From: Pilatotrama ljubarskyi
Lineage: Eukaryota > Basidiomycota > Agaricomycetes > Polyporales > Polyporaceae
Assembly (NCBI GenBank): GCA_022385805.1
Contig: MU277671.1
Location: 938,808 to 1,002,807, forward strand
Reading direction: 5' to 3'
DNA length: 64,000 nucleotides
Under the pieces are notes generated by a model. The model was not told where the DNA came from and made no database searches. It saw only the letters and a list, made by a program, of their open reading frames with translations. A program made the translations under genes and the position numbers. Shown here one piece after another: positions 1 to 64,000 of the stretch; positions within the stretch are counted from its first letter, which is position 1; every line of letters starts with the position of its first letter.

Positions 1-1831
<1,831 letters not shown>

Positions 1832-2104
1832 CCTCGTCGCTGGAGAGAGTGCAGTTATCGTCGTCGTCGTCGTGTTCGACGTTGTCGGTGCTAAACGGAC
1901 CGTTCTCATTCGATAGCGTCGGTCCTCCCAGAAGGGCAGGCGGCGCTCACGATCCCGTGATGCTGTTATCAGGTCGCGTATACGCTCGCGCGCGGGCTCG
2001 CTGCGCCCTGCGATGTGCGCTGCGGTGTCATTGCGGATGCGAGCTGTGTCGCTGTTCTCGTATCTATTCACGTCCTGAAGCATCGTCTGCACCTCCTCTT
2101 CTGG
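1832..2104. promoter_or_regulatory. Bidirectional promoter between complex I subunit and MRH receptor
   Basis: The two start codons are 273 bp apart and point away from each other, so both promoters must lie here. The sequence includes a (TCG)n run at about 1858-1872. No TATA box was recognised. Confidence 0.5.
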
Positions 2105-3351
2105 ATGTTTGCCAAACAGGCGGCACGTTCCTGGCTCCTCTGCGCGATTCTTGCGTTCGCCGGTCTCGGTACGGTCTATGCAGACGAGAAGCCGTGCACT
2201 ACACACGCCAACGGAAACTACTACGACCTCAGCAGATTGACAGCCAAGTATGAACTACTTCGTCTGCGAACTCCACCGCACTCGTTGACTGACAATAGCG
2301 TACTAGGAAGGACTATGAATTTACTTCGCCGGGAGGCAAGGAGTACATCCTGAACGTTTGTAAACCTGTGTCCCAGGAAGCTTGGGCACCCAAGGTGGAC
2401 AAGCCCGAGGACGTTGCCGGATTCACTCACCGCGCGCATGGAGATTTTTCATTAGGGTGAGCAGCCCGGACGCTCGTGCTTGTGCTCTCTTTGACGCGTC
2501 CGGTAGAGACGTGAACACTACGGTGTTCGTCCGGGACGGCCACCCTGTCATCACATACACAGACGGCACACGTTGCTCGGACTCGGGTGACCAGACTGGC
2601 TCGACTGTTATTCGTTTCATATGCGACAGCTCAGCAGGCAAAGGTATGTTCAAGTCGTGCTAGGTGACGAGATGTACTCATGAAGACGCGTAGGCCAGCC
2701 GAAGTTGATTGCTACTCTTCCACCGGACGAGGACAAGGCGTGTTCGTTCTTCGTGGAATGGCGCTCTGAAGTTCGTGCTGGTACTCGATGCGGGGGAGTC
2801 CGTCAGAGCTTATGGTGTTGCTACAGATGGCTTGCCCGACATCGGAAGGCCTGTTCGGCCGAATCGTCTCTGTCCTGGTCATCGTGTAAGTCCCTCAATG
2901 TGCCACAAACTCGACCAGTTCATTCATATCGTCCAGCGCTGCCGTGATCTTCGTGCTTTACATCCTCGGAGGGACATTTTACAACCGCTACGTGCTGGAG
3001 CTCCGAGGGCTCGACCAAATTCCGCGGTTCTCCTTCTTCTCATTCAGCGACACACTCGAGTTTTTCCGGAGCTGCGTGGAGCGCGTCAAGGATAGGTCGT
3101 CTGACGCATGGCACTCGCGGAGCTTTGGGGGACGCAGCTGGAGCAGCGGGCACGGTGGGTCATGGGGAAGCTCCGGGAGACATGGGTACGGTGGGCTGGG
3201 AGCCACGCCGGACGAGGCCCAAACCATGCTGGGTGGACCCCCTGGGTTCCTGGACGAGCAAGATGATGAAGACGAAGAGGCACCTTCTCCGGCACGAGAG
3301 AACGCTCGGCCTTCCGGCGGCATGGACGCGAATGGGGTTATACGACTGTGA
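2105..3351 (+). CDS. MRH-domain type I membrane receptor, Atg27/Mrl1 (mannose-6-phosphate receptor-like) family
   Basis: Likely Golgi-endosome or vacuole sorting receptor. The ATG at 2105 opens a signal peptide (about residues 1-26, hydrophobic WLLCAILAFAGLGTVYA). The luminal part has the MRH pattern: cysteines in DEKPCTT and LNVCKP, then VRDGHPVITYTDG, CSDSG, STVIRFICD and DKACSFFVEWRSE. One membrane helix follows (about IVSVLVIVLAAVIFVLYILGG after splicing), then a cytosolic tail with FYNRYVLELRGLDQIPRF and a Gly/Ser/His-rich, acidic C-terminus. Introns include 2248-2306 and about 2456-2508. The fourth intron appears to start with GTTCGT at about 2771, because only this donor keeps the SE-MACPTSEG frame. 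The fungal family includes Atg27 and Mrl1; which one this is cannot be decided from the sequence alone. Confidence 0.82.
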
Positions 3352-4201
3352 GGAGGTGGTGCGTGTCCTTGTGGCTGCAATGTGTCCTGGAAATTGAGAT
3401 CGTGGGCGCCACTAGCCCCGCTCTGTCGAGCAGATCCGCTGTTGCCATCGATGCGAGTGGTAGTGTGAATGCTGCTGATAATACAGTGTTGTTTCTGGAG
3501 TTGTCATGGACGTAGACCGGGGAGAGAAGAGGGGTGAACTGAGAGGAAGCCGAAGGGACGAGCTGGGAGTGCCGATTGCCGATCGAGGAGGAGGGGATCT
3601 GGGAAGACGTCGGGGAAGGGTGCGATGCAACACGCTGCGATGGGAGAGAGCGTCTGTGAGGACGATCGCTCGCTAGCCAGATCGCAATCAGATCTGCATG
3701 ACTGCATCGATATACTCCGGCGCGGAGGTACCCGGTCCCAGAGCTGGGTACAGGGTCCGAGTCCCCACAGAGCAAAAGACCGTCTGTCGTCGACGGCGAC
3801 GGGCAGAACGCGCGAACAACGTCGGGTGCAGCGACGGCGGGTCGAGTGCGGGCGTGAAGGTCGCGTAGGGACGGCGGGGACAATAGGGACATTGTTTGTA
3901 CGCCGGAATTGAGCGTTGTACTCGACGGGCGACAATTGCATGGCACGGGCGCCTGCGGGAGGGAGTGGGTGGCTTTCGTCGTCGTTCCTTCTCAGCACTC
4001 TCAGTCCGTCTCTCTCGACGTAAATTGGGAGACCGTGGCTGGGTTTGGTTTCCTCCCTTTCCTCTTCTCATTGTTTTCTTTCTTTCGCATCCGTACATCT
4101 CCAGCCCAGCCTCGTCCTTTTCTTCTTCTCTTTCTCCTCCATCCGCCCTCGCCAATCGACGTCTCTCCCAGCCTACGACCCTGCACGACCCCTACGCCGT
4201 C
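3352..4201. promoter_or_regulatory. Intergenic region with pyrimidine-rich leader upstream of bHLH gene 1
   Basis: 850 bp without a gene. It holds the 3' flank of the MRH receptor and the promoter/5'UTR of the first bHLH gene. From about 4045 to 4200 the plus strand is strongly C/T-rich (runs of ctttcctctt and tccttttcttctt), which is common just upstream of fungal transcription starts. The open frames seen here on both strands are Ser/Arg/Pro low-complexity readings and were not annotated. Confidence 0.5.
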
Positions 4202-5360
4202 ATGGATCAGCACCAGCAGCCCCCCATACACGACGACCAGTCCCAAAACTACGTCCCCTCCCAGTATGCCATGTACCCGGCATCAGAGGACAACCAGGGA
4301 TACCTCGTGTATCCGCCTCAGATCCCTGGCTATCAGGATGTCATCCAGCAGCAGCACCCCGGCCATCCTCCTCGTGGGTTCATGCACTCTGCCTTACCTC
4401 CTCATCCCCATCCGAGATCTGACTTGCCCGTTCCCGTCCTCTTCATTGTCTTCTCCAGGGCAAATTTCCGACAGCGACCTGCAGCAAGCGATGCAGTATC
4501 AACGCTCAATCCATATGATCCCCCAAGGCCAGCACTTTGCCCCTCCTGCACCTGTTTACACCGCCTCGCCGCCTCATGGCGGTATGCCTCTCTCCGCCTC
4601 CCCTCCTCCGCAGTCCCCAAATATTTACGACCCTCTTTCGCCCCCCATATCCGGATCAGACACCTCCGCCGACGGCATCTACCATTCGCGGAACAGTAGT
4701 GCAACAGGTTCCCCCTCGTCCTCTCGCGCGAACAGCCTCGTACACCGCCATCCCCTCCGCTACAATCCCACCCCATCACCCACCAGCTCTTCCGCGGGAC
4801 GCCGAAGCCGGGGCCAGTCGCTTTCTGACGACGACGATCAAATGGGCGTCAACATGGCTGAAAGCCTCGCTAACACGCGCAAGGAGGCGACGCGCCGGCA
4901 GAGGATCGAGGCGGAGCAGCGGCGTCGGGACGAGCTTCGAGACGGGTACGCGAGGTTGAAGGACGTGCTTCCGGTGTCCAACCAGAAGAGTAGCAAGGTT
5001 TCACTGCTGGAGCGTGGTACGTTCTGCAATTGTGGCGTAACGCCATGCTCTCTCTGATCGATTCTTTGAATAGCGACGAACCACATTACCAACTTGGAGA
5101 AGACGAATCGCCAATTGCAACAGCGGTTGGCGTCCTTGGAGGCGGAAGTGGCGAGACTTCGTGCTCTGAACGAGAAGATCTCCCTTGCAGTAAACAATAC
5201 GCCCTCGCCAGGTCAGGTGAACATGGAGGCTCGCCCACTGTCTCCTCCTCCCGAAGGGTCCCAGGGGCAGTCGCCAGCCCAGCATCAGCTCGCGTCTGTC
5301 GCTGGTCAAGATCCACCCGTGGCGGAGTCAAGTCCCTCCGCGTCGGAAAGCGGCTATTGA
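4202..5360 (+). CDS. Basic helix-loop-helix transcription factor 1
   Basis: Predicted sequence-specific DNA-binding regulator, 338 aa from exons 4202-4373, 4459-5016 and 5074-5360 (1017 nt). The N-terminal about 200 residues are Gln/Pro/Ser-rich and disordered (start MDQHQQPPIHDDQSQ). The acidic stretch LSDDDDQMG precedes the basic region RRQRIEAEQRRRDELRDGY, which has the Glu and Arg of the E-box-contacting E-x3-R pattern. Helix 1, the loop (LPVSNQKSSKVS) and helix 2 (LLERATNHITNLE) follow, then a leucine-zipper-like coiled coil (TNRQLQQRLASLEAEVARLR). Intron 2 (5017-5073) splits helix 2 in phase 1, exactly as in the paralogue at 14176-15206. The target genes cannot be inferred. Confidence 0.88.
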
Positions 5361-8300
5361 CTCTCATGCAACGCCCTGCATCTACTCTTGCCAACTCTCG
5401 GACATTGCTCTCGACCTCCCCCACTTGTTTCATTATCGCAATCCATTTTCTTATCATCACTTAGTCTCCGCTTGCCCACATCTTGTTCACATCCGCCTCC
5501 GCGTCCTCCTCGCTCTGCTTGCAGTCATATGCCACCTCGGGAAAGAGTGGTACTGGTCACCGAGGGCAAACGCACCGCGTCGCGTCGTATTCTAGTTCGA
5601 AGCCGAAGACTCCGAGGTCGGAGGCAGGCTCGGGGCGCTGGGGATCGTGCACAGCGCCTGGCGCGCGCGGCACAATGACATCCCCTCGCTTCTTGTCTGT
5701 CCCTCATGACCTCCCGGGGAGTCCTGCTGCTTGACGCCGCAGGCTGGTGCAGTGCGAGCACAACTCGAGTACGACCGCTTGGCTCGTCCTATCCGATAAC
5801 GCTGGTGAGGAGACCTCCCGCGTATCGTCGATTGGCCGCCGAGCGTCTCGCTCGAGTTACGCATAGCTATCTCGTCGACGTGCTTCCAACTCAGATAGAA
5901 GGAGAGGGTTGGCCCTGTCCGTGCATGGACGCCACACGTCCTTACCGCAGCACCCTCCAGGCCCTCCTCCACACACCGACGCGACATCCCGTACGCACAA
6001 GGACATTTTCTAGTTTTGTAGAACGAAGAACTGCTACGTTACCGGCCGAACTCGCCCCTTCCACCCCGCCCACTTGCATACAAGCCCTCTCGCCCGCCCA
6101 GCCCTCTCGCGTCCCCGAAACTCCTCCCTCTTGGCACCCTACCCTTGTTTCTCTCTCAGCGCTGTACTATATCATACCGGGCTCTGGAACGCGACGGCCA
6201 GAATCATGAAGGATACGACCCGGCAACGACTCGATACGACCTCTCTTCCACTTTCCTCCCTGTGAGAGCAGCTCACGAACCGAGTCGACCGCTCCGGCTT
6301 TCTTGGGAACCTACGACTTGCATGCGGTGAAGTAGGAGCTGTGGATGGGAGGCTGCCTGTCCCCTCGACGGGGCAGGCCGTGGATCGATCTCGGGTTGCT
6401 TGCAGAAGCAGCTTGGACCAGATGGTGGTTCGTCGCTGCGAGGTCATCGATGCCGGAGAGAGCGTGCATGTCATGTATCCCTAGGAGTAGTCGACTTGGT
6501 TCGTCAGTTGTGCAATGCGAAAGTCTTGTATCCTTCGCCCACCCCGAGCGCATTGCCGGCTAATCCCGTAAAAAGCGTATCACTCGTCTTGTAAGTCGTT
6601 CGCCTTCGCAACGCCTTGCCTGACGCTGTCTTGACGCCCTCCATCAAGGTCGCGTCAATGAAGCTCAGCCTCAGCCCCCGGTGCCGAAACCAGACCCCTC
6701 GAGCGGCAAGTGCATGCTTGATTCCAGTAAGTACGAACGGGCCCGACACCATGTGCGGAGGCCGCCCCTCCCGACCCCCGCCTCGGCGCAAGGCTCCTTC
6801 CAGTTGGGTCCCGCATTGCCAGACACGAGGCACGCCGCCTCACCACTCGCCCCTTGCCGAGTTTAGGGACGGTGCACGAGGCAAAACAGCCGCTTTACGC
6901 AAGAAAGGGTCGGCCTCGCCTCCATGCGAAATTCAGCGCGAGTGCGTCATCCGTCCCCTCCTACGGAGAGAAGGCCACCGTTCATCCGGGCGTTGTTCCT
7001 GGGCGGCGTTGACCGGGGCGGCGGGAACTGCTCGCACTGATGAGCCTGAATCCGCGGCCCCGACGGGTCGAAGGAGTGTGGAAAAGGTAACGTCATCGGC
7101 AGCGACAGATGACCGCCTCGAGTCCTCAAGGGAAGGTGCGGTTGCTACCAATGGTCAATGCGGCTGGGGATAGCGGAGTGCGGTCGTGGGACATGCCGTC
7201 GAGTAGAGCAGGAGAGGCCCGCGGCATGGCATCGGAGGAGGGTTTCAATTGGCGCTATGGACTCTGCGCTGCCGTCAGCGAGCAGGGCCTTCTTGGGAGC
7301 AGAAAGCGGGAGTCACTATTCGAAAACGGGTAGCTCAGATGCGCTAAGGACGAACGTGGTTACTCACCGCGGGTGGTGACGTTACCAGATAATGGCAGCC
7401 CATCGGCAGTGACTCAGGCGCTGTCCCAGGTATAGTCGGCTCTGCCTAGGCGTCGCGTTTGTCACAGTTGTTGAGAGATACAGGCCTCGTGCAAAAGCCT
7501 TACCGTCGGGTGTTCAGTGAATGCCGCAGCTCGGACACTACCGTCCCTATGCCGGCAGAGATGCACAGTAACGAGCATCACGGAGGGCAACGGTGCGAGG
7601 GTTTAGGTCGGAACTCTCCTGGCCGCTAATTATCGACATTGACTCTATAGGGGGATCAGCCTCGAGGTGGCTGGATGACGCTCTCCGCTCAGCCCTAAGA
7701 GTACGCGCGGACCAAAAGCGGATACTCACCACTCACGATGTGCGGACCTCCTCGCGCGCAATGTCCGTTCATTCGAGGATGACGCAGCCCATAGACACTC
7801 GACCGAGCCCACCGCGGGATTCGGGCTACCTTGGTGCCCCGTTGGACCTGGACACGATAGGACGAACCTACCCTGGATTCAGAGTGTGAACGTACCAGTG
7901 ACTCGGATCTCACTGTCTTGGATGAAAGCGGAGATTCTCCGACGTCAGATGCAAACTTTCCAGTTGACCGGTCTGAAGCCTTGCACAAGCTCCAGGTGAA
8001 AACGGCACGAAGCGAGGTCGATGTGAAACCGTCTCCAGAGCGGGCAGAGGTGACTGGCGCGACGGTGAAGGAGGCGGTTTACCGGCGCAGGAGCAGTAGC
8101 ACATCATAGAAGGCTTAAGGTCTGCGCGTTCCCCCAAAGGCTAGACTGTGGGGCCTGATCACGTCGTTCACCGAGGATAGGGCAGCTGGACCGACACGCT
8201 GAACCGGCGGAGAGGTGCGCAGAGGTTGCCATTCGCCAGCATGTGGAGATGTAGTTGACAACCCTGCAAGCTGCGTTGCAGATCCTCTAGTCCGCCGGCC

Positions 8301-10631
8301 CTGCCCTGACTCATGCGCAGTGCACCATACTGGCTTGAAGCGTCGAGCTGCACGCCAGAGAGGGCGCCGAAGAGCATGAGAGATATGATGCACGCGGTAA
8401 CTGGGAGGCAGGTCTTACCCGAATAAGCAACCTGGGCGTCGGGGGAGGGAGGCTACGACAAGCTCAGCAGAACCTTCTGCGTAATCCAGATAGCCAGATG
8501 TGTAAGTGACCATCCTAGGTTTTCGACTTCCGGCGCTGGTAGCGGTCGAAGGGTGGCGGTCACGGAAAGGGGTATCCGGAGGCTGTATGGAGCTGTGACT
8601 GTCAAGCGGTCTGCCTGCGAACCGCCCTCGGGATAAACGGAGACGGAAGGACAACAGCGGTTTGGAAACAGCTGTTTATTCGCACAGTTGCTCGCGCCGT
8701 GCCGCCGACGCCGAAATGCCGCCATTGACTATATGGGACCGAGTGCCCGGGCAGCGTGCCATGCTGGCATCCGTGAAAGAGCGACCATCGTCGACAGCAC
8801 TCTGGACCTCATCTCATATATTCGGCGATCAAACGTCTCACCCATGTCTTCGCGGAACTTTCGATTGCGCCGCAGACGCCGCCTTAGCAGGAGGATAGCA
8901 ACTGGTGTGTACTCCGTTAGGCAGGACGTTGTGTAGACGGCGTTCGGAGGAGTAAACCCTATCCTTGGCCTAGAGCAAAGTCAGCACGAAGGATGATAGA
9001 GGGACTCGCCGGGTTACAGGTAACGAGGGATGCGTGATATACTACTGTATGTCGAAGCCTCCCAGTCTGAGGACATCGGACGCAGCGCGACACCGCTGGG
9101 TGCCTCTTTCATTCCCGGATGATCTTGGGCCTCGTGTATCTTCAACATATGGCGAGGAGCCGCATTGCTCAAGATAGAGCGGTTTCGATGGAACGAGTGT
9201 ATACCAGCATGGATGTGTGCGACTACACGGGTGCATATCCCTGTCCGATCCGGTGAGAATGTGTTTACGACCCGAGAAGATGAAGGAACGGGGAGGGGCA
9301 GAAGAGAAGCTACAGTCGAAGAGGAAGAGGGTGTCAATGCTTCGCAGGCCCAAGGGCGGGGGAACAGAGCGACATACGCGGATGATGATCTCCTTCGTGG
9401 CGTGGACGATGCTGTAGTAAAGTTGTTCAACAGAGCCTGGGCATGCGGAGCAGACCGCGGATGATCCCACCTGCTATACCCATTTGTATACGCAGAGCCA
9501 TTCGCCTCTGGGAGACCAGGAACATCGGTCCGTGCTTTGCTTGGTGGAACTTCGAGGGAAGGGTTTAATCCCGGAAATGAAAGAGGCGTGTTTCCGAGGA
9601 GTGTCACCGGATTCGAGCCCTGGCATCCATGGGCATAATGACCGTCAATTACAGACGGCTATACCTGTGAAAAGAGGCGTGGAGAAGTGAAGACGCCAAA
9701 GAGCACCACAGCGGGATGCGAGATAGTCCGACGCTCCAGGCCGCGCCTAGTCGAAGCAGGCACCTGTGGTACTGTAAAGCGTAGCTATCAGCTTTTCGAG
9801 TGTGCCGGGGACACCATGAGATTAACGTACCGCGTGGATTCTCCGTGCGAGCGAATGCCGAAAGAAGTGTGCATATCGCTCAGGTGATCCTCGTTCGCAG
9901 GTCCATGAAACAGTGCTTCCAAATGTCCAAGGAAGACTGCGCTACGCATACCAGATCGCTGGTATTGGGGCAGCACTTCGCCAGCACGCAGTGTTCCAAG
10001 GTCTGGCGGTCATCCAGGTCCGAGTTCCAAACGATAAAGAGCCCGAACTCCTCGCCTGTGTCCATATGGATCGTCCTCGACATCCATGAGAGGACACAGA
10101 GGGACCATTCACATTAATGAACCCATGAAGGACGCAAATCCCTTTAGTCTGTGAAGTCCCGAGGGATAAGGGCATCATACGCTCGTCCTGAGCTCCATCT
10201 ACCGAGGTGTCCCCGTGACGCAGTCACACATAGTCACAGCAGTCCCCTGGACCTGTCTCCGTGACGTCAGGGACTACGCGTTACATGTCACGCTCCGGGG
10301 TGGCGACCGGGGAACGTGCTTCGTCTTCCCAGGTGCTCCTCGTCCCACCCAGCGTCGACGACGTCCGCCCATCGTTCCTTGCTGCTAGCAGTGGCCTCTA
10401 TACCCATCTCATACTTTTTCTGAAGACCCCTACCGCGCGCGAAACCTCGTTCATAGGCTCATATACATAACAGCGTTCCCCAGCGTCGAGTTTCGCGCCG
10501 TCTTCAGGAATCAGTAACAGATACATCCCAGGCCGCTCTTTGGTATCCCTTGCAAACGATCTTCACGATGTGGTCTGTATACATATGGCATATAGGCACA
10601 TGAGATAGCCGTACTAATTCTTGGGATATAG
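5361..10631. other. 5.3-kb stretch without a confident gene
   Basis: No long, conserved or recognisable protein was found on either strand. Possible spliced exons exist. On the plus strand, 7860-8109 follows a good acceptor (CGATAG) and stays open for 83 codons with an acidic, Ser-rich composition ending in YRRRSSSTS. On the minus strand, donors of the type GTGAGT occur near 7368 and 7728, and 7547-7651 follows a CTATAG acceptor (see the dsRBD-like candidate). At 8168-8377 minus there is a helix-rich open stretch, and at 6504-6833 minus another. I could not join these into complete genes. The region may hold fast-evolving short-exon genes, non-coding transcripts or decayed sequence. Confidence 0.5.
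7547..7870 (-). pseudogene. Possible divergent or decayed dsRBD gene copy
   Basis: On the minus strand an open stretch reads VQVQRGTKVARIPRW and, further on, RGGPHIVS up to a GTGAGT donor at about 7728. A phase-1 intron ends at a CTATAG acceptor (about 7652), and the next exon reads SMSIISGQESS, then TVALRDARYCASL and a stop at 7547. Order and spacing resemble the three small dsRBD genes at 52-57 kb (helix-1 Q...KVA..W, GP-H, [I/L]-x-G, and an Ala-spaced helix 2), and the last intron has the same phase. About 20 extra residues lie between W and GGPH, and no start exon was found. It could be a degenerate copy or chance similarity. Confidence 0.22.
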
Positions 10632-12143
10632 GTGTGATAACTGCCTTCTCTTGCTCCCTCTGGTATGTGCCTTCAAAGCGGTTGCATAGACGCCTATTTT
10701 GACACTGGTATGTCTGCAGAGGGGTGGTGCTATTGCGTGGGGCGTCGTCATGTTTGTGAGTGCAGACGTTGCCCATGGAGATACGCAGTCATTGATCTCT
10801 CGCGCATGAACAGCTGTACAGTCTCGCGGGAGGCATCTTCCTATTGAACTGGGGCCAATATCTGTTCTTCGTATTCCCTGAATGGTTAGCTACGCTGTGC
10901 CGTCCTATCTACATGCACGATCTGATTATGAACCACTTCCCGTTTACAGGCAGATCTATGGTGGCATAGGCATTGGTGTAGCGGTAGCTGCTGCACTCTC
11001 CATCCTTGCGCTCTCCAACGTGAGTACCCCGCAATTATTCCTATCTTTCTTCCGGCGGTCGTATCTTGGTGGGACGATCTATGCATTGCTGCGATCATCA
11101 AAGTTCTAGCAAAATGTCCATAGTCTTACGCGAGTTGTTTGCAGCGATCGTACATCTGGACACGCGTCTGCAAGTTCATCTGGCCATTCGTCATTGTCAT
11201 CTGCGCGGTCCGCGCCATCATCATGATCGTCGAACTCCAGCGAGGGTAAGTGCAGTTCCTTCTCGGTGCTCTTCGCCTTGCCCCCCTCCTTTGTCTTGTC
11301 ACAACACTCGGCCCTGCACCTTCACTTTCATAACGCAAACACTTCACCGCAAATTTACCGGCTCCAGGACCTTCTCCATCAGCAGGGTGGCGTTGTGTGT
11401 CACCACGAGTTGTTTGTCCATCTTTTCTACCGCGCGGCTAGCGGCGCGTGTTCCTTTGTTCGAGGTGTGACTGCCTCCTGGCCTTCAGGATTTCGCTCGT
11501 ATTCCGTTATGCTCCGTCCGCGCGCGTGACATTGTATCGCCGCGATCATCAGACACTCCGCTTCAAGTGTCGCTCCGCGCGAGCCCGCAGTACAGGATGC
11601 TGATCCCAAGTTCTCTTACAGGAAAGACAAAGTCCAGTGGGAGTGCGAGAACGGTGGCCAGCTCTGGACGGACTCAGCCGATGCGGGATACGGCGGTTCC
11701 GCGTCGTTCCCGACCGGGTTTTGCACGGCCGGTTTCTCCAGTCTGTACGCCGCGTTCATCGTGGGCCTGCTGGTAGACCTCGTCTTCCAGGTACGTGGAC
11801 CGGTCACGCTCCCTTCTTGCTGCCGCCCGGGCTTACAATAGCGCTTCTCCTTGACGCGCTGTGCCGTGCGATTGGCAGTTCTACATGTTCTTCCTCGTAT
11901 GGCGCTTCCAGAAGAGGCTGGAGCACTATCAAAACATGAAGGGGCCGTTCTATGGCGGTGAGTATTCACGTTGTCGTGGCTGGCGCCCCGCGCGTCGCTT
12001 GTTTGCCTCCGTGTCTGGTCGCATGCAATTTCCTCATGCCTCACGGACACGGTGCGAGTGAGCGCGTGCTTGCATCCGGCAATTGGACAGCTCGTCGCTA
12101 AACGAAACTTTGTTCTTCGGGTACAGGATACTACAATGCCTAA
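10632..12143 (+). CDS. Conserved four-helix membrane protein of unknown function (start exon unresolved)
   Basis: An integral membrane protein assembled from at least seven short exons. The order of recognisable parts is RGGAIAWGVVMF (helix 1), a second helix with LAGGIFLLNWGQYLFFVFPEW, helix 3 around IGIGVAVAAALSILALSN, then WPFVIVICAVRAIIMIVE. An extracellular loop with two cysteines follows (WECENGGQLW ... TGFCTAG), then a last helix (LYAAFIVGLLVDLVFQFYMFF) and a cytosolic tail ending KRLEHYQNMKGP ... GGYYNA. Splice junctions agree in phase from about 10729 onward (for example CTCCAACGTGAGT, GTAAGTGC ... TTACAG, CAGGTACGTGG). The beginning is uncertain: 10632 is the first nucleotide after an ATATAG acceptor, so the true ATG lies further left. 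I recognise it only as a fungal membrane protein type, not as a named family. Confidence 0.68.
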
Positions 12144-12939
12144 GGCGATGCCCGATCGTCGAGCGGCGCTCGGTCGCTATAGTGCTCCCCCTTCCTCCGC
12201 GTCTTGGTGTTCTCTGAAGCCTCCTGGACAGTTCCGCTCCATTCGTACCGATGGCCACCTTCGCTTGCGCTTACGATCTGCTAATGCCCCCACCTCCTAC
12301 CCTGACCCCGTGCGTACGTGAGCGCGGTGCTGTCGCTCAACCAGCTCGCCTGCACAGCTGCTGCTTTGCTTCTTCCGCATCTTGTGGACGTTCCATCGCG
12401 CGCTTCTCGTGTTCTCTCGCGTCTCCCCTGCTCCCGGATAGTTGATTTCCTTGTCTCGGTATCTCACTCGCCTCTCTCGGCACGTCACGACCCCTCACGA
12501 CTTACGACCCGCGGGTCATCGCGTACTTACGTACCTTGGCCTGCTTACGACTGACTTATTCCTATACTTTGATGATCAGGCTCGCGAATCTAACTGTGCT
12601 CGTACTATGCCTCTTTCTGGTCTGTGGGCGCATGCGGCGGCGTCAGGCACTGGGCTAGGGGTCTTGTGCTGATTGAGGCGGTATGCTTGTGTGAACACTG
12701 TGAAGTGTCACTGTCACACCTGGTCGCGCAGCGGGCGCTGGTGTCGGGAGCGCCGGAGAACAAGGAAACGGGCGCGCGCGGCAGTAGAGGCGCAAGGTTT
12801 GGATTTTCGTAAGATGGAGCGGTAACGGGCAGAATGTGAGAAGAAAGCAATACGAGGGAGACGTCAAGTGACGCGGGGTTAGGAAGGGACGCGCAGGCGG
12901 TGGGTGTGTGGACCGGGTGATGGTCCGTGCCGGTGTGAA
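12144..12939. other. Gene-free interval after membrane protein gene
   Basis: Contains the 3' flank of the membrane protein gene, C/T-rich from about 12150 to 12560. No tRNA, repeat or protein signature was seen. Confidence 0.4.
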
Positions 12940-13740
12940 CGCACCGGGTGAGTTGGAGAGAAGAAGGGGGGCTCTGGAGGATCGGATGCTCGTGCGCAGG
13001 CTGGCTGCGCTGTTTCGAGAGTCGCCTGGGGAGCCCGGGGTCTGAAGGGAAGAGGGGAAGGGATTCATTTGGGAGGTGTGCTCACGGTGGAGGCCAGGGG
13101 AGAGGACTCGGAGGAGGGGTGGACGGACGGGCGGAGTGGGAAGCGGGAGAGATGGGCTGGGATGGGCCCGCGACGTCGGGCGCGAGCGCATAACGGAAGG
13201 AAGAGGCGAAAATGATCGGAGAGGTGTGACGGGAAGACACGAGAAGGCAGCGGACGGCCGGGATGAGTAGAGGGAGCGAGAGTAAGCGGATAACGGGCAG
13301 CGCTGGGACGGAGGCTGGGCTGGGATGCAGAGGAAATGGGTGAGAGTGGGAGCGGGGGGCTGGGGAGGGGCAATGTCGGACGAGAAAGGGAGGGGGGAGA
13401 AGGAAATGAAAACAACGTTGTGGGCGCTGGGTTTGAGAGGAGGACACGAGGCGTTCGGCTGGGGGAGGACTGGGATGGGAGGGATGGGGGAGAAAGGGGA
13501 GGGAGATGCCCGAGATGGACTGGATCGAGAGAAGGGCGGAGAGTCCGGAGACCGGGCAGCTGATGCGGGTGATAACGCGAGTACGTGTGGGGAGGGGCTG
13601 GGAGAGGCCGAGAGCTGCAAAAGGGAACGGGAACTGGAGATACTACTGATGGGAGACGGCGGAGGAGGGGACGCTCGGAGACGGAGACGGAGGGAGGAGA
13701 GCGAGAGCTGCCCCGGCGTCCGGAGGGCGAGATGGGATCT
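12940..13740. repeat. Long polypurine/polypyrimidine tract
   Basis: For about 800 bp the plus strand is dominated by A and G (for example gggagaggactcggaggagggg and gagagaagggcggagagtcc). After about 13900 the plus strand turns pyrimidine-rich up to the bHLH gene 2 start at 14176. The minus strand has a 381-codon open frame across this tract, but it is Ser/Pro/Leu-rich low complexity, as expected from any pyrimidine-rich strand. The strand switch looks like two back-to-back promoter leaders, so a divergent transcript to the left is possible. Confidence 0.6.
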
Positions 13741-14175
13741 GGGGCCGCGGAAGTAATTCATTAGAGTTTGCGTGACGGGTGTGACGGAGTGGCTGGGCAC
13801 GAGGTGATGCGCAGAGACGGGCGTCTGTTGGCTGAGAGCGCGTTCCCTCGTCGTCCGAGAAGAGAAGAGAACGCGTCTCGCTCTGGGCTCCGCTGCGAGG
13901 GCTGCCTATATAGCCCCTCGCCTTCGCCCCCTTCTCCCCATCCTCTCCGTCCTCCGCCTCCCCCGCCGGGTGTCTCTTCTCCTCCGCCTCCGTCGCCAGC
14001 GTACGTCTCTTCCTCTCCTCCCTCGTCGTTCCCAAGCTCACGTCCCACACAGTCCCTGCTTCATTTCCGTCTCTTTTTTATAGCACGCCCCTCACGAACA
14101 GTCCTCCCTTGTGATACTCGCCCCCGCTTTACGCCCCCAGCCATCCCTCCTGCTCTCATCTCTTCGCCCGCCACT

Positions 14176-15206
14176 ATGGAGACCGCCCACATCGAGCACG
14201 TCCTCGAACACACCAAGAGCGCCGATTTCATGGATGGGTCTGCCAGCTACTACAACGATGCTCTCTCCGGTCTCGATTACCTGCAGTACCCTCCCCACTC
14301 GCCCTTCGGCGTCTCTTCCCTGGGCCGTGAGTATCTCCCTCCCCTTCTGTATGCGTCATCCCCTGATTTCGAAATATCCAGTCCCTCCCACGTCGTCCCC
14401 CCGCATGGGCTTCAACTCGCTCAACCTCTCCGGAGGCCTGAACGAGTACACATACTCGTCGAGCGGCAACTACAGCACCAGCTCCACGGCCCGCCCCTTC
14501 ACCCCGACCGGCATCTACCCCGGTGCGCTCTCCAACCCCAGTGCCGGCGAGTTGTCCTCGGACAGCGTCGGCTCTGCGCGGAGCCGCCGCGGTAGCGGTA
14601 GCCAGTCCCCGGGCCCCGCTGTACCCCCTGGTTCGCTTGCGGCCATCCCCCGCTCGCATCGCTTCAACCCTCTCGGCACCGCTGCCATCAGCCGTTCCTC
14701 GGCTCGCCAGCAGCAGCAGAAGAAGCGCGCCAAGGCCACCGACGAGTTCGCCAGCGACGACGACGACGACTTCAACCCGACCGCATCCTCTGCCGTCAAC
14801 AACGACATGCGCCGCGAGGAGATCCGCCGTCAGCGGATCGAATCCGAGCAGCGGAGGCGGGATGAGCTCCGCGACGGCTACCGCCGCCTCAAGGACGCTC
14901 TCCCCGTGTCGAACCAGAAGTCGAGCAAGGTTTCCTTGTTGGACCGGGGTATGTAGACTCCAATGGCATTTCGGTTGATCCATGCTGATCGACGTGTTCA
15001 TCGCAGCTACCACGCACATTCGTTACCTTGAGATGACCCAACAGCAGTTGCAGACGAGGCTGCAGCAGGCCGAGGCCGAGACCGCGCACCTGCGCCACGT
15101 CAACGAGGCCCTCATGCTCGGCACCGCTGAGCAGCGTCATGCGGCGGCGGCTTCTGCCGTCGCTGCCGCTCAGCAGGTGGCCGCGCAGGCCGCCAACAGC
15201 TTCTGA
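14176..15206 (+). CDS. Basic helix-loop-helix transcription factor 2
   Basis: Paralogue of the factor at 4202-5360; 305 aa from exons 14176-14326, 14382-14948 and 15007-15206 (918 nt). The disordered N-terminus starts METAHIEHVLEHTK. A polar region (QQQQKKRAKATDEF, SDDDDDFN) leads to the basic region RRQRIESEQRRRDELRDGY. Helix 1, loop LPVSNQKSSKVS and helix 2 (LLDRATTHIRYLE) are almost identical to the first factor, and the coiled coil continues as QQQLQTRLQQAEAETAHL. The C-terminus is Ala-rich. The bHLH is spliced at the same codon and phase as in factor 1 (intron 14949-15006). The two proteins could heterodimerise; that is inference. Confidence 0.88.
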
Positions 15207-17470
15207 ACGCCTCCGCGCGCGCTCTCGCCTTAAAAGCTCGCCCAGCGCGTCCGGACGCGCCGAGCATCGCCTGCACTGTATTATGTATCACGACTGTATC
15301 AAGACCCCGCACGAGACTGGATACCCTGCCTGGACGCAGTGGACGCTGACCCCACACGGACTATCGCACGCATCCCCCTTTTACTCATCTTTATTCACTT
15401 TATTACACCCGGCATTTTCTTCATCCTGTTCGCACCCCTCCCCCTCCCGCATGGTTTCCCCGTCCCCTCTCCCCCACCCTCGGGTGGTGTCAATGCTTAC
15501 GGGTTGAGCAAGGTAGATACTGAGCTCCCCGGAACGTCTCGCAGCTGCGCCGCGCGGTTGTGTCGTCCTTCCCGGACGGCGCGCACCGGAGAACAGCGAA
15601 CGAGAACTAGCTCGACTATGGCGCCTTCGGATCGGCTTGCAGCAGGAGCGTCGACACGACACGACACAAGACCGCAGGCTGTGGCTTGAGGCGGCGCCGT
15701 CCACAGCGACGTGCGCTGTCTCGCCCCCTGTGCGCACCTCTTGTTTTTCACACCCACACGGTACCTGTCGTCCGTCGACCCTTCCCGCTCGTCATCCCAG
15801 TCCCGCCTAGCGCACGCCCCGGCTGATGGCGACGACCACTTAATTGTGGTTCCGTGCCTCGCCGCTACATACGTGCGCGCCGACACACCGGCCTCGAGAC
15901 TCTCGTCCGCCCTCTCGACATTCCTTCCCCTCTCTGGATCAGCCCAATCCTTCCCTCCGGCCTCGACACCATCACCCTATGCCCCATATGACTCCAATTC
16001 CTGCGCCTGCGCGTACCAGTTGGCGCTTGATCACCGCCGCCGGACCGCGCTACGCAACGTCGTGCCCCGCTTCCCCATCGTTCCCGCTTCATTTCCTGGC
16101 TACTCGCATCCGTGACACGCCCACGAGCTCCGGTTCAAGCTCGTGGTGCACGCGCGCCGAGCGACGCAGCGCAATTCGACGGCACGCGCTCGCGCACGGC
16201 GCGCCTAGCCAGGGCTGGAAGACATGGCGAGGCGCGGGCCTCTCTCGACGCCGACACAGGCATCCTCCCCCGGACCCCGGCCATTGCATCGACTGACCGC
16301 AAGTACCTGAAGAAGACCCACGACGATGCCTTCGCACGGCCTCCGCATGCCTACCGCTCGCGACTCCTCCCTGCCCCGAACGCTCCGTCCTGTCCGCCCG
16401 TCTGTCCCGGTTGTGCGCGTGCTAGATCATGCCCGCCGGACGACGACGTGTGTGTGCGGTGACGTTAGAGCGAACGTGCGCGTAGGGAGTTGTAGTTGTG
16501 AGCTGTAGCGCGGCGCGGTGAGCGTCGTGCGTGCCCGCTTGCGGGTGCGCGCAGCCTGCCTGTGCGGCTGTGCTCGTTTTCGGTGATTCGTTCTTGGTGC
16601 TGTCGTAGTTGGTCTGCACGGTCCAGATGCATCGCGTCTCCTATGCCCGCCCTATGCCCCGGTTTTGTCGTCCCCTCTCGCCCGTCCGCACCCGCGCACA
16701 GATGGCGGCGCGCAGCGAGGCACAGCGCGCGCATGCGCGTGCTGTCTAGGATCCCCTCGCCGCGCCGCCGCCGCCTCTGCTCTGCGCATTACGCACGCCC
16801 CTCCCGTCGCTGCTGCTGTCGTCGCATACCGCTCTCCGCCGCGCTTGTCGCACACTCTTCCCTTCTCCTGCTTCCTCTGTCGCTTCATGCTTGGCTGCGC
16901 TTGCGGCCGCGCTTCCCCCGCACCTCCCCGCCCGCTCGCGCTGTGGTCCTTGCTTAGGTGGACGTAGTAGTTAGTAGTCGAGCTGTCACGCATATCACGC
17001 TATTCACGCATTTCATGACTGGAACCCTCTCGCGTGCTCGTAAGATCCTGAGGATTGATTGATATTGAGGCCCCGGGAGACATGGTGAACTTCAAGAAGT
17101 AGATCCTACGGTCCTGTTGAACTTGAAGGCGCGATCAAGCGGGCGTGACACCGACGCGTTGCGGCGCGCCGAAGCGCCTGTATACCGAGAATGGCAAGTG
17201 CGCGCTCTTGACGAGATGCCGCGTGAATTTCTCGCCAGCCCCGGCGAGCCTGTCGCCGCTACAGCAGCACTCCGTAGTAGTACAGTAGTGGTGCGCAATC
17301 GGGATTCTGGATTGAACCAAATGCGAGAGATAAGAGTTCCGCCGAGAGTGACGTATGCGGGGGATCCGCGATCTGCACCATCGTCGTTAATACCAAAGGT
17401 GAAAGCTGACCAACATATCGCGACGCGCGCAGATCCCATAGATCAGACCACCTCGCACTTGCACACCACC
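15207..17470. other. 2.3-kb intergenic region
   Basis: Holds the 3' flank of bHLH gene 2 and the 5' flank of tubulin cofactor A. The plus strand is C-rich from about 15370 to 16420. Open frames here are low-complexity Arg/Pro/Ser readings present on several frames at once. No RNA gene or repeat was recognised. Confidence 0.4.
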
Positions 17471-18022
17471 ATGAGCGACGCAGCGACCATCCGCAAACAG
17501 CTCAGGATCAAGTCTGGCTCGGCCAAACGGTGCGTTGCACGCCCTCGATCCGGCCTGTACAGATCGCGTCGTGCTGAATGAAGGATGCGCGCAGGCTGTA
17601 CAAGGAGCACAGGCTCTACCAGAAGGAGGAGGAGGACCTCAAGCGCAAGCTCGACCAGCACGTCGCGGACAACGCCGAGGACTGGGACATCAAGAACACG
17701 GTATGTACTACGCCACGTCTCCTCTAGCTTCTAGATGAACGACGCGTTGCGCTCCACTCCCTGCCGCTGACCCCGCGCGCGTACGAAACAGAGGCGCATG
17801 CTCGAGGAGTCCGGCAAGATGATCCAGGACTCGGCGAATCGGCTGGGCGGCGTCGTGCAGGAGCTGCGCGAGCTCGTGGTGCGTCTCCGTCTTCCCCCTG
17901 CCGTTGCCGACGCAGTGTGCTGATTCAATTGCGCATAGCTTGCCGCGGAGCAGGACCCGGCGTTGGCGGAAGACGAGGAGCTGATCAAGGCAAAGGAGGC
18001 GCTGGAAGAGGTCAGCGTTTGA
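17471..18022 (+). CDS. RBL2: Tubulin-specific chaperone A (tubulin-folding cofactor A)
   Basis: Captures folded beta-tubulin in the tubulin-folding pathway. 111 aa from four exons (17471-17529, 17595-17700, 17792-17878, 17939-18022; 336 nt), matching the small size of the family. The protein is almost entirely three amphipathic helices: TIRKQLRIKSGSAKRLYKEH, then LYQKEEEDLKRKLDQH, then DWDIKNTRRMLEESGKMIQD, and AEDEELIKAKEALEEV. RLYKE and the YxKE motif are typical. The gene converges with MED11, whose stop is 125 bp away. Confidence 0.93.
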
Positions 18023-18146
18023 ATCGACACACAAGCAGGCCCAGGGCGGGAGGGACAAGGGAAAGGTGCTGCAGAAGAATAGACACGTACTGTACCTGTA
18101 TGCCTGCTTGCTCGCTGGGAACGATACCCGCTGCCTCTCGCACAGT

Positions 18147-18826
18147 TCATGACCCGGTCGACGACGACCCCGCCCCTTCCGCCCTCTCCCGATCTCGTGC
18201 CTCCTTGATCTTGGTGAGCGCGTCGAGGATGCCCTTCCACGCGTCTCGCTCCACTCGCTCTTCCTGCAGCCCGCGCTCTCCTCTCGAAGCACCGTCGGCG
18301 TCTGTCGAGGGCAGTCCGACGCCTAGCGGAGGCGGGATGAAGTTGGGCGGAGGCGCGTTGATGGCTGAGGGGGCGATGCGCGACTGGCGGATGTGGGCGA
18401 GTGAGGAACGGATGGCGATGTGGATTGCCTGAAGGCCGGACGTCAGCATTAGCATACGACAGATGGCCAGGTGAGCAGAGGAACGTACGTCCAGCCGTTC
18501 AAAGTACTCGTTCGCCACGTCCACGAACTTCTCCGACCGTTCTGCACCCTTCGGAAGGTCGTCCTCCGAACCGTCGGTTTGAGGTAGCGAGAGCAATGCC
18601 ATGGACGACGCCGCCAGGGAGAGCAGCCGACTGATATCCTGCGCGAGACCGTCCACACTCAGTACGAGCAGGATAGGCGGGCTCTTGATGCTCGCACCTT
18701 CTCAACTTCGCCGAGTGCGTATATCTGCCTGGCCGTACGACTGGACATCCAGATAGGGTCGACGTCCTGCTCATTGAGCCCTTGCTCTTGCGGATCGCTG
18801 ACGGACATCGCTTGGGTGGTGGCCAT
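18147..18826 (-). CDS. MED11: Mediator of RNA polymerase II transcription subunit 11
   Basis: Mediator head-module subunit, partner of Med22. 186 aa from exons 18826-18698, 18638-18489 and 18428-18147 (561 nt). It shows the Med11 pattern: ARQIYALGEVEK joined to DISRLLSLAASSMALL, then FVDVANEYFERLD joined to AIHIAIRSSLAHIRQSRI, and the Pro-rich APPPNFIPPPLGVGLP typical of fungal Med11. The C-terminal helix is charged (AWKGILDALTKIKEARDRER). An in-frame Met at 18958 is possible, but the Met at 18826 opens the conserved part directly and is preferred. Confidence 0.85.
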
Positions 18827-19276
18827 GATAGAGCGGAACAATGATGGACAAGCCCGTGTCTGCTGAGATTCTGTAGAGCTAGGGTGAATAGCCAGTCCAA
18901 TGGGAGCGCGGAGGCGGTGAGGCGGAAAGTGGCAAGGCCACCGCGCCTGGGGACGCATTGCGGATGTCCGGACCGAATCTGCGCCATGCCTCTTCTCCTG
19001 GAACCGGTCCCTGGTTTCAACGAGGGGGACGCGTCCTCCTTTCCCTCAGGCTGCTAAAAGCTTGCATCTAACTACAGGCCACGCAACTCGCGATGAGTAA
19101 CAGTGCAGATGTATGCTTACGCCGCAATAACGATATGCTATTAATTCCTGTCGCTACACGTACATATTGTGCATACCGGCAGCTTCTACAGCAAGAACTC
19201 ATGGTACATTTGGATTGTCGCTTCTCCGTCCCCATCTAGACGTACAGTTCTTTTCTTTAGACATACAATCGCCCGC
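18827..19276. other. Intergenic region between MED11 5' end and HET-C 3' end
   Basis: 450 bp containing the MED11 promoter (minus direction) and the 3' flank of HET-C. AT content rises at about 19070-19180. No gene seen. Confidence 0.45.
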
Positions 19277-22200
19277 TCAGTCGTCTTCCTCCCGATGGTG
19301 ATGCTTGCCATGACCTCCGTGGTGACGACGAGGCTCCTCACCGCCCAGGGAGAGGCCTTCGACGCCGTAGGTCTCCCCCGACTCGCCGTATCCACCCTCC
19401 CGACGGCGTCCGTACTCACCCTCACCGCCGTAACCGCCACGTTCTCCTCCATAGCCTTGACGCTCGCCGCCGTAGCCTCCGCCGCCATAGGCACTCTCCC
19501 GGCCACCGCCGTACCCACCACTACCGGCCTCGTAGGACGGCTGATAGCCTTCCCTCTCGGAACCGCCGTAGCCAGTTTCTCCTCCACCATAACCCTCCTC
19601 ACGGCGCCCGCCATAGCCAGGTTGTCCGTACTCCTCGCGAGGAGGGCGGGGAGGCGGCGCATCGTACTCGTTCGAGCGATATCCGCCACCACCGTATTCT
19701 TCACGGCGTTCGCTGTCTTCACCGTAACCTCCGCCGTGCTTGCCATGGTGACGACGAGGATGCTCCTCGCCATAGGCGGCGGGTTCTCCATAGCTGGAAC
19801 GTGACTCGAATGACTCTTCATTGCGCTCGCGACGACCCCCACCATATCCTCCGCCGTAGGTAGTGTCAGATTCTCCGTAGGTGCGCTGCTCAGAGCGTCC
19901 GTAGCTGGACTCGTCGCGGCCACCATAGGTGGCCCCTTCTTGACGCCCGTAGGAAGGCTCCTGACGGCCGTACGACGTCTCCTGACGGCCATACGGCGGC
20001 TCCTCCTGGCGACGACCCTCGTAGCCGTATTCGGAAGTCTCGTGGTGCTTGCGCTGCTCGCGGCGCGGCTCCTCTGACTCGCCATAGGTCGTGCGTCTCG
20101 GTTCCTCATACCCTCCTCCTGGTACCGGCGGAGTCAGTGGCGAACATGGTGCTCACGGGTGGTACATTGCTCACCGCTGTACGAAGGCGCGGACGAGCCA
20201 TAGGTGTCGCTGGTCTGGCCGTAGGGTCGGCCCTCTGACGAACCGTAACCTCCGGAGCCGCCATAGCCGCCGGAAGTTCCATCAGAGGCACCGTATCCTC
20301 CTGACGCTGCTGCAGAGGAAGCATATCCGCCAGAGGCACCGTATCCTCCGGAGGAGCTGTACTGGCCCGAAGTAGCCTGCGACGACCCGTAGCCCGTGTT
20401 TCCGACGCCATACTGAGCCCCTCCAGAACTATGACTGACGCGACCTCCGTAGATCTGGTCCGAACTGGCCATGTCATCGTCGGAACCTTTGCGCTTGTTC
20501 TTTCCAGCTCTGACGCTCTCCTGTAGACGAGTGCGATGGATGAGGGGAGTTCTCCCGAAAATCGAGTAGAAGCCTCGACTGACCTTTGTGAGTGCTTGGA
20601 GGGTCTCGTCTACATTCTCGAGACTAGTGACCCAATTCTTCATGCACTGGAACATCTCTTCCTGGATGCGAGAACGGCCAGTGGCATAGTACGGGTGGTG
20701 GAAGGCCTCGAGAATCTGCGGTGGTGTGAGCATCGCGACTAACATTGTAGCATAGGAGAGTATCTCACTTCGTCAATGACACGGTCGGGATCGGCATTGT
20801 CATTGAACCAGGCCTGAATAACGCACTTCAGCAGACAGACATCTGTGAACAATGTCAGGACATACATCGACCAGCAGCTTCACGCTGTGCTGCACCACGA
20901 CCAAGGCAATCTTGCCCGCAGGCTCGTTCAGGATCAGTGCAAAGTGGTCCTAGCGCATACAATGAGCTGTGGTGTCACTTCCAGCGCCTAGAGATTCTAC
21001 CTTGGAGAGTAGACTGTGAGAGGGGTCGGAGGCGTTGGGATCGTCGAAGACCTGTGCGAGAAGGTGAACTTCGAGACTATCTTGAATCCGCCCAGTACTT
21101 GCCTTGTACTGGTCATCGGAGTCAATCACGGCCTTACTGCCCTCCATGAGCACGTCAGTAACCTGCTTCAGGATTGGCTGTAGAATCCTGCTAGTCAGTC
21201 TCTTGGGCCTTAACGTTATCTCAAGGGCTGGCGTACAGTGAGGTAGGGCGCCAGGACAGTGTAGACGACTGGCCAGTATCAGTTAGTTGTTCTAATCATT
21301 CCCGTTGACGACAGTGACACTCACAGGCGTTCAGCGCATTGGTGAGGTTCTCAATGAGATCGGATAGTCCAGGAATCATCTCGATCTTCGAGATGATATC
21401 CTTGTAAATGCTATCGCGCCACTTCAAGAGCTGCCAGAGCTGCTCCCGGACCTCGGGCGGTGCGACGTCATTGGGGTCGAACTGATATGCCTTCGATTGC
21501 TCTTGCATGGAGCCGGCCTGGCCCATCTTGTCGTCCGTGTTTGAGCCTCCGATAGGCAGCTTCTTGAGGATAGCCTGGAGATTGCCAAAGGTGTTCGAGT
21601 CGCTTTGGGCCTGAGGGACAGTCAGTGGTAAAATTGGGGACGATGCGATAGATGGCTTACATCGTCCATCTTCTTCGACAAGTCGACCACGCTCGCCTGG
21701 CTCAGGTGGCTGTATAAGGACTCATAAGCAGGCGATTCGAGCAAAATATGGAAAGCTGTTCATACTCCGTGGCTTCTCCCAGGAGGGAGTGCAAGAAATC
21801 TGTGGGGTACCTATGAGTGGGGAAATTGCTAAAGTAGTTGCCACAGCCCGTATACCTGCGCTACCAAAGGTTCCGGTCACAAGAGGATGGGTGCGGCCAT
21901 TGGGTGTGTCGATAAGAACTAGAAATCGCAGCTTAGTACTATGTATGCGCTAGGCGAGACGTCATGCGCACCGTTATCCCCGACGTGGCAGAAGACGTCA
22001 TTGTAACCCATCTTGCGCAGAGCAAGTTCGCACCAATTGCTATGGGCGAGTAAATCCTCCATGGTATGCAGACCGGTACCCATGAGCCGGTATGCTTCCC
22101 ACAGATCAGGGCCTTCACAGCCGCGCGCACGGCGGCCATGCTCGATGCATTCGCGGAATACACGGCGGATGAGGGCAGTGGATGTGTCCCAGCCGCGGTT

Positions 22201-23161
22201 CTCGCTGGCCATGTAGTTCTGATCGCGATGGACATCATTAGACACTGGCAAGCATAGAAGGCCATGCGATGACCATGGGAACCTACCTTCATGCCGGTGC
22301 GTTCATCAATCTCAAGCTCCTCAGGATTGACCGGAGGTCGCAATTTCGGGTGGAACTGACGTGCATCCCCTTCTTTCTCGGCGTAGCCCCTGGGATGAAA
22401 GATGGCTTAGGTAGGCGTTCAAAGGGCTCAGACTATAGTGAGCTCACTTTGGGTTGTCGATGTGCTCGACAGGGAGATATACACCAAGACGATCGGCTGT
22501 AACCTCGAACTCATCCGTGGCGAAACCGAAGGTCTAAGGCAAGACGTAAGTCCGACAAACAGAGGGCTTTGAGCATGAGTGGCATACCAAGAAGCCAAGT
22601 ACGGATACGATGAGGACAAGGGTATCCGCAGAGAACTTGCTCAAACCGGCGATGTCCATAGCCTGATGGGCCAAGATTCAGTATGCTATTGATAGAACGC
22701 CTCCTACGTAGCACGTACCTGAGAGTAGTCTCTCAGCCAGTTACCCTGAGATCGACGGGTCAGATCAAATGCACAATACACAGCACCGGCATCAATAGAG
22801 CTGCTCACAAAGTAAACCCTCTTGACATCCTCTTTGGAAAATTTGGCACCGCTGCTCCCAGTTGCTGCACCGAGCACTGATTGGGCGATCCCAAGGAGGC
22901 CTCCACCGCCACTTGCATGGCCGACGCTCTTCGCAAGCTCTGTGAGGATGTCCTCGATGTCGCCGTGGCGAAAGGCCTTGCCTGCATGAGCAGTCCCAAT
23001 TATAGTCTGCACGATCTGGTCGCGATGGAGTACTGGCGTAACCGCTCACCGTTGAGGTACGCGAAGTCGGGGATATCACCTGCTCCGAATGCGTACGTCT
23101 CGGAGGGGAGTAAGACCAAGATGACGGTCAAGACTAGTAGGGTCGTCGTGAATGAACTCAT
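19277..23161 (-). CDS. het-C: HET-C family heterokaryon-incompatibility protein
   Basis: Secretory-pathway protein of the fungal HET-C family; allelic versions control vegetative incompatibility in Neurospora. The ATG at 23161 opens a signal peptide (MSSFTTTLLVLTVILVLLP) followed by FGAGDIPDFAYLN. Family landmarks follow: RHGDIEDILTELAKSVG, VYFGNWLRDYSQAMDIAGL, TDEFEVTADRLGVYLP, HIDNPKGYAE, DERTGMKVGSHG, and, near 22000, MGTGLHTMEDLLAHSNWCEL with GYNDVFCHVG. The last about 450 codons (roughly 19277-20600) form a Gly/Tyr/Ser/Arg-rich tail (repeats such as SGGYGASGGY and GYGGERGGYGGE) that ends in a His-rich segment and EEDD. Introns are numerous and short. HET-C proteins have such glycine-rich tails, but their role is unclear; whether this copy takes part in self/non-self recognition is unknown. 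Confidence 0.9.
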
Positions 23162-23501
23162 GGTCGTTGTGGTCGACGTCGTGAAGGAGGAAAGAGAGGG
23201 TTGTCGCTCCTGCCCGTTGCACGGTCACTGTGGCGTAGGCCGAATGCCAAGACCATGTACACTCGATACTTGATCGCTACATCTTGATAATGACATCATG
23301 CCATGCATACCACAAACTTTTGACCATTGTAGCATCTCGCTCTGATGGCATATTCTGCAAGGCGATCACCAGCATCATACTAGAACATGGATACTATAGA
23401 TTGTACAAAGCGCGTAAACGACTACAGTATAGCAATTGCGATGAACAACATGAGAGACAGACGAGTCCATATAAACATAGCGCACAACAGCATATCACCA
23501 C
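23162..23501. promoter_or_regulatory. HET-C promoter and TAF2 3' flank
   Basis: 340 bp between the TAF2 stop and the HET-C start, both genes being on the minus strand. It is AT-richer than its surroundings. No further gene seen. Confidence 0.45.
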
Positions 23502-26500
23502 TCATCCGAGCTTCACCTTCTTCGCCGGTTGCGGTGTCCCCTTCTCGCCACCCTTCCTCTTCCCGTTCGTCCCCCTTATCGGTGACAAGAGCTCACGGTA
23601 CCGGTTGCGTAGCTGCACCGCCAGCTGGCCAACCTCGGAGTCCGCGCCATTGAAGGTGATGGCGTTGTGAATCATCAGGTCGAGGTCCGCCTCGAAGGCC
23701 TCCACGGAGTCGTACTTGTCCGCATTCAGCTTCTGCTGGATCGTCTTCAGGTCGCGGGCATCTTTCTTGGGTATGACGTCGAAGTACGTGGGTATACCAA
23801 GGGCGACGGGGTCGACGGGCTCCCGGAACACCCATGAGCTGGCGGAGCATTCGGCATTAGAAGGCATCGTTGCGAACGACCGAATCATGGATACGCACAC
23901 AGGATCGCTGAAAAGCGTCTTCAGGAGACCTTGCAGGCTCCGCTTCTCTGCGTACGACAACTTCTTCTCCGTCGCCTTCGCCCATTCCTTCTTCCAGACA
24001 CGCTCAACTGCATCGGCGCACATGACGGGATAGGTCGTCGGCGGGTTGAAGGTGCGGCAATTCTGGAAAACAAGCTCGACGTCCCTCGCGAAATCCTCCA
24101 TCGTCGAGTACTTGCCCTCCGACAGCTTCGTACCGATGGTCCCAAAGTCCATTGGCTCCTTGATCTCGTCAAAGTACCTGTCGGTGGAGCGTGAGCATGT
24201 CAACATGAGGACTCTCTGGCGCACTTACGTGGGACAGCCATCCAATACCGGGTCGACGGGTCTCAAGAAGATAGCAGCATCGGGGACTCTGCATAGTGTT
24301 TTGAGAATCTCCCGGCACTTCTTCTCGTTGATAGGCGTAGCCTGGGTTGGGGCCTTCTTCGTCTTGCCATTCGCAGGCGTGGCTGGACGTGACGTCTCCT
24401 TCTCCTTCTCTTTGCCTTTGGTTGAGGCACGAGGAGCAGGTGCGGGCTCTGGCGCAGGAGAGGGCTTAGGGGCCTTCTCTCGAGTCTTGTGTACAGAAAC
24501 CCCGTTCTTGGCAGAAGCAGCAGCCTCGATGTGCTTGGACGCAGGAGTGGCAGCTTGGGGGGGCGGGACAGACGACGGACCGGCAGACGCACTCGTCCGC
24601 TCCTTCTTGGCGGGTGTTGCCAGCTCTAGGATCTCGTCCTCCGTCGAGTCCGCCGCGTCCTTCTTGCGTTTGCCGATCACGAGCTTCGGCACAGGCCTAT
24701 CCCTAGCCTTTTCGGCTGGAGGTGGAGGAGCAGGCTTCTCCCGTTCCTTGTGCGTAGAGCTCGAAGCGTGCTGTTTGCTTTCCTTCTCTCGCTCAATCGC
24801 GATGACTTCTTCCAGGAGATCAAGAGAGCCATCGTCCTCGAACGCGGGAGCGGATGCCGGAGTAGAGAGAGGTACCGGCGGAGGCACCTCGGACAGCTTG
24901 GGCTCCTTCGGTTTCTTGCCTTTAGGCTTGATGGCAGGTTTGGAAGGAGCAGGTGAAGGAGACGGTGCCGCGCCGCCAGCAGAACTTCCGCCGATCTTGA
25001 GTTTGATGGTCGGAACGTTCGCTGCCGCCGCGGGTGTTGCTGTACCACTGCCATTTGAGGAGGTTTTGGGCGGAGCTGAAGCTACTGTAGGGGCGGACAG
25101 CTTGATGGAAGGCGTGGCGGGTGCGGCCTGGGCGGCTTTCTCAGGAGCGTTCTTGCTTGCAGCTTCCAGCGTCTTGTTGATGCGTATCCAGACTGAAAAA
25201 GACGTTATTAATCATGGTGACCAGTGTAGGAAAGCAACATACGCTTATCGAAGAACGACTCCAAGGCTAGCGACTCATTGTGAGCAAAGCTCCCAGGGAC
25301 GTTGTACGTCTTCGCGTTGTTGATCATGAGGCGGAAGTCTGCCTCAAAAGCAAACCGATCCTTATACTGTCCGGACGCCAACTTTGCACTCATGGTGCTC
25401 AGGTCCATGGGAGACTTGATGATGTCGAAATAGCTTCAGATATATTAGGATATGCGACATCAGAGCGAGGCTGCATGAACTCACTTCGGTGCTCGGTCCC
25501 GGACAGGGTCCACGGGCTGCAAGAACAATGCTGCATGCTTGGCCGTCTGCAGCTTCTTCAGTGCGTTCTGACAAGCACGGAGATCATTGACGCTCATCCC
25601 GCTGGACTGAGCCTTGTGAACAGGCTTTCCAGCCTTCTTCGCTGCCGCCTTTGCAGGCCCCTTCGGGACAGGGAAATCCTTCTGTGTGTCTGCACCGGAT
25701 CCAGGGGTAGCGATGCCCGGGGTGCGAGCTGCAGAGACATCGACCTGAGACCCGCTTGGTACCAGCTTCAGCTTGGGAGGGACAGTGAAAGACGGGGCAG
25801 GGCTCCTGGGAGGAGGGCCACCGGCTTTCAGAGCACGACTGGGCTTGCTCGGGAGCTTGACAGGAGGAATGGGGGGCGGTGCCTCTGTCACTGGCGTTGG
25901 AGGCAGATGAATAGTGACCTTGGGGGGAGCTTCCTCTGCACCGCGGATCAAGAGGTCGGCGAGCTTCAACAGACACCAGCGAACCTCGCTATCCGTCTCC
26001 GGCGCACTATGCACCGTGTGAGTCAATACAGTGAGGAGAAGCGAAGGGGAAAGACATACAGCGCAATAGGCATTAAGAACTCTCGGATCGCCTCGTTCTT
26101 GCCGACCTCCCTGTCCTTCCGCAACGCCTTGATCATCATGTCGATCTCGCTCTTCTTGTTCTCCTTCACCTTCTCGCCTCCGTTGCCATCTTCTTCAATC
26201 AAGAGAGAGTCTGCCTCCTTAGGTGTCTTCATCTCGCCCATATTGACAAGAAGAGCGAGACTTTGACATGCGCTCCGAGCAACATGACGGCGAACCACGC
26301 GGGACGAGTCGTTCGTCATCACCGCTAGGACATACCGCATGATCTTCGGAACATACCACTTGCCAAGGAAGAGGTAGTCGAAGGCGGCGATACGGACTTG
26401 GGTGTAGTTACCCTCGCTGAGGGAATGTCAGCAGAATCCCGTATCATCGAAGAACGGTTGCGTACCGAGTGAGGGGGAAGAACGGTCGAGGGTCGTGTGG

Positions 26501-29500
26501 GATCAAGCTTGCAAGACTGAGCAGCATGTGAAACTGTTCGGCGTTGGTTAGTAAGGCGAAAAGGTAAGACATGCATGACCTACCTCGATGACAGCTACAG
26601 TCACGACGTTGTGGAAGGTTGGAATGAGCCTATCCATACTACGATACCTGTCCACCTCCGAGAGCGCCTTCTTCAACAGTTCCGCGTCCTGTGGATCTTG
26701 CAGCGGGCCGGACTCGCTTGCAATGAACTCGCCACGCTCCGGAGGGATGGCGGAGACCGTTGCGGAGCCTAGTGCGGAGATCACAGTGCAGATGTACAGC
26801 GCGTCCGCGTACTAAACTCCAGAATGAACACACGCTCAGCAGCGGAACAGGAAGGTATCACTCACCGGATTGGTTGTGTTGTCGTTATACCGCAGCTGAT
26901 CAACCAAAAACTGTCGGATGACAGGGGGCGTCTTGCCATTCTCGAAACGAACTCTGGCGATTGCACGCAGTATGCTCTGGGTACCCATGAGTATATGCAT
27001 GCCGCGCAGATGCATCGTTCCACGCCTACCTTCCGCACGAAGTACTCGGCGATGTCACTGAAGTCGTTTGGCCGAGGAACGTATGTGTGGCTGAAGAGGT
27101 CTGCCTTGGGGTCCTCCGGCTCGTAACAGTACCGCAAGAAAAGCTTGAAGAGATGGAAAAGACCAAGCCAATCCAGCTTCTGGGTCGCACACTAGGTAAC
27201 CAGTCAACCAATGTAGTCGTGGCATGAAAATTTGGGACTCACGGTCACTAGTGCCGCAGCCGCTTCACACCGGATGCGATAGTAGTAGTTGGTTACGAGG
27301 ACCGTCTTGGTTAGAGTGCTCGATATAATCGCGTTCGGGCTTTTTGACAACACGGCGATGGCCTACGGAGAATGAGACATCGTACGGCCACATGAGCGAC
27401 AAACACACCTCATACTGAGCGACAACATCTCGGTCGCGCTGCAGCTGCGAGACCCACATGTAATCCTTCTGGTCGAACGCAATCGCAGCAATCCACTCAA
27501 AGTCAGCGTCGATCCGGATCCACTCATACGTCTGCCCCGCCATGTTCTGCTCGTCTTCCTCTGTCCAGTCGGCGACCTTCCAGTTCTCACGCTCCTGCTC
27601 GTTCTCCCAGATCTCCAGACCAAAGCCCATGTCTACCATGTCCATGGCCGCCGCAGCGTCCGCATCGCCCTCGGCTGCCGCCTGCGCTGCTGCCTGACGG
27701 GCGAGGTATCGCTTCGTATTGCGCCGGACACGCTTGTACTTGGTATTGAATGGGACTTCGTAGCGCTTGAATGGACTTCGGATGTCCAGGACGTGTTCGT
27801 ACGGTGTGCCGTCCGCCTCGTGAATACGGATGGTCATTTGGCCCTGTTATTGCTGTCAGGATATGACTCCAGCGCGATCAACAAATGTATTTCACCTCAA
27901 AGAACGGGACAGGCTTCATCATCAACTTTGCTATCTCGTTGTTTTCGTGCGCCTTGTAGGCTGGGGCATCCTGACGCATGGTGATCTCCACCGCCATCTT
28001 CTTCCGGTTGAAAGAGGCAGAGAATCCGAACGTAGGACAGCCACTCCCGTAGATCCACTGCTCCGCGAACGAGCGCGGGTCAATACCGCTGACCTTTCTA
28101 CACATGCGGAGGAATGCATGGGTCGACAGGAGATTGTTTGGCATGTCTCCGGTGAGTGCTGACAGGAACAGCTTGGGAAGTACGCGAGATAGGCCCAGCG
28201 ACGTGCCTGACTTTCCCAGCCGACGGTCCAGAATGTGGAGAACGAGGGGCGACTTGAGATTGATGAAGGGGAGGTTCGCGGCGTCCGGAGGCTCGAGAGT
28301 CTGCGGTTGACATATTGGAGGCATCGACCCGTTGTCAAGCTCGATGACGCGCTCCATATCCTTCTTCAGTCGATACCTGTACTCGTTCATCCCAAACAGC
28401 TTGCGTATGAACAACCCAGTGATATATAGACCCAGCCCGTTCACGAGCCACGTGTCGGACCACATCTTCTGCTGAATGTTGACTCCAATCCACTGGCATG
28501 CGAGAGCATGGCCGAGGCTGTGTCGCGCTTCATAGACCTGGTCGATGGCGTCCTCTCCGTGAAGCATCTCCACCGAGACCAGAGATAAAGTCGCCGCGTC
28601 GTACCGCTGGGTGACAAGCTCCTCTACGAAGACGAGCTTGTAGGAGCCGAATGGGTAGGATCCGAACTCGGTCACGTAGAAGCTCATAGCCGAGCGCATG
28701 AACGATACCGTACTTGTTAGGTAGGCTTCATGACCAGGCAAGCAAAATGCGTTCATGAGTGGCTGCGTTGTTCCGGAGGCGTCTTCGGCAGCGCTGAGGT
28801 CGGTAGGGATGGTGTGAACGTGGAATGGGCCGGCTGCCCAGGCGATGTGTTGAACAGATGTGGCGACCGGCTGCGAGAACAGGAAAATGGTCTTGCTAGA
28901 GTTGTACGGATGGGCGACCTGGATACTGGGTATTGAGAGAGTACGAGCACGTCGGAACTACTGAACATACCTGCTCCACCAACTCCCCACTGCAAACTAC
29001 AACTGTCGGATATTCGTCCGCCTCCTGGGGATCGTCTTCGTCGTCGGACAACGCATCATGCTGTTCCAGTGACCGTGGGACCACGAATTCGAAGTCCCAT
29101 GCGCACTTCTCCCAGAGATTATCGATGCAAGGGACCCAGCATCTCGCTGCATCAGGCGAGGAGGGCGTCGTGAAGACATGTGGGACCCGCTTTGAGGCTA
29201 TAAGGAGGTCGTCTCTGATATGTCATGCGTGTCATACTCACCGTCGGATATGGCTCCGAGGGTAGGACAAATTGGACGCCGTCGGCAGGATTCTTCAGGC
29301 TGTAGGTGATGGTGACCTCGATCTGCCTGTACTCGGTGACAGGGTGAACCGGCTGAGTGAGATGACCGGGAGTTTGGGGCTCAGGCGTGGCCGCTGCGAA
29401 CGGTCAATGTCGCGAGACAGCTTCGGAAAGTCGTAGTGGCGCACCTTCGCTGACTATACCGGTTTGTGTGCGGCTTCCAGACGGCGTTACAGCGACCTCC

Positions 29501-30008
29501 TTGGGAATGGAGATAGATAACTCTCCTTCGTCCCCTTCGGCGAGGGCGGAATAGACCCGCCTCTTCAATTCGGGATGATTGTGGACATCTTGCGGGTTGG
29601 ACACGTTCAGATGGGCTAAAGGGTCGTGATGCACAAAGTCGGCCGAGAAGGAACCGACTGTAACTCCGTGGATGACTAGGGGTTGCGGGTTGTTCTGTGA
29701 GGTAGGATGATACAGTGTCGCGGCCAAGGACGTACCACATTGCCGCGCGTGCAGATGTATCGTCTTCAGGTCCTTGCTAGTCGGGTTGAGCGTGATTGTG
29801 GTGTAGCCCTGGAAGACGATATGGATGACAAAGGACGCAGAAGTGCAGATGGGTGCGTACCCATATGTGACCGGAGAAGTCTATCTCGAGGACGACTTTT
29901 TGGTGGCTAGTAGAAACGTCAAGACATGTCAATACAACGTCTCACATGTCATTGGACACCGAAAGACACGTATATCGTGAATCCTCTACGGGTATGCTCC
30001 CGCTGCAT
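23502..30008 (-). CDS. TAF2: TFIID subunit TAF2 with three C-terminal bromodomains
   Basis: TFIID core-promoter-recognition subunit. The N-terminal half is an M1-aminopeptidase-like fold: HQKVVLEIDFSGHIW, GYTTITLNPTSKDLKTIHLH, YPFGSYKLVFVEEL, ARHSLGHALACQWIGV, SDTWLVNGLGLYI, then FAEQWIYGSGCPTFGF and DADFEWIAAIAFDQKDYMW. The catalytic HExxH is replaced by HSLGH, as expected for non-enzymatic TAF2. HEAT-like helices follow to about 26000. The C-terminus carries three bromodomain-like units: 25208-25600 (YFDIIKSPMDLSTMSAKL type, AKTYNVPGS), 23930-24290 (YFDEIKEPMDFGTIGTKL, CRTFNPP) and 23550-23800 (YFDVIPKKDARDLKTIQQKL, AITFNGADSEV). Ser/Pro/Lys linkers of 200-300 residues separate the first two. 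The stop is at 23502. The 5' end is unresolved: the exon ending SVSND joins correctly to IHQKVV but lacks an in-frame Met nearby, and an out-of-frame Met at 30008 precedes GFTI. Confidence 0.85.
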
Positions 30009-30171
30009 CTCGGAACACCTAAACCAACTCCGGTCGCCACAACGCGTCTTATGGGATAGCCACAGAAGCGGACTAGTCCCAAGAGGTAAAAGACAAGCTC
30101 AAAGCCAAGTACAGAGTTGCAGTGAAACGAAGAGTCCGAGTGTGCGTCGCTGGAGGTGGGGGTAACGGCGA

Positions 30172-30635
30172 GTGCAACGAGGACCCCTGATAATCCCAGG
30201 GTAGGCCGGCCGATAAGCGCCCGTGTTTGGGAGGGTCCGTGTCCGGACGGTTTTTGGCCAGAATGTCCGGACTTTCGGCCGCCCGGCGGATTCTGGGTGG
30301 GCATGTCCGGACCTTCCGCCCGGCCCCTGCGGGGCCGGGCGGGCTGTAGCATAAGGGTTCCCCCCGGTCCGGCGTGACCGACCCCTGCCGTCGGCCCGTC
30401 GCCGCTTTCAGGGCGCCTAAGGCCCCTGCCCCCCCCACCCATGTCCGGATGGGGGACCGGCCGACATCCCTCCCCGTCCCCCATGTCCGGACTATCGGCC
30501 GGGTGAGAAGGCCATTTTTGGCCTCCGTGTCCGGACTCCCGACCATCATCCGGCCTCCAAAAGCCTAGACGCCGTCCGGATGACGGGCGCTTATCGGCCG
30601 GGATACCCTGGGATTGTCAGGGGTCCTGTGCAACG
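30172..30635. repeat. 8-bp target-site duplication flanking the transposon
   Basis: GTGCAACG occurs directly before the element (30172-30179) and directly after it (30628-30635). The two copies are identical, which indicates a recent insertion. Confidence 0.9.
30180..30627. mobile_element. Non-autonomous DNA transposon (MITE), hAT-like
   Basis: A 448-bp element bounded by terminal inverted repeats of about 45 bp (30180-30224 and 30583-30627). Both ends start AGGACCCCTG and share AATCCCAGGGTA and CCGGCCGATAAGCGCCCGT, with three mismatches overall. The perfect 8-bp duplication on both sides fits the hAT superfamily; the family cannot be fixed without a transposase. The inside has no transposase, is very GC-rich, carries six copies of TGTCCGGA and a GC hairpin (ggcccctgcggggcc, about 30323-30337). 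The element lies between the 5' ends of TAF2 and LTV1, so it sits in their shared upstream region and could influence either promoter (inference). Confidence 0.9.
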
Positions 30636-30849
30636 ATGACTGCACCATCGACTGAACGGACGAGAGAGAGCAGTCAGATTACGTAATGACCTTGGGCGAC
30701 CACCACTTGAATTGGGGTTCCCGATCTGGTAGCTAGGGTTATAGATCGATCCTCCGATCTATACAGCTGCTCGTCCAACAAAAATTGGACCAAATCTCTC
30801 TCGGACTACAGTATTACCTCGCACTCAGATCACTCCTGCTGCGCTCGCT

Positions 30850-32682
30850 ATGCCTCCCAAATCTATCTTTCGCCAGCCAGGCGCACAACACTTTCAGGTC
30901 GTACATCGCTCGCAGCGTGACCCTCTCATCCACGACCCTGAGGCCAGCAAACATGTCTTGAAGCCCGTGCAGCGGTCGAACTTGAAGGCAAGCTGGACTT
31001 GGGTTCAGGTGATACTGGTGTTCACAACGAATACAGGGGAAGTCCAGAGCGGACTTGGAGCAGGTGCTGTCTCCTTCCGACCTCGCCCATGATAAGTCAA
31101 GAAAGAACATCGGTGAAGCCGCGATCTATGGCATCTACTACGACGACACCGAGTACGACTACATGCAGCATCTCAAGCCGGTCGGCTTACAGGAGGAAGG
31201 AGTCGAGAGTATGTGGCTGGAGGCTCCGACAAAGTCCAAGGGTAAAGGCAAGGCGAAGGATCCCATCGCGCTGCTCGGCCTCCCCGAAGATACCCTTGCG
31301 TCGAAGTCCGAGATGCCTAGGAATTATGAAGCGCAGGAGAACATCCCGTCCTCGATTTCTGGATTCCAACCAGACATGGATCCTCATTTACGTCAGGTTC
31401 TGGAGGCATTGGAAGACGATGCGTTCGTGGACGACGGCCTGGAGGATGACTTTTTTGGAGAGCTGGTTGCGGAGGGCGAGCGTGCTCCTGACGAGGAGTT
31501 CGAGTTCGAATTCAGAGAGGAGGGCGTGCCCGAGGGCGACGATACCCCGGCAGGTCTGGACAAGCAGGGAGAGGCCGCAGAGGACGAGTCCTGGGAAGCC
31601 AGATTTGCTCGCTTCAAGCAGGAACAGAAATCTGCACCTCAGGAAGACTCTTCCGACGTCGATGATTATTCCGAAGGTGGCGACACTGTCGGCACTCTCC
31701 CTCGCTTACCTGTCATCGGAGGGAAGCGGCGCCGGAAAGGGACATCGGATGCCTCTGGCTACAGTATGAGCAGCTCGTCGATGTGGCGGAATGAGCATCT
31801 CTCCGTGCTTGACGAGCGGTTCGACCAGGTATGTTCCAATCATGCACCTCGAAAAATCACCCAAGACTGACGCGTTCCTTCAGATACAGCTTGAATACGA
31901 AGACTCGGACGAGGAGGAGGATGGGGAGCAACAGTCTCTCGACGACCTAGACGAAGCTCCGGACCTCATTGCGTCTCGAGAGGACTTCGAGTCCATGATG
32001 GATGAGTTCCTTGAAAAGTACGAAGTAGTCTCTGGCAAGATGCGTGCCGTGCTTCCTGGAACGGCCACCGAGAAGTTAGACACCATCCGTAAAGCCCTCG
32101 GTGAGGCCAAGATCCGGGACGACGCGGAGGATAGCGGCTCGGAGGAAGACGACATTCTCATGCCCCTTGATGTGGACGATAAGAAGGATAGGTGGGACTG
32201 TGAAACGATACTGAGTATGTCGCCTTCGACGATGCTTCCAAACCATCCCTAACGACTTTCGAACAGCGACGTATAGCAATCTCGAAAACCACCCCCGGCT
32301 TATCAAGGCACGCAATACCAAGCCCGTCCCTAAAATCCGGCTCGACCCTAAGACTGGTCTTCCGTCAGTCGTGGAGGAACATATGAAACAGCCCCAGGCT
32401 GATTCTTCCGCCACGGACGAGGAGAATGAGGATCATAGGCGTACGTCATACGCCGGCTATACAGGATCTGGGACTGACTTATTGACAGCCGTGCGAGTTA
32501 CTGTTGCGCGTAAGAAGGATGAGACACCAGAGGAGAAGAAGGCGCGGAAACAGGCGGTGAAGGCGGAACGGCAGGCTCGCCGGTCGGAGAAGAAAGCGAC
32601 AAGAGAGACATTCTCAAAGGAGGTGAAGCGACAGGTGCAGTCATTGGCCGATAAGGAGAAAACAAGGGTTCGGAAGCTCTGA
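30850..32682 (+). CDS. LTV1: Ribosome biogenesis protein LTV1
   Basis: 40S-subunit assembly and export factor acting in nucleus and cytoplasm. 542 aa from five exons (30850-30987, 31037-31828, 31884-32214, 32267-32440, 32489-32682; 1629 nt). The N-terminus has FQVVHRSQRDPLIHDPEASKHVLKPV, and GEAAIYGIYYDDTEYDYMQHL is the family signature. The middle is strongly acidic, and the C-terminus is basic and helical (RVTVARKKDETPEEKKARK, AERQARRSEKKATRE). The first intron (30988-31036) starts with GC (AAG then GCAAGC) instead of GT; only this choice joins RSNLK to GKSRADLEQ. The fourth intron (32441-32488) is 48 nt and in frame, so its retention would add 16 residues. Confidence 0.92.
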
Positions 32683-32899
32683 TGGTCTTGAAGGCCAGTC
32701 TGGTCAGCCGGAATCGGGGAACCAATCTGTATCATTGTGGGGTATGTCATTACATAGTGCGAAGATGGATGTCAAGTGCGATGCGTGAAGCATAACAATT
32801 GCGACATGCGAGAGGTGCGAGACAGAGTGAATGGGTATTACATGACGTGGAAAGATTAGCATTACAATTAGTGGTACAATGTCCCATATCGTTCGGGTA

Positions 32900-35800
32900 T
32901 CACCAGTCAGGCCACAGATCCAGGAGGCTGTTACCCTCTTCTTCTGGGGCGTCGGGTTGCTTCATCCACCGATCAGGAACCTGTAGAGCGTGTGAGCGTG
33001 AGCGATGAGACGTTGGAGCTGTCGCAGGCACCCTTACCAATGGGAAGTAGCGTTCCATGGCACTTAGGAAACGGTGTCGATACTGCTTCGGGCCAATGAT
33101 GGTTGGCTCTCCCTTATTGGCACCGCCGAGGAAAGCGGTGTCTTTCACCCAGCTCTCCAGCTTCTTGTCCCACGTATACGTCCTGATGTAGTCTTTCCAA
33201 AAAGTGAGCAAAAGCACAGGTTCCAGAGTCGTCATACGTGCCTACTATGCCAACCACAAGCTCGTTATTATTGCTATCGACACCGACGACCAGAGAATAA
33301 TCCATGACGTTGATGTCAGCCAAGAATTTGCTGTCATTGAACAGTGCCCCCCGCAGGATCCGCTTTGAATGCTCCCGGACATAGAACGGTGTCAGATGTG
33401 CCGCTACATACGGCCATTAGCCCGCTGTTAGTATGAGTGATGAGGTACTCGGAACGCACTCTGGACTAGGTTCTCGTCAAGAAGGACCTCGTTCTCCCGA
33501 CCGGTGGATTGAACATGCCGGTTCCGGGTCGAACCTTTCAGGTCGTAGATCTACACGGAGATAGCGCTGAGCAGGAGGAGCACCCCGCAAGAGTGGTGAA
33601 CAAACCTTCGAGAAGTGCCTGTCGTAGAACAGGTTCTCCATCACAAGGAGATTCATTTGTGTTACTTTCGACTTGCTACCAGATTGGTGCTTATGCGACT
33701 TTCTGAACGTGATCTTGTAACAACCAAATATCTTGGCGAGCAAAGTCGGTCTCTGCAACATCTTTGTCAGCGACATTGCGGAGATCGGAGTCGGATGACG
33801 GACATTGGCGACAACAGCAGATGACATGTAGTCGAAATACGCCGGCGCGAACGTCTCCATGGACTGTAGCTCAGCCCGCGACAGTTCTTTAGCGATGAAA
33901 CGATCATCTAGGTACGATGTCACTAGTTGTCCATGGTTTTGCAGATAGATGGGCGTACCGAGGGTCTTAAGGAAAGCGGATCCCGACTTTCCCCCGCTGG
34001 CATCGAACTTGACACATCGCGCGAGAGACTCTATCATGCTTCTCTCACAGTCATACGTCCGGCGCAACGCATCGAACTGTTCAGGGTACAGCACGGTACA
34101 GCTGATGGTCAGACCACCACTCTCGAAAGCTATGGCAATGCATCAGAAGGCGGATTTTCTCGACGGATTATCAACTCACAAATCTGCCACGGTAGCTTCG
34201 ACGATGGCACACGCAGCTCTTCGGTAGGGTCTGCGCCGTCGGAGCTGTCGACATTGACGACTCCCCAAGTAGATGATGACTCCGCGACCGACCAATCGTC
34301 GGGCATAAAGGCTTCACCTCCGTCGGTAAGCTTAGGCTCACGGGCAAAGCGCTTCTCCGCTCGCGACTTCGCCAGCATGTCCCGATAGTGCGGTGAACTG
34401 CAGTGTGGATTAGTCAAGTCACAAAGGAAGCGAAATTCAGTACCCACTTCAGGGCCAGCGCGATGATGGAAGTAGGCTCATCTGTACGCACAACCATTGA
34501 GGAGTCTCGGAAAATGTGTTCTGGGTCCGCCATCGGATCATCGACGTCCGCATCCCCACGTCCGCGAGGAGGGGCTTGTTGTGGCCACAGCCCGGCGGCG
34601 AGCGCCTTCAGGATAGAAGGGCGTCCTGATGGGCCGATCTCAATATCAGTTGATGGGGGCGTCATAGGTAAGATACTATGTTGTGCTGTAGGAGAAAGCA
34701 CTGGAGAACTCAGCACCGAGCGCGGCACATCCTCGACCGGTATATCTTGAGGAGTGGCCACAGGCGGGATGGGCACTTGCGATCCGGGCACCTCCGCAGG
34801 GATAGCGTCTGCGACGGGCGACACTGCCTCTTGGTCTGCAGCGGGCTGCACGACAACGGCGGGAGTAGGCAAGACCTCAGGCTCCTTCTGCGCACTCTGC
34901 TTCGGCACTGTCTGTTCCAGGTGATCCTCGTCCTCCCCGCCGCCCTCATCATCTGCCTCGCTGGAGTCCGAGCTCTCCGACTCGTCCTTGATCGCGTCCT
35001 TGATGCTCTCGAGAACCTCGACCTTAGCACGGGCGGACGCGACAGGGCGAGCCCGCTTCCCGCGAATGACCGCGTATCGACGGTTAGCGCGCTCCGTGTC
35101 CTTGTTGATGCGCTCGAAGTGCTTCGCGATATTCGAGACCTTGCTGCCAGCCCCTGGCGGACGCCTGAAAGTAGACTTGGCGTTGATCACGCTAGGAGGA
35201 CGCGTTGGAGGCATTTTGTCTTTCGGACCTAGACGAAGGCTGGGCTTGCTCCTCAACCTAGAGCCACTTGCTGGAACGCCAGGTCTGCCAGGTGGTGGAG
35301 ACGACCTTCCGGGTCTTAGTGTGGAGTCGGTGCTCATACGAGAGAAGGATGGGCGCTTGTCTGGAGATGTACGCCGTGAAGGGTTACGCGAGTCGGATGA
35401 AGATGCAAGCGGAATACGACTGTTGGGCTGCCCGAGCGTTCGTTTAGTCAGGTACTTGGGAGCGATATTAGCGGCATAGCTAGACTCGAAGTCGGACACC
35501 GAGCCCCGCTTGCTGAGGAACTGTTGCTGGCGGCCCTTCGTGCGAGGTCGCGGGCGGACGAGCGGCGCACCCTCCTGCTCGCTCTCGGACACCGGGACTC
35601 CAGGGGCAAACGCGGTCTTGGTCAGGTCCTCCACGCCTTGCGCAGGGAGATAGTCTTGGTATTTCTTGACCAACTCCGCAACACTTGGGTACACCGAGAC
35701 CCGACGAGGCAACCTTGACGCTGCAGGACGTGTGGGCCTGTTGCCTCCCTCGGGCTGCTCTCCCTATATGGACTCGGAGTTGATGAATGCGCACAAGTAT

Positions 35801-38800
35801 CAACTATATAGACGTACCTGCTGTGGTGACAATGCATCATCTGACAGCGGAGCCTCACCTTGACCTGCGCCGATGGTAGAGTCACTCTCCGGATCCGACT
35901 TCGGAGAGTCATGACTAGCGGAGGGAACCTCAGCGGCTGGGAGCAGCCCGCCCTCCGTAGTCAGAGGCTTCTCCTCGATCTGTGTAGGCAACTCCTCCGG
36001 CCCCTTGGACTTCTCAGCAGGGCCAGGGAGGGACTCGGACTCAGACACTTCGGAGGCAGACGACATAGATGCGAATGAGTCGCCCGTCACGCGCCTCATC
36101 GTGGGCATATGCTCCTCCGCCTCCGACACGCTGGCAGGCGCCGAGCGGTCAAAGTCCCACGCGCCGTAGAGGTCAGCCCTCTTGGGGAGCATTGCGCGCA
36201 CCGAGCCAAAGGCGGTGCGACGGCCGTTCTTGTCGGGCTGGGTCAGACGAGGCTTGGGGAGCCTGTCGAAGTCCTGCTGCCATGCGACGATCTTGTCCTG
36301 TCTGTATGCGCGGACCTGGTTCAGAGCGAGGGTGTCCGTGGGCGAGGACTCCTGATAGACTTTGTCTATAAGACGCGCTATGTCCTCCCGTTCCCACTCC
36401 GCCTTGATGATGAGGGCGTTGATCTGCGAGGTGAGAAGAGCGTCGGCCTCCTCATCGCCCGTCGCGGCGTCGATGTTGATGAGCTTCAAGTCGTCGATGA
36501 GCGCAGAGTACCACAAATCGTTCCGGTGGTGCAACCGTTCGTAGTCCGTGTTCTTGATCTCGAGCTTGGTTTCGGGACGGACGCGGATGCGCATTGGGGG
36601 ATAGACGATCTCGTGCAGCACGATAGGGTCCGTGACGAAGCGCACGGTCATGCCTTTGATGGCGAAGTAGCGGACATGGTGCCTATAGATGTTGTGTTGG
36701 CACCCCGCACCCTGCACCAGTTGCACTTCCGCAGGGTAGAAGTGTAGCTCGAGGAATTTGGCGAAGGAGTACCGCTGCATCTCCGGAGAGACAGGGATGA
36801 ACGGTGTACCCGACCCGCAGACGCGACATGCACTCCAAGTGATGATTGTGTCGGGGGAAGGGAGGTGAGTCAAGCCGTTGATTATCTGGCCGTCCCATTG
36901 CTCGACCGCAACACACAAGCGAGTCTCGTTGTGAACGTAGACCTTGCAGTGACGAGCGAGGGGTTGGTTGCAGCTCTTGTTCTCACAGATTGCCTTGGGA
37001 TCGAGGAACTGCCTGAGCGTGTCCATGACGGAGTTCTCGATGAACTGACCGAGGGTGCAGTCGTTCTCTCCGTAGAACGTGATGTACTTCAGCTTTGGCG
37101 GGAAGCAAGCACGATGCAGCCAGAGCTCGTCCATGGGCAGTGTCAGCTCCCACAGGCTGATACACTGGTACTTCTCGACTTGGAAGTCATCGCAGTTCTT
37201 ACGAAGGTACCACTCCCATATGCGACGCTGCTCCGAGTGCTGCCACTTCACGTATTGATAGCGACTCTCAAGCTTGATATCATCCGCGGTCTTCAACTGT
37301 ACGCGCGGCCTATCTAGCGGAGTACGCGGGAGCGGAGAGGCGGATAAGCCGTGGGCAAAGAGGCTAGGAGAAGCGGTCGGCGGGAGGTCAAAGTAGCCTG
37401 GTCGGTCGTCAAGCATAGGAGTGCCCCCCTCGGTGGTGGGGGTCCTGGGGAGATCCGGTAGGGGAAGAGACTCGATTTGGGCAGCAACATCGTCCGGGTC
37501 CGGCGTCGGCAACGACACCTGTATCGTCGCCGTTGAGTCCTCCGGCCTGTGACCGGCATTGCCGCGTTCCTCCCGGCGTATCACTTCATCCTCCCATTCG
37601 CGCTTCACACGCATGAGCTCATCGTCCAGCTCTTTCATTCGGCGGATAGGGTACGGCGGGGGGAACCGTAAGGTGGCAGACACGGAGATGAACGTCTTCC
37701 GGTACGGCTCTAGGGACTCTTGGATGCGTCGCGAGAGCCGTATTTGTTCGGCGTCCTCATCCGGGAGATCTTCTATAGGATGATCCCTCGAGGAAGCCGT
37801 AGCATCCTCGTGTGAGGTGGGTGGACGGTGGTCGCTAGGAAAGAAAGAGTTCTGTGTGGCAGAGAAGCCGGCGCTGGCGATCGGCGTAGTAGCATCCGTG
37901 GAGGAGTAGGGAGGAGGGGTAGCCTCCGCGGTCAGCGGAGGAAGGGTAATGACAGAGTCTTTCCAGAGGTGCGTCTCCAGCTTCAGATTGCGGACCATGA
38001 ACGCGAGGAAGCGGGTCACCTTCTTGACACGACGCAATGTCTCGATGTCGCCTCCGCGCAGCAGGATCGTGCAGCCCATCTCGCTATTGCATCCTTCGAA
38101 GCGCATGTAGGTCTTACGGCGGCCAGGAATCAAGGGATGATCGAAGGTCTGCAGGCGGAAACGAGCACAGTGTCCGAGTCGGGGCTCCAATGCCAACTTG
38201 TCCATGGAGGAGAAGACATCCCCCTGGGTCATGCGTGCCACGAACTGCACGGCGGATGGCTTCACGGCTCTCGCAACCGTAATCTGACGCTTCGCAAGGG
38301 CGTCCAGAGCAAGCCTCGACACGGACTTCTCCGCAAGGACGACATGTGGTCGCAGAGCCGCAATTCGGCTGGCCAGGTTTCCCAGGTACTCCTTCTCCTG
38401 CCGGAAGATTTGGGCGAAGTGCATGTACTGACCTTCCACGCGATGGAACTCGAGGGGGAACGTGACGAGCATGACGCGAGGGTTCCGCAGGTTCCGCGAC
38501 ATCTGTTTATGCGCGACGTTCTTGGTGATGACTGCACCATCGACGTACTCGGAGTCCTTGGGCGCACCGCCCGGAATCTTCTTGATCTTCACGTATCGAC
38601 GGACGTCCATATCTGCACCCTGGCGGTGAGGGTGAGCGGTGAATGTCAGCTCCCGCGCAATCCGCAATGCCAGCTTAAGTAGCGTCTCCTCCCATTCGCC
38701 GATGTTGGGTATATTTTCGGCAGTGAGCATTTGGCGGAGCATGATGCGCAGATGGAACATGGAGATCAGATTCAGCTCCTGAGCGTATCTATATGCGGTT

Positions 38801-40407
38801 GGCATGAGACATCGGAGCCACACATGAGCATTATATCAAACCACTCACGCAGTGCTCTCCCGTCTCGTGCGCCAACCGGGCTCGCCAAAAGGGCCGACGC
38901 TAAAACTCTCACCGAGACGGCTCTGCACTCTGCTACGGATGAAGGGCGGAGATCCGTCGAAGTCTGCATAGGAATTGAACCGTGAACGGAGGACGCCAGA
39001 ACTTTCGATGGCAGAATGCTGTTCCGGGGAGCTGACCGGGAATTGAACAGAACTCGTTCCTCCCTCCACTGTGACCGGGACTGTCACTGGGAATTCGATG
39101 GGCGTCTTCGACCCCGCCGCTGTAGGCGAGTTGTCCCGCTGAAACTTGTCGGCCATGGTAGCTGAGTCCTTGTCTTCCTCTGTGAGCGCCCTGCGGAACG
39201 GGACGGGATTCTCGCGCATGAACTTGGCAGTCGCAAAGCTATCCATCGGGGTCATTGGGCGAGAGCCAAAACCGCTCCCCTCAGAGCCCGAATACGGCCC
39301 CTTGGTCTCAGCGATAGAGAAGAGATTGTAAGGCTCATCGGCACGCCCGAAAAAGTGGGAAACGGCGAAGGGTGATTGCGGGTGCGCATATAGGTTGAGA
39401 GATCGGGACTCTGAACCTAGCTGGTGTGCTGGAAAAGGTGAAGTCATAGATGTCATGATTGATCGGCGGTCGTCCTCGTCTTCATCGTCGTCTACTTTGG
39501 CCAGCTTGTCCAGACATAAATTACATATCCGCACCATGCCTTCTTGGCCGAAGCGAGCGCCCTTGATGATGTTGGAGGCACAACGGGAGCAGAAGATTTG
39601 GCCTGAACACTGTTGGATTATTTGTGTTGGTGACAGAACGCAATTGCATACCGCATATCCGGCAGTGATGTTTCCGTCGCCAAGTGGTAAAGACGCTCTT
39701 GCAGTCGTAACACTCCTTGCAGAGTTCATCGTCCATCCAATAGTCCCGAGACAGCCCTACAAAGACGTTTAATTTACCTATAACCAGAGTACACAAGTCT
39801 CACCTTCGCCTCGTATCCTCCGGATGACCTTGGAGACAGATGCGGACCTCTTGAAGCTCACGTTGGTCCGGATACTCCGTGCATCGCTGTCTTGAATGGG
39901 AAATCCAGGAATGGCATACCCACCTCCGTCCGGTGTCTCGGGTCCATAGAAGCCTCCACGAGATGGTGGTCGATCGTACTCTCCAGTGTAAGACGGTGTC
40001 TCGGAAACCACGGGCGTGAGAGAAACAAGGGGCGGAGCAGGGTTAGAGGCAATGATACTGAACGGAGTCGGTCTATCGGGCCCAGATTTGTTGGACTGGT
40101 TGGAGTTGGAGTATTGGAGAGACGGCCGGCGTTGCTCCGGAGCTGTGTTGCCTGCTCCAGTCGTCGGATGGGCGGGTGTCCCAGACGGTCCCGCAGAGGA
40201 AAGCGGTGCTGAGAGGGTATTCTTGACTTTGGAGAAGAGAGAGGAGACGAGCGCATAGGAAGACTGATCATGCTCGTCCTCTTCGGAGAACGGGTTGAAA
40301 GAGGTCAGACTGGTGACATCGTCGACGAGTTTCGTGCTGCTGCGAGACCTGGACGAGGGTGCGCTGCCTGAGGGGTTGAGGGATGCGTTGTCTGTGTGGT
40401 CTGTCAT
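32900..40407 (-). CDS. FAB1: 1-phosphatidylinositol-3-phosphate 5-kinase Fab1/PIKfyve
   Basis: Makes PI(3,5)P2 on endosome and vacuole membranes. Domain order on the minus strand: a Ser/Pro-rich N-terminus ([15 protein letters not shown]); a FYVE zinc finger at about 39480-39790 ([25 protein letters not shown], then [12 protein letters not shown] and [10 protein letters not shown]) that binds PI3P; a CCT/TCP1-like domain at about 37900-38820 ([35 protein letters not shown]); a Cys-rich CCR region ([26 protein letters not shown]); a long disordered linker (34.5-35.8 kb); and the PIP-kinase domain at 32900-34450 with [47 protein letters not shown] and activation-loop segment [13 protein letters not shown]. 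The start at 40407 is the first Met before the conserved part; an upstream in-frame Met at 40587 cannot be excluded. It is divergent from CSN2. Confidence 0.92.
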
Positions 40408-40677
40408 GGATTGTGTGCGAGGGAGGACATGCGGGTCGTGGCGGTCATGGACGGAGGACGAGTGGCGGAGGAGGAGCAGCGCAGCGACTCGGAGTTCTCT
40501 TAACTTCTCTAGCACTGACGCGATGCCCATGCCCAAATCCGGCGACGCGTCAATCACGCGACGTGAACAGCGCATGTCCTGTGCCACACCCGCTTACGAC
40601 CTCTCTCAGCCTCCGTCGGTGGCCACCGTTCGCATCTTGCTCGCTCTTATCCGTAGATTACCGCATTTCTCATCAAC
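40408..40677. promoter_or_regulatory. Bidirectional promoter between FAB1 and CSN2
   Basis: 270 bp between two divergent start codons. If the FAB1 start were at 40587 this would shrink to 90 bp, which is another reason to prefer the Met at 40407. Confidence 0.5.
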
Positions 40678-42684
40678 ATGGATGACGACGATGCCGATTA
40701 CATGCAAGGAAGCGACGACGAGGTAGCCGGAGCATCTATCGCGCAGTCCGTCTCGCTCATCGTTAGCCTCTTAGGACTACGGCTTCGCCTACTCAGACGA
40801 CGATGACGCAGACGAGGCGGGCAGCGCGGACGTCGAGAACATGTACTATACCGCAAAATGTGGGCACTCCATGCCGCTTGGACGGCAGCACGTACTGAGC
40901 CAGATACAGCGAAGAAGGAGGATAACCCAGAACAAGCGTTGAAGGAGTTCCGTGCGATCGTAGAGAAGGAGGAGGAGAAGGGAGACTGGTGTGTGTTGTG
41001 GCGTCGATCTATCATGCGTCAGACGAGCTGACGGGTTGTTCAGGGGCTTCAAGGCATTGAAACAGTCCACAAAGCTGCTGTTTCTCACCCTGCACAGACC
41101 GGCGGACGCCCTCAAGACGTACACCGAGCTCCTGACATACACCAAATCTGCCGTGACACGAAACTACGCCGAGAAAACCATCAACAGCATCCTGGACTAT
41201 GTCGGGGGTAGCAAGAGCGGTCCTGTTGAAGTAGACATCCTCGAGCGGTTCTACGAGGCCACCAAGGCTGCATTGGCGGAGGCCAAGAATGACGCAAGAG
41301 TCCTATTTCGTGCACCTTGAAGGCTTCATGCTGACCTTTTGTCACATAGCGATTATCAGCCAAGACGAATCTCAAGCTCGCCAAACTCTGGCTCGACCGG
41401 AAGGAGTACGGTCGCCTCCAGAAGGTCTGTGTCTAGAGGGGATGCCAATCGCGCCCCCGGACTGAAATCGCTCCACAGATTCTGAACGAGCTCTACCGAT
41501 CAACGATTGGCGAGAATGCCGACGACCAGGCGCAGAAAGGCACGCAGCTACTCGAGATCTACGCCCTGGAGATCCAGATGCATAACGAGCGTAAGAACTA
41601 CAAGAAACTGAAGGTAATCAGTCAGCCGCGTATCGGTGGAATGTCGCTCATACGTGGTCTCGTGTTTCAGGAGATCTACAACGCTTCCAATTCTGTACGC
41701 TCTGCGATCCCACATCCACGCATCATGGGTGTAATCAAGGAGTGCGGCGGGAAGATGTGGATGGGCGAACGTGCGTGCTTCTCTAACTCATTTCTCTCCT
41801 GTTAACTGAAGGTCGGCGGGCTGCCAGGTCAATGGAATCGAGCAAGCGAGGACTTCTTCGACTCCTTCAAGAACTATGACGAGGCCGGATCCCCGCAGCG
41901 GATACAGGTGCTCAAGTATCTCGTGCTTGCCAACATGTTGACGGGAAGCGAAGTCAACCCCTTCGACAGCCAGGAGACCAAGCCGTAAGCTGCATCGTCC
42001 CCATCTAATTCGCCACGCTGAGCGTATTTGTCCTGATAGATACAAGAACGATCCTCAGATCAAGGCCATGACGGATCTCGTCGACGCCTACCAGCGCCGT
42101 GAGGTGCATGCCGCAGAGAAGATCCTCCGAGGTAGATCGACCCTCCCAGAGTCCAGACATATTCTAACGGCCTCACAGAGAACAAGACGACGATCATGGA
42201 CGATCCTTTCATCAAGCAGTACATTGGCGAGCTACTGCGCAGTTTGCGCACTCAGTACCTGATCGACTTGATCAAGCCGTACACTCGGCTCGAGTTGTCG
42301 TTCCTCGCCAAGGTTCGCCGTCTTCCTCTCTCTGGAAGCGCTATGCGCGCTATGCTTACATAGTCCTCTCAGCAACTGAACGTGGACAACGAGGAGGTGG
42401 AGGAGCTGCTGATCGGCCTGATTCTTGAGGGCAAGGTGGAAGGGCGTATCGACCAAGTCGCCATGCGTCTCGAGCTGGAACCCAAGTACGTGACGCAGTG
42501 CGCGGCGCTAGTTTCACCACTAATCTGGCACCTCCTGTATAGGCACAGCCTCCAGAAAAAGCGCTACAGCGCTCTGGAGAAATGGTCAGCCGCGCTCGAC
42601 TCGATACACACCAGCGTTCTCGCGAAGAACCATAGCGGGCGTGGTGACTTCGGGTTCGGGATGCCGGGTGAGAGCATTGCTTGA
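40678..42684 (+). CDS. CSN2: COP9 signalosome subunit 2
   Basis: Scaffold PCI subunit of the COP9 signalosome, which removes Nedd8 from cullin-RING ligases. The start [15 protein letters not shown] joins after an intron to [17 protein letters not shown], the acidic N-terminus of the family. Then come [25 protein letters not shown] and [13 protein letters not shown], followed by TPR-like helices ([40 protein letters not shown]), [17 protein letters not shown] and [18 protein letters not shown]. The PCI/winged-helix part follows ([53 protein letters not shown]). About nine introns, all short. Confidence 0.94.
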
Positions 42685-43041
42685 GAGGGGAGGGGCGCAG
42701 GATCGTTCGTCATACTCGTGTTTCGCGGCCTCCACGGCCCCGTGCTCTCGATTGCTCGCATTGTATCATCATGTTCCTCAGACAATCACCATGTACCAAC
42801 GTTTTCGCCGGGGCGCTTCGGTCCTCGCAGTGGCAGGCTTCAGGGACGTCTCAAGCGGTCCAATGGGCCAAGACACCGAGATGATATGACCGGCGCACGT
42901 TCGATTAATCCCAGTGTATAGGTATGTATGGTACTGAAAGCCCGCGAGTTCACCGCGAGCGGTCGACCCGAGTGGATGGCTCTTAGGGCGCTACGCGTGA
43001 GTTCGACAATGTAGCAAATGAGACGGACACTACTCACCGGT
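42685..43041. other. Convergent intergenic region between CSN2 and mL40
   Basis: 357 bp between two stop codons; it should hold both 3'UTRs and polyadenylation sites. No gene seen. Confidence 0.45.
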
Positions 43042-43602
43042 CTAAGGGGTGCGCACAATAGGAGTGTACTCGTAGGTCCAGCCGTTTCGTGGAGGCGTAT
43101 CGGTCGGGATGCGCAACTCCCTGGGGAACAGTCCCCGTATCCTCGCCTCAACGGCCTTCTTTTCCGGGCCCTTAAGCTTCTTGAGCAGCTCGAGCTCTGC
43201 CGGACTCCTGGCACGTGGGTCCTCCTCCTTGTTCGCCTCGGCGTAGAGCTGCGGCGCAACTTGGCGGAGCGTCTCCATCGCGTTCTTCACGGACTCAAAT
43301 TTGCGCTGAAGCTCGGCCATCCGCGTCCGGCGTACGTGTCGCTGGTGCAAGAACCATGCACGCTCGATGGTTTCATGTGCTTGCGCGGAGGGAATGGCTC
43401 GCTGCAGGCGCCGACCGACGTCTGGCCGCCAGGTGCCTACAGGCGAGGCGCGGTTCCGGATGTTGGACGGGTAGAGGGCGCGGCGGATGATGTCGTTCCT
43501 GGGGTCACTTCCCGACTCCTGTCGGCCAGCATAGCGTACGGAGGTCTGCGCGACACGTAGAGGCAGCTTCTGCTTGCCTAGCGCAAGCAGCGGGGAGGAC
43601 AT
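43042..43602 (-). CDS. MRPL28: Mitochondrial large-subunit ribosomal protein mL40
   Basis: Single exon, 186 aa (yeast Mrpl28, human MRPL40 family). The Met at 43602 opens a basic presequence-like region (MSSPLLALGKQKLPLRVAQT). The conserved core is RNDIIRRALYPSNIRNR, HETIERAWFLHQRHVRR, KFESVKNAMETL, ELELLKKLKGPEKKAVEARI and the C-terminal PRNGWTYEYTP. Further in-frame Mets up to 43752 would add residues without similarity to the family. Confidence 0.88.
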   Translation of the reverse strand: MSSPLLALGKQKLPLRVAQTSVRYAGRQESGSDPRNDIIRRALYPSNIRNRASPVGTWRPDVGRRLQRAIPSAQAHETIERAWFLHQRHVRRTRMAELQRKFESVKNAMETLRQVAPQLYAEANKEEDPRARSPAELELLKKLKGPEKKAVEARIRGLFPRELRIPTDTPPRNGWTYEYTPIVRTP

Positions 43603-45552
43603 GGTGGACGTGAGGACGAGGATGATTTTGGGACTCCGACACGCGCACCGAGCGCTCTGCGAGTCTGCGTTACTCACTGCTACTAGGCGCCCGGGCGCTC
43701 GTACCGCTGGTCCGGATCCGCTCATTACTGCATTCCGCGAGTCCTCAGTCACGCGCGGTGGGTTAGCTTCCTACTCATGACCTGAATCGTGAACGCAAGT
43801 CGGTGCATGAAGTTCACAGTGGATTTACTTAGAAGGCTATATGCTGATGGGCATGCTTCACATAAGAGGTGCTCGCCGCCGACACTTCACATCTCGCGGC
43901 GCCGGCTCTCCCGGACGCCTTGTACAGTACTACGCCTACGCCGTATGCCCGATGTTTCACACAGCGTTCTCACTGACATCCCAGCACAATAATATTCGCG
44001 GGGCTTCCATCTATGGTTATAGGCGGTACCCGTTATTCCGCGGCACACCCTGCTCTGCAATGCACGAATCGCTGGATACCCCGTAGTGAGCGGAGTTCAC
44101 TTCGTAGATCTATATTCAGTCTCTGCAAACAATCCCGACGCTCGTACGATGTTGTCAATAGGTTTCTGGTACGCGAGCGCATCTTTCTCCCTCTTCTGAG
44201 CTAATTCCAACCGACAGTGCGTGAGGCCGCCTCGCCGTCGTTCACATAGTACTCTGAATCAGCTCGGGAATGGTGAATGTCCCCTACACGTTTGCTGGGA
44301 AAACATGGCCGACGTCAGTCGATTTTTTCCCTCGAACCGTGCTAGGAGCATCCGCCCTTGAAACGAATCCCGGCTGCCTGTAGGCGCACAAGGCCTCGGT
44401 ACTAGTCTGCCGCGCCTCACCCACCACTTCCGATGTCGCGCTTGACCTGCGAATCTGAAGTGGCTTGCCATATTGGTGAAGTAACAGTTCTGCTCTCCGC
44501 AAGACGGCATCGCTCACCATGACATGGCAGAGTTTCGCAGTTCAGAAGCATCACCCCTTCCTGACGTACTTGCTGTGACGCTTGATGAATCACTTGCATC
44601 GATCCGTCGGCGGAAGAAGGACGTATAGGCGACACTGTGACTCTACGCCCCCTCCCCATTTCCCCGATGGCCGCTCAATCTTACGGTGGCGGTCATTGCT
44701 ATCGCGAGTGCAGGCCATTTCCGCCTTCCCTGTTGTTGTGGAGGCAGGTATATCACACAGGGCTTCAGCAGTGCGATGAACAACATCGAACACGAGCATA
44801 GGCACCAGCGTGTGGCCGACAAAGGTGCTGGAGATATGGAAGCAAGGACGCGACGGCGGATGCTGTAAGAATGCTTTCACTATTGTACGTGATGCAGAAG
44901 CTGCTAATACCTTGATGAAAATAGTACCGAACTGCGCCCCCATCAATCAGCTGTTTACCCACCCTTTGGCAGCTGCTGCGATTCGGAGTGGCCCAGAATG
45001 CAATCTATCGAACCTCACGGCCGCATTGCGGTCATTCTGACCTCAGTTACTGTTCTGAACCGCTGTAGTCTGTCTACTTGTGTGCAATGGTCAATCCGTC
45101 ACGGGCGATATCTGCCATTACATTTCATCACATTCAGAGCACATGTACTGCGTGAGGTATCCGTTCGCCGCCGATAGGTGTGGTTCAGCGGTCAGCATGA
45201 GATTGATCATTGGGAGAGCTCTACCCTGCGATCGATTCATCATGCTCAAGGTCATAGAAGACTTGATACAGTACTAGCTCGACCAGTGTACGCGGCAGCA
45301 CCCCGACACTCGGACATTCGGATAGAGAACCATTCAGGTAGTACTAGAGACTACTTTCATAGTATTTCCCCGGTACTTCACCGCATACCATGCCACGGCC
45401 CACCAACGTCGTTGCCATAATAAGGGAGCGTTTGGGCTCGCGCGGCAAGCTCCGCAGCCTCGCCAACTCCCACTTGCCTTTCCTGGAATTCATCTGAGAA
45501 CGAGTTTGTGAGCGCTTGCCTCCGCTACACTGCTCGTCTCACCCGTCTCCTC
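43603..45552. other. 1.95-kb interval without a recognised gene
   Basis: Lies between the starts of mL40 (minus) and uL1m (plus) and so includes both promoters. No conserved protein, RNA gene or repeat was recognised in any frame; the open frames are short and have no splice partners that I could justify. Confidence 0.45.
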
Positions 45553-46694
45553 ATGTCGTTCGGTCTGCTTCAGCTTACTTCTCGTTGTCGCCAATGTAGC
45601 GGGACCCTCGGTCTGCTGGTAATATACATCCCCAATGTAAACGCAGGATGATTGTTGACAACTGTATACAGAGGTATGCCCCCCAGCGGCAGTTCCACTA
45701 CAGCCCGGCCGTCCTTGCGCGCAAAGAGAAGAAGCCGCCCACTTTGACCAAGAAACAGCTTGCCATTAAGGAACGCAAAAGAGCCAAGAAGACAAAGAAA
45801 AGCATATACGACAACGAGAAGCTAACGCTTGCCGACGCGATCAATGTATTGAGGGTACGTGTGTTTCGTTCACGGGTACCGACTGCTCCTCAGACGGCTT
45901 GGGAATAGGCGGTTGAGGTCGCGTCTCCTAATGCGACGTATGAGCTCGTTGTGAAGACCGAGATGGGGAAGGGCAGCACTATCCCGAAGGGACGTTTCAA
46001 CCTTCCTAGGGAAACCAAGCCTCAGGCCAAGGACCGTATACTCGTGTTTGCGGAGGGAAGACAGGCCGAAGAGGCGAAGAAGGCGGGTGCCGACATTGTT
46101 GGCGGCCTTGAGCTCGTCGAGGGTGTACGTCTATTCCACTCTGTGACCTCTGGGTCTTACTCACGCCTCTCCCAAGATCATCAATGGTCGTCATCATGCA
46201 ACCCTTTTCCTCTGTAGCCGCTCCCTCATCCGTGGCATCACCCCCAAGCTCGGTCGTGTCCTCGGACCTCGAGGATTGATGCCTTCAGAGCGTAGGGGTA
46301 CCGTGACGGACGACATCGCCGGATTCATCAGAAGGTTGAAGGGTACTAGCGAGTGGAAGGGCGACAAGGAGGGCACTATTCGACAGCCGATCGCGAAGGT
46401 GAGATTGAATCCTCTCAAGGCATGGAGCCGTCTAAATTGCGTGTCCAGATGCATTTCCCTGTGAACGACGTCGTCAAAAACGTTCGTTACTTCCTCAACG
46501 TCGTAAAGCGCGCGACTGGCAACATCCGCGACCCAAAGGCGGATGCTGATAAGAAGGACACCAGTCAGAAGCCGAGTGAGTCCATATACTATTGCCATAA
46601 GTGCACTCTGTGACGACCTCTTGCAGCTCAAGCGATCACGCGCGTTCTCCTGAGCTCCCGGCAAGGTCCCAGCATACAAATTGCAGATGCCTAG
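45553..46694 (+). CDS. MRPL1: Mitochondrial ribosomal protein uL1m
   Basis: Mitochondrial L1-stalk protein; 293 aa from six exons (45553-45618, 45672-45854, 45909-46124, 46177-46398, 46449-46575, 46627-46694; 882 nt). The short first exon codes MSFGLLQLTSRCRQCSGTLG, a likely import signal. The L1 fold follows: KKSIYDNEKLTLADAINVLR, YELVVKTEMGKG, PRETKPQAKDRILVFAEG, KKAGADIVGGLELVEG, SLIRGITPKLGRVLGPRGLM with PSERRGTVTDDI, and MHFPVNDVVKNVRYFLNVV. The end IQIADA with stop at 46692-46694 matches the family end. All introns are 50-54 nt. Confidence 0.92.
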
Positions 46695-46897
46695 GGCTTC
46701 GCGCGACGGCCATTACCTCTTTACCCATCTATTGCTCTATAATCACTAGTACTGTCGTCAGGCACAAGCTCGGTATCCGGATTCTGGCAAGAGTGGAGAT
46801 TGCATGAGTAGGGGACTACTATGGTTCCTATCTAAGGGGTCAGGTGTAGAACGAGAAGACAGACATGATGGTGATGCAACAGTACCCGAACGGACGT

Positions 46898-49128
46898 CTA
46901 GTATTGGACAGGTTCCTCCGCCATTCGTTGAGCTCGCCTCTGGTCTCGCCGCCGCTCCTTGATTTCCTCGGAGAGCTCAGAGTAGCTAGCCTTGCTACCG
47001 CTGGGACCCTTGCGCCTCCGTTTGCCAATGTCCTGGCCTGCGCTTGGGATATATCCAGCGCGCGTTGACTGGGGCCGTACTTGAGGCTTGTTTTTGGGCT
47101 CGTGGGGGAACAGATCCCCCCATTCAGACTTGCGAGCATCATAGAACGGCTGTTTACCTTGCGACTTGGGTATTGTCATGCGCATGATATGACCTAGATA
47201 ACGGTAGTTAGCATCAAGTCCGTTTCGCAGAGGTAGCCGGGACGCTCACCTTCCGCAGTACAACCGTCTAGGATGATATGGCCACTGCGCTTCAGAGGTG
47301 GGAAGACGAGGCGAGGCCAGCTATAGGCCTCGTGCCTCAGCGCTGCGTTCAGATCAGACGTAGAAAGAGCCGTCTCTTCCTGTCCAGAGCCGTGGGGGAC
47401 AGCTTCGCCCTCCGTCATATCGTCATCGCGTGCTTCAGAGAACTCGGGGTGTTGTCCATCGATCGAGAGCTGGGCCACTGGTATAGACGCTTCGGTCTGC
47501 TTGGCCATCTCACGCCTGCCAACGTCTCCAATGCGACCCACTTTGGTTGTCGCCAGAGAGGGACGAGGACCTCGGCGTATCACAACATACGAGTAGTCCA
47601 TGTTCTCATGTCCTGTCCCGGAGTGCTTCGTCTTGCGCACAAATTCCGGTCGTTGGAGGCGCTGGGAGAAGCTACACACTAGCTTGCTGCCTCCGGGTTG
47701 ATAGAGCGGGCATGCGCCGTCATGAGGGCACTAATTCGACGTTAGCGCGCCATTCGGTGCTCCAGATCCGCGACGTACCGGTGCAACGACATGTGAGCCT
47801 CTCAAGGACAGATGAGGGGTCGACGGATCCGCTAGCTCCTGCCGACCAAGCTTGAGGAACTGCTCCCTTGCTTCCGCGACCACCTCGAAATCGTGATCAA
47901 GCAGGACCTGCCGGAGTGATCTTGTCAGGCTTCACTCATCTCCACCCCAGGCGTGGTCACATACCATAACCTCGGCGCCGCTATCCCACATCTCCCTCAC
48001 GATGGCTTTGCGCTCGATGGGAGTAGGCAGTGAAGACAGCAAGAACGCCGACAGCGCCATGACCTTCGACCCGTCTTCTCTGCCGACTACGTTGCTGTCG
48101 TAAAACGCCTTTTGCCAAGACACTTCGAGGTCACCCATCTCGGTATCTACAGAGACGTGAGCATGAAGCCTTAACAAGACGCACAGGACACACCTCTGAC
48201 GAGGCGCTTCCCAATCCGCACGAGGCCCTCTCGTTTCTCGATGCCGAGGTAACTGTCAAGACTCGACTGCGAGATTTGGATGTTTGTCATGTCCGACCGA
48301 GCGCCGTCGTCGACATGTCGTTGAAACGCATGCCCGCATGCCCTACGAAACACGCATCTATCAGCAAACTGTCCAAGGCCCTAGTGAAGCTATACTAACC
48401 ACAACGCGCTTCCGGTAGCAGCGCCCCAGTCGATCACGTGTCGCACCTGCCATTCAGGACCTAAACGCTGTTTGACATGGTCGAGTACAGCATATATCGC
48501 AGAATAATGCGATGGCAGAGCAACAGTAGCGAACGCAGTAGCGTCTCGGAGTGCATGCTTGCCGGCTGCCTTCCCAGACTTGTACTTCACATCGTATGAC
48601 GGATCCCATTCGGGCTGTGGCCCGCTATCATCCAAGAAGAGCCTCTTTGCATCTTGATGCAGGGTAGGCTTGTCGGAAGCTAAGTCGACATTATTGAGCT
48701 GATTGGTGCAGATTCAAGTCGCGATACTCACCTGCGACCATCCGCCCGATAGACGTTTGCATCTCGAGAGGAAGCACGACAGCGCCCACCCTCTGACTTC
48801 CAAAGAGCGCAGCGGGAGATTTTCTCCGTTCCCGGTGGCCAAGACCGTCATCTTGAGCATCGAGCTCTGCGGGAGTCAAGTAATCCTCTGTGGCGTCGGG
48901 ATCCTGGGGAAATAGTTCCAATTCTCGAGGAAGATTTTGTCCAGAAAGGTCGACCTTTGCTTTGAGGGACATCTCAACATCGCGCAATAAGGCCTGGAAT
49001 GCGGGGTCGAGGTCGAGAGGTGCATTGGGGTGATGAGAGGAAGAAGCCGTATTTGAGGACCAACGAGAGATATCTGAGCGTCGCCGTAAAACGACGGCAA
49101 GAGTTCTCGTGCAGCCGGAGCGTAACAT
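46898..49128 (-). CDS. RSM22: Mitochondrial ribosome small-subunit assembly factor Rsm22 (METTL17 family)
   Basis: Methyltransferase-like factor needed for mitochondrial small-subunit assembly. The start MLRSGCTRTLAVVLRRRSD is a presequence. The N-terminal domain has LTPAELDAQD, RVGAVVLPLEM and YSAIYAVLDHVKQRL. SAM-binding motif I reads VIDWGAATGSALW. A cysteine cluster (VAPCPHDGACPLYQPGG ... VCSFSQRLQRPEF) matches the iron-sulphur-binding insert of the family, and NMDYSYVVIRRGPRP is the typical RSM22 motif. The basic C-terminus ends RRDQRRAQRMAEEPVQY. Several short introns. It is divergent from the Sad1 gene (295 bp between starts) and converges with uL1m. Confidence 0.9.
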
Positions 49129-49422
49129 GTCAAGCAGTATAAGTGGTGAGCTTCAGCTGGCCCGAGGATGTCAAGAAGAATGTAGGGAGTGGAGGAAAAA
49201 GTAGAAGAGCGTGAAGCGTTGAAATACGGGAATGAGGGTCGGTGCTTTACTTACTTCATCCAAAAGCAGATGTAGGAGCGAAGGACCCGGGACACCGGGT
49301 CGGTAATTGTGAGGCGCCGCTGTAGCTCGTAGCCACACACGCGAACCTGTCCTCGTCCCTCGCTCTACCTGCCCGCGACATCTGGTGCACTTGACCACTG
49401 CATTCCTCGCCGTTCATCAGGC
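49129..49422. promoter_or_regulatory. Bidirectional promoter between RSM22 and SAD1
   Basis: 294 bp between divergent start codons. No TATA box was recognised. Confidence 0.5.
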
Positions 49423-51416
49423 ATGCCCTCTAGCACGAAACGCGCCGAACCAGCGGAGGATACTGCTCGCCCACCCAAGAGAGTTCGAGTGGATGACGCC
49501 GCCGAGCAGTCTGCTCCTGCCGCGGACGGCGGAGAACCGGTGAAAGAAGTGGCCACAGGAGCGGATGGTGAAATGTCAGAAGACGAGGAGGAGGAAGCTG
49601 CGTACGCTAGAAAGGCTCTGGTTGAGCCGCCGAAGGCTTCGGATTTGTACCTTGACACAGTATGTATAGTCTCAACTAGGAAACGAGCGTATCGTCTGAG
49701 AATGGCTGGTAGATCAACAGGGCTGTATTGGACTTCGATTTCGAGAAAGTATGCTCGGTCTCACTATCTAACATCAACATCTACGGCTGTCTCGTGTGCG
49801 GCAAGTACTTCCAGGGTCGCGGGCGTAACTCGTATGCCTTTGCTCATGCCATACACGACGACCACCACGTCTTCATCAATCTGGAGACCACAAAAGTGAG
49901 CCTATGAATCACGACATCCAGTGGGTTATCTGTCCTCACATGCTAACCTAGGTCTATGTTCTCCCTGATGGATATCCGGTCTCGGACCCGTCATTGGAAG
50001 ACATCGCCTTCGTTCTCTCCCCTGCTTTCACTCCGGCATCCATATCCACGTTGTCTACCGCTGCGCATCTACAGAGGCCGTCTTACGACCTCTCTAATAA
50101 ACCGTACATCCCGGGGTACGTTGGATTGAACAACATCAAGAGGAACGATTACATGAACGTCGTCATACACTCACTCCTTCATGTACCTCCACTCCGAGAT
50201 CACCTGCTGCTCTCCAACTATCGGGGGAAGGAGCCCGAGCTGCTCAAGCGCTTTGCCGGCCTTGCGAAGAAGCTCTGGAACCCGAGATTGTTCAAGAGCC
50301 AAGTCAGCCCTCACGAATTCTTGCAAGAAGTCAATCGAGCCAGCGCGGGAAAATTCAGCTTGGAGAAGCAGGGCGACCCTGTCGAATTCCTTGGTTGGCT
50401 GCTCAATCATCTTCACAAGGATATGGGCGGCACCAAGAAAAAGAATTCCAGTATGTCCGCTTCTAACACCTTGGAGCGCCCTCTCTGACGGACTTCTTCT
50501 CAGGTGTCATCTTCCGGACTTTCCAAGGCGAAGTCCGCATGGAGACGCAGCAAATTCTCGTACGACCAGATACTGGAACGAATGAAAAGCCACGCTTCGA
50601 CATCGATCGCGGTCAGTCCCGCACATCTCGTGGTGAATGTATCAGGATTCTCACATTCACTGACAGAGATCAAGTCGACCGTATCACCGTTCCTTTTCCT
50701 CGCCGTCGATCTACCACCTCCACCATTGTTCCAGGACTCGGTGGAGAAGAACATCATCCCGCAAGTCAGCATCCAATCCGTTTTGGCAAAGTACGACGGT
50801 CAGAAAACACAGGTATGTCGGTCAAGTTGACGGGTTTTGACGGGCATCCCCTGACGTTCTGCATAGGAATCTGCAGGACACCTACGCCGCTTCAAGTGCC
50901 AGCGGTTGCCACCTTACATCATCTTACATTTCAAGCGCTTCACGAAGAACCAGTTCGTCGAGGAGAAGAATCCCACAATTGTCAACTTTCCCCTACGGGG
51001 CCTCGATTTCAGAGAATGTATGCATCTCGACTTTTTTTCCAGCGGAGCTGGTCATGAAATCCCTTGTCCCTTCTAGATCTAGACGCCCCGGCATCGCACC
51101 CCCCTGCTGTGTACGACCTGATCGCGAACGTCACACATGAGTCAGCGGCCGGCACTACCCACGACAAGGAAAGCACTGTTTGGAAGGTTCACCTTCGAGC
51201 CGGTGCAGGCGGTGGGGAGAACGAGAGATGGTTCCAGATTCAGGACCTCATAGTTGAGGAGATCCGGAAGGAGATGATAGTGCTGGGCGAAACAATTTTA
51301 CAGGTACGTCTTCGCTCAGGGCTCCCCTCGTGCGAAGTCGTTCGTTCTTAATCTCCGTGTTATCGGTGCAGATTTGGGAACGAAGGTCCGAGACTTCATC
51401 TCCGGTGAATGCTTGA
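49423..51416 (+). CDS. SAD1: U4/U6.U5 tri-snRNP-associated protein Sad1/USP39
   Basis: Spliceosomal member of the ubiquitin-protease fold family without protease activity. The N-terminus is acidic and disordered (MPSSTKRAEPAEDTARPPKR). A zf-UBP zinc finger follows (CSVSLSNINIYGCLVCGKYF, GRGRNSYAFAHAIHDDHHVF). The UCH fold begins PGYVGLNNIKRNDYMNVVIH, where the catalytic cysteine position of true proteases (usually NTCYMN) is NDYMN, so the enzyme is dead, as known for Sad1. Later parts are VSPHEFLQEVNRAS, DPVEFLGWLLNHLH, YIILHFKRFTKNQFVEEKN and STVWKVHLRAG; the last exon is IWERRSETSSPVNA with stop at 51414-51416. Multiple short introns. Confidence 0.92.
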
Positions 51417-52248
51417 CAAGGCGTCGTAGGAGGGTGACCCAGATGTAGTACGAACATGTACCTATACAGGACGCTTCGACGAATGCGTTACTCAGAACCT
51501 ACAGGCCAAAAGGGCTGGCCAACTGGCATTTGCCACGTTCAGCACCTGATACGGTAGCTCATCTCTCCGATGAAGCCTTGACAGTAGCGTTGGGTTTTCC
51601 GGCAGTGGCGGTCGGGCTTCGATCACCTTGACTCGTCGTGTCTACCAGCCCGGAGCGCGCTGCAGTCGGAGACGCTGCGGGTGAAGGCACGTCATCGCTC
51701 GTCGCCCTGTGGAAGCGCCGTTTCAAGTTGAGCGTGCTGTGTCGCCGAACGGTGGAACGGAAGAAAGAGAGGACTTACATGGTATTGTTTTGGTCAAACA
51801 ATGGCTTGAATATGTAGATGCCCGACAATACGCCTGTGCGATACCGAACGGACTAGATCAGCCTCGGAGATCATAACCCCTTCCAGTTGCTGATATCATT
51901 TTACCTGTGACACCTGCCACGATGAAAGGCACCGCTCGTCGTGACATTCCTCAGATCTCTGGCGTCGTAGTCTATCTCAGCGCTGCAGATGCGTGGACGC
52001 GCCGACATTCGAACTACGTACGCGTCCGCCCTTTAAATTACGTAACGTAACCAGGAACACAAGCGCCGTTGGAAAAGGTCTAGTTGCCGACCACAATTAA
52101 TCCGTCGGGCAATACCGTCTGTTTCCTGCCTGAGACGGCAAGTGACGGTCTCATTTATGGAACAGTAAACACAAGACGTTATGGCAGTGGGAGCCACCTG
52201 GGTGAACTCTACTATGATCAAACCGCCGCTTCTGTCGGAGCAGGCCCA
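51417..52248. other. Interval between SAD1 and first small dsRBD gene
   Basis: 830 bp without a recognised gene; 3' flank of SAD1 on the left, and 3' flank of the dsRBD gene (minus strand) on the right. Confidence 0.4.
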
Positions 52249-52644
52249 CTACTCGGACAGCAGCCCGAGTCTGACAAGGGTCTGCCTAGCTGCTTCCTCC
52301 TTCGCAGCTGACTTCTGCTTCGAGGTCGCAGTACCCATGACCTCATCATTTACTAGAATATGAGCATAAGCCAGGTTACAGGCGGTGTAGGCGAAAGAAC
52401 GGTCTCACGGATGCAAGAAGCTGTCCACTGCATGTTATTACCAGCTCCAGCAGGAACCTCAGTCCAGCGTAGGGCGGCAAGCTGGCCCTGCTTCTGCAAG
52501 TCTGTTCGACGCAAGCGACGTCAGCATGTGTCTTGGAAGCGGCTCTGATGTACTCGCAATTGTTCAGGTCGACGACGTAGCCTGCAGCTGAAGGTGAGTG
52601 TGTGAAGGCAATGTTCGACAGGAGGTCCGCAACGTACGGGGCAT
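52249..52644 (-). CDS. Miniature dsRNA-binding-domain protein A
   Basis: A 75-aa protein that is essentially one double-stranded-RNA-binding domain. Exons: 52644-52638 (7 nt), 52581-52558, 52501-52409 and 52352-52249 (228 nt). Landmarks in order: VVDLNNYLQKQGQ (helix 1), AALRWTEV (strand 1), NNMQWTASCI (strand 2), LNDEVMGTATSKQ (strand 3 and loop) and SAAKEEAARQTLVRLG (helix 2), with stop at 52249-52251. Loop 4 keeps basic residues (SKQKSAAK), so RNA binding is plausible. All three introns are phase 1. The second intron starts with GC (GCGAGT); this keeps NNY intact exactly where the neighbouring gene B has a GT intron. There is no catalytic domain. Partner and role are unknown; small dsRBD proteins can regulate RNA silencing or editing, but this is only a family-level inference. 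Confidence 0.78.
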
Positions 52645-54612
52645 TGGGGAAGAAGAGGCTGATTCTTTCTGTAGGTAGAGTGGGGCTCTCGATGGACTTC
52701 TCGAGTTGATGAAATGCCTGGCCCTCCCTCCGCTATTTTATACGTTGTGTCTCCGTTTCCGTGTGCATGGTCCGATTGTTCGAAGGCAACGGCGCGCCGG
52801 TCAGGGCATGAACCGTTGTCTCTATCTGAAACACCCCGACACATATGCAGGACGCACCCGGCTTACGTTCCTAGGTAGCGGCGAGACTACAACGTGTCGT
52901 CATAAGCGGATGTCACCGAAATCCGACATTGCGGATCTCGAAAGGACGAATCTCCCTTTAGCACATCAATCTGGACATAGAGGCGAGGGACTTCACCAAT
53001 CTGGTATAACATCCACTGGACCATTTCTCAATGCCTGTCGAGTCGTGATGGTCATCCCGCAGAAAATTGGCCACCACTCGACAGCGGTGAATGACATGAC
53101 CCCGCTGAAACTATTGGAAGACAATCGATGCAGGTCCTACCTGGTCAGCCATCAATGATCATGCAACTAAGCAGCAACAGAGTATCGAAAAAATACTCAA
53201 CAGTGTAAGCCCAACTCCGGCTCCGTGCTGAGACGTCGCCGATGATTGAGTTTGGTTTATATCACGGGCTGTTGTTTGCCACACTGGCCGTGACAGGTTA
53301 TGATGTCGTAGCTGCGCCTGCATCGACCTACTCAATAAAGCATCTTGTAAGAGGGGCGTACCACAGCTCATTGCGGTTCACTTTGGGTCTTTTTGGGACC
53401 AGATGAATTGCCAATGAATGGACGCCGCGGTATCAACTTCGAACAGTCGTATTGTACCCCGGCATGCTTCATGTCAGGATAGAATTATACTGACCATGTT
53501 CAGGTATAGAGCATAACCTCCCCCATGATAAGGTGCGTGGCAACTCTTCGCCGAAAGACCTGAGGGAAATAGAGCGTGAAACTCATCAGACGATCCAACA
53601 CGAGATCGGACATTACAGCATACCTAGAGCTCATTCGGTTTATGCGCCAGTGGCCGTCTATCTAGATTCGTAGCCTGACGCTGTGGCATAAAGACCACGC
53701 TACGGCATGTGCATGGCGTCATCAGGGTAGCAAGGCAGCCAGATGATCGTGGGGCAGCCTCCAGGTACGCTGCTGCAGTCTTCAAAAAGGAAGGGAAGGC
53801 GAGGTACATTTCACTGGCATGCCCGTACCTGGACGCCGCACCTAATCGCATAGTCAGTAGTACCGCGGAGGGTGCGTGAGAATGCAATGAACGAGCAGTG
53901 CGAAGGCACAAGAGAGAAAGAATATCGTGCGTTGATCCGTGGCACTGAGAACATGAACTTCTCTCGACTCGGAGACCCTCCCGAACAGCCGATATCGCGC
54001 ATCGCAGTAGGGCGCGAGACACAAAATAAGTGCAGCCCGACTTCGCACGGAGGCTTATGGTAGTGAAAAGCGCCGTGCGTGAGTACGCGATGCGCTGCAC
54101 TACGTGCAGTATAAGCGCATGAGACTTGCAGGATCACGGACCTGGCGTTCTCGGATGGCACATTCCCATTGCAGAAATGAACGTCTTGAGCAACCGGCGG
54201 GACGGACAACGAGGCCGAAGACATGAGGCCAGCACCGGCAGTAGCACCGCATGAAACGTAAGAGGGAATTATGCCTGTCTGTTTTGTACATCTGCACGGC
54301 GCTGGGGGTTCACCGGGGCATTTCGCAAGCGGTGAGTATGCGCATGACGGTTTCAAGGCAGGCCGCACCAATCGCGCTCAGGCACAGCGTATTAAGCGCT
54401 CAGGCGCCTAACCGGCGGTCGGTCTTTGTGCACCCACAGCTACATACACACGATATCGAGACACATGACGCTAAATCTAGGAACCCGTAACGCTACACAG
54501 AGGCAAAAGAAGTCCGATGAATGGGGTGGACGCAATGTGCGAGACAGTTCTAGCGGTAGAATAATGCAGATGAGATGGGCTCAGCTTGTCCCCCGCTCGG
54601 AATCCGGCGTGC
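52645..54612. other. Interval between dsRBD genes A and B
   Basis: 1.97 kb. It includes the promoter of gene A (minus strand). I looked for further dsRBD exons (NNY, GP-x-x-A-P-x-W, DG, Ala-spaced helix 2) on both strands and found none. A minus open frame at 53811-54371 has no recognisable domain. Confidence 0.4.
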
Positions 54613-55068
54613 TCAAGTCGCGGCCTCGGGACTCGTGGCGGCCTTCGTGGTGTCTGCAACGACGGGTTGACTCTCTCTGGCAATCAGGATAGCCAGAGCT
54701 TCAGTCGCAGCAACGTCTTGTGCGGCGGCCCTCCGGGAGCCTGTCCCGGTGGCCAGTATTTCGCCGTCTACTGCTTTGAGTGGTTAGCTTGCCTCACATG
54801 CATACGCGGGGAAAGACGCTCGAGGCGCACTTTTGCAGCGACAGGTCCATTGCGGGGCGTGACGAGGTCCAGACACCTCATCTTCCCAGCTGAGCGAAGC
54901 TACCCGGCCTTTGCTTTGCAGGTCTACAGCCGTTGACGGTGAGCTAGGTTCGGGAGCGGTGAAGATTGCCCTACAGTTGTTCAACGCCACGGTGCCTTCT
55001 GAACGGGTCAACGTCAGACGAAAGGGTTCGCGACAGACCCCTGGAAACCACTCACCAACGGTAGACAT
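54613..55068 (-). CDS. Miniature dsRNA-binding-domain protein B
   Basis: A 94-aa protein, one dsRBD plus a short tail. Exons: 55068-55056 (13 nt), 54995-54975 (21 nt), 54923-54831 (93 nt, same length as in gene A) and 54770-54613 (285 nt in total). Landmarks: VALNNYLQSKGRV (helix 1), ASLSWEDEV (strand 1), SGPRHAPQWTCRCK (strand 2, with the GP-x-H-x-P signature), IDGEILATGTGS (strand 3) and RRAAAQDVAATEALAIL (helix 2). The tail ends VADTTKAATSPEAAT. The intron interrupting the NNY tyrosine and the intron before DG are phase 1, as in gene A. The basic patch before helix 2 is reduced to RR. The function is unknown; by family it should bind dsRNA or another dsRBD protein. Confidence 0.8.
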
Positions 55069-56370
55069 TCTGCTCTAGTGTGTTCTGAGGGACATTGGAA
55101 TGAGCCGACCATCGTTGCTATATACACCGTCCCCTGCTCCGCTCAGACCCTCGACCTGCCCTGTCGTCGTACGGCGAGTTGCGTTGCATCGAGGAAGGAA
55201 CTTCAGAATGGTAGGGCTAGGAGCTCATATGCTCTACTGAAGACCTTGCGCATCACAGGCAGTTCGATCGATGACCTAGCAACAAAGCAGGTACGAGGAG
55301 ATCACTGGCGACGGCGTACCGCTCCATGGGTCGTCTTCCGGAGGAGGGGGGAGGCGGAGGACTCGCGTTTGTTGCCAGATAAGGAGGCACGACCCTAGGG
55401 CACTCCCAATGCTTGAGGAGGGCGGCGGGCACATATGTCAACTAAGCTGTATGACGATGTATAGCTCCGTCTGAAGCTGAGCAGGTAAATTGCCTATGCG
55501 GAGTTATGTTCACTCACCAGCAGCAAGTGTGCATGAAGCCGTGAAGCAGCCGAGGCTTCGCGGAAACGTCTTCTCCGAAAGCGAGTCCGCTTGAACCTTG
55601 CTGCTTGTCGTCAGTTTCCTCGTGGCGTACCGGGGGTCTAGGCTGCAATCTTCATATGAATCTTCCGTGAGGCCCTCTTGACCACAAGGAGAATCCTTGC
55701 TCCAGCAAAATGAGATCGTGCAGCATCGTGCACGTCCTCGACAAGGTCGCATGTCGCCGATAGCGGAAGCCTGCGAGACATAACGGATGCATATCGGACG
55801 ATCCCGAAGTGCCAGAGATCCAGATTTGTGCAAAGAACGGTACCGGGGAAGTGCTCAGGACGGCAATGGTTCGTGGTCGTCGGTGACCGGTTGCGAAGTT
55901 GGGGCGCCGGGCTTCGGATATTAGCGCTGCTTGTAGCGCGGGGCGAGCCCAGCGCGGACCCATGTAGTGCAGCTCTCAAACCTCGTCACAGAGACTCCTA
56001 AGCCATCCACCAAGCATGGTAGAGCCAAGTCCTCAACAGCACAGGCGGTGTCCGAAGAACGGTCGGCATCGCATTAGCATCATAGAACATCGCATGACAG
56101 CATCTGCAGGCAATACACGGCGGGACAGCGAGGACAGCGCAGGGGTGGGGAGGCTATGGCAGCACAAGCACGAGACTCAGAGCATACAGATCCAGTCAGG
56201 CAAGAGACGGCGAGGCACTATAGGCTACATCATGTGGGGAATTCGAGCGAATTAGTATTATTGCAGAGTGTAGTGCGGGCAGCATCGTTATGCCGATTAT
56301 CTGCATGGTGCGTGTGAGGACGTGGAGGCAGTCTTCCAAGCTATGCTCGGTGCTCTCACCGTGGGGCCAA
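55069..56370. other. Interval between dsRBD genes B and C
   Basis: 1.3 kb, containing the promoter of gene B. On the minus strand at about 55560-55680 a frame reads SYEDCSLDPRYATRKLT, which vaguely resembles the strand 1-2 part of gene B (SWEDEVSGPRHAPQWT). No flanking exons complete it, so it may be a decayed copy or chance. Confidence 0.35.
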
Positions 56371-56713
56371 TCATCGTACACGCATGTTCCAGAGAGCACG
56401 CAGTGCCTGCTCAGCGGCGATTTCACGCGCGGCGCCGAGGTTTGTAGCGGATCCTCGGCCGTGTTCTACGCCATCCACTGTTATGTGCATCTGAGCATCC
56501 CTCTACATGCCGAAGGTGGGGGACACTCACAGAAGACACTGGCAGTCCATGTAGGCGCATTTCGAGGGCCTGTCTGGACCTGGGTCCACTGAACGGAGGG
56601 GCCCAAATTGTTGACTTGAACATAGTTGTTGAACTCCATGCGCCAGTCTGTTGGTCCCAATCAGTTGAGATAGTGCCGCTGATGACTGGAACGGAGCACT
56701 CACGCTCAGACAT
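56371..56713 (-). CDS. Miniature dsRNA-binding-domain protein C
   Basis: A 77-aa protein, one dsRBD. Exons: 56713-56704 (10 nt), 56647-56531 and 56477-56371 (234 nt). Landmarks: WRMEFNNYVQVNNLG (helix 1), SVQWTQVQTGPRNAPTWT (strands 1-2, with the GP-x-x-A-P-x-W signature), ASVFLDGVEHGRGSAT (strand 3), AAREIAAEQALRALW (helix 2), ending NMRVR. It lacks the intron inside NNY that A and B have, so two of their exons are fused here; the first and last introns are at the same places and in phase 1. The usual KKxAK patch before helix 2 is NLGAA, so RNA affinity may be weaker and protein-protein contact is an alternative role (inference). Donors GTGAGT and acceptors AACAG are strong. Confidence 0.82.
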
Positions 56714-59406
56714 GAGGATAATCAAGTATTTAGCGGAGGATAGATACTGGCACTAGGATCCGAGTCGCTAGGGAATCTGGAGGAGACAGGGAAGCCGAAT
56801 GGAGGGTCTGCTGGGACATCGCACATTCTCTTATACGATGCCCCAGCTTGTTCGAGCGACAACGGCCAGTCCGCATATCTGCGGTATCGGACACTAACGC
56901 GCTGACGGGATGCCGAGAATGTCATTGTGTCAAGCGGAGAGCGGGTTGGAACAGCTACAGGAGAGACGGAGACGGAAAGCAGTGTCAGCCGTGTATCCGG
57001 AAACAAATATGCAGCATTGATTGGAATAGGGAGACTGCTGCGCGCAGAGCAACCACAGTCATGCGGGATGTATGCGCGGGTCAGGTCCCTTGAACCACCC
57101 GACCTGAGTCACGGCAGCCCATCGAGAACATGTGTGTGGTAGGGCGGGTGATTGGCAGAAGTTGAGCTCGGGCGAAGTGTGACGAGACGATTTGCCGCTC
57201 CTGGTGACGCTTTCAATCAGCATATCGGGATCCACGGGGTTATGAACTCTTCCTACCGTAGGAGTGCTTCCCCTTACGCTCAAGAGATCCGGTATTGCCA
57301 CATGAATATGCCGTCGACGTACGGATCACACTCATTGTGGTTTTCGTCCACCCTGATATGCTTGTGGGAGCTGAGAGATACGTGAGCGACGGGCGTTTGT
57401 GACCTTCAGCGGCAAGGCGGGCATCGGAGGGCAAAGGCTTACGGAAAACGGATGCATCGTGTCGGATCAGCCACATCCTTGGACGCGCAAGTATCTGGGC
57501 AGTCCGCAAGGCGTCGAAGTGAACCAGGGTTCGCAACGTATTGGCTTGTGAAGATGGACTCTGCGGAAAGCCGGACGTGCTACGTATCAAAGCTCAAATA
57601 GACGGTACCGACGGCAGCCGCTCGTCGGGGGTGCATAGTGATAACATATGTTTGGTGTGTGCGGGTTCGTTTCCAGTACCGCCCGGCTGTGCGCAATCGA
57701 TGGTGGCCTACTGGTTTGGGTAAGTAGGAATGAATAAAGTGTCGAATCGCACCGCTTTTCGCAAGCGCTAATGGGTGAGGGAGACCTTCTTGACGGTGGG
57801 CGAAGCCGGTGTCTTAGCGGGTTGCCGTAATGCCTCGATAGTATGCGGCTGGGACCACTTGGCGATCCGGATGGGGTACCCTTTAGCAGGTCACTTCAGG
57901 CATGATGACCGGATGAGATATGCCTGTGGCCAACCTTTTGTTCCCTGGCGGCGACGCTACAAGTTGAGCCAGGCTCCGAATTCAAGTGCCATGCACATTG
58001 AATATTGAGCCGCCGAGCGGTGCGGCTCGCTTCGAGAAGACACGTCGAGGTCCAAGTACGGACTCTCGCCTAGGATCAGCGAGGCGCGATCAGAGCAGCA
58101 GCGCATATCGGCCTCTGCGCAAAAGAGAGACGGCAGTTGTGTGGATTTGCAGGAGCCCGTGCTCCGTACCATCGATTGCTATGTGACGATGTCGGCGCTC
58201 CGACCGCGGAGGCCCCTACGATAGAAAGCGATGCGTGGCTTCTTGCAGCAGGTGGCATCCAAGCCTACCGTTGGACGACCAGGCCAGATGTTTGAGCGTG
58301 GAACAGACTTACGAGTCGACTCATCGCACCCCCAGGACGCTCAGAGGGCAATCTAACCATCTCAGCATCGGAGACACCGCCGCGAGCACCAAGCGAAAGC
58401 TCGAAGAAGAATCCACCCCGTTCATATGAATCGATAGGCCCAAGGATGCGTCCGCAGGGGGTTACATCCGGATGTGCTTCATGCGAACTCTAGAGTGCTC
58501 ACGCCCAAGATTGAGTCATTGGACGTTCGGATCTTACAAGCCAAATGCGCCCTTCTCCTTGGATCTCAGATGTGCAAAGATTGTGGAGCTTCCATCCACT
58601 GCATTTGCAAGCATCCAAGTCCGACTGACTCACCACACCGGCGGATGTGGAGGGCTTCTCCACGGTAGGGTATATCGCGCTCTGCGAGTCGGAGCGATAT
58701 CACTGGGTGCGCAAAACGGGAACAATTTAGCTGACCTGCGGATCGCTAGTCCTTGGGCGTTGCAGCAGCTGGGCGCAGCGGTGGCATACGCCGCAGTGCT
58801 GGAGATGGAATAGGGATGGACCGCGTGCTGGTGGACGGGGAGCCAAAGGACGCAGGAAGTGCCGGCTATAATGTCGGCGTTGAGTATGGGCTTGCCGTAT
58901 ACGGATTGCAGGGGTCGCCGATTGGAGGGCCGCGGCCGGCCGGGTCGGACGGCGCCCGGTGATGGCGGGGACGGGGACGGAGCGGAGGACGAACCGAGAG
59001 AGGAAGGATCCGACGGTGAGCAGACTCAGCAGCGTCCATCAACGCTCCCACTGCCAGTTGACAGTCGCCATCGTCCGGCCTCTCCCTCCCTGCCACCTCC
59101 CCCCATCTTCATTCCCTCTGCTCGTCGCCCCCGACCGTGTCGCCACCGTCCGACACGTTCTCCAGCTGCACAGACTCGTGTTCAACCCGAATCAGCCTTT
59201 GTTGGTTCCCACGAAAGTTTCCATCAGCGTTCGACTCTCCCTACCCCTTCTCTTCAGCTTCCTAAGCTCGCACGGTGCGTTTCTCTTCACTGCCTTCATA
59301 CCGCACAGGTCTTACACATCTTCTCTGGTCAAAGACGCCTCGTAGGCCTCGTACTCCGATACTCGACCACTGAAGTCCCCCCCCCCCCCCCGTTGCTACC
59401 AAAACC
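56714..59406. other. Interval upstream of G-beta gene
   Basis: 2.7 kb with the promoters of dsRBD gene C (minus) and of the G-beta gene (plus). On the minus strand at about 58100-58180, after a CACATAG acceptor, a frame reads IDGTEHGLLQIHTTAVSLL and stops soon after; it resembles the last exon of gene C (LDGVEHG) but helix 2 is poor and no upstream exons fit. From about 59040 the plus strand is C/T-rich, ending in a run of 15 C (59377-59391), 15 bp before the G-beta ATG. Confidence 0.4.
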
Positions 59407-60691
59407 ATGTCCCAATCCCCCCAAGGTGATATCCAGGAGCGCATTGCTGCCGCCAGGCGCGAGGCAGAGAGCCTCAAGGAGAAGATTCGCGCGAAGAGGG
59501 AGTCATCTGCGGATACCAGCTGTGAGTGACAGCCACGGGATTCCTATGCGCTGGTTCGCCAACTGATAAGTTCGGCCACCATAGTGCGGGCAATGGCAGC
59601 CGAAGTTCCCGCCTTGCCTCGAGTCGTCATGCGCCCTCGTCGTGCCCTTCGGGGGCATCTTGCCAAGATATACGCGATGCACTGGGCTACTGACCGGCGG
59701 CACCTCGTATCTGCGTCGCAGGATGGAAAGCTCATCGTCTGGGACGCATACACTACCAACAAGGTCCACGCCATCCCGTTGCGGTCCAGCTGGGTTATGA
59801 CCTGCGCTTACTCACCCTCCGGGAACTACGTCGCTTGCGGTGGTCTTGATAACATTTGCTCTATCTACAACCTTCACTCCAAAGAAGGCAACAACGTGAA
59901 GGGTGCCCGCGAGCTTAGCGCACACTCCGGATATCTCAGTTGCTGCCGCTTCCTCAACGACCGCCAGATCGTGACCAGCTCCGGCGACATGACTTGCATG
60001 CTCTGGGATATCGAGGCAGGCGTTCGTGTGGTCGAGTTCAGCGACCACACTGGTGATGTGATGAGGTAAGCTCTCGCGCTCGCCGGAGCTCTCGTCTGTA
60101 GTGACATCGGCCTGACCGCATCTGCTAGTCTGTCGCTCGGCCCCAACCAGAACGTGTTTGTATCTGGCGCGTGCGACGCAACGGCGAAGTTGTGGGATAT
60201 CCGGAGCGGCAAGGCGACCCAGACATTTACCGGCCACGAGTCCGACATCAATGCAGTTAGGTACGCAAACCACTTCACATGATTGCATATCGTCGGGGTT
60301 GACGCGTTCTCAGCTTCTTCCCCAACGGAGATGCTTTCGCTACTGGCTCCGATGACGCGTCGTGCCGACTCTTCGATATCAGGGCCGACAGGGAGCTGAA
60401 TGCCTTTACCCACGACAACATCCTCTGCGGTATCACCTCTGTGGCGTTCTCAATCTCGGGTCGAATCCTGTTCGGCGGTTACGACGATTGGACCTGCAAT
60501 GTTTGGGACACGCTCAAGGGCGAGCGAGTTGGAGTCCTTACTGGCCACGAGAACCGGGTCAGCTGTCTCGGGGTCAGCTCTGACGGCATGGCACTGTGCA
60601 CCGGAAGTTGGGACAGCACGCTCAGGGTTCGTCTGCACTCGGCATCCTTGGAGTTTTATTCGCTCACCTCCCTGCACAGGTCTGGGCGTGA
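59407..60691 (+). CDS. gpb1: Heterotrimeric G-protein beta subunit
   Basis: WD40 propeller of a heterotrimeric G protein, acting at the plasma membrane in nutrient or pheromone signalling. 350 aa from exons 59407-59521, 59585-60065, 60129-60260, 60314-60626 and 60680-60691 (1053 nt), the usual size. The N-terminal helix ([20 protein letters not shown]) pairs with G-gamma. Seven WD repeats follow, for example [75 protein letters not shown] and [20 protein letters not shown]; it ends [14 protein letters not shown]. The last intron starts GTTCGT, and the last exon has only four codons including stop. The protein is a canonical G-beta, not a Gib2/RACK1 type. Confidence 0.95.
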
Positions 60692-61322
60692 TGATATCAT
60701 GCAGTTGGAAGCTCGGGATCACTTTCTAATACCCTCTTTGCTACCTCAGTGTACCTCCGGAATGGGTTTCCACGACCTCTACATCGATGTTTGTTCTTCT
60801 ACGATAGCACCCTTCTCCTACCTGCGTCCCTTGGCCGCCCCCGTGTCTGTCATTACGCATTACCCCTCGCTTCCTCGCACACTCATTACCCGCCAGACCT
60901 GGAGTGGCACGCATCTTGTGACATACATTTTCTTTTCCTCGCTCCTGAAGGTCTCCGTTTCGTCTGTTTGCTGCTCCTCTCGCCGCTCTGCTTTCCGTAT
61001 CCTCCCTCAGTTCCGGTTTATATGTTGGCAGGTACAGATATTATGCCACACTTCCCCCTCATCTGAAAGCACGGCGTGAACGTTTTTCTACTGAATCACT
61101 GAATCTTTCCACCCCGCGATGCACCATATGGTGTCTATGCGAAAGGATGGATGTGCACGACGTGTCACCGTGCGAAGCGCTAAGCGCCCGCGCATTGATC
61201 AAGGTGCTGAATGGTGGCCGCCACCGTCCCCCACTCCTCAGCCACCACTAGCTCGCTCTGCGTTTGCTCCTTCCTGTTCCTCACTACGCTCGTTTGCTTG
61301 TTGCTCGACGAGGGAAGTAAGC
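60692..61322. other. Interval between G-beta and golgin-like gene
   Basis: 630 bp with the 3' flank of the G-beta gene (pyrimidine-rich at about 60800-61050) and the promoter of the next gene. No gene seen. Confidence 0.4.
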
Positions 61323-64000
61323 ATGTCCGAAGACGACCGCGCCGCAAAGGCAGCGCGCGCGAGAGCTCTGGTCTGTCACTGACAGCGTGCATGGCCGCGC
61401 CGCGAGTGCTTACTGCCGGCTGTTCCAGCTCAAGAAGAGACAGGCCCAGAAAGCTGCTGAACAGGGGAGCGCTCCTTCCACCTCTCGTGTTGCGTCTCCC
61501 ACTCCTCGCATATCGTCGCCGGGACTTCCGTCGTCTAGGGCAGCCACCCCCGCACCAGGCGAGCCACCTGCCGCGCCCACACCTTCCCCGCAGGAAAAAC
61601 AGCCAGAAGGGAATTTGGCCGAGCTGTGTGTGCTTGTTACGATCCAATGTAATAGATGATGACCTGCTCGCTTACGTTTACGAATAGGTTCACGAAGACA
61701 CCGCACACAGATGGGCCCGACGCGTCCTCGTGGTTATCCGGCCTCACTCGTGTTGAGTCCAACCCGTCCCCTCCAGTGGCCTCGCCCCCGCCCCATCCAG
61801 TGCAATCTCCGAAGTCGCCTCCTGCACCCGCGCCCGAACGAGACGACCTGCGCGCGCTCGTGCGCGACCAGCGGCGAGCCATTGAGTCGTTAGAGGCGGA
61901 GAAGGCATCCCTAGCTGCACAGCTGGAGAACCTCTCGCAAGCAGAGACCAGTATGTGTCCTTTCTCCATCATGCCGTCCGCCGTCTCTGACCCGATTGCA
62001 TACAGAGTCGCGACGTACAGAAGAGCTGCTGCATGCCGAACACGCGAAGACCGAAGAGCTCGAGAGGACGGTTCAAGAGCTGCGGAGCCAATCGGAGCAA
62101 CTGTCACGCGAAATACAGAGGCAGCAACAGTCGATATCCTCGCTGAGCGCCGAGAAGGAGGCTCTTGCCGCCGCCTCAGCAGAGCTGAATGCTGCTCGAG
62201 AAAGTTGGTCACCCATACGCATATAGTCTGCCCTGATGCTGAGCTTGCGCTTCAGAGGCGAAAATCGCGGAACAAGCGTTGGTGACTGAACGGCAGAATT
62301 CCACTAGGTTACAGGAGCAAGTCCAAGGTCTCGACCAATCCGTCCACGAGTACACGGAACGCCTTGAGCAGCAGCAGCAAACAATCTCGCTCCTAGTCTC
62401 CGAGAAGGCGTCACTCTCCTCCGCAGTTGAGAGGCTCGAGCACACCGAGTCTGGTGAGTGTTCTCCGCGATGATGCATTCGGTGCCCGCCAGGTCTCATT
62501 CGACGCATATAGCTCTGAAAGAGACCGAGCAACAGCTTGAGAACGCACGTGCCGAGAACACCCATCTACGAGAACGCGTCTCACAGCTCGAGGCGGATGC
62601 CAGGACAGCTGACTCTCAAATTGCGTCTCTCACTGCCACCGAGAAAGAGTTGGCCGACAAGTCCCGAGATCAGGTGAGGTTATTGTGGTAGATATCTGCA
62701 ACGCCATACTGATAGACCTGCACCTCAGGAACGTGAGATCCATCTCCTCAACGGAAGGGTCCATGAGTTGGAAGCACAGTCTGATGAACACCTCCGGCGA
62801 GTCCGGGAATTGGAGGAGCAAATAGAGAGTGACGACCGCGCTGAACGACTAGAGGAGACGCTCAAAAACACCCAGGATCGGGCGGATGAACTCGAGTTTC
62901 AGCTATCAAAGCTACAACAGGTATATTATCGCTCGGTCTGTCTCGGATGGACCACAGGCTGACGAAGCGCAGACAGTTGCGGAGGTCCAAGCCGAGCGCG
63001 ATGGGCTTGCAGAACAGCTCCGCCAGAAGGCGCAAGCGGAAGCCGATTGGCAAGCGCGACACGCTGACGTCGAGGCGCAGCAGTCAGCTATCCGGGAGCA
63101 ACTATCGTCCGTCATCTCCGAGAGAGATGCCCTCCTCGAGGAGCGCGCAGCTCTACAGACGGAGGTTGAGGGCGGCAAGAACCTCGTCGCGGAGCTACAG
63201 CAGAAGCTCGCAGCACTTTCATCTGAGCTTTCCCTGAACGCGCGTCAGCTGAAGCAGGTCCAAGCCGAGCTGCGAGTTGCGACCAGCCGAGCGGAGGACG
63301 CGGAGAAGACGCAGAAGGAGCTCCAGGCCGAGGGCATCGGTCTCATGCGGTCGCTGGACGAGATGCGCCCCAAGATCGTCGAGCTGACAGACGCAAAGCT
63401 CATGCTGAGCGAGAAGGTGGACAGCCTGGAGAAGACCGTCCAGAGCAGGGACTCCGTCATTGCTCAACTCGAAACGGATATTGAGGAGCTGCGCCAGCAG
63501 AAGGAGTCAGCGGAACAAGAGCGAGTCCGCTTGCAAGCAGCCTTGGACGCCGAGCGGGATAGTCAAGTAAAGGATTCCTCTGAGCTCCAGCACGCTTACT
63601 CCGATCTTCAAACGGAACTTGCGGCCGCACGGAAGGAGGTCCAGGACCTCGAGGACGAACGCAACAAGCTGCGCCAAGTCTCGAACTCCAATGTCGAAGA
63701 GATCCGACGCCTCACGGACTCGCTCCACTCGAAGTCAACACAGCTCACAACCCTGCGCAGCGAGTTGGGCGAGCAGGCGCAGGCACAGGCGCAAGCTCAA
63801 GAGTTCCTATCGCGTGCGCAGTCCGAGATGGAGTCACTACGGACGGAACTCGCGCAGAAGGACGAGGAGTTAGAGCGCATCCGCGAAGCCCTCTCAACTC
63901 CTCCCTCTCGCGCGGGTACACAATCGTTGGACGAGGAGATGCTCAACGCGCTCAAGCAGCAACACGATCTCGAGCTTTCCGAGGCCCAGTCACAAGTGCG
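61323..64000 (+). CDS. Golgin-like coiled-coil protein, 3' end outside window
   Basis: A long coiled-coil protein that continues past the right edge. The first exon (61323-61370) codes MSEDDRAAKAARARAL and joins to LKKRQAQKAAEQG, a basic N-terminal motif like that of GM130-type golgins. A Ser/Pro-rich segment follows (PTPRISSPGLPSS, NPSPPVASPPPHPVQ). From about 61830 the protein is almost unbroken heptad coiled coil (LRALVRDQRRAIESLEAEKA, LEEQIESDDRAERLEETLKN, LDEMRPKIVELTDAKLMLSE). There are at least six introns between 61370 and 62980, then one long open exon to the window end. A role as a Golgi or vesicle tether is inferred from architecture only; a myosin-tail-like or spindle-pole protein is the alternative. 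Confidence 0.72.

What the first reader, a model, noticed from the sequence alone, without database searches (positions are those of the whole stretch)
52249..56713. Hidden cluster of three miniature dsRNA-binding-domain genes
Three genes on the same strand, within 4.5 kb, each encode little more than one dsRBD (75, 94 and 77 aa). They are invisible as open frames because exons are as short as 7-24 nt. Each model was reached independently from splice signals, sums to a multiple of three, and yields the same order: NNYxQ, W, GP-x-x-A-P-x-W or equivalent, [L/I][D/N][G/D], Ala-spaced helix 2. No enzyme domain is attached, so they may act as competitors, regulators or sensors of dsRNA (RNA silencing, virus control, editing) or as dimerising adaptors. 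The nucleotide sequences are divergent, so this is an old duplication that has stayed together.
Basis: partly seen in the sequence, partly recalled or inferred. Interest (0 to 1): 0.88.

Follow-up and report, generated by a model that had tools for sequence, protein, structure and literature searches.

The report
Trio of one-domain dsRNA-binding mini genes
A bracket fungus carries three neighbouring, real but tiny genes that each encode a single double-stranded-RNA-binding fold and nothing else; relatives occur in many mushroom-forming fungi, and one of the three seems to have lost most of the usual RNA-gripping residues, so the set may be a small RNA-handling module of unknown function.

Summary
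Three minus-strand genes (A 52644-52249, B 55068-54613, C 56713-56371) each encode one dsRBD: 75, 95 and 77 aa, Pfam dsrm E 1.5e-8, 7.6e-10, 1.2e-10. A splice-aware profile scan built without this species' proteins found only these places in the 64 kb and reproduced the junctions, including a GC-AG intron in A; 28 shuffles gave nothing. The organism is Pilatotrama ljubarskyi (Polyporales). The genes are not hidden from databases: A and C are deposited with identical proteins, B with intron 2 left in. Predicted folds of A and C are canonical. New here: the types differ in RNA contacts. A keeps two lysines but not the loop His; B keeps most; C lost the loop His in 16 of 17 rows and is non-basic at the KK positions in 14 and 15 of 17. 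Most likely they are accessory dsRNA-handling proteins, perhaps of RNAi, with C acting mainly by protein contact. Function is inferred, not shown.

The parts
52249..52644 (-). Gene A, 75 aa, one dsRBD. Exons 52644-52638, 52581-52558, 52501-52409, 52352-52249 (stop included)
   Evidence: dsrm 1.5e-8; identical to P0007 BV20DRAFT_273138; scan 206.5 bits with the type A profile
52502..52557 (-). Intron 2 of gene A, GC-AG, phase 1, splits the Tyr codon of NNY
   Evidence: the deposited protein P0007 implies the same junction
52582..52637 (-). Intron 1 of gene A, GT-AG, phase 1
52353..52408 (-). Intron 3 of gene A, GT-AG, phase 1
54613..55068 (-). Gene B, 95 aa, one dsRBD plus a short C-terminal tail. 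Exons 55068-55056, 54998-54975, 54923-54831, 54770-54613 (stop included)
   Evidence: dsrm 7.6e-10; P0019 BV20DRAFT_960636 is the same gene with intron 2 translated; scan 180.0 bits with the type B profile, from exon 2 on
54999..55055 (-). Intron 1 of gene B, GT-AG, phase 1
   Evidence: same junction implied by P0019
54924..54974 (-). Intron 2 of gene B, 51 nt, phase 1, same place as intron 2 of A; in frame if retained, and retained in the deposited model
54771..54830 (-). Intron 3 of gene B, GT-AG, phase 1
56371..56713 (-). Gene C, 77 aa, one dsRBD. Exons 56713-56704, 56647-56531, 56477-56371 (stop included); lacks the NNY intron
   Evidence: dsrm 1.2e-10; identical to P0001 BV20DRAFT_1048603; scan 210.9 bits with the type C profile
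56648..56703 (-). Intron 1 of gene C, GT-AG, phase 1
56478..56530 (-). Intron 2 of gene C, GT-AG, phase 1, same place as intron 3 of A and B
49952..50488 (+). Flanking frame with a ubiquitin carboxyl-terminal hydrolase domain (reads like USP39; that name is recalled)
   Evidence: Pfam UCH 8e-16
59530..60069 (+). Flanking frame with a heterotrimeric G-protein beta subunit domain
   Evidence: Pfam WD40_Gbeta 1.2e-86

Best explanation
Three adjacent, separately started and stopped genes each make a stand-alone dsRBD. They belong to a family of one-domain dsRBD proteins of mushroom-forming fungi, and the trio is an old array kept together in Polyporaceae (supported). B-type proteins keep most canonical RNA contacts and should bind dsRNA; A keeps two helix-2 lysines but not the loop histidine and may bind with changed preference; C has kept the fold and a conserved helix 2 but lost most of both RNA-contact motifs, so it probably works by protein contact (inferred from residues). 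The likeliest job is that of a non-enzymatic helper of the dsRNA-processing machinery: B, and perhaps A, present dsRNA to Dicer or RNase III, and C modulates them by pairing with a dsRBD or with Dicer (inferred, not shown).
For: Gene models and scan. Pfam. Folds alpha-beta-beta-beta-alpha, mean pLDDT 85.9 (C) and 86.3 (A); nearest solved structures include ADAR2, PKR, HYL1, Staufen, TRBP and mitoribosomal dsRBDs. RNA contacts (Lys and Arg counted as basic): position of PKR K60 basic in A 10 of 10, B 25 of 30, C 3 of 17; of K61 in A 0 of 10, B 8 of 30, C 2 of 17; of K64 in A 10 of 10, B 28 of 30, C 17 of 17; loop His in A 0 of 10 (2 gaps), B 18 of 30, C 1 of 17. Meaning of the motifs KKxAK and GPxH: PMC11309768 (passages seen), PMC5852647 (passages seen). 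Constraint: C against its paralogue on C29 dN 0.20, dS 1.93. RNAi genes present: Dicer_dimer and RNase III matches together on C6, C8 and C57, Piwi matches on four contigs, RdRP matches on six. No Pfam dsrm in the C-terminal frames of the C6 and C8 Dicers (C57 not examined). Precedent: RbdB of Dictyostelium, one dsRBD and no other defined domain, needed for miRNA processing with Dicer B (PMC4894637: abstract, outline and one passage seen).
Against: No link to RNAi is shown: neighbours are a ubiquitin hydrolase and a G-beta gene, and expression, binding and partners are untested. Motif loss need not end binding: C keeps GP in 17 of 17 and a basic residue at the K64 position in 17 of 17, and TRBP dsRBD1 also departs from GPxH (passage). 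B of this very species has Gln at the K64 position where 27 of 30 rows have Arg, which weakens it as the binder. The tails of the C6 and C8 Dicers look by eye like divergent dsRBDs that Pfam misses, and their spliced ends were not modelled. Six-frame exon search misses spliced domains (it missed A, B and C), so counts of dsRBDs in the genome are lower bounds.
Confidence: 0.45

Rival explanations
1. Competitors or buffers of dsRNA: the proteins coat dsRNA and keep Dicer or RNase III off it, as viral suppressors with a dsRBD do, and so damp silencing.
For: A dsRBD without an enzyme could act so. An entry named RNA-binding protein E3 is among the sequence matches of the family profile (E 4.1e-7; that it is a viral suppressor is recalled). 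A dsRNA-binding protein of an insect DNA virus suppresses RNAi (PMC4231766: title and start of abstract in a listing, and passages).
Against: C has lost most of the contact motifs, which a competitor needs; a family kept in many species looks unlike a viral capture.
Confidence: 0.2
2. A role outside RNA silencing: binding of structured cellular RNA in ribosome or mitoribosome assembly, mRNA localisation or development.
For: Mitoribosomal dsRBDs are among the best fold matches of both models and Staufen of the A model; the dsRBD fold alone does not tell the pathway.
Against: Extra dispersed copies are unusual for a ribosome part (inference); no targeting signal was tested.
Confidence: 0.27
3. 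One gene with three dsRBDs (TRBP- or R2D2-like) that was cut into three by the reader.
For: All on one strand, all introns phase 1; a two-dsRBD protein of the family is deposited for Meripilus (P0103).
Against: Each domain has its own start and its own stop at or shortly after its end; starts such as MPRYVVDLNN and MSEHWRM are kept in separate deposited proteins of other species; joining would need introns of more than 1 kb against 51-60 nt here. P0103 reads by eye like two neighbouring genes fused by annotation.
Confidence: 0.02
4. Decaying duplicates without function.
For: A partial match on C65 with stops in the frame suggests that copies can decay.
Against: Junctions, frames and cluster kept across species; dN well under dS for C against its paralogue.
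Confidence: 0.03

Closest known systems
Pfam dsrm PF00035, type A dsRBD (for example PKR dsRBD1, TRBP dsRBD2)
   Same: Length, alpha-beta-beta-beta-alpha order (A and C modelled), AAxxAL helix 2, sequence match above cut-off
   Different: The domain makes up nearly the whole protein; KKxAK and GPxH are only partly kept, least in C
RbdA and RbdB of Dictyostelium (single dsRBD)
   Same: One dsRBD and no other defined domain (passage); RbdB works with a Dicer (abstract)
   Different: RbdB seems much longer than 75-95 aa (a section heading names a deletion 504-612); no sequence comparison was made; no cluster of three is described in what I saw
Dicer partners TRBP, Loquacious, R2D2, RDE-4
   Same: dsRBD proteins without enzyme domain (recalled in part)
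   Different: More than one dsRBD in a chain (TRBP and Loquacious three, PMC2287173 passage; the others recalled); here one per chain
Deposited 'hypothetical protein' and 'DRBM domain-containing protein' entries of mushroom-forming fungi
   Same: Same family; A, B (mis-spliced) and C of this window are among them
   Different: The names give no function; the trio, the shared intron layout and the differing RNA contacts were worked out here

Membership tests
Pfam dsrm (PF00035) | Score above the curated cut-off of 23 bits | tested here: met
   A 35.5, B 39.7, C 42.3 bits
Pfam dsrm (PF00035) | alpha-beta-beta-beta-alpha fold | tested here: met
   Predicted models of C and A; B was not modelled
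Canonical dsRNA-binding (type A) dsRBD | KKxAK at the start of helix 2 | tested here: not met
   No window protein has the full motif: A Lys-Ser-x-x-Lys, B Arg-Ala-x-x-Gln, C Leu-Gly-x-x-Arg at the K60, K61, K64 positions; partly kept in A and in other B-type rows
Canonical dsRNA-binding (type A) dsRBD | GPxH in the beta1-beta2 loop | tested here: inconclusive
   Window B meets it (GPRH); window A (GAGN) and C (GPRN) do not
Canonical dsRNA-binding (type A) dsRBD | Binds dsRNA | not testable with these tools
   Needs a binding assay
Dicer partner proteins | Two or more dsRBDs in one protein | tested here: not met
   One dsrm stretch in each
Dicer partner proteins | Binds Dicer | not testable with these tools
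   Needs co-purification
RNase III or Dicer | RNase III domain in the same protein | tested here: not met
   Only dsRBD families match in Pfam at E up to 1
One-domain dsRBD family of mushroom-forming fungi | Shared phase-1 introns at the same places | tested here: met
   A, B, C and the C29 and C17 paralogues share the first and last intron; A and B also the NNY intron

The most novel reading that the evidence does not exclude
The trio is a co-inherited module of dsRBD micro-proteins with split roles: B grips dsRNA, A grips it by another subset of contacts, and C is a binding-deficient partner that pairs with them or with Dicer and sets how much dsRNA enters silencing, a way of tuning RNAi that the searches did not turn up for mushroom-forming fungi.
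Probability: 0.18. Interest if true: 0.75.

Novelty: new variant of a known kind. Interest (0 to 1): 0.5.

Why it matters
This fungus has several Dicer, Argonaute and RdRP loci, but dsRBD helper proteins such as those of animals and plants did not come up for mushroom-forming fungi in the listings (open-access papers only, judged by title and start of abstract). A conserved cluster of one-domain dsRBD genes with unequal RNA contacts is a concrete, easily tested candidate, and it shows that automatic annotation can mis-splice such genes.

Tried and rejected
Searched the window for further copies: none. Ten of the frames listed were given to Pfam at E up to 0.01: five lying in the spacers (114 to 188 aa), one of 122 aa antisense over C, one of 128 aa upstream of C and one of 250 aa further on had no match; the other two are the flanking genes. 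So no other known domain was found in the cluster, but small spliced genes would be missed. Looked for inverted repeats that might give dsRNA in 51900-57200: three pairs of 18-24 nt, 71-84 percent complementary, not pursued. Rfam on the window: no match at gathering score. DSRM_2 in the genome: no match at E up to 1. A capture from a virus or a transposon was considered; it was not tested, and nothing seen points to it. Papers: searches returned none; others (15 of 679 listed) returned listings in which no title or abstract start is about this family; one search gave papers on dsRBD contacts. Gene order beyond contig length and locus tag, and dN/dS between orthologues, could not be read, because no DNA of related fungi was available to me.
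Full report
What is there. The minus strand of the window holds three genes at the stated coordinates. Splicing by consensus signals gives 75, 95 and 77 aa. Exon lengths are 7/24/93/104 (A), 13/24/93/158 (B) and 10/117/107 nt (C); the middle exon of C equals the two middle exons of A and B together. The eight introns are 51-60 nt and phase 1. Intron 2 of A begins with GC, the others with GT; all end in AG. Pfam dsrm matches each above its cut-off.

Is it more than chance. I wrote a splice-aware profile scan and built its profiles from 62 homologues of other species, leaving out the rows of this species (the alignment itself had been made with them). Over both strands of 64 kb, with the pooled and four type profiles, every hit of 28 bits or more lies inside these three genes. 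With the pooled profile the scores are 165.7 (C), 147.3 (B) and 133.1 (A), with the same junctions as the consensus reading; for B this path starts in exon 2, so the first exon of B rests on the consensus reading and on the deposited model. Twelve shuffles with the pooled profile and sixteen with the type profiles, one strand each, gave no hit of 28 bits or more.

What organism and what is known. One search returned C at 100 percent as BV20DRAFT_1048603 of Pilatotrama ljubarskyi, a polypore (lineage). A is identical to BV20DRAFT_273138, and B is BV20DRAFT_960636 with the 51-nt intron 2 translated. The contig length 1108752 given with them is that of G000:C2, where the window lies. So the genes have entries, named hypothetical. 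The deposited A protein uses the GC donor, but may itself rest on prediction. Deposited A-type proteins of three other species (P0066, P0076, P0097) differ at that same junction.

The family. One search listed 102 proteins (918 candidates) and one search listed 88 (5984 candidates); they make P0001 to P0153. By my own knowledge of the genera, the named sources are Agaricomycetes (Polyporales, Agaricales, Boletales, Gloeophyllales, Thelephorales, Russulales, Corticiales and others); only Pilatotrama was looked up. Unnamed metagenome entries were not placed; one, P0151, carries RNase III domains. Listed lengths run from 43 to 249 aa and lie mostly between 70 and 120. The tree has 97 rows (five fragments and the mis-spliced P0019 left out; identical P0001 and P0007 stand as winC and winA). 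It separates A and B from C and a fourth type D with 100/99 support; with 80 columns many forks are unresolved. The extra NNY intron of A and B, absent in C and in the C29 and C17 paralogues, agrees with this split.

Old cluster. From the contig lengths I counted by hand the species with at least two of types A, B, C: Pilatotrama ljubarskyi, Trametes cingulata, T. polyzona, Cubamyces lactineus (all three types each), T. meyenii, T. maxima, T. elegans, Cubamyces sp. BRFM 1775, Dichomitus squalens, Earliella scabrosa, Lenzites betulinus, Polyporus arcularius and Lentinus tigrinus. In 11 of 13 the lengths are equal, taken as one contig; Polyporus arcularius has unequal lengths but consecutive tags, and Lentinus tigrinus has unequal lengths. 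Tags are consecutive for all three types, with B in the middle, in T. polyzona (1152808-10) and C. lactineus (788159-61), and for two types in T. cingulata, T. meyenii and P. arcularius. As a control, type D shares no contig length with A, B or C in 0 of 13 species that have both (P. ljubarskyi, T. maxima, C. lactineus, T. polyzona, E. scabrosa, L. betulinus, T. punicea, C. menziesii, Ganoderma leucocontextum, Epithele typhae, T. versicolor, Sparassis latifolia, Laetiporus sulphureus), that is, the number of species in which it shares one is 0 of 13; T. versicolor comes from two assemblies. The length shown is the longest contig of each protein cluster, so equal length is strong but indirect evidence. 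Types of later hits were assigned by best BLASTP match. Extra C-type copies on other contigs exist in several of these species, for example P0003, P0004, P0029, P0061 and P0130.

Copies in this genome. Besides the trio: C29:293776-293435 (P0003, type C), C17:156225-155880 (P0056, type D), a pair on C60 near 165013-164774 and 163768-163615 (C-like, first exons not modelled), and a partial match with stops on C65. The best dsrm hit of the genome, C1:970070, lies in a frame that reads by eye like an RNase III; only dsrm matched it in Pfam, and the RNase III search did not list C1. C against P0003 has dN 0.20 and dS 1.93 by Nei-Gojobori (the second method returned nothing), which suggests constraint; dS near 2 is close to saturation.

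Fold and RNA contacts. AlphaFold models of C (65 rows) and A (54 rows) give helix, three strands, helix with mean pLDDT 85.9 and 86.3; B was not modelled. Foldseek and profile searches return dsRBDs of ADAR2, PKR, HYL1, Staufen, TRBP, Drosha and mitoribosomal proteins. The canonical contacts are a Glu in helix 1, GPxH in the loop, and KKxAK in helix 2 (PMC11309768, passages); the helix-1 position, as I align it, is Asn or Asp in the grouped rows. Columns were matched to PKR through the printed alignment; the PKR residue numbers are recalled. Counts, Lys and Arg taken as basic: K60 position A 10/10, B 25/30, C 3/17, D 0/21; K61 position A 0/10, B 8/30, C 2/17, D 0/21; K64 position A 10/10, B 28/30, C 17/17, D 20/21; loop His A 0/10 (2 gaps), B 18/30, C 1/17, D 21/21. 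The grouped rows are 78 of 97 tree rows; B is a grade, not a clade. Three rows of the C clade with broken or partial models (P0075, P0096, P0098) were left out; 16 further rows fall outside the four groups, two of which (P0073, P0078) were counted apart. Window B has Arg, Ala and Gln at K60, K61 and K64 and keeps GPRH; window A has Lys, Ser, Lys and GAGN; window C has Leu, Gly, Arg and GPRN. Thus C is the least likely RNA binder, though its fold and helix 2 are well kept. Against this, C keeps GP and the K64-position charge in 17 of 17 rows, and a dsRBD can depart from GPxH and still be studied as an RNA binder (TRBP dsRBD1, passage).

Setting. The genome has Dicer_dimer and RNase III matches together on C6, C8 and C57 (further RNase III matches on C50 and C2), Piwi matches on C1, C3, C19 and C99, and RdRP matches on C4, C9, C13, C23, C36 and C42. 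The C-terminal frames of the C6 and C8 Dicers give no dsrm match behind the RNase III domains (the weak match in C8, E 0.13, lies in the Dicer_dimer domain). Their spliced ends were not modelled, both tails look by eye like worn dsRBDs, and C57 was not examined. Separate dsRBD proteins might serve such Dicers, but there is no direct evidence. The neighbours, a ubiquitin hydrolase and a G-beta gene, say nothing about function.

Verdict. The thing is an old, conserved cluster of three members of a widespread family without a known function. The new points are the shared intron layout, the cluster's conservation, and the unequal wear of RNA contacts. Function is inferred; the RNAi-helper reading is the best single guess, at somewhat under one half.

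Noticed in passing
54924-54974: Intron 2 of B is 51 nt and open in frame; the deposited model keeps it, and the Lentinus tigrinus B protein P0142 has a similar insert after NN. Either a shared annotation error or an in-frame retained form that would break helix 1.
   Followed up: partly
52502-52557: GC-AG intron in A. Deposited proteins of three other species (P0066, P0076, P0097) differ at exactly this junction, two of them with NNC, as expected if a GC donor is missed; their DNA was not seen.
   Followed up: partly
L043 (C60:160000-168000): A second pair of C-like one-domain dsRBD genes about 1 kb apart on C60; first exons not modelled.
   Followed up: partly
L048 (C65:172000-177913): Partial C-like dsRBD match resembling the C60 gene, with stops in the frame: perhaps a relic.
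   Followed up: no
P0103 (Meripilus lineatus, 219 aa): Two dsRBDs of this family in one deposited protein; reads like two neighbouring genes fused by annotation, or a true two-domain protein.
   Followed up: partly
L044 and L045 (C6 and C8 Dicers): Tails behind the second RNase III domain look by eye like degenerate dsRBDs that Pfam does not recognise.
   Followed up: partly
52742 and 55124: TATA-like sequences about 98 and 56 nt upstream of the starts of A and B (read); none noticed for C.
   Followed up: no
52645-54612 and 55069-56370: Spacers of about 2.0 and 1.3 kb between the mini genes, without any Pfam match in the five frames tested there.
   Followed up: partly
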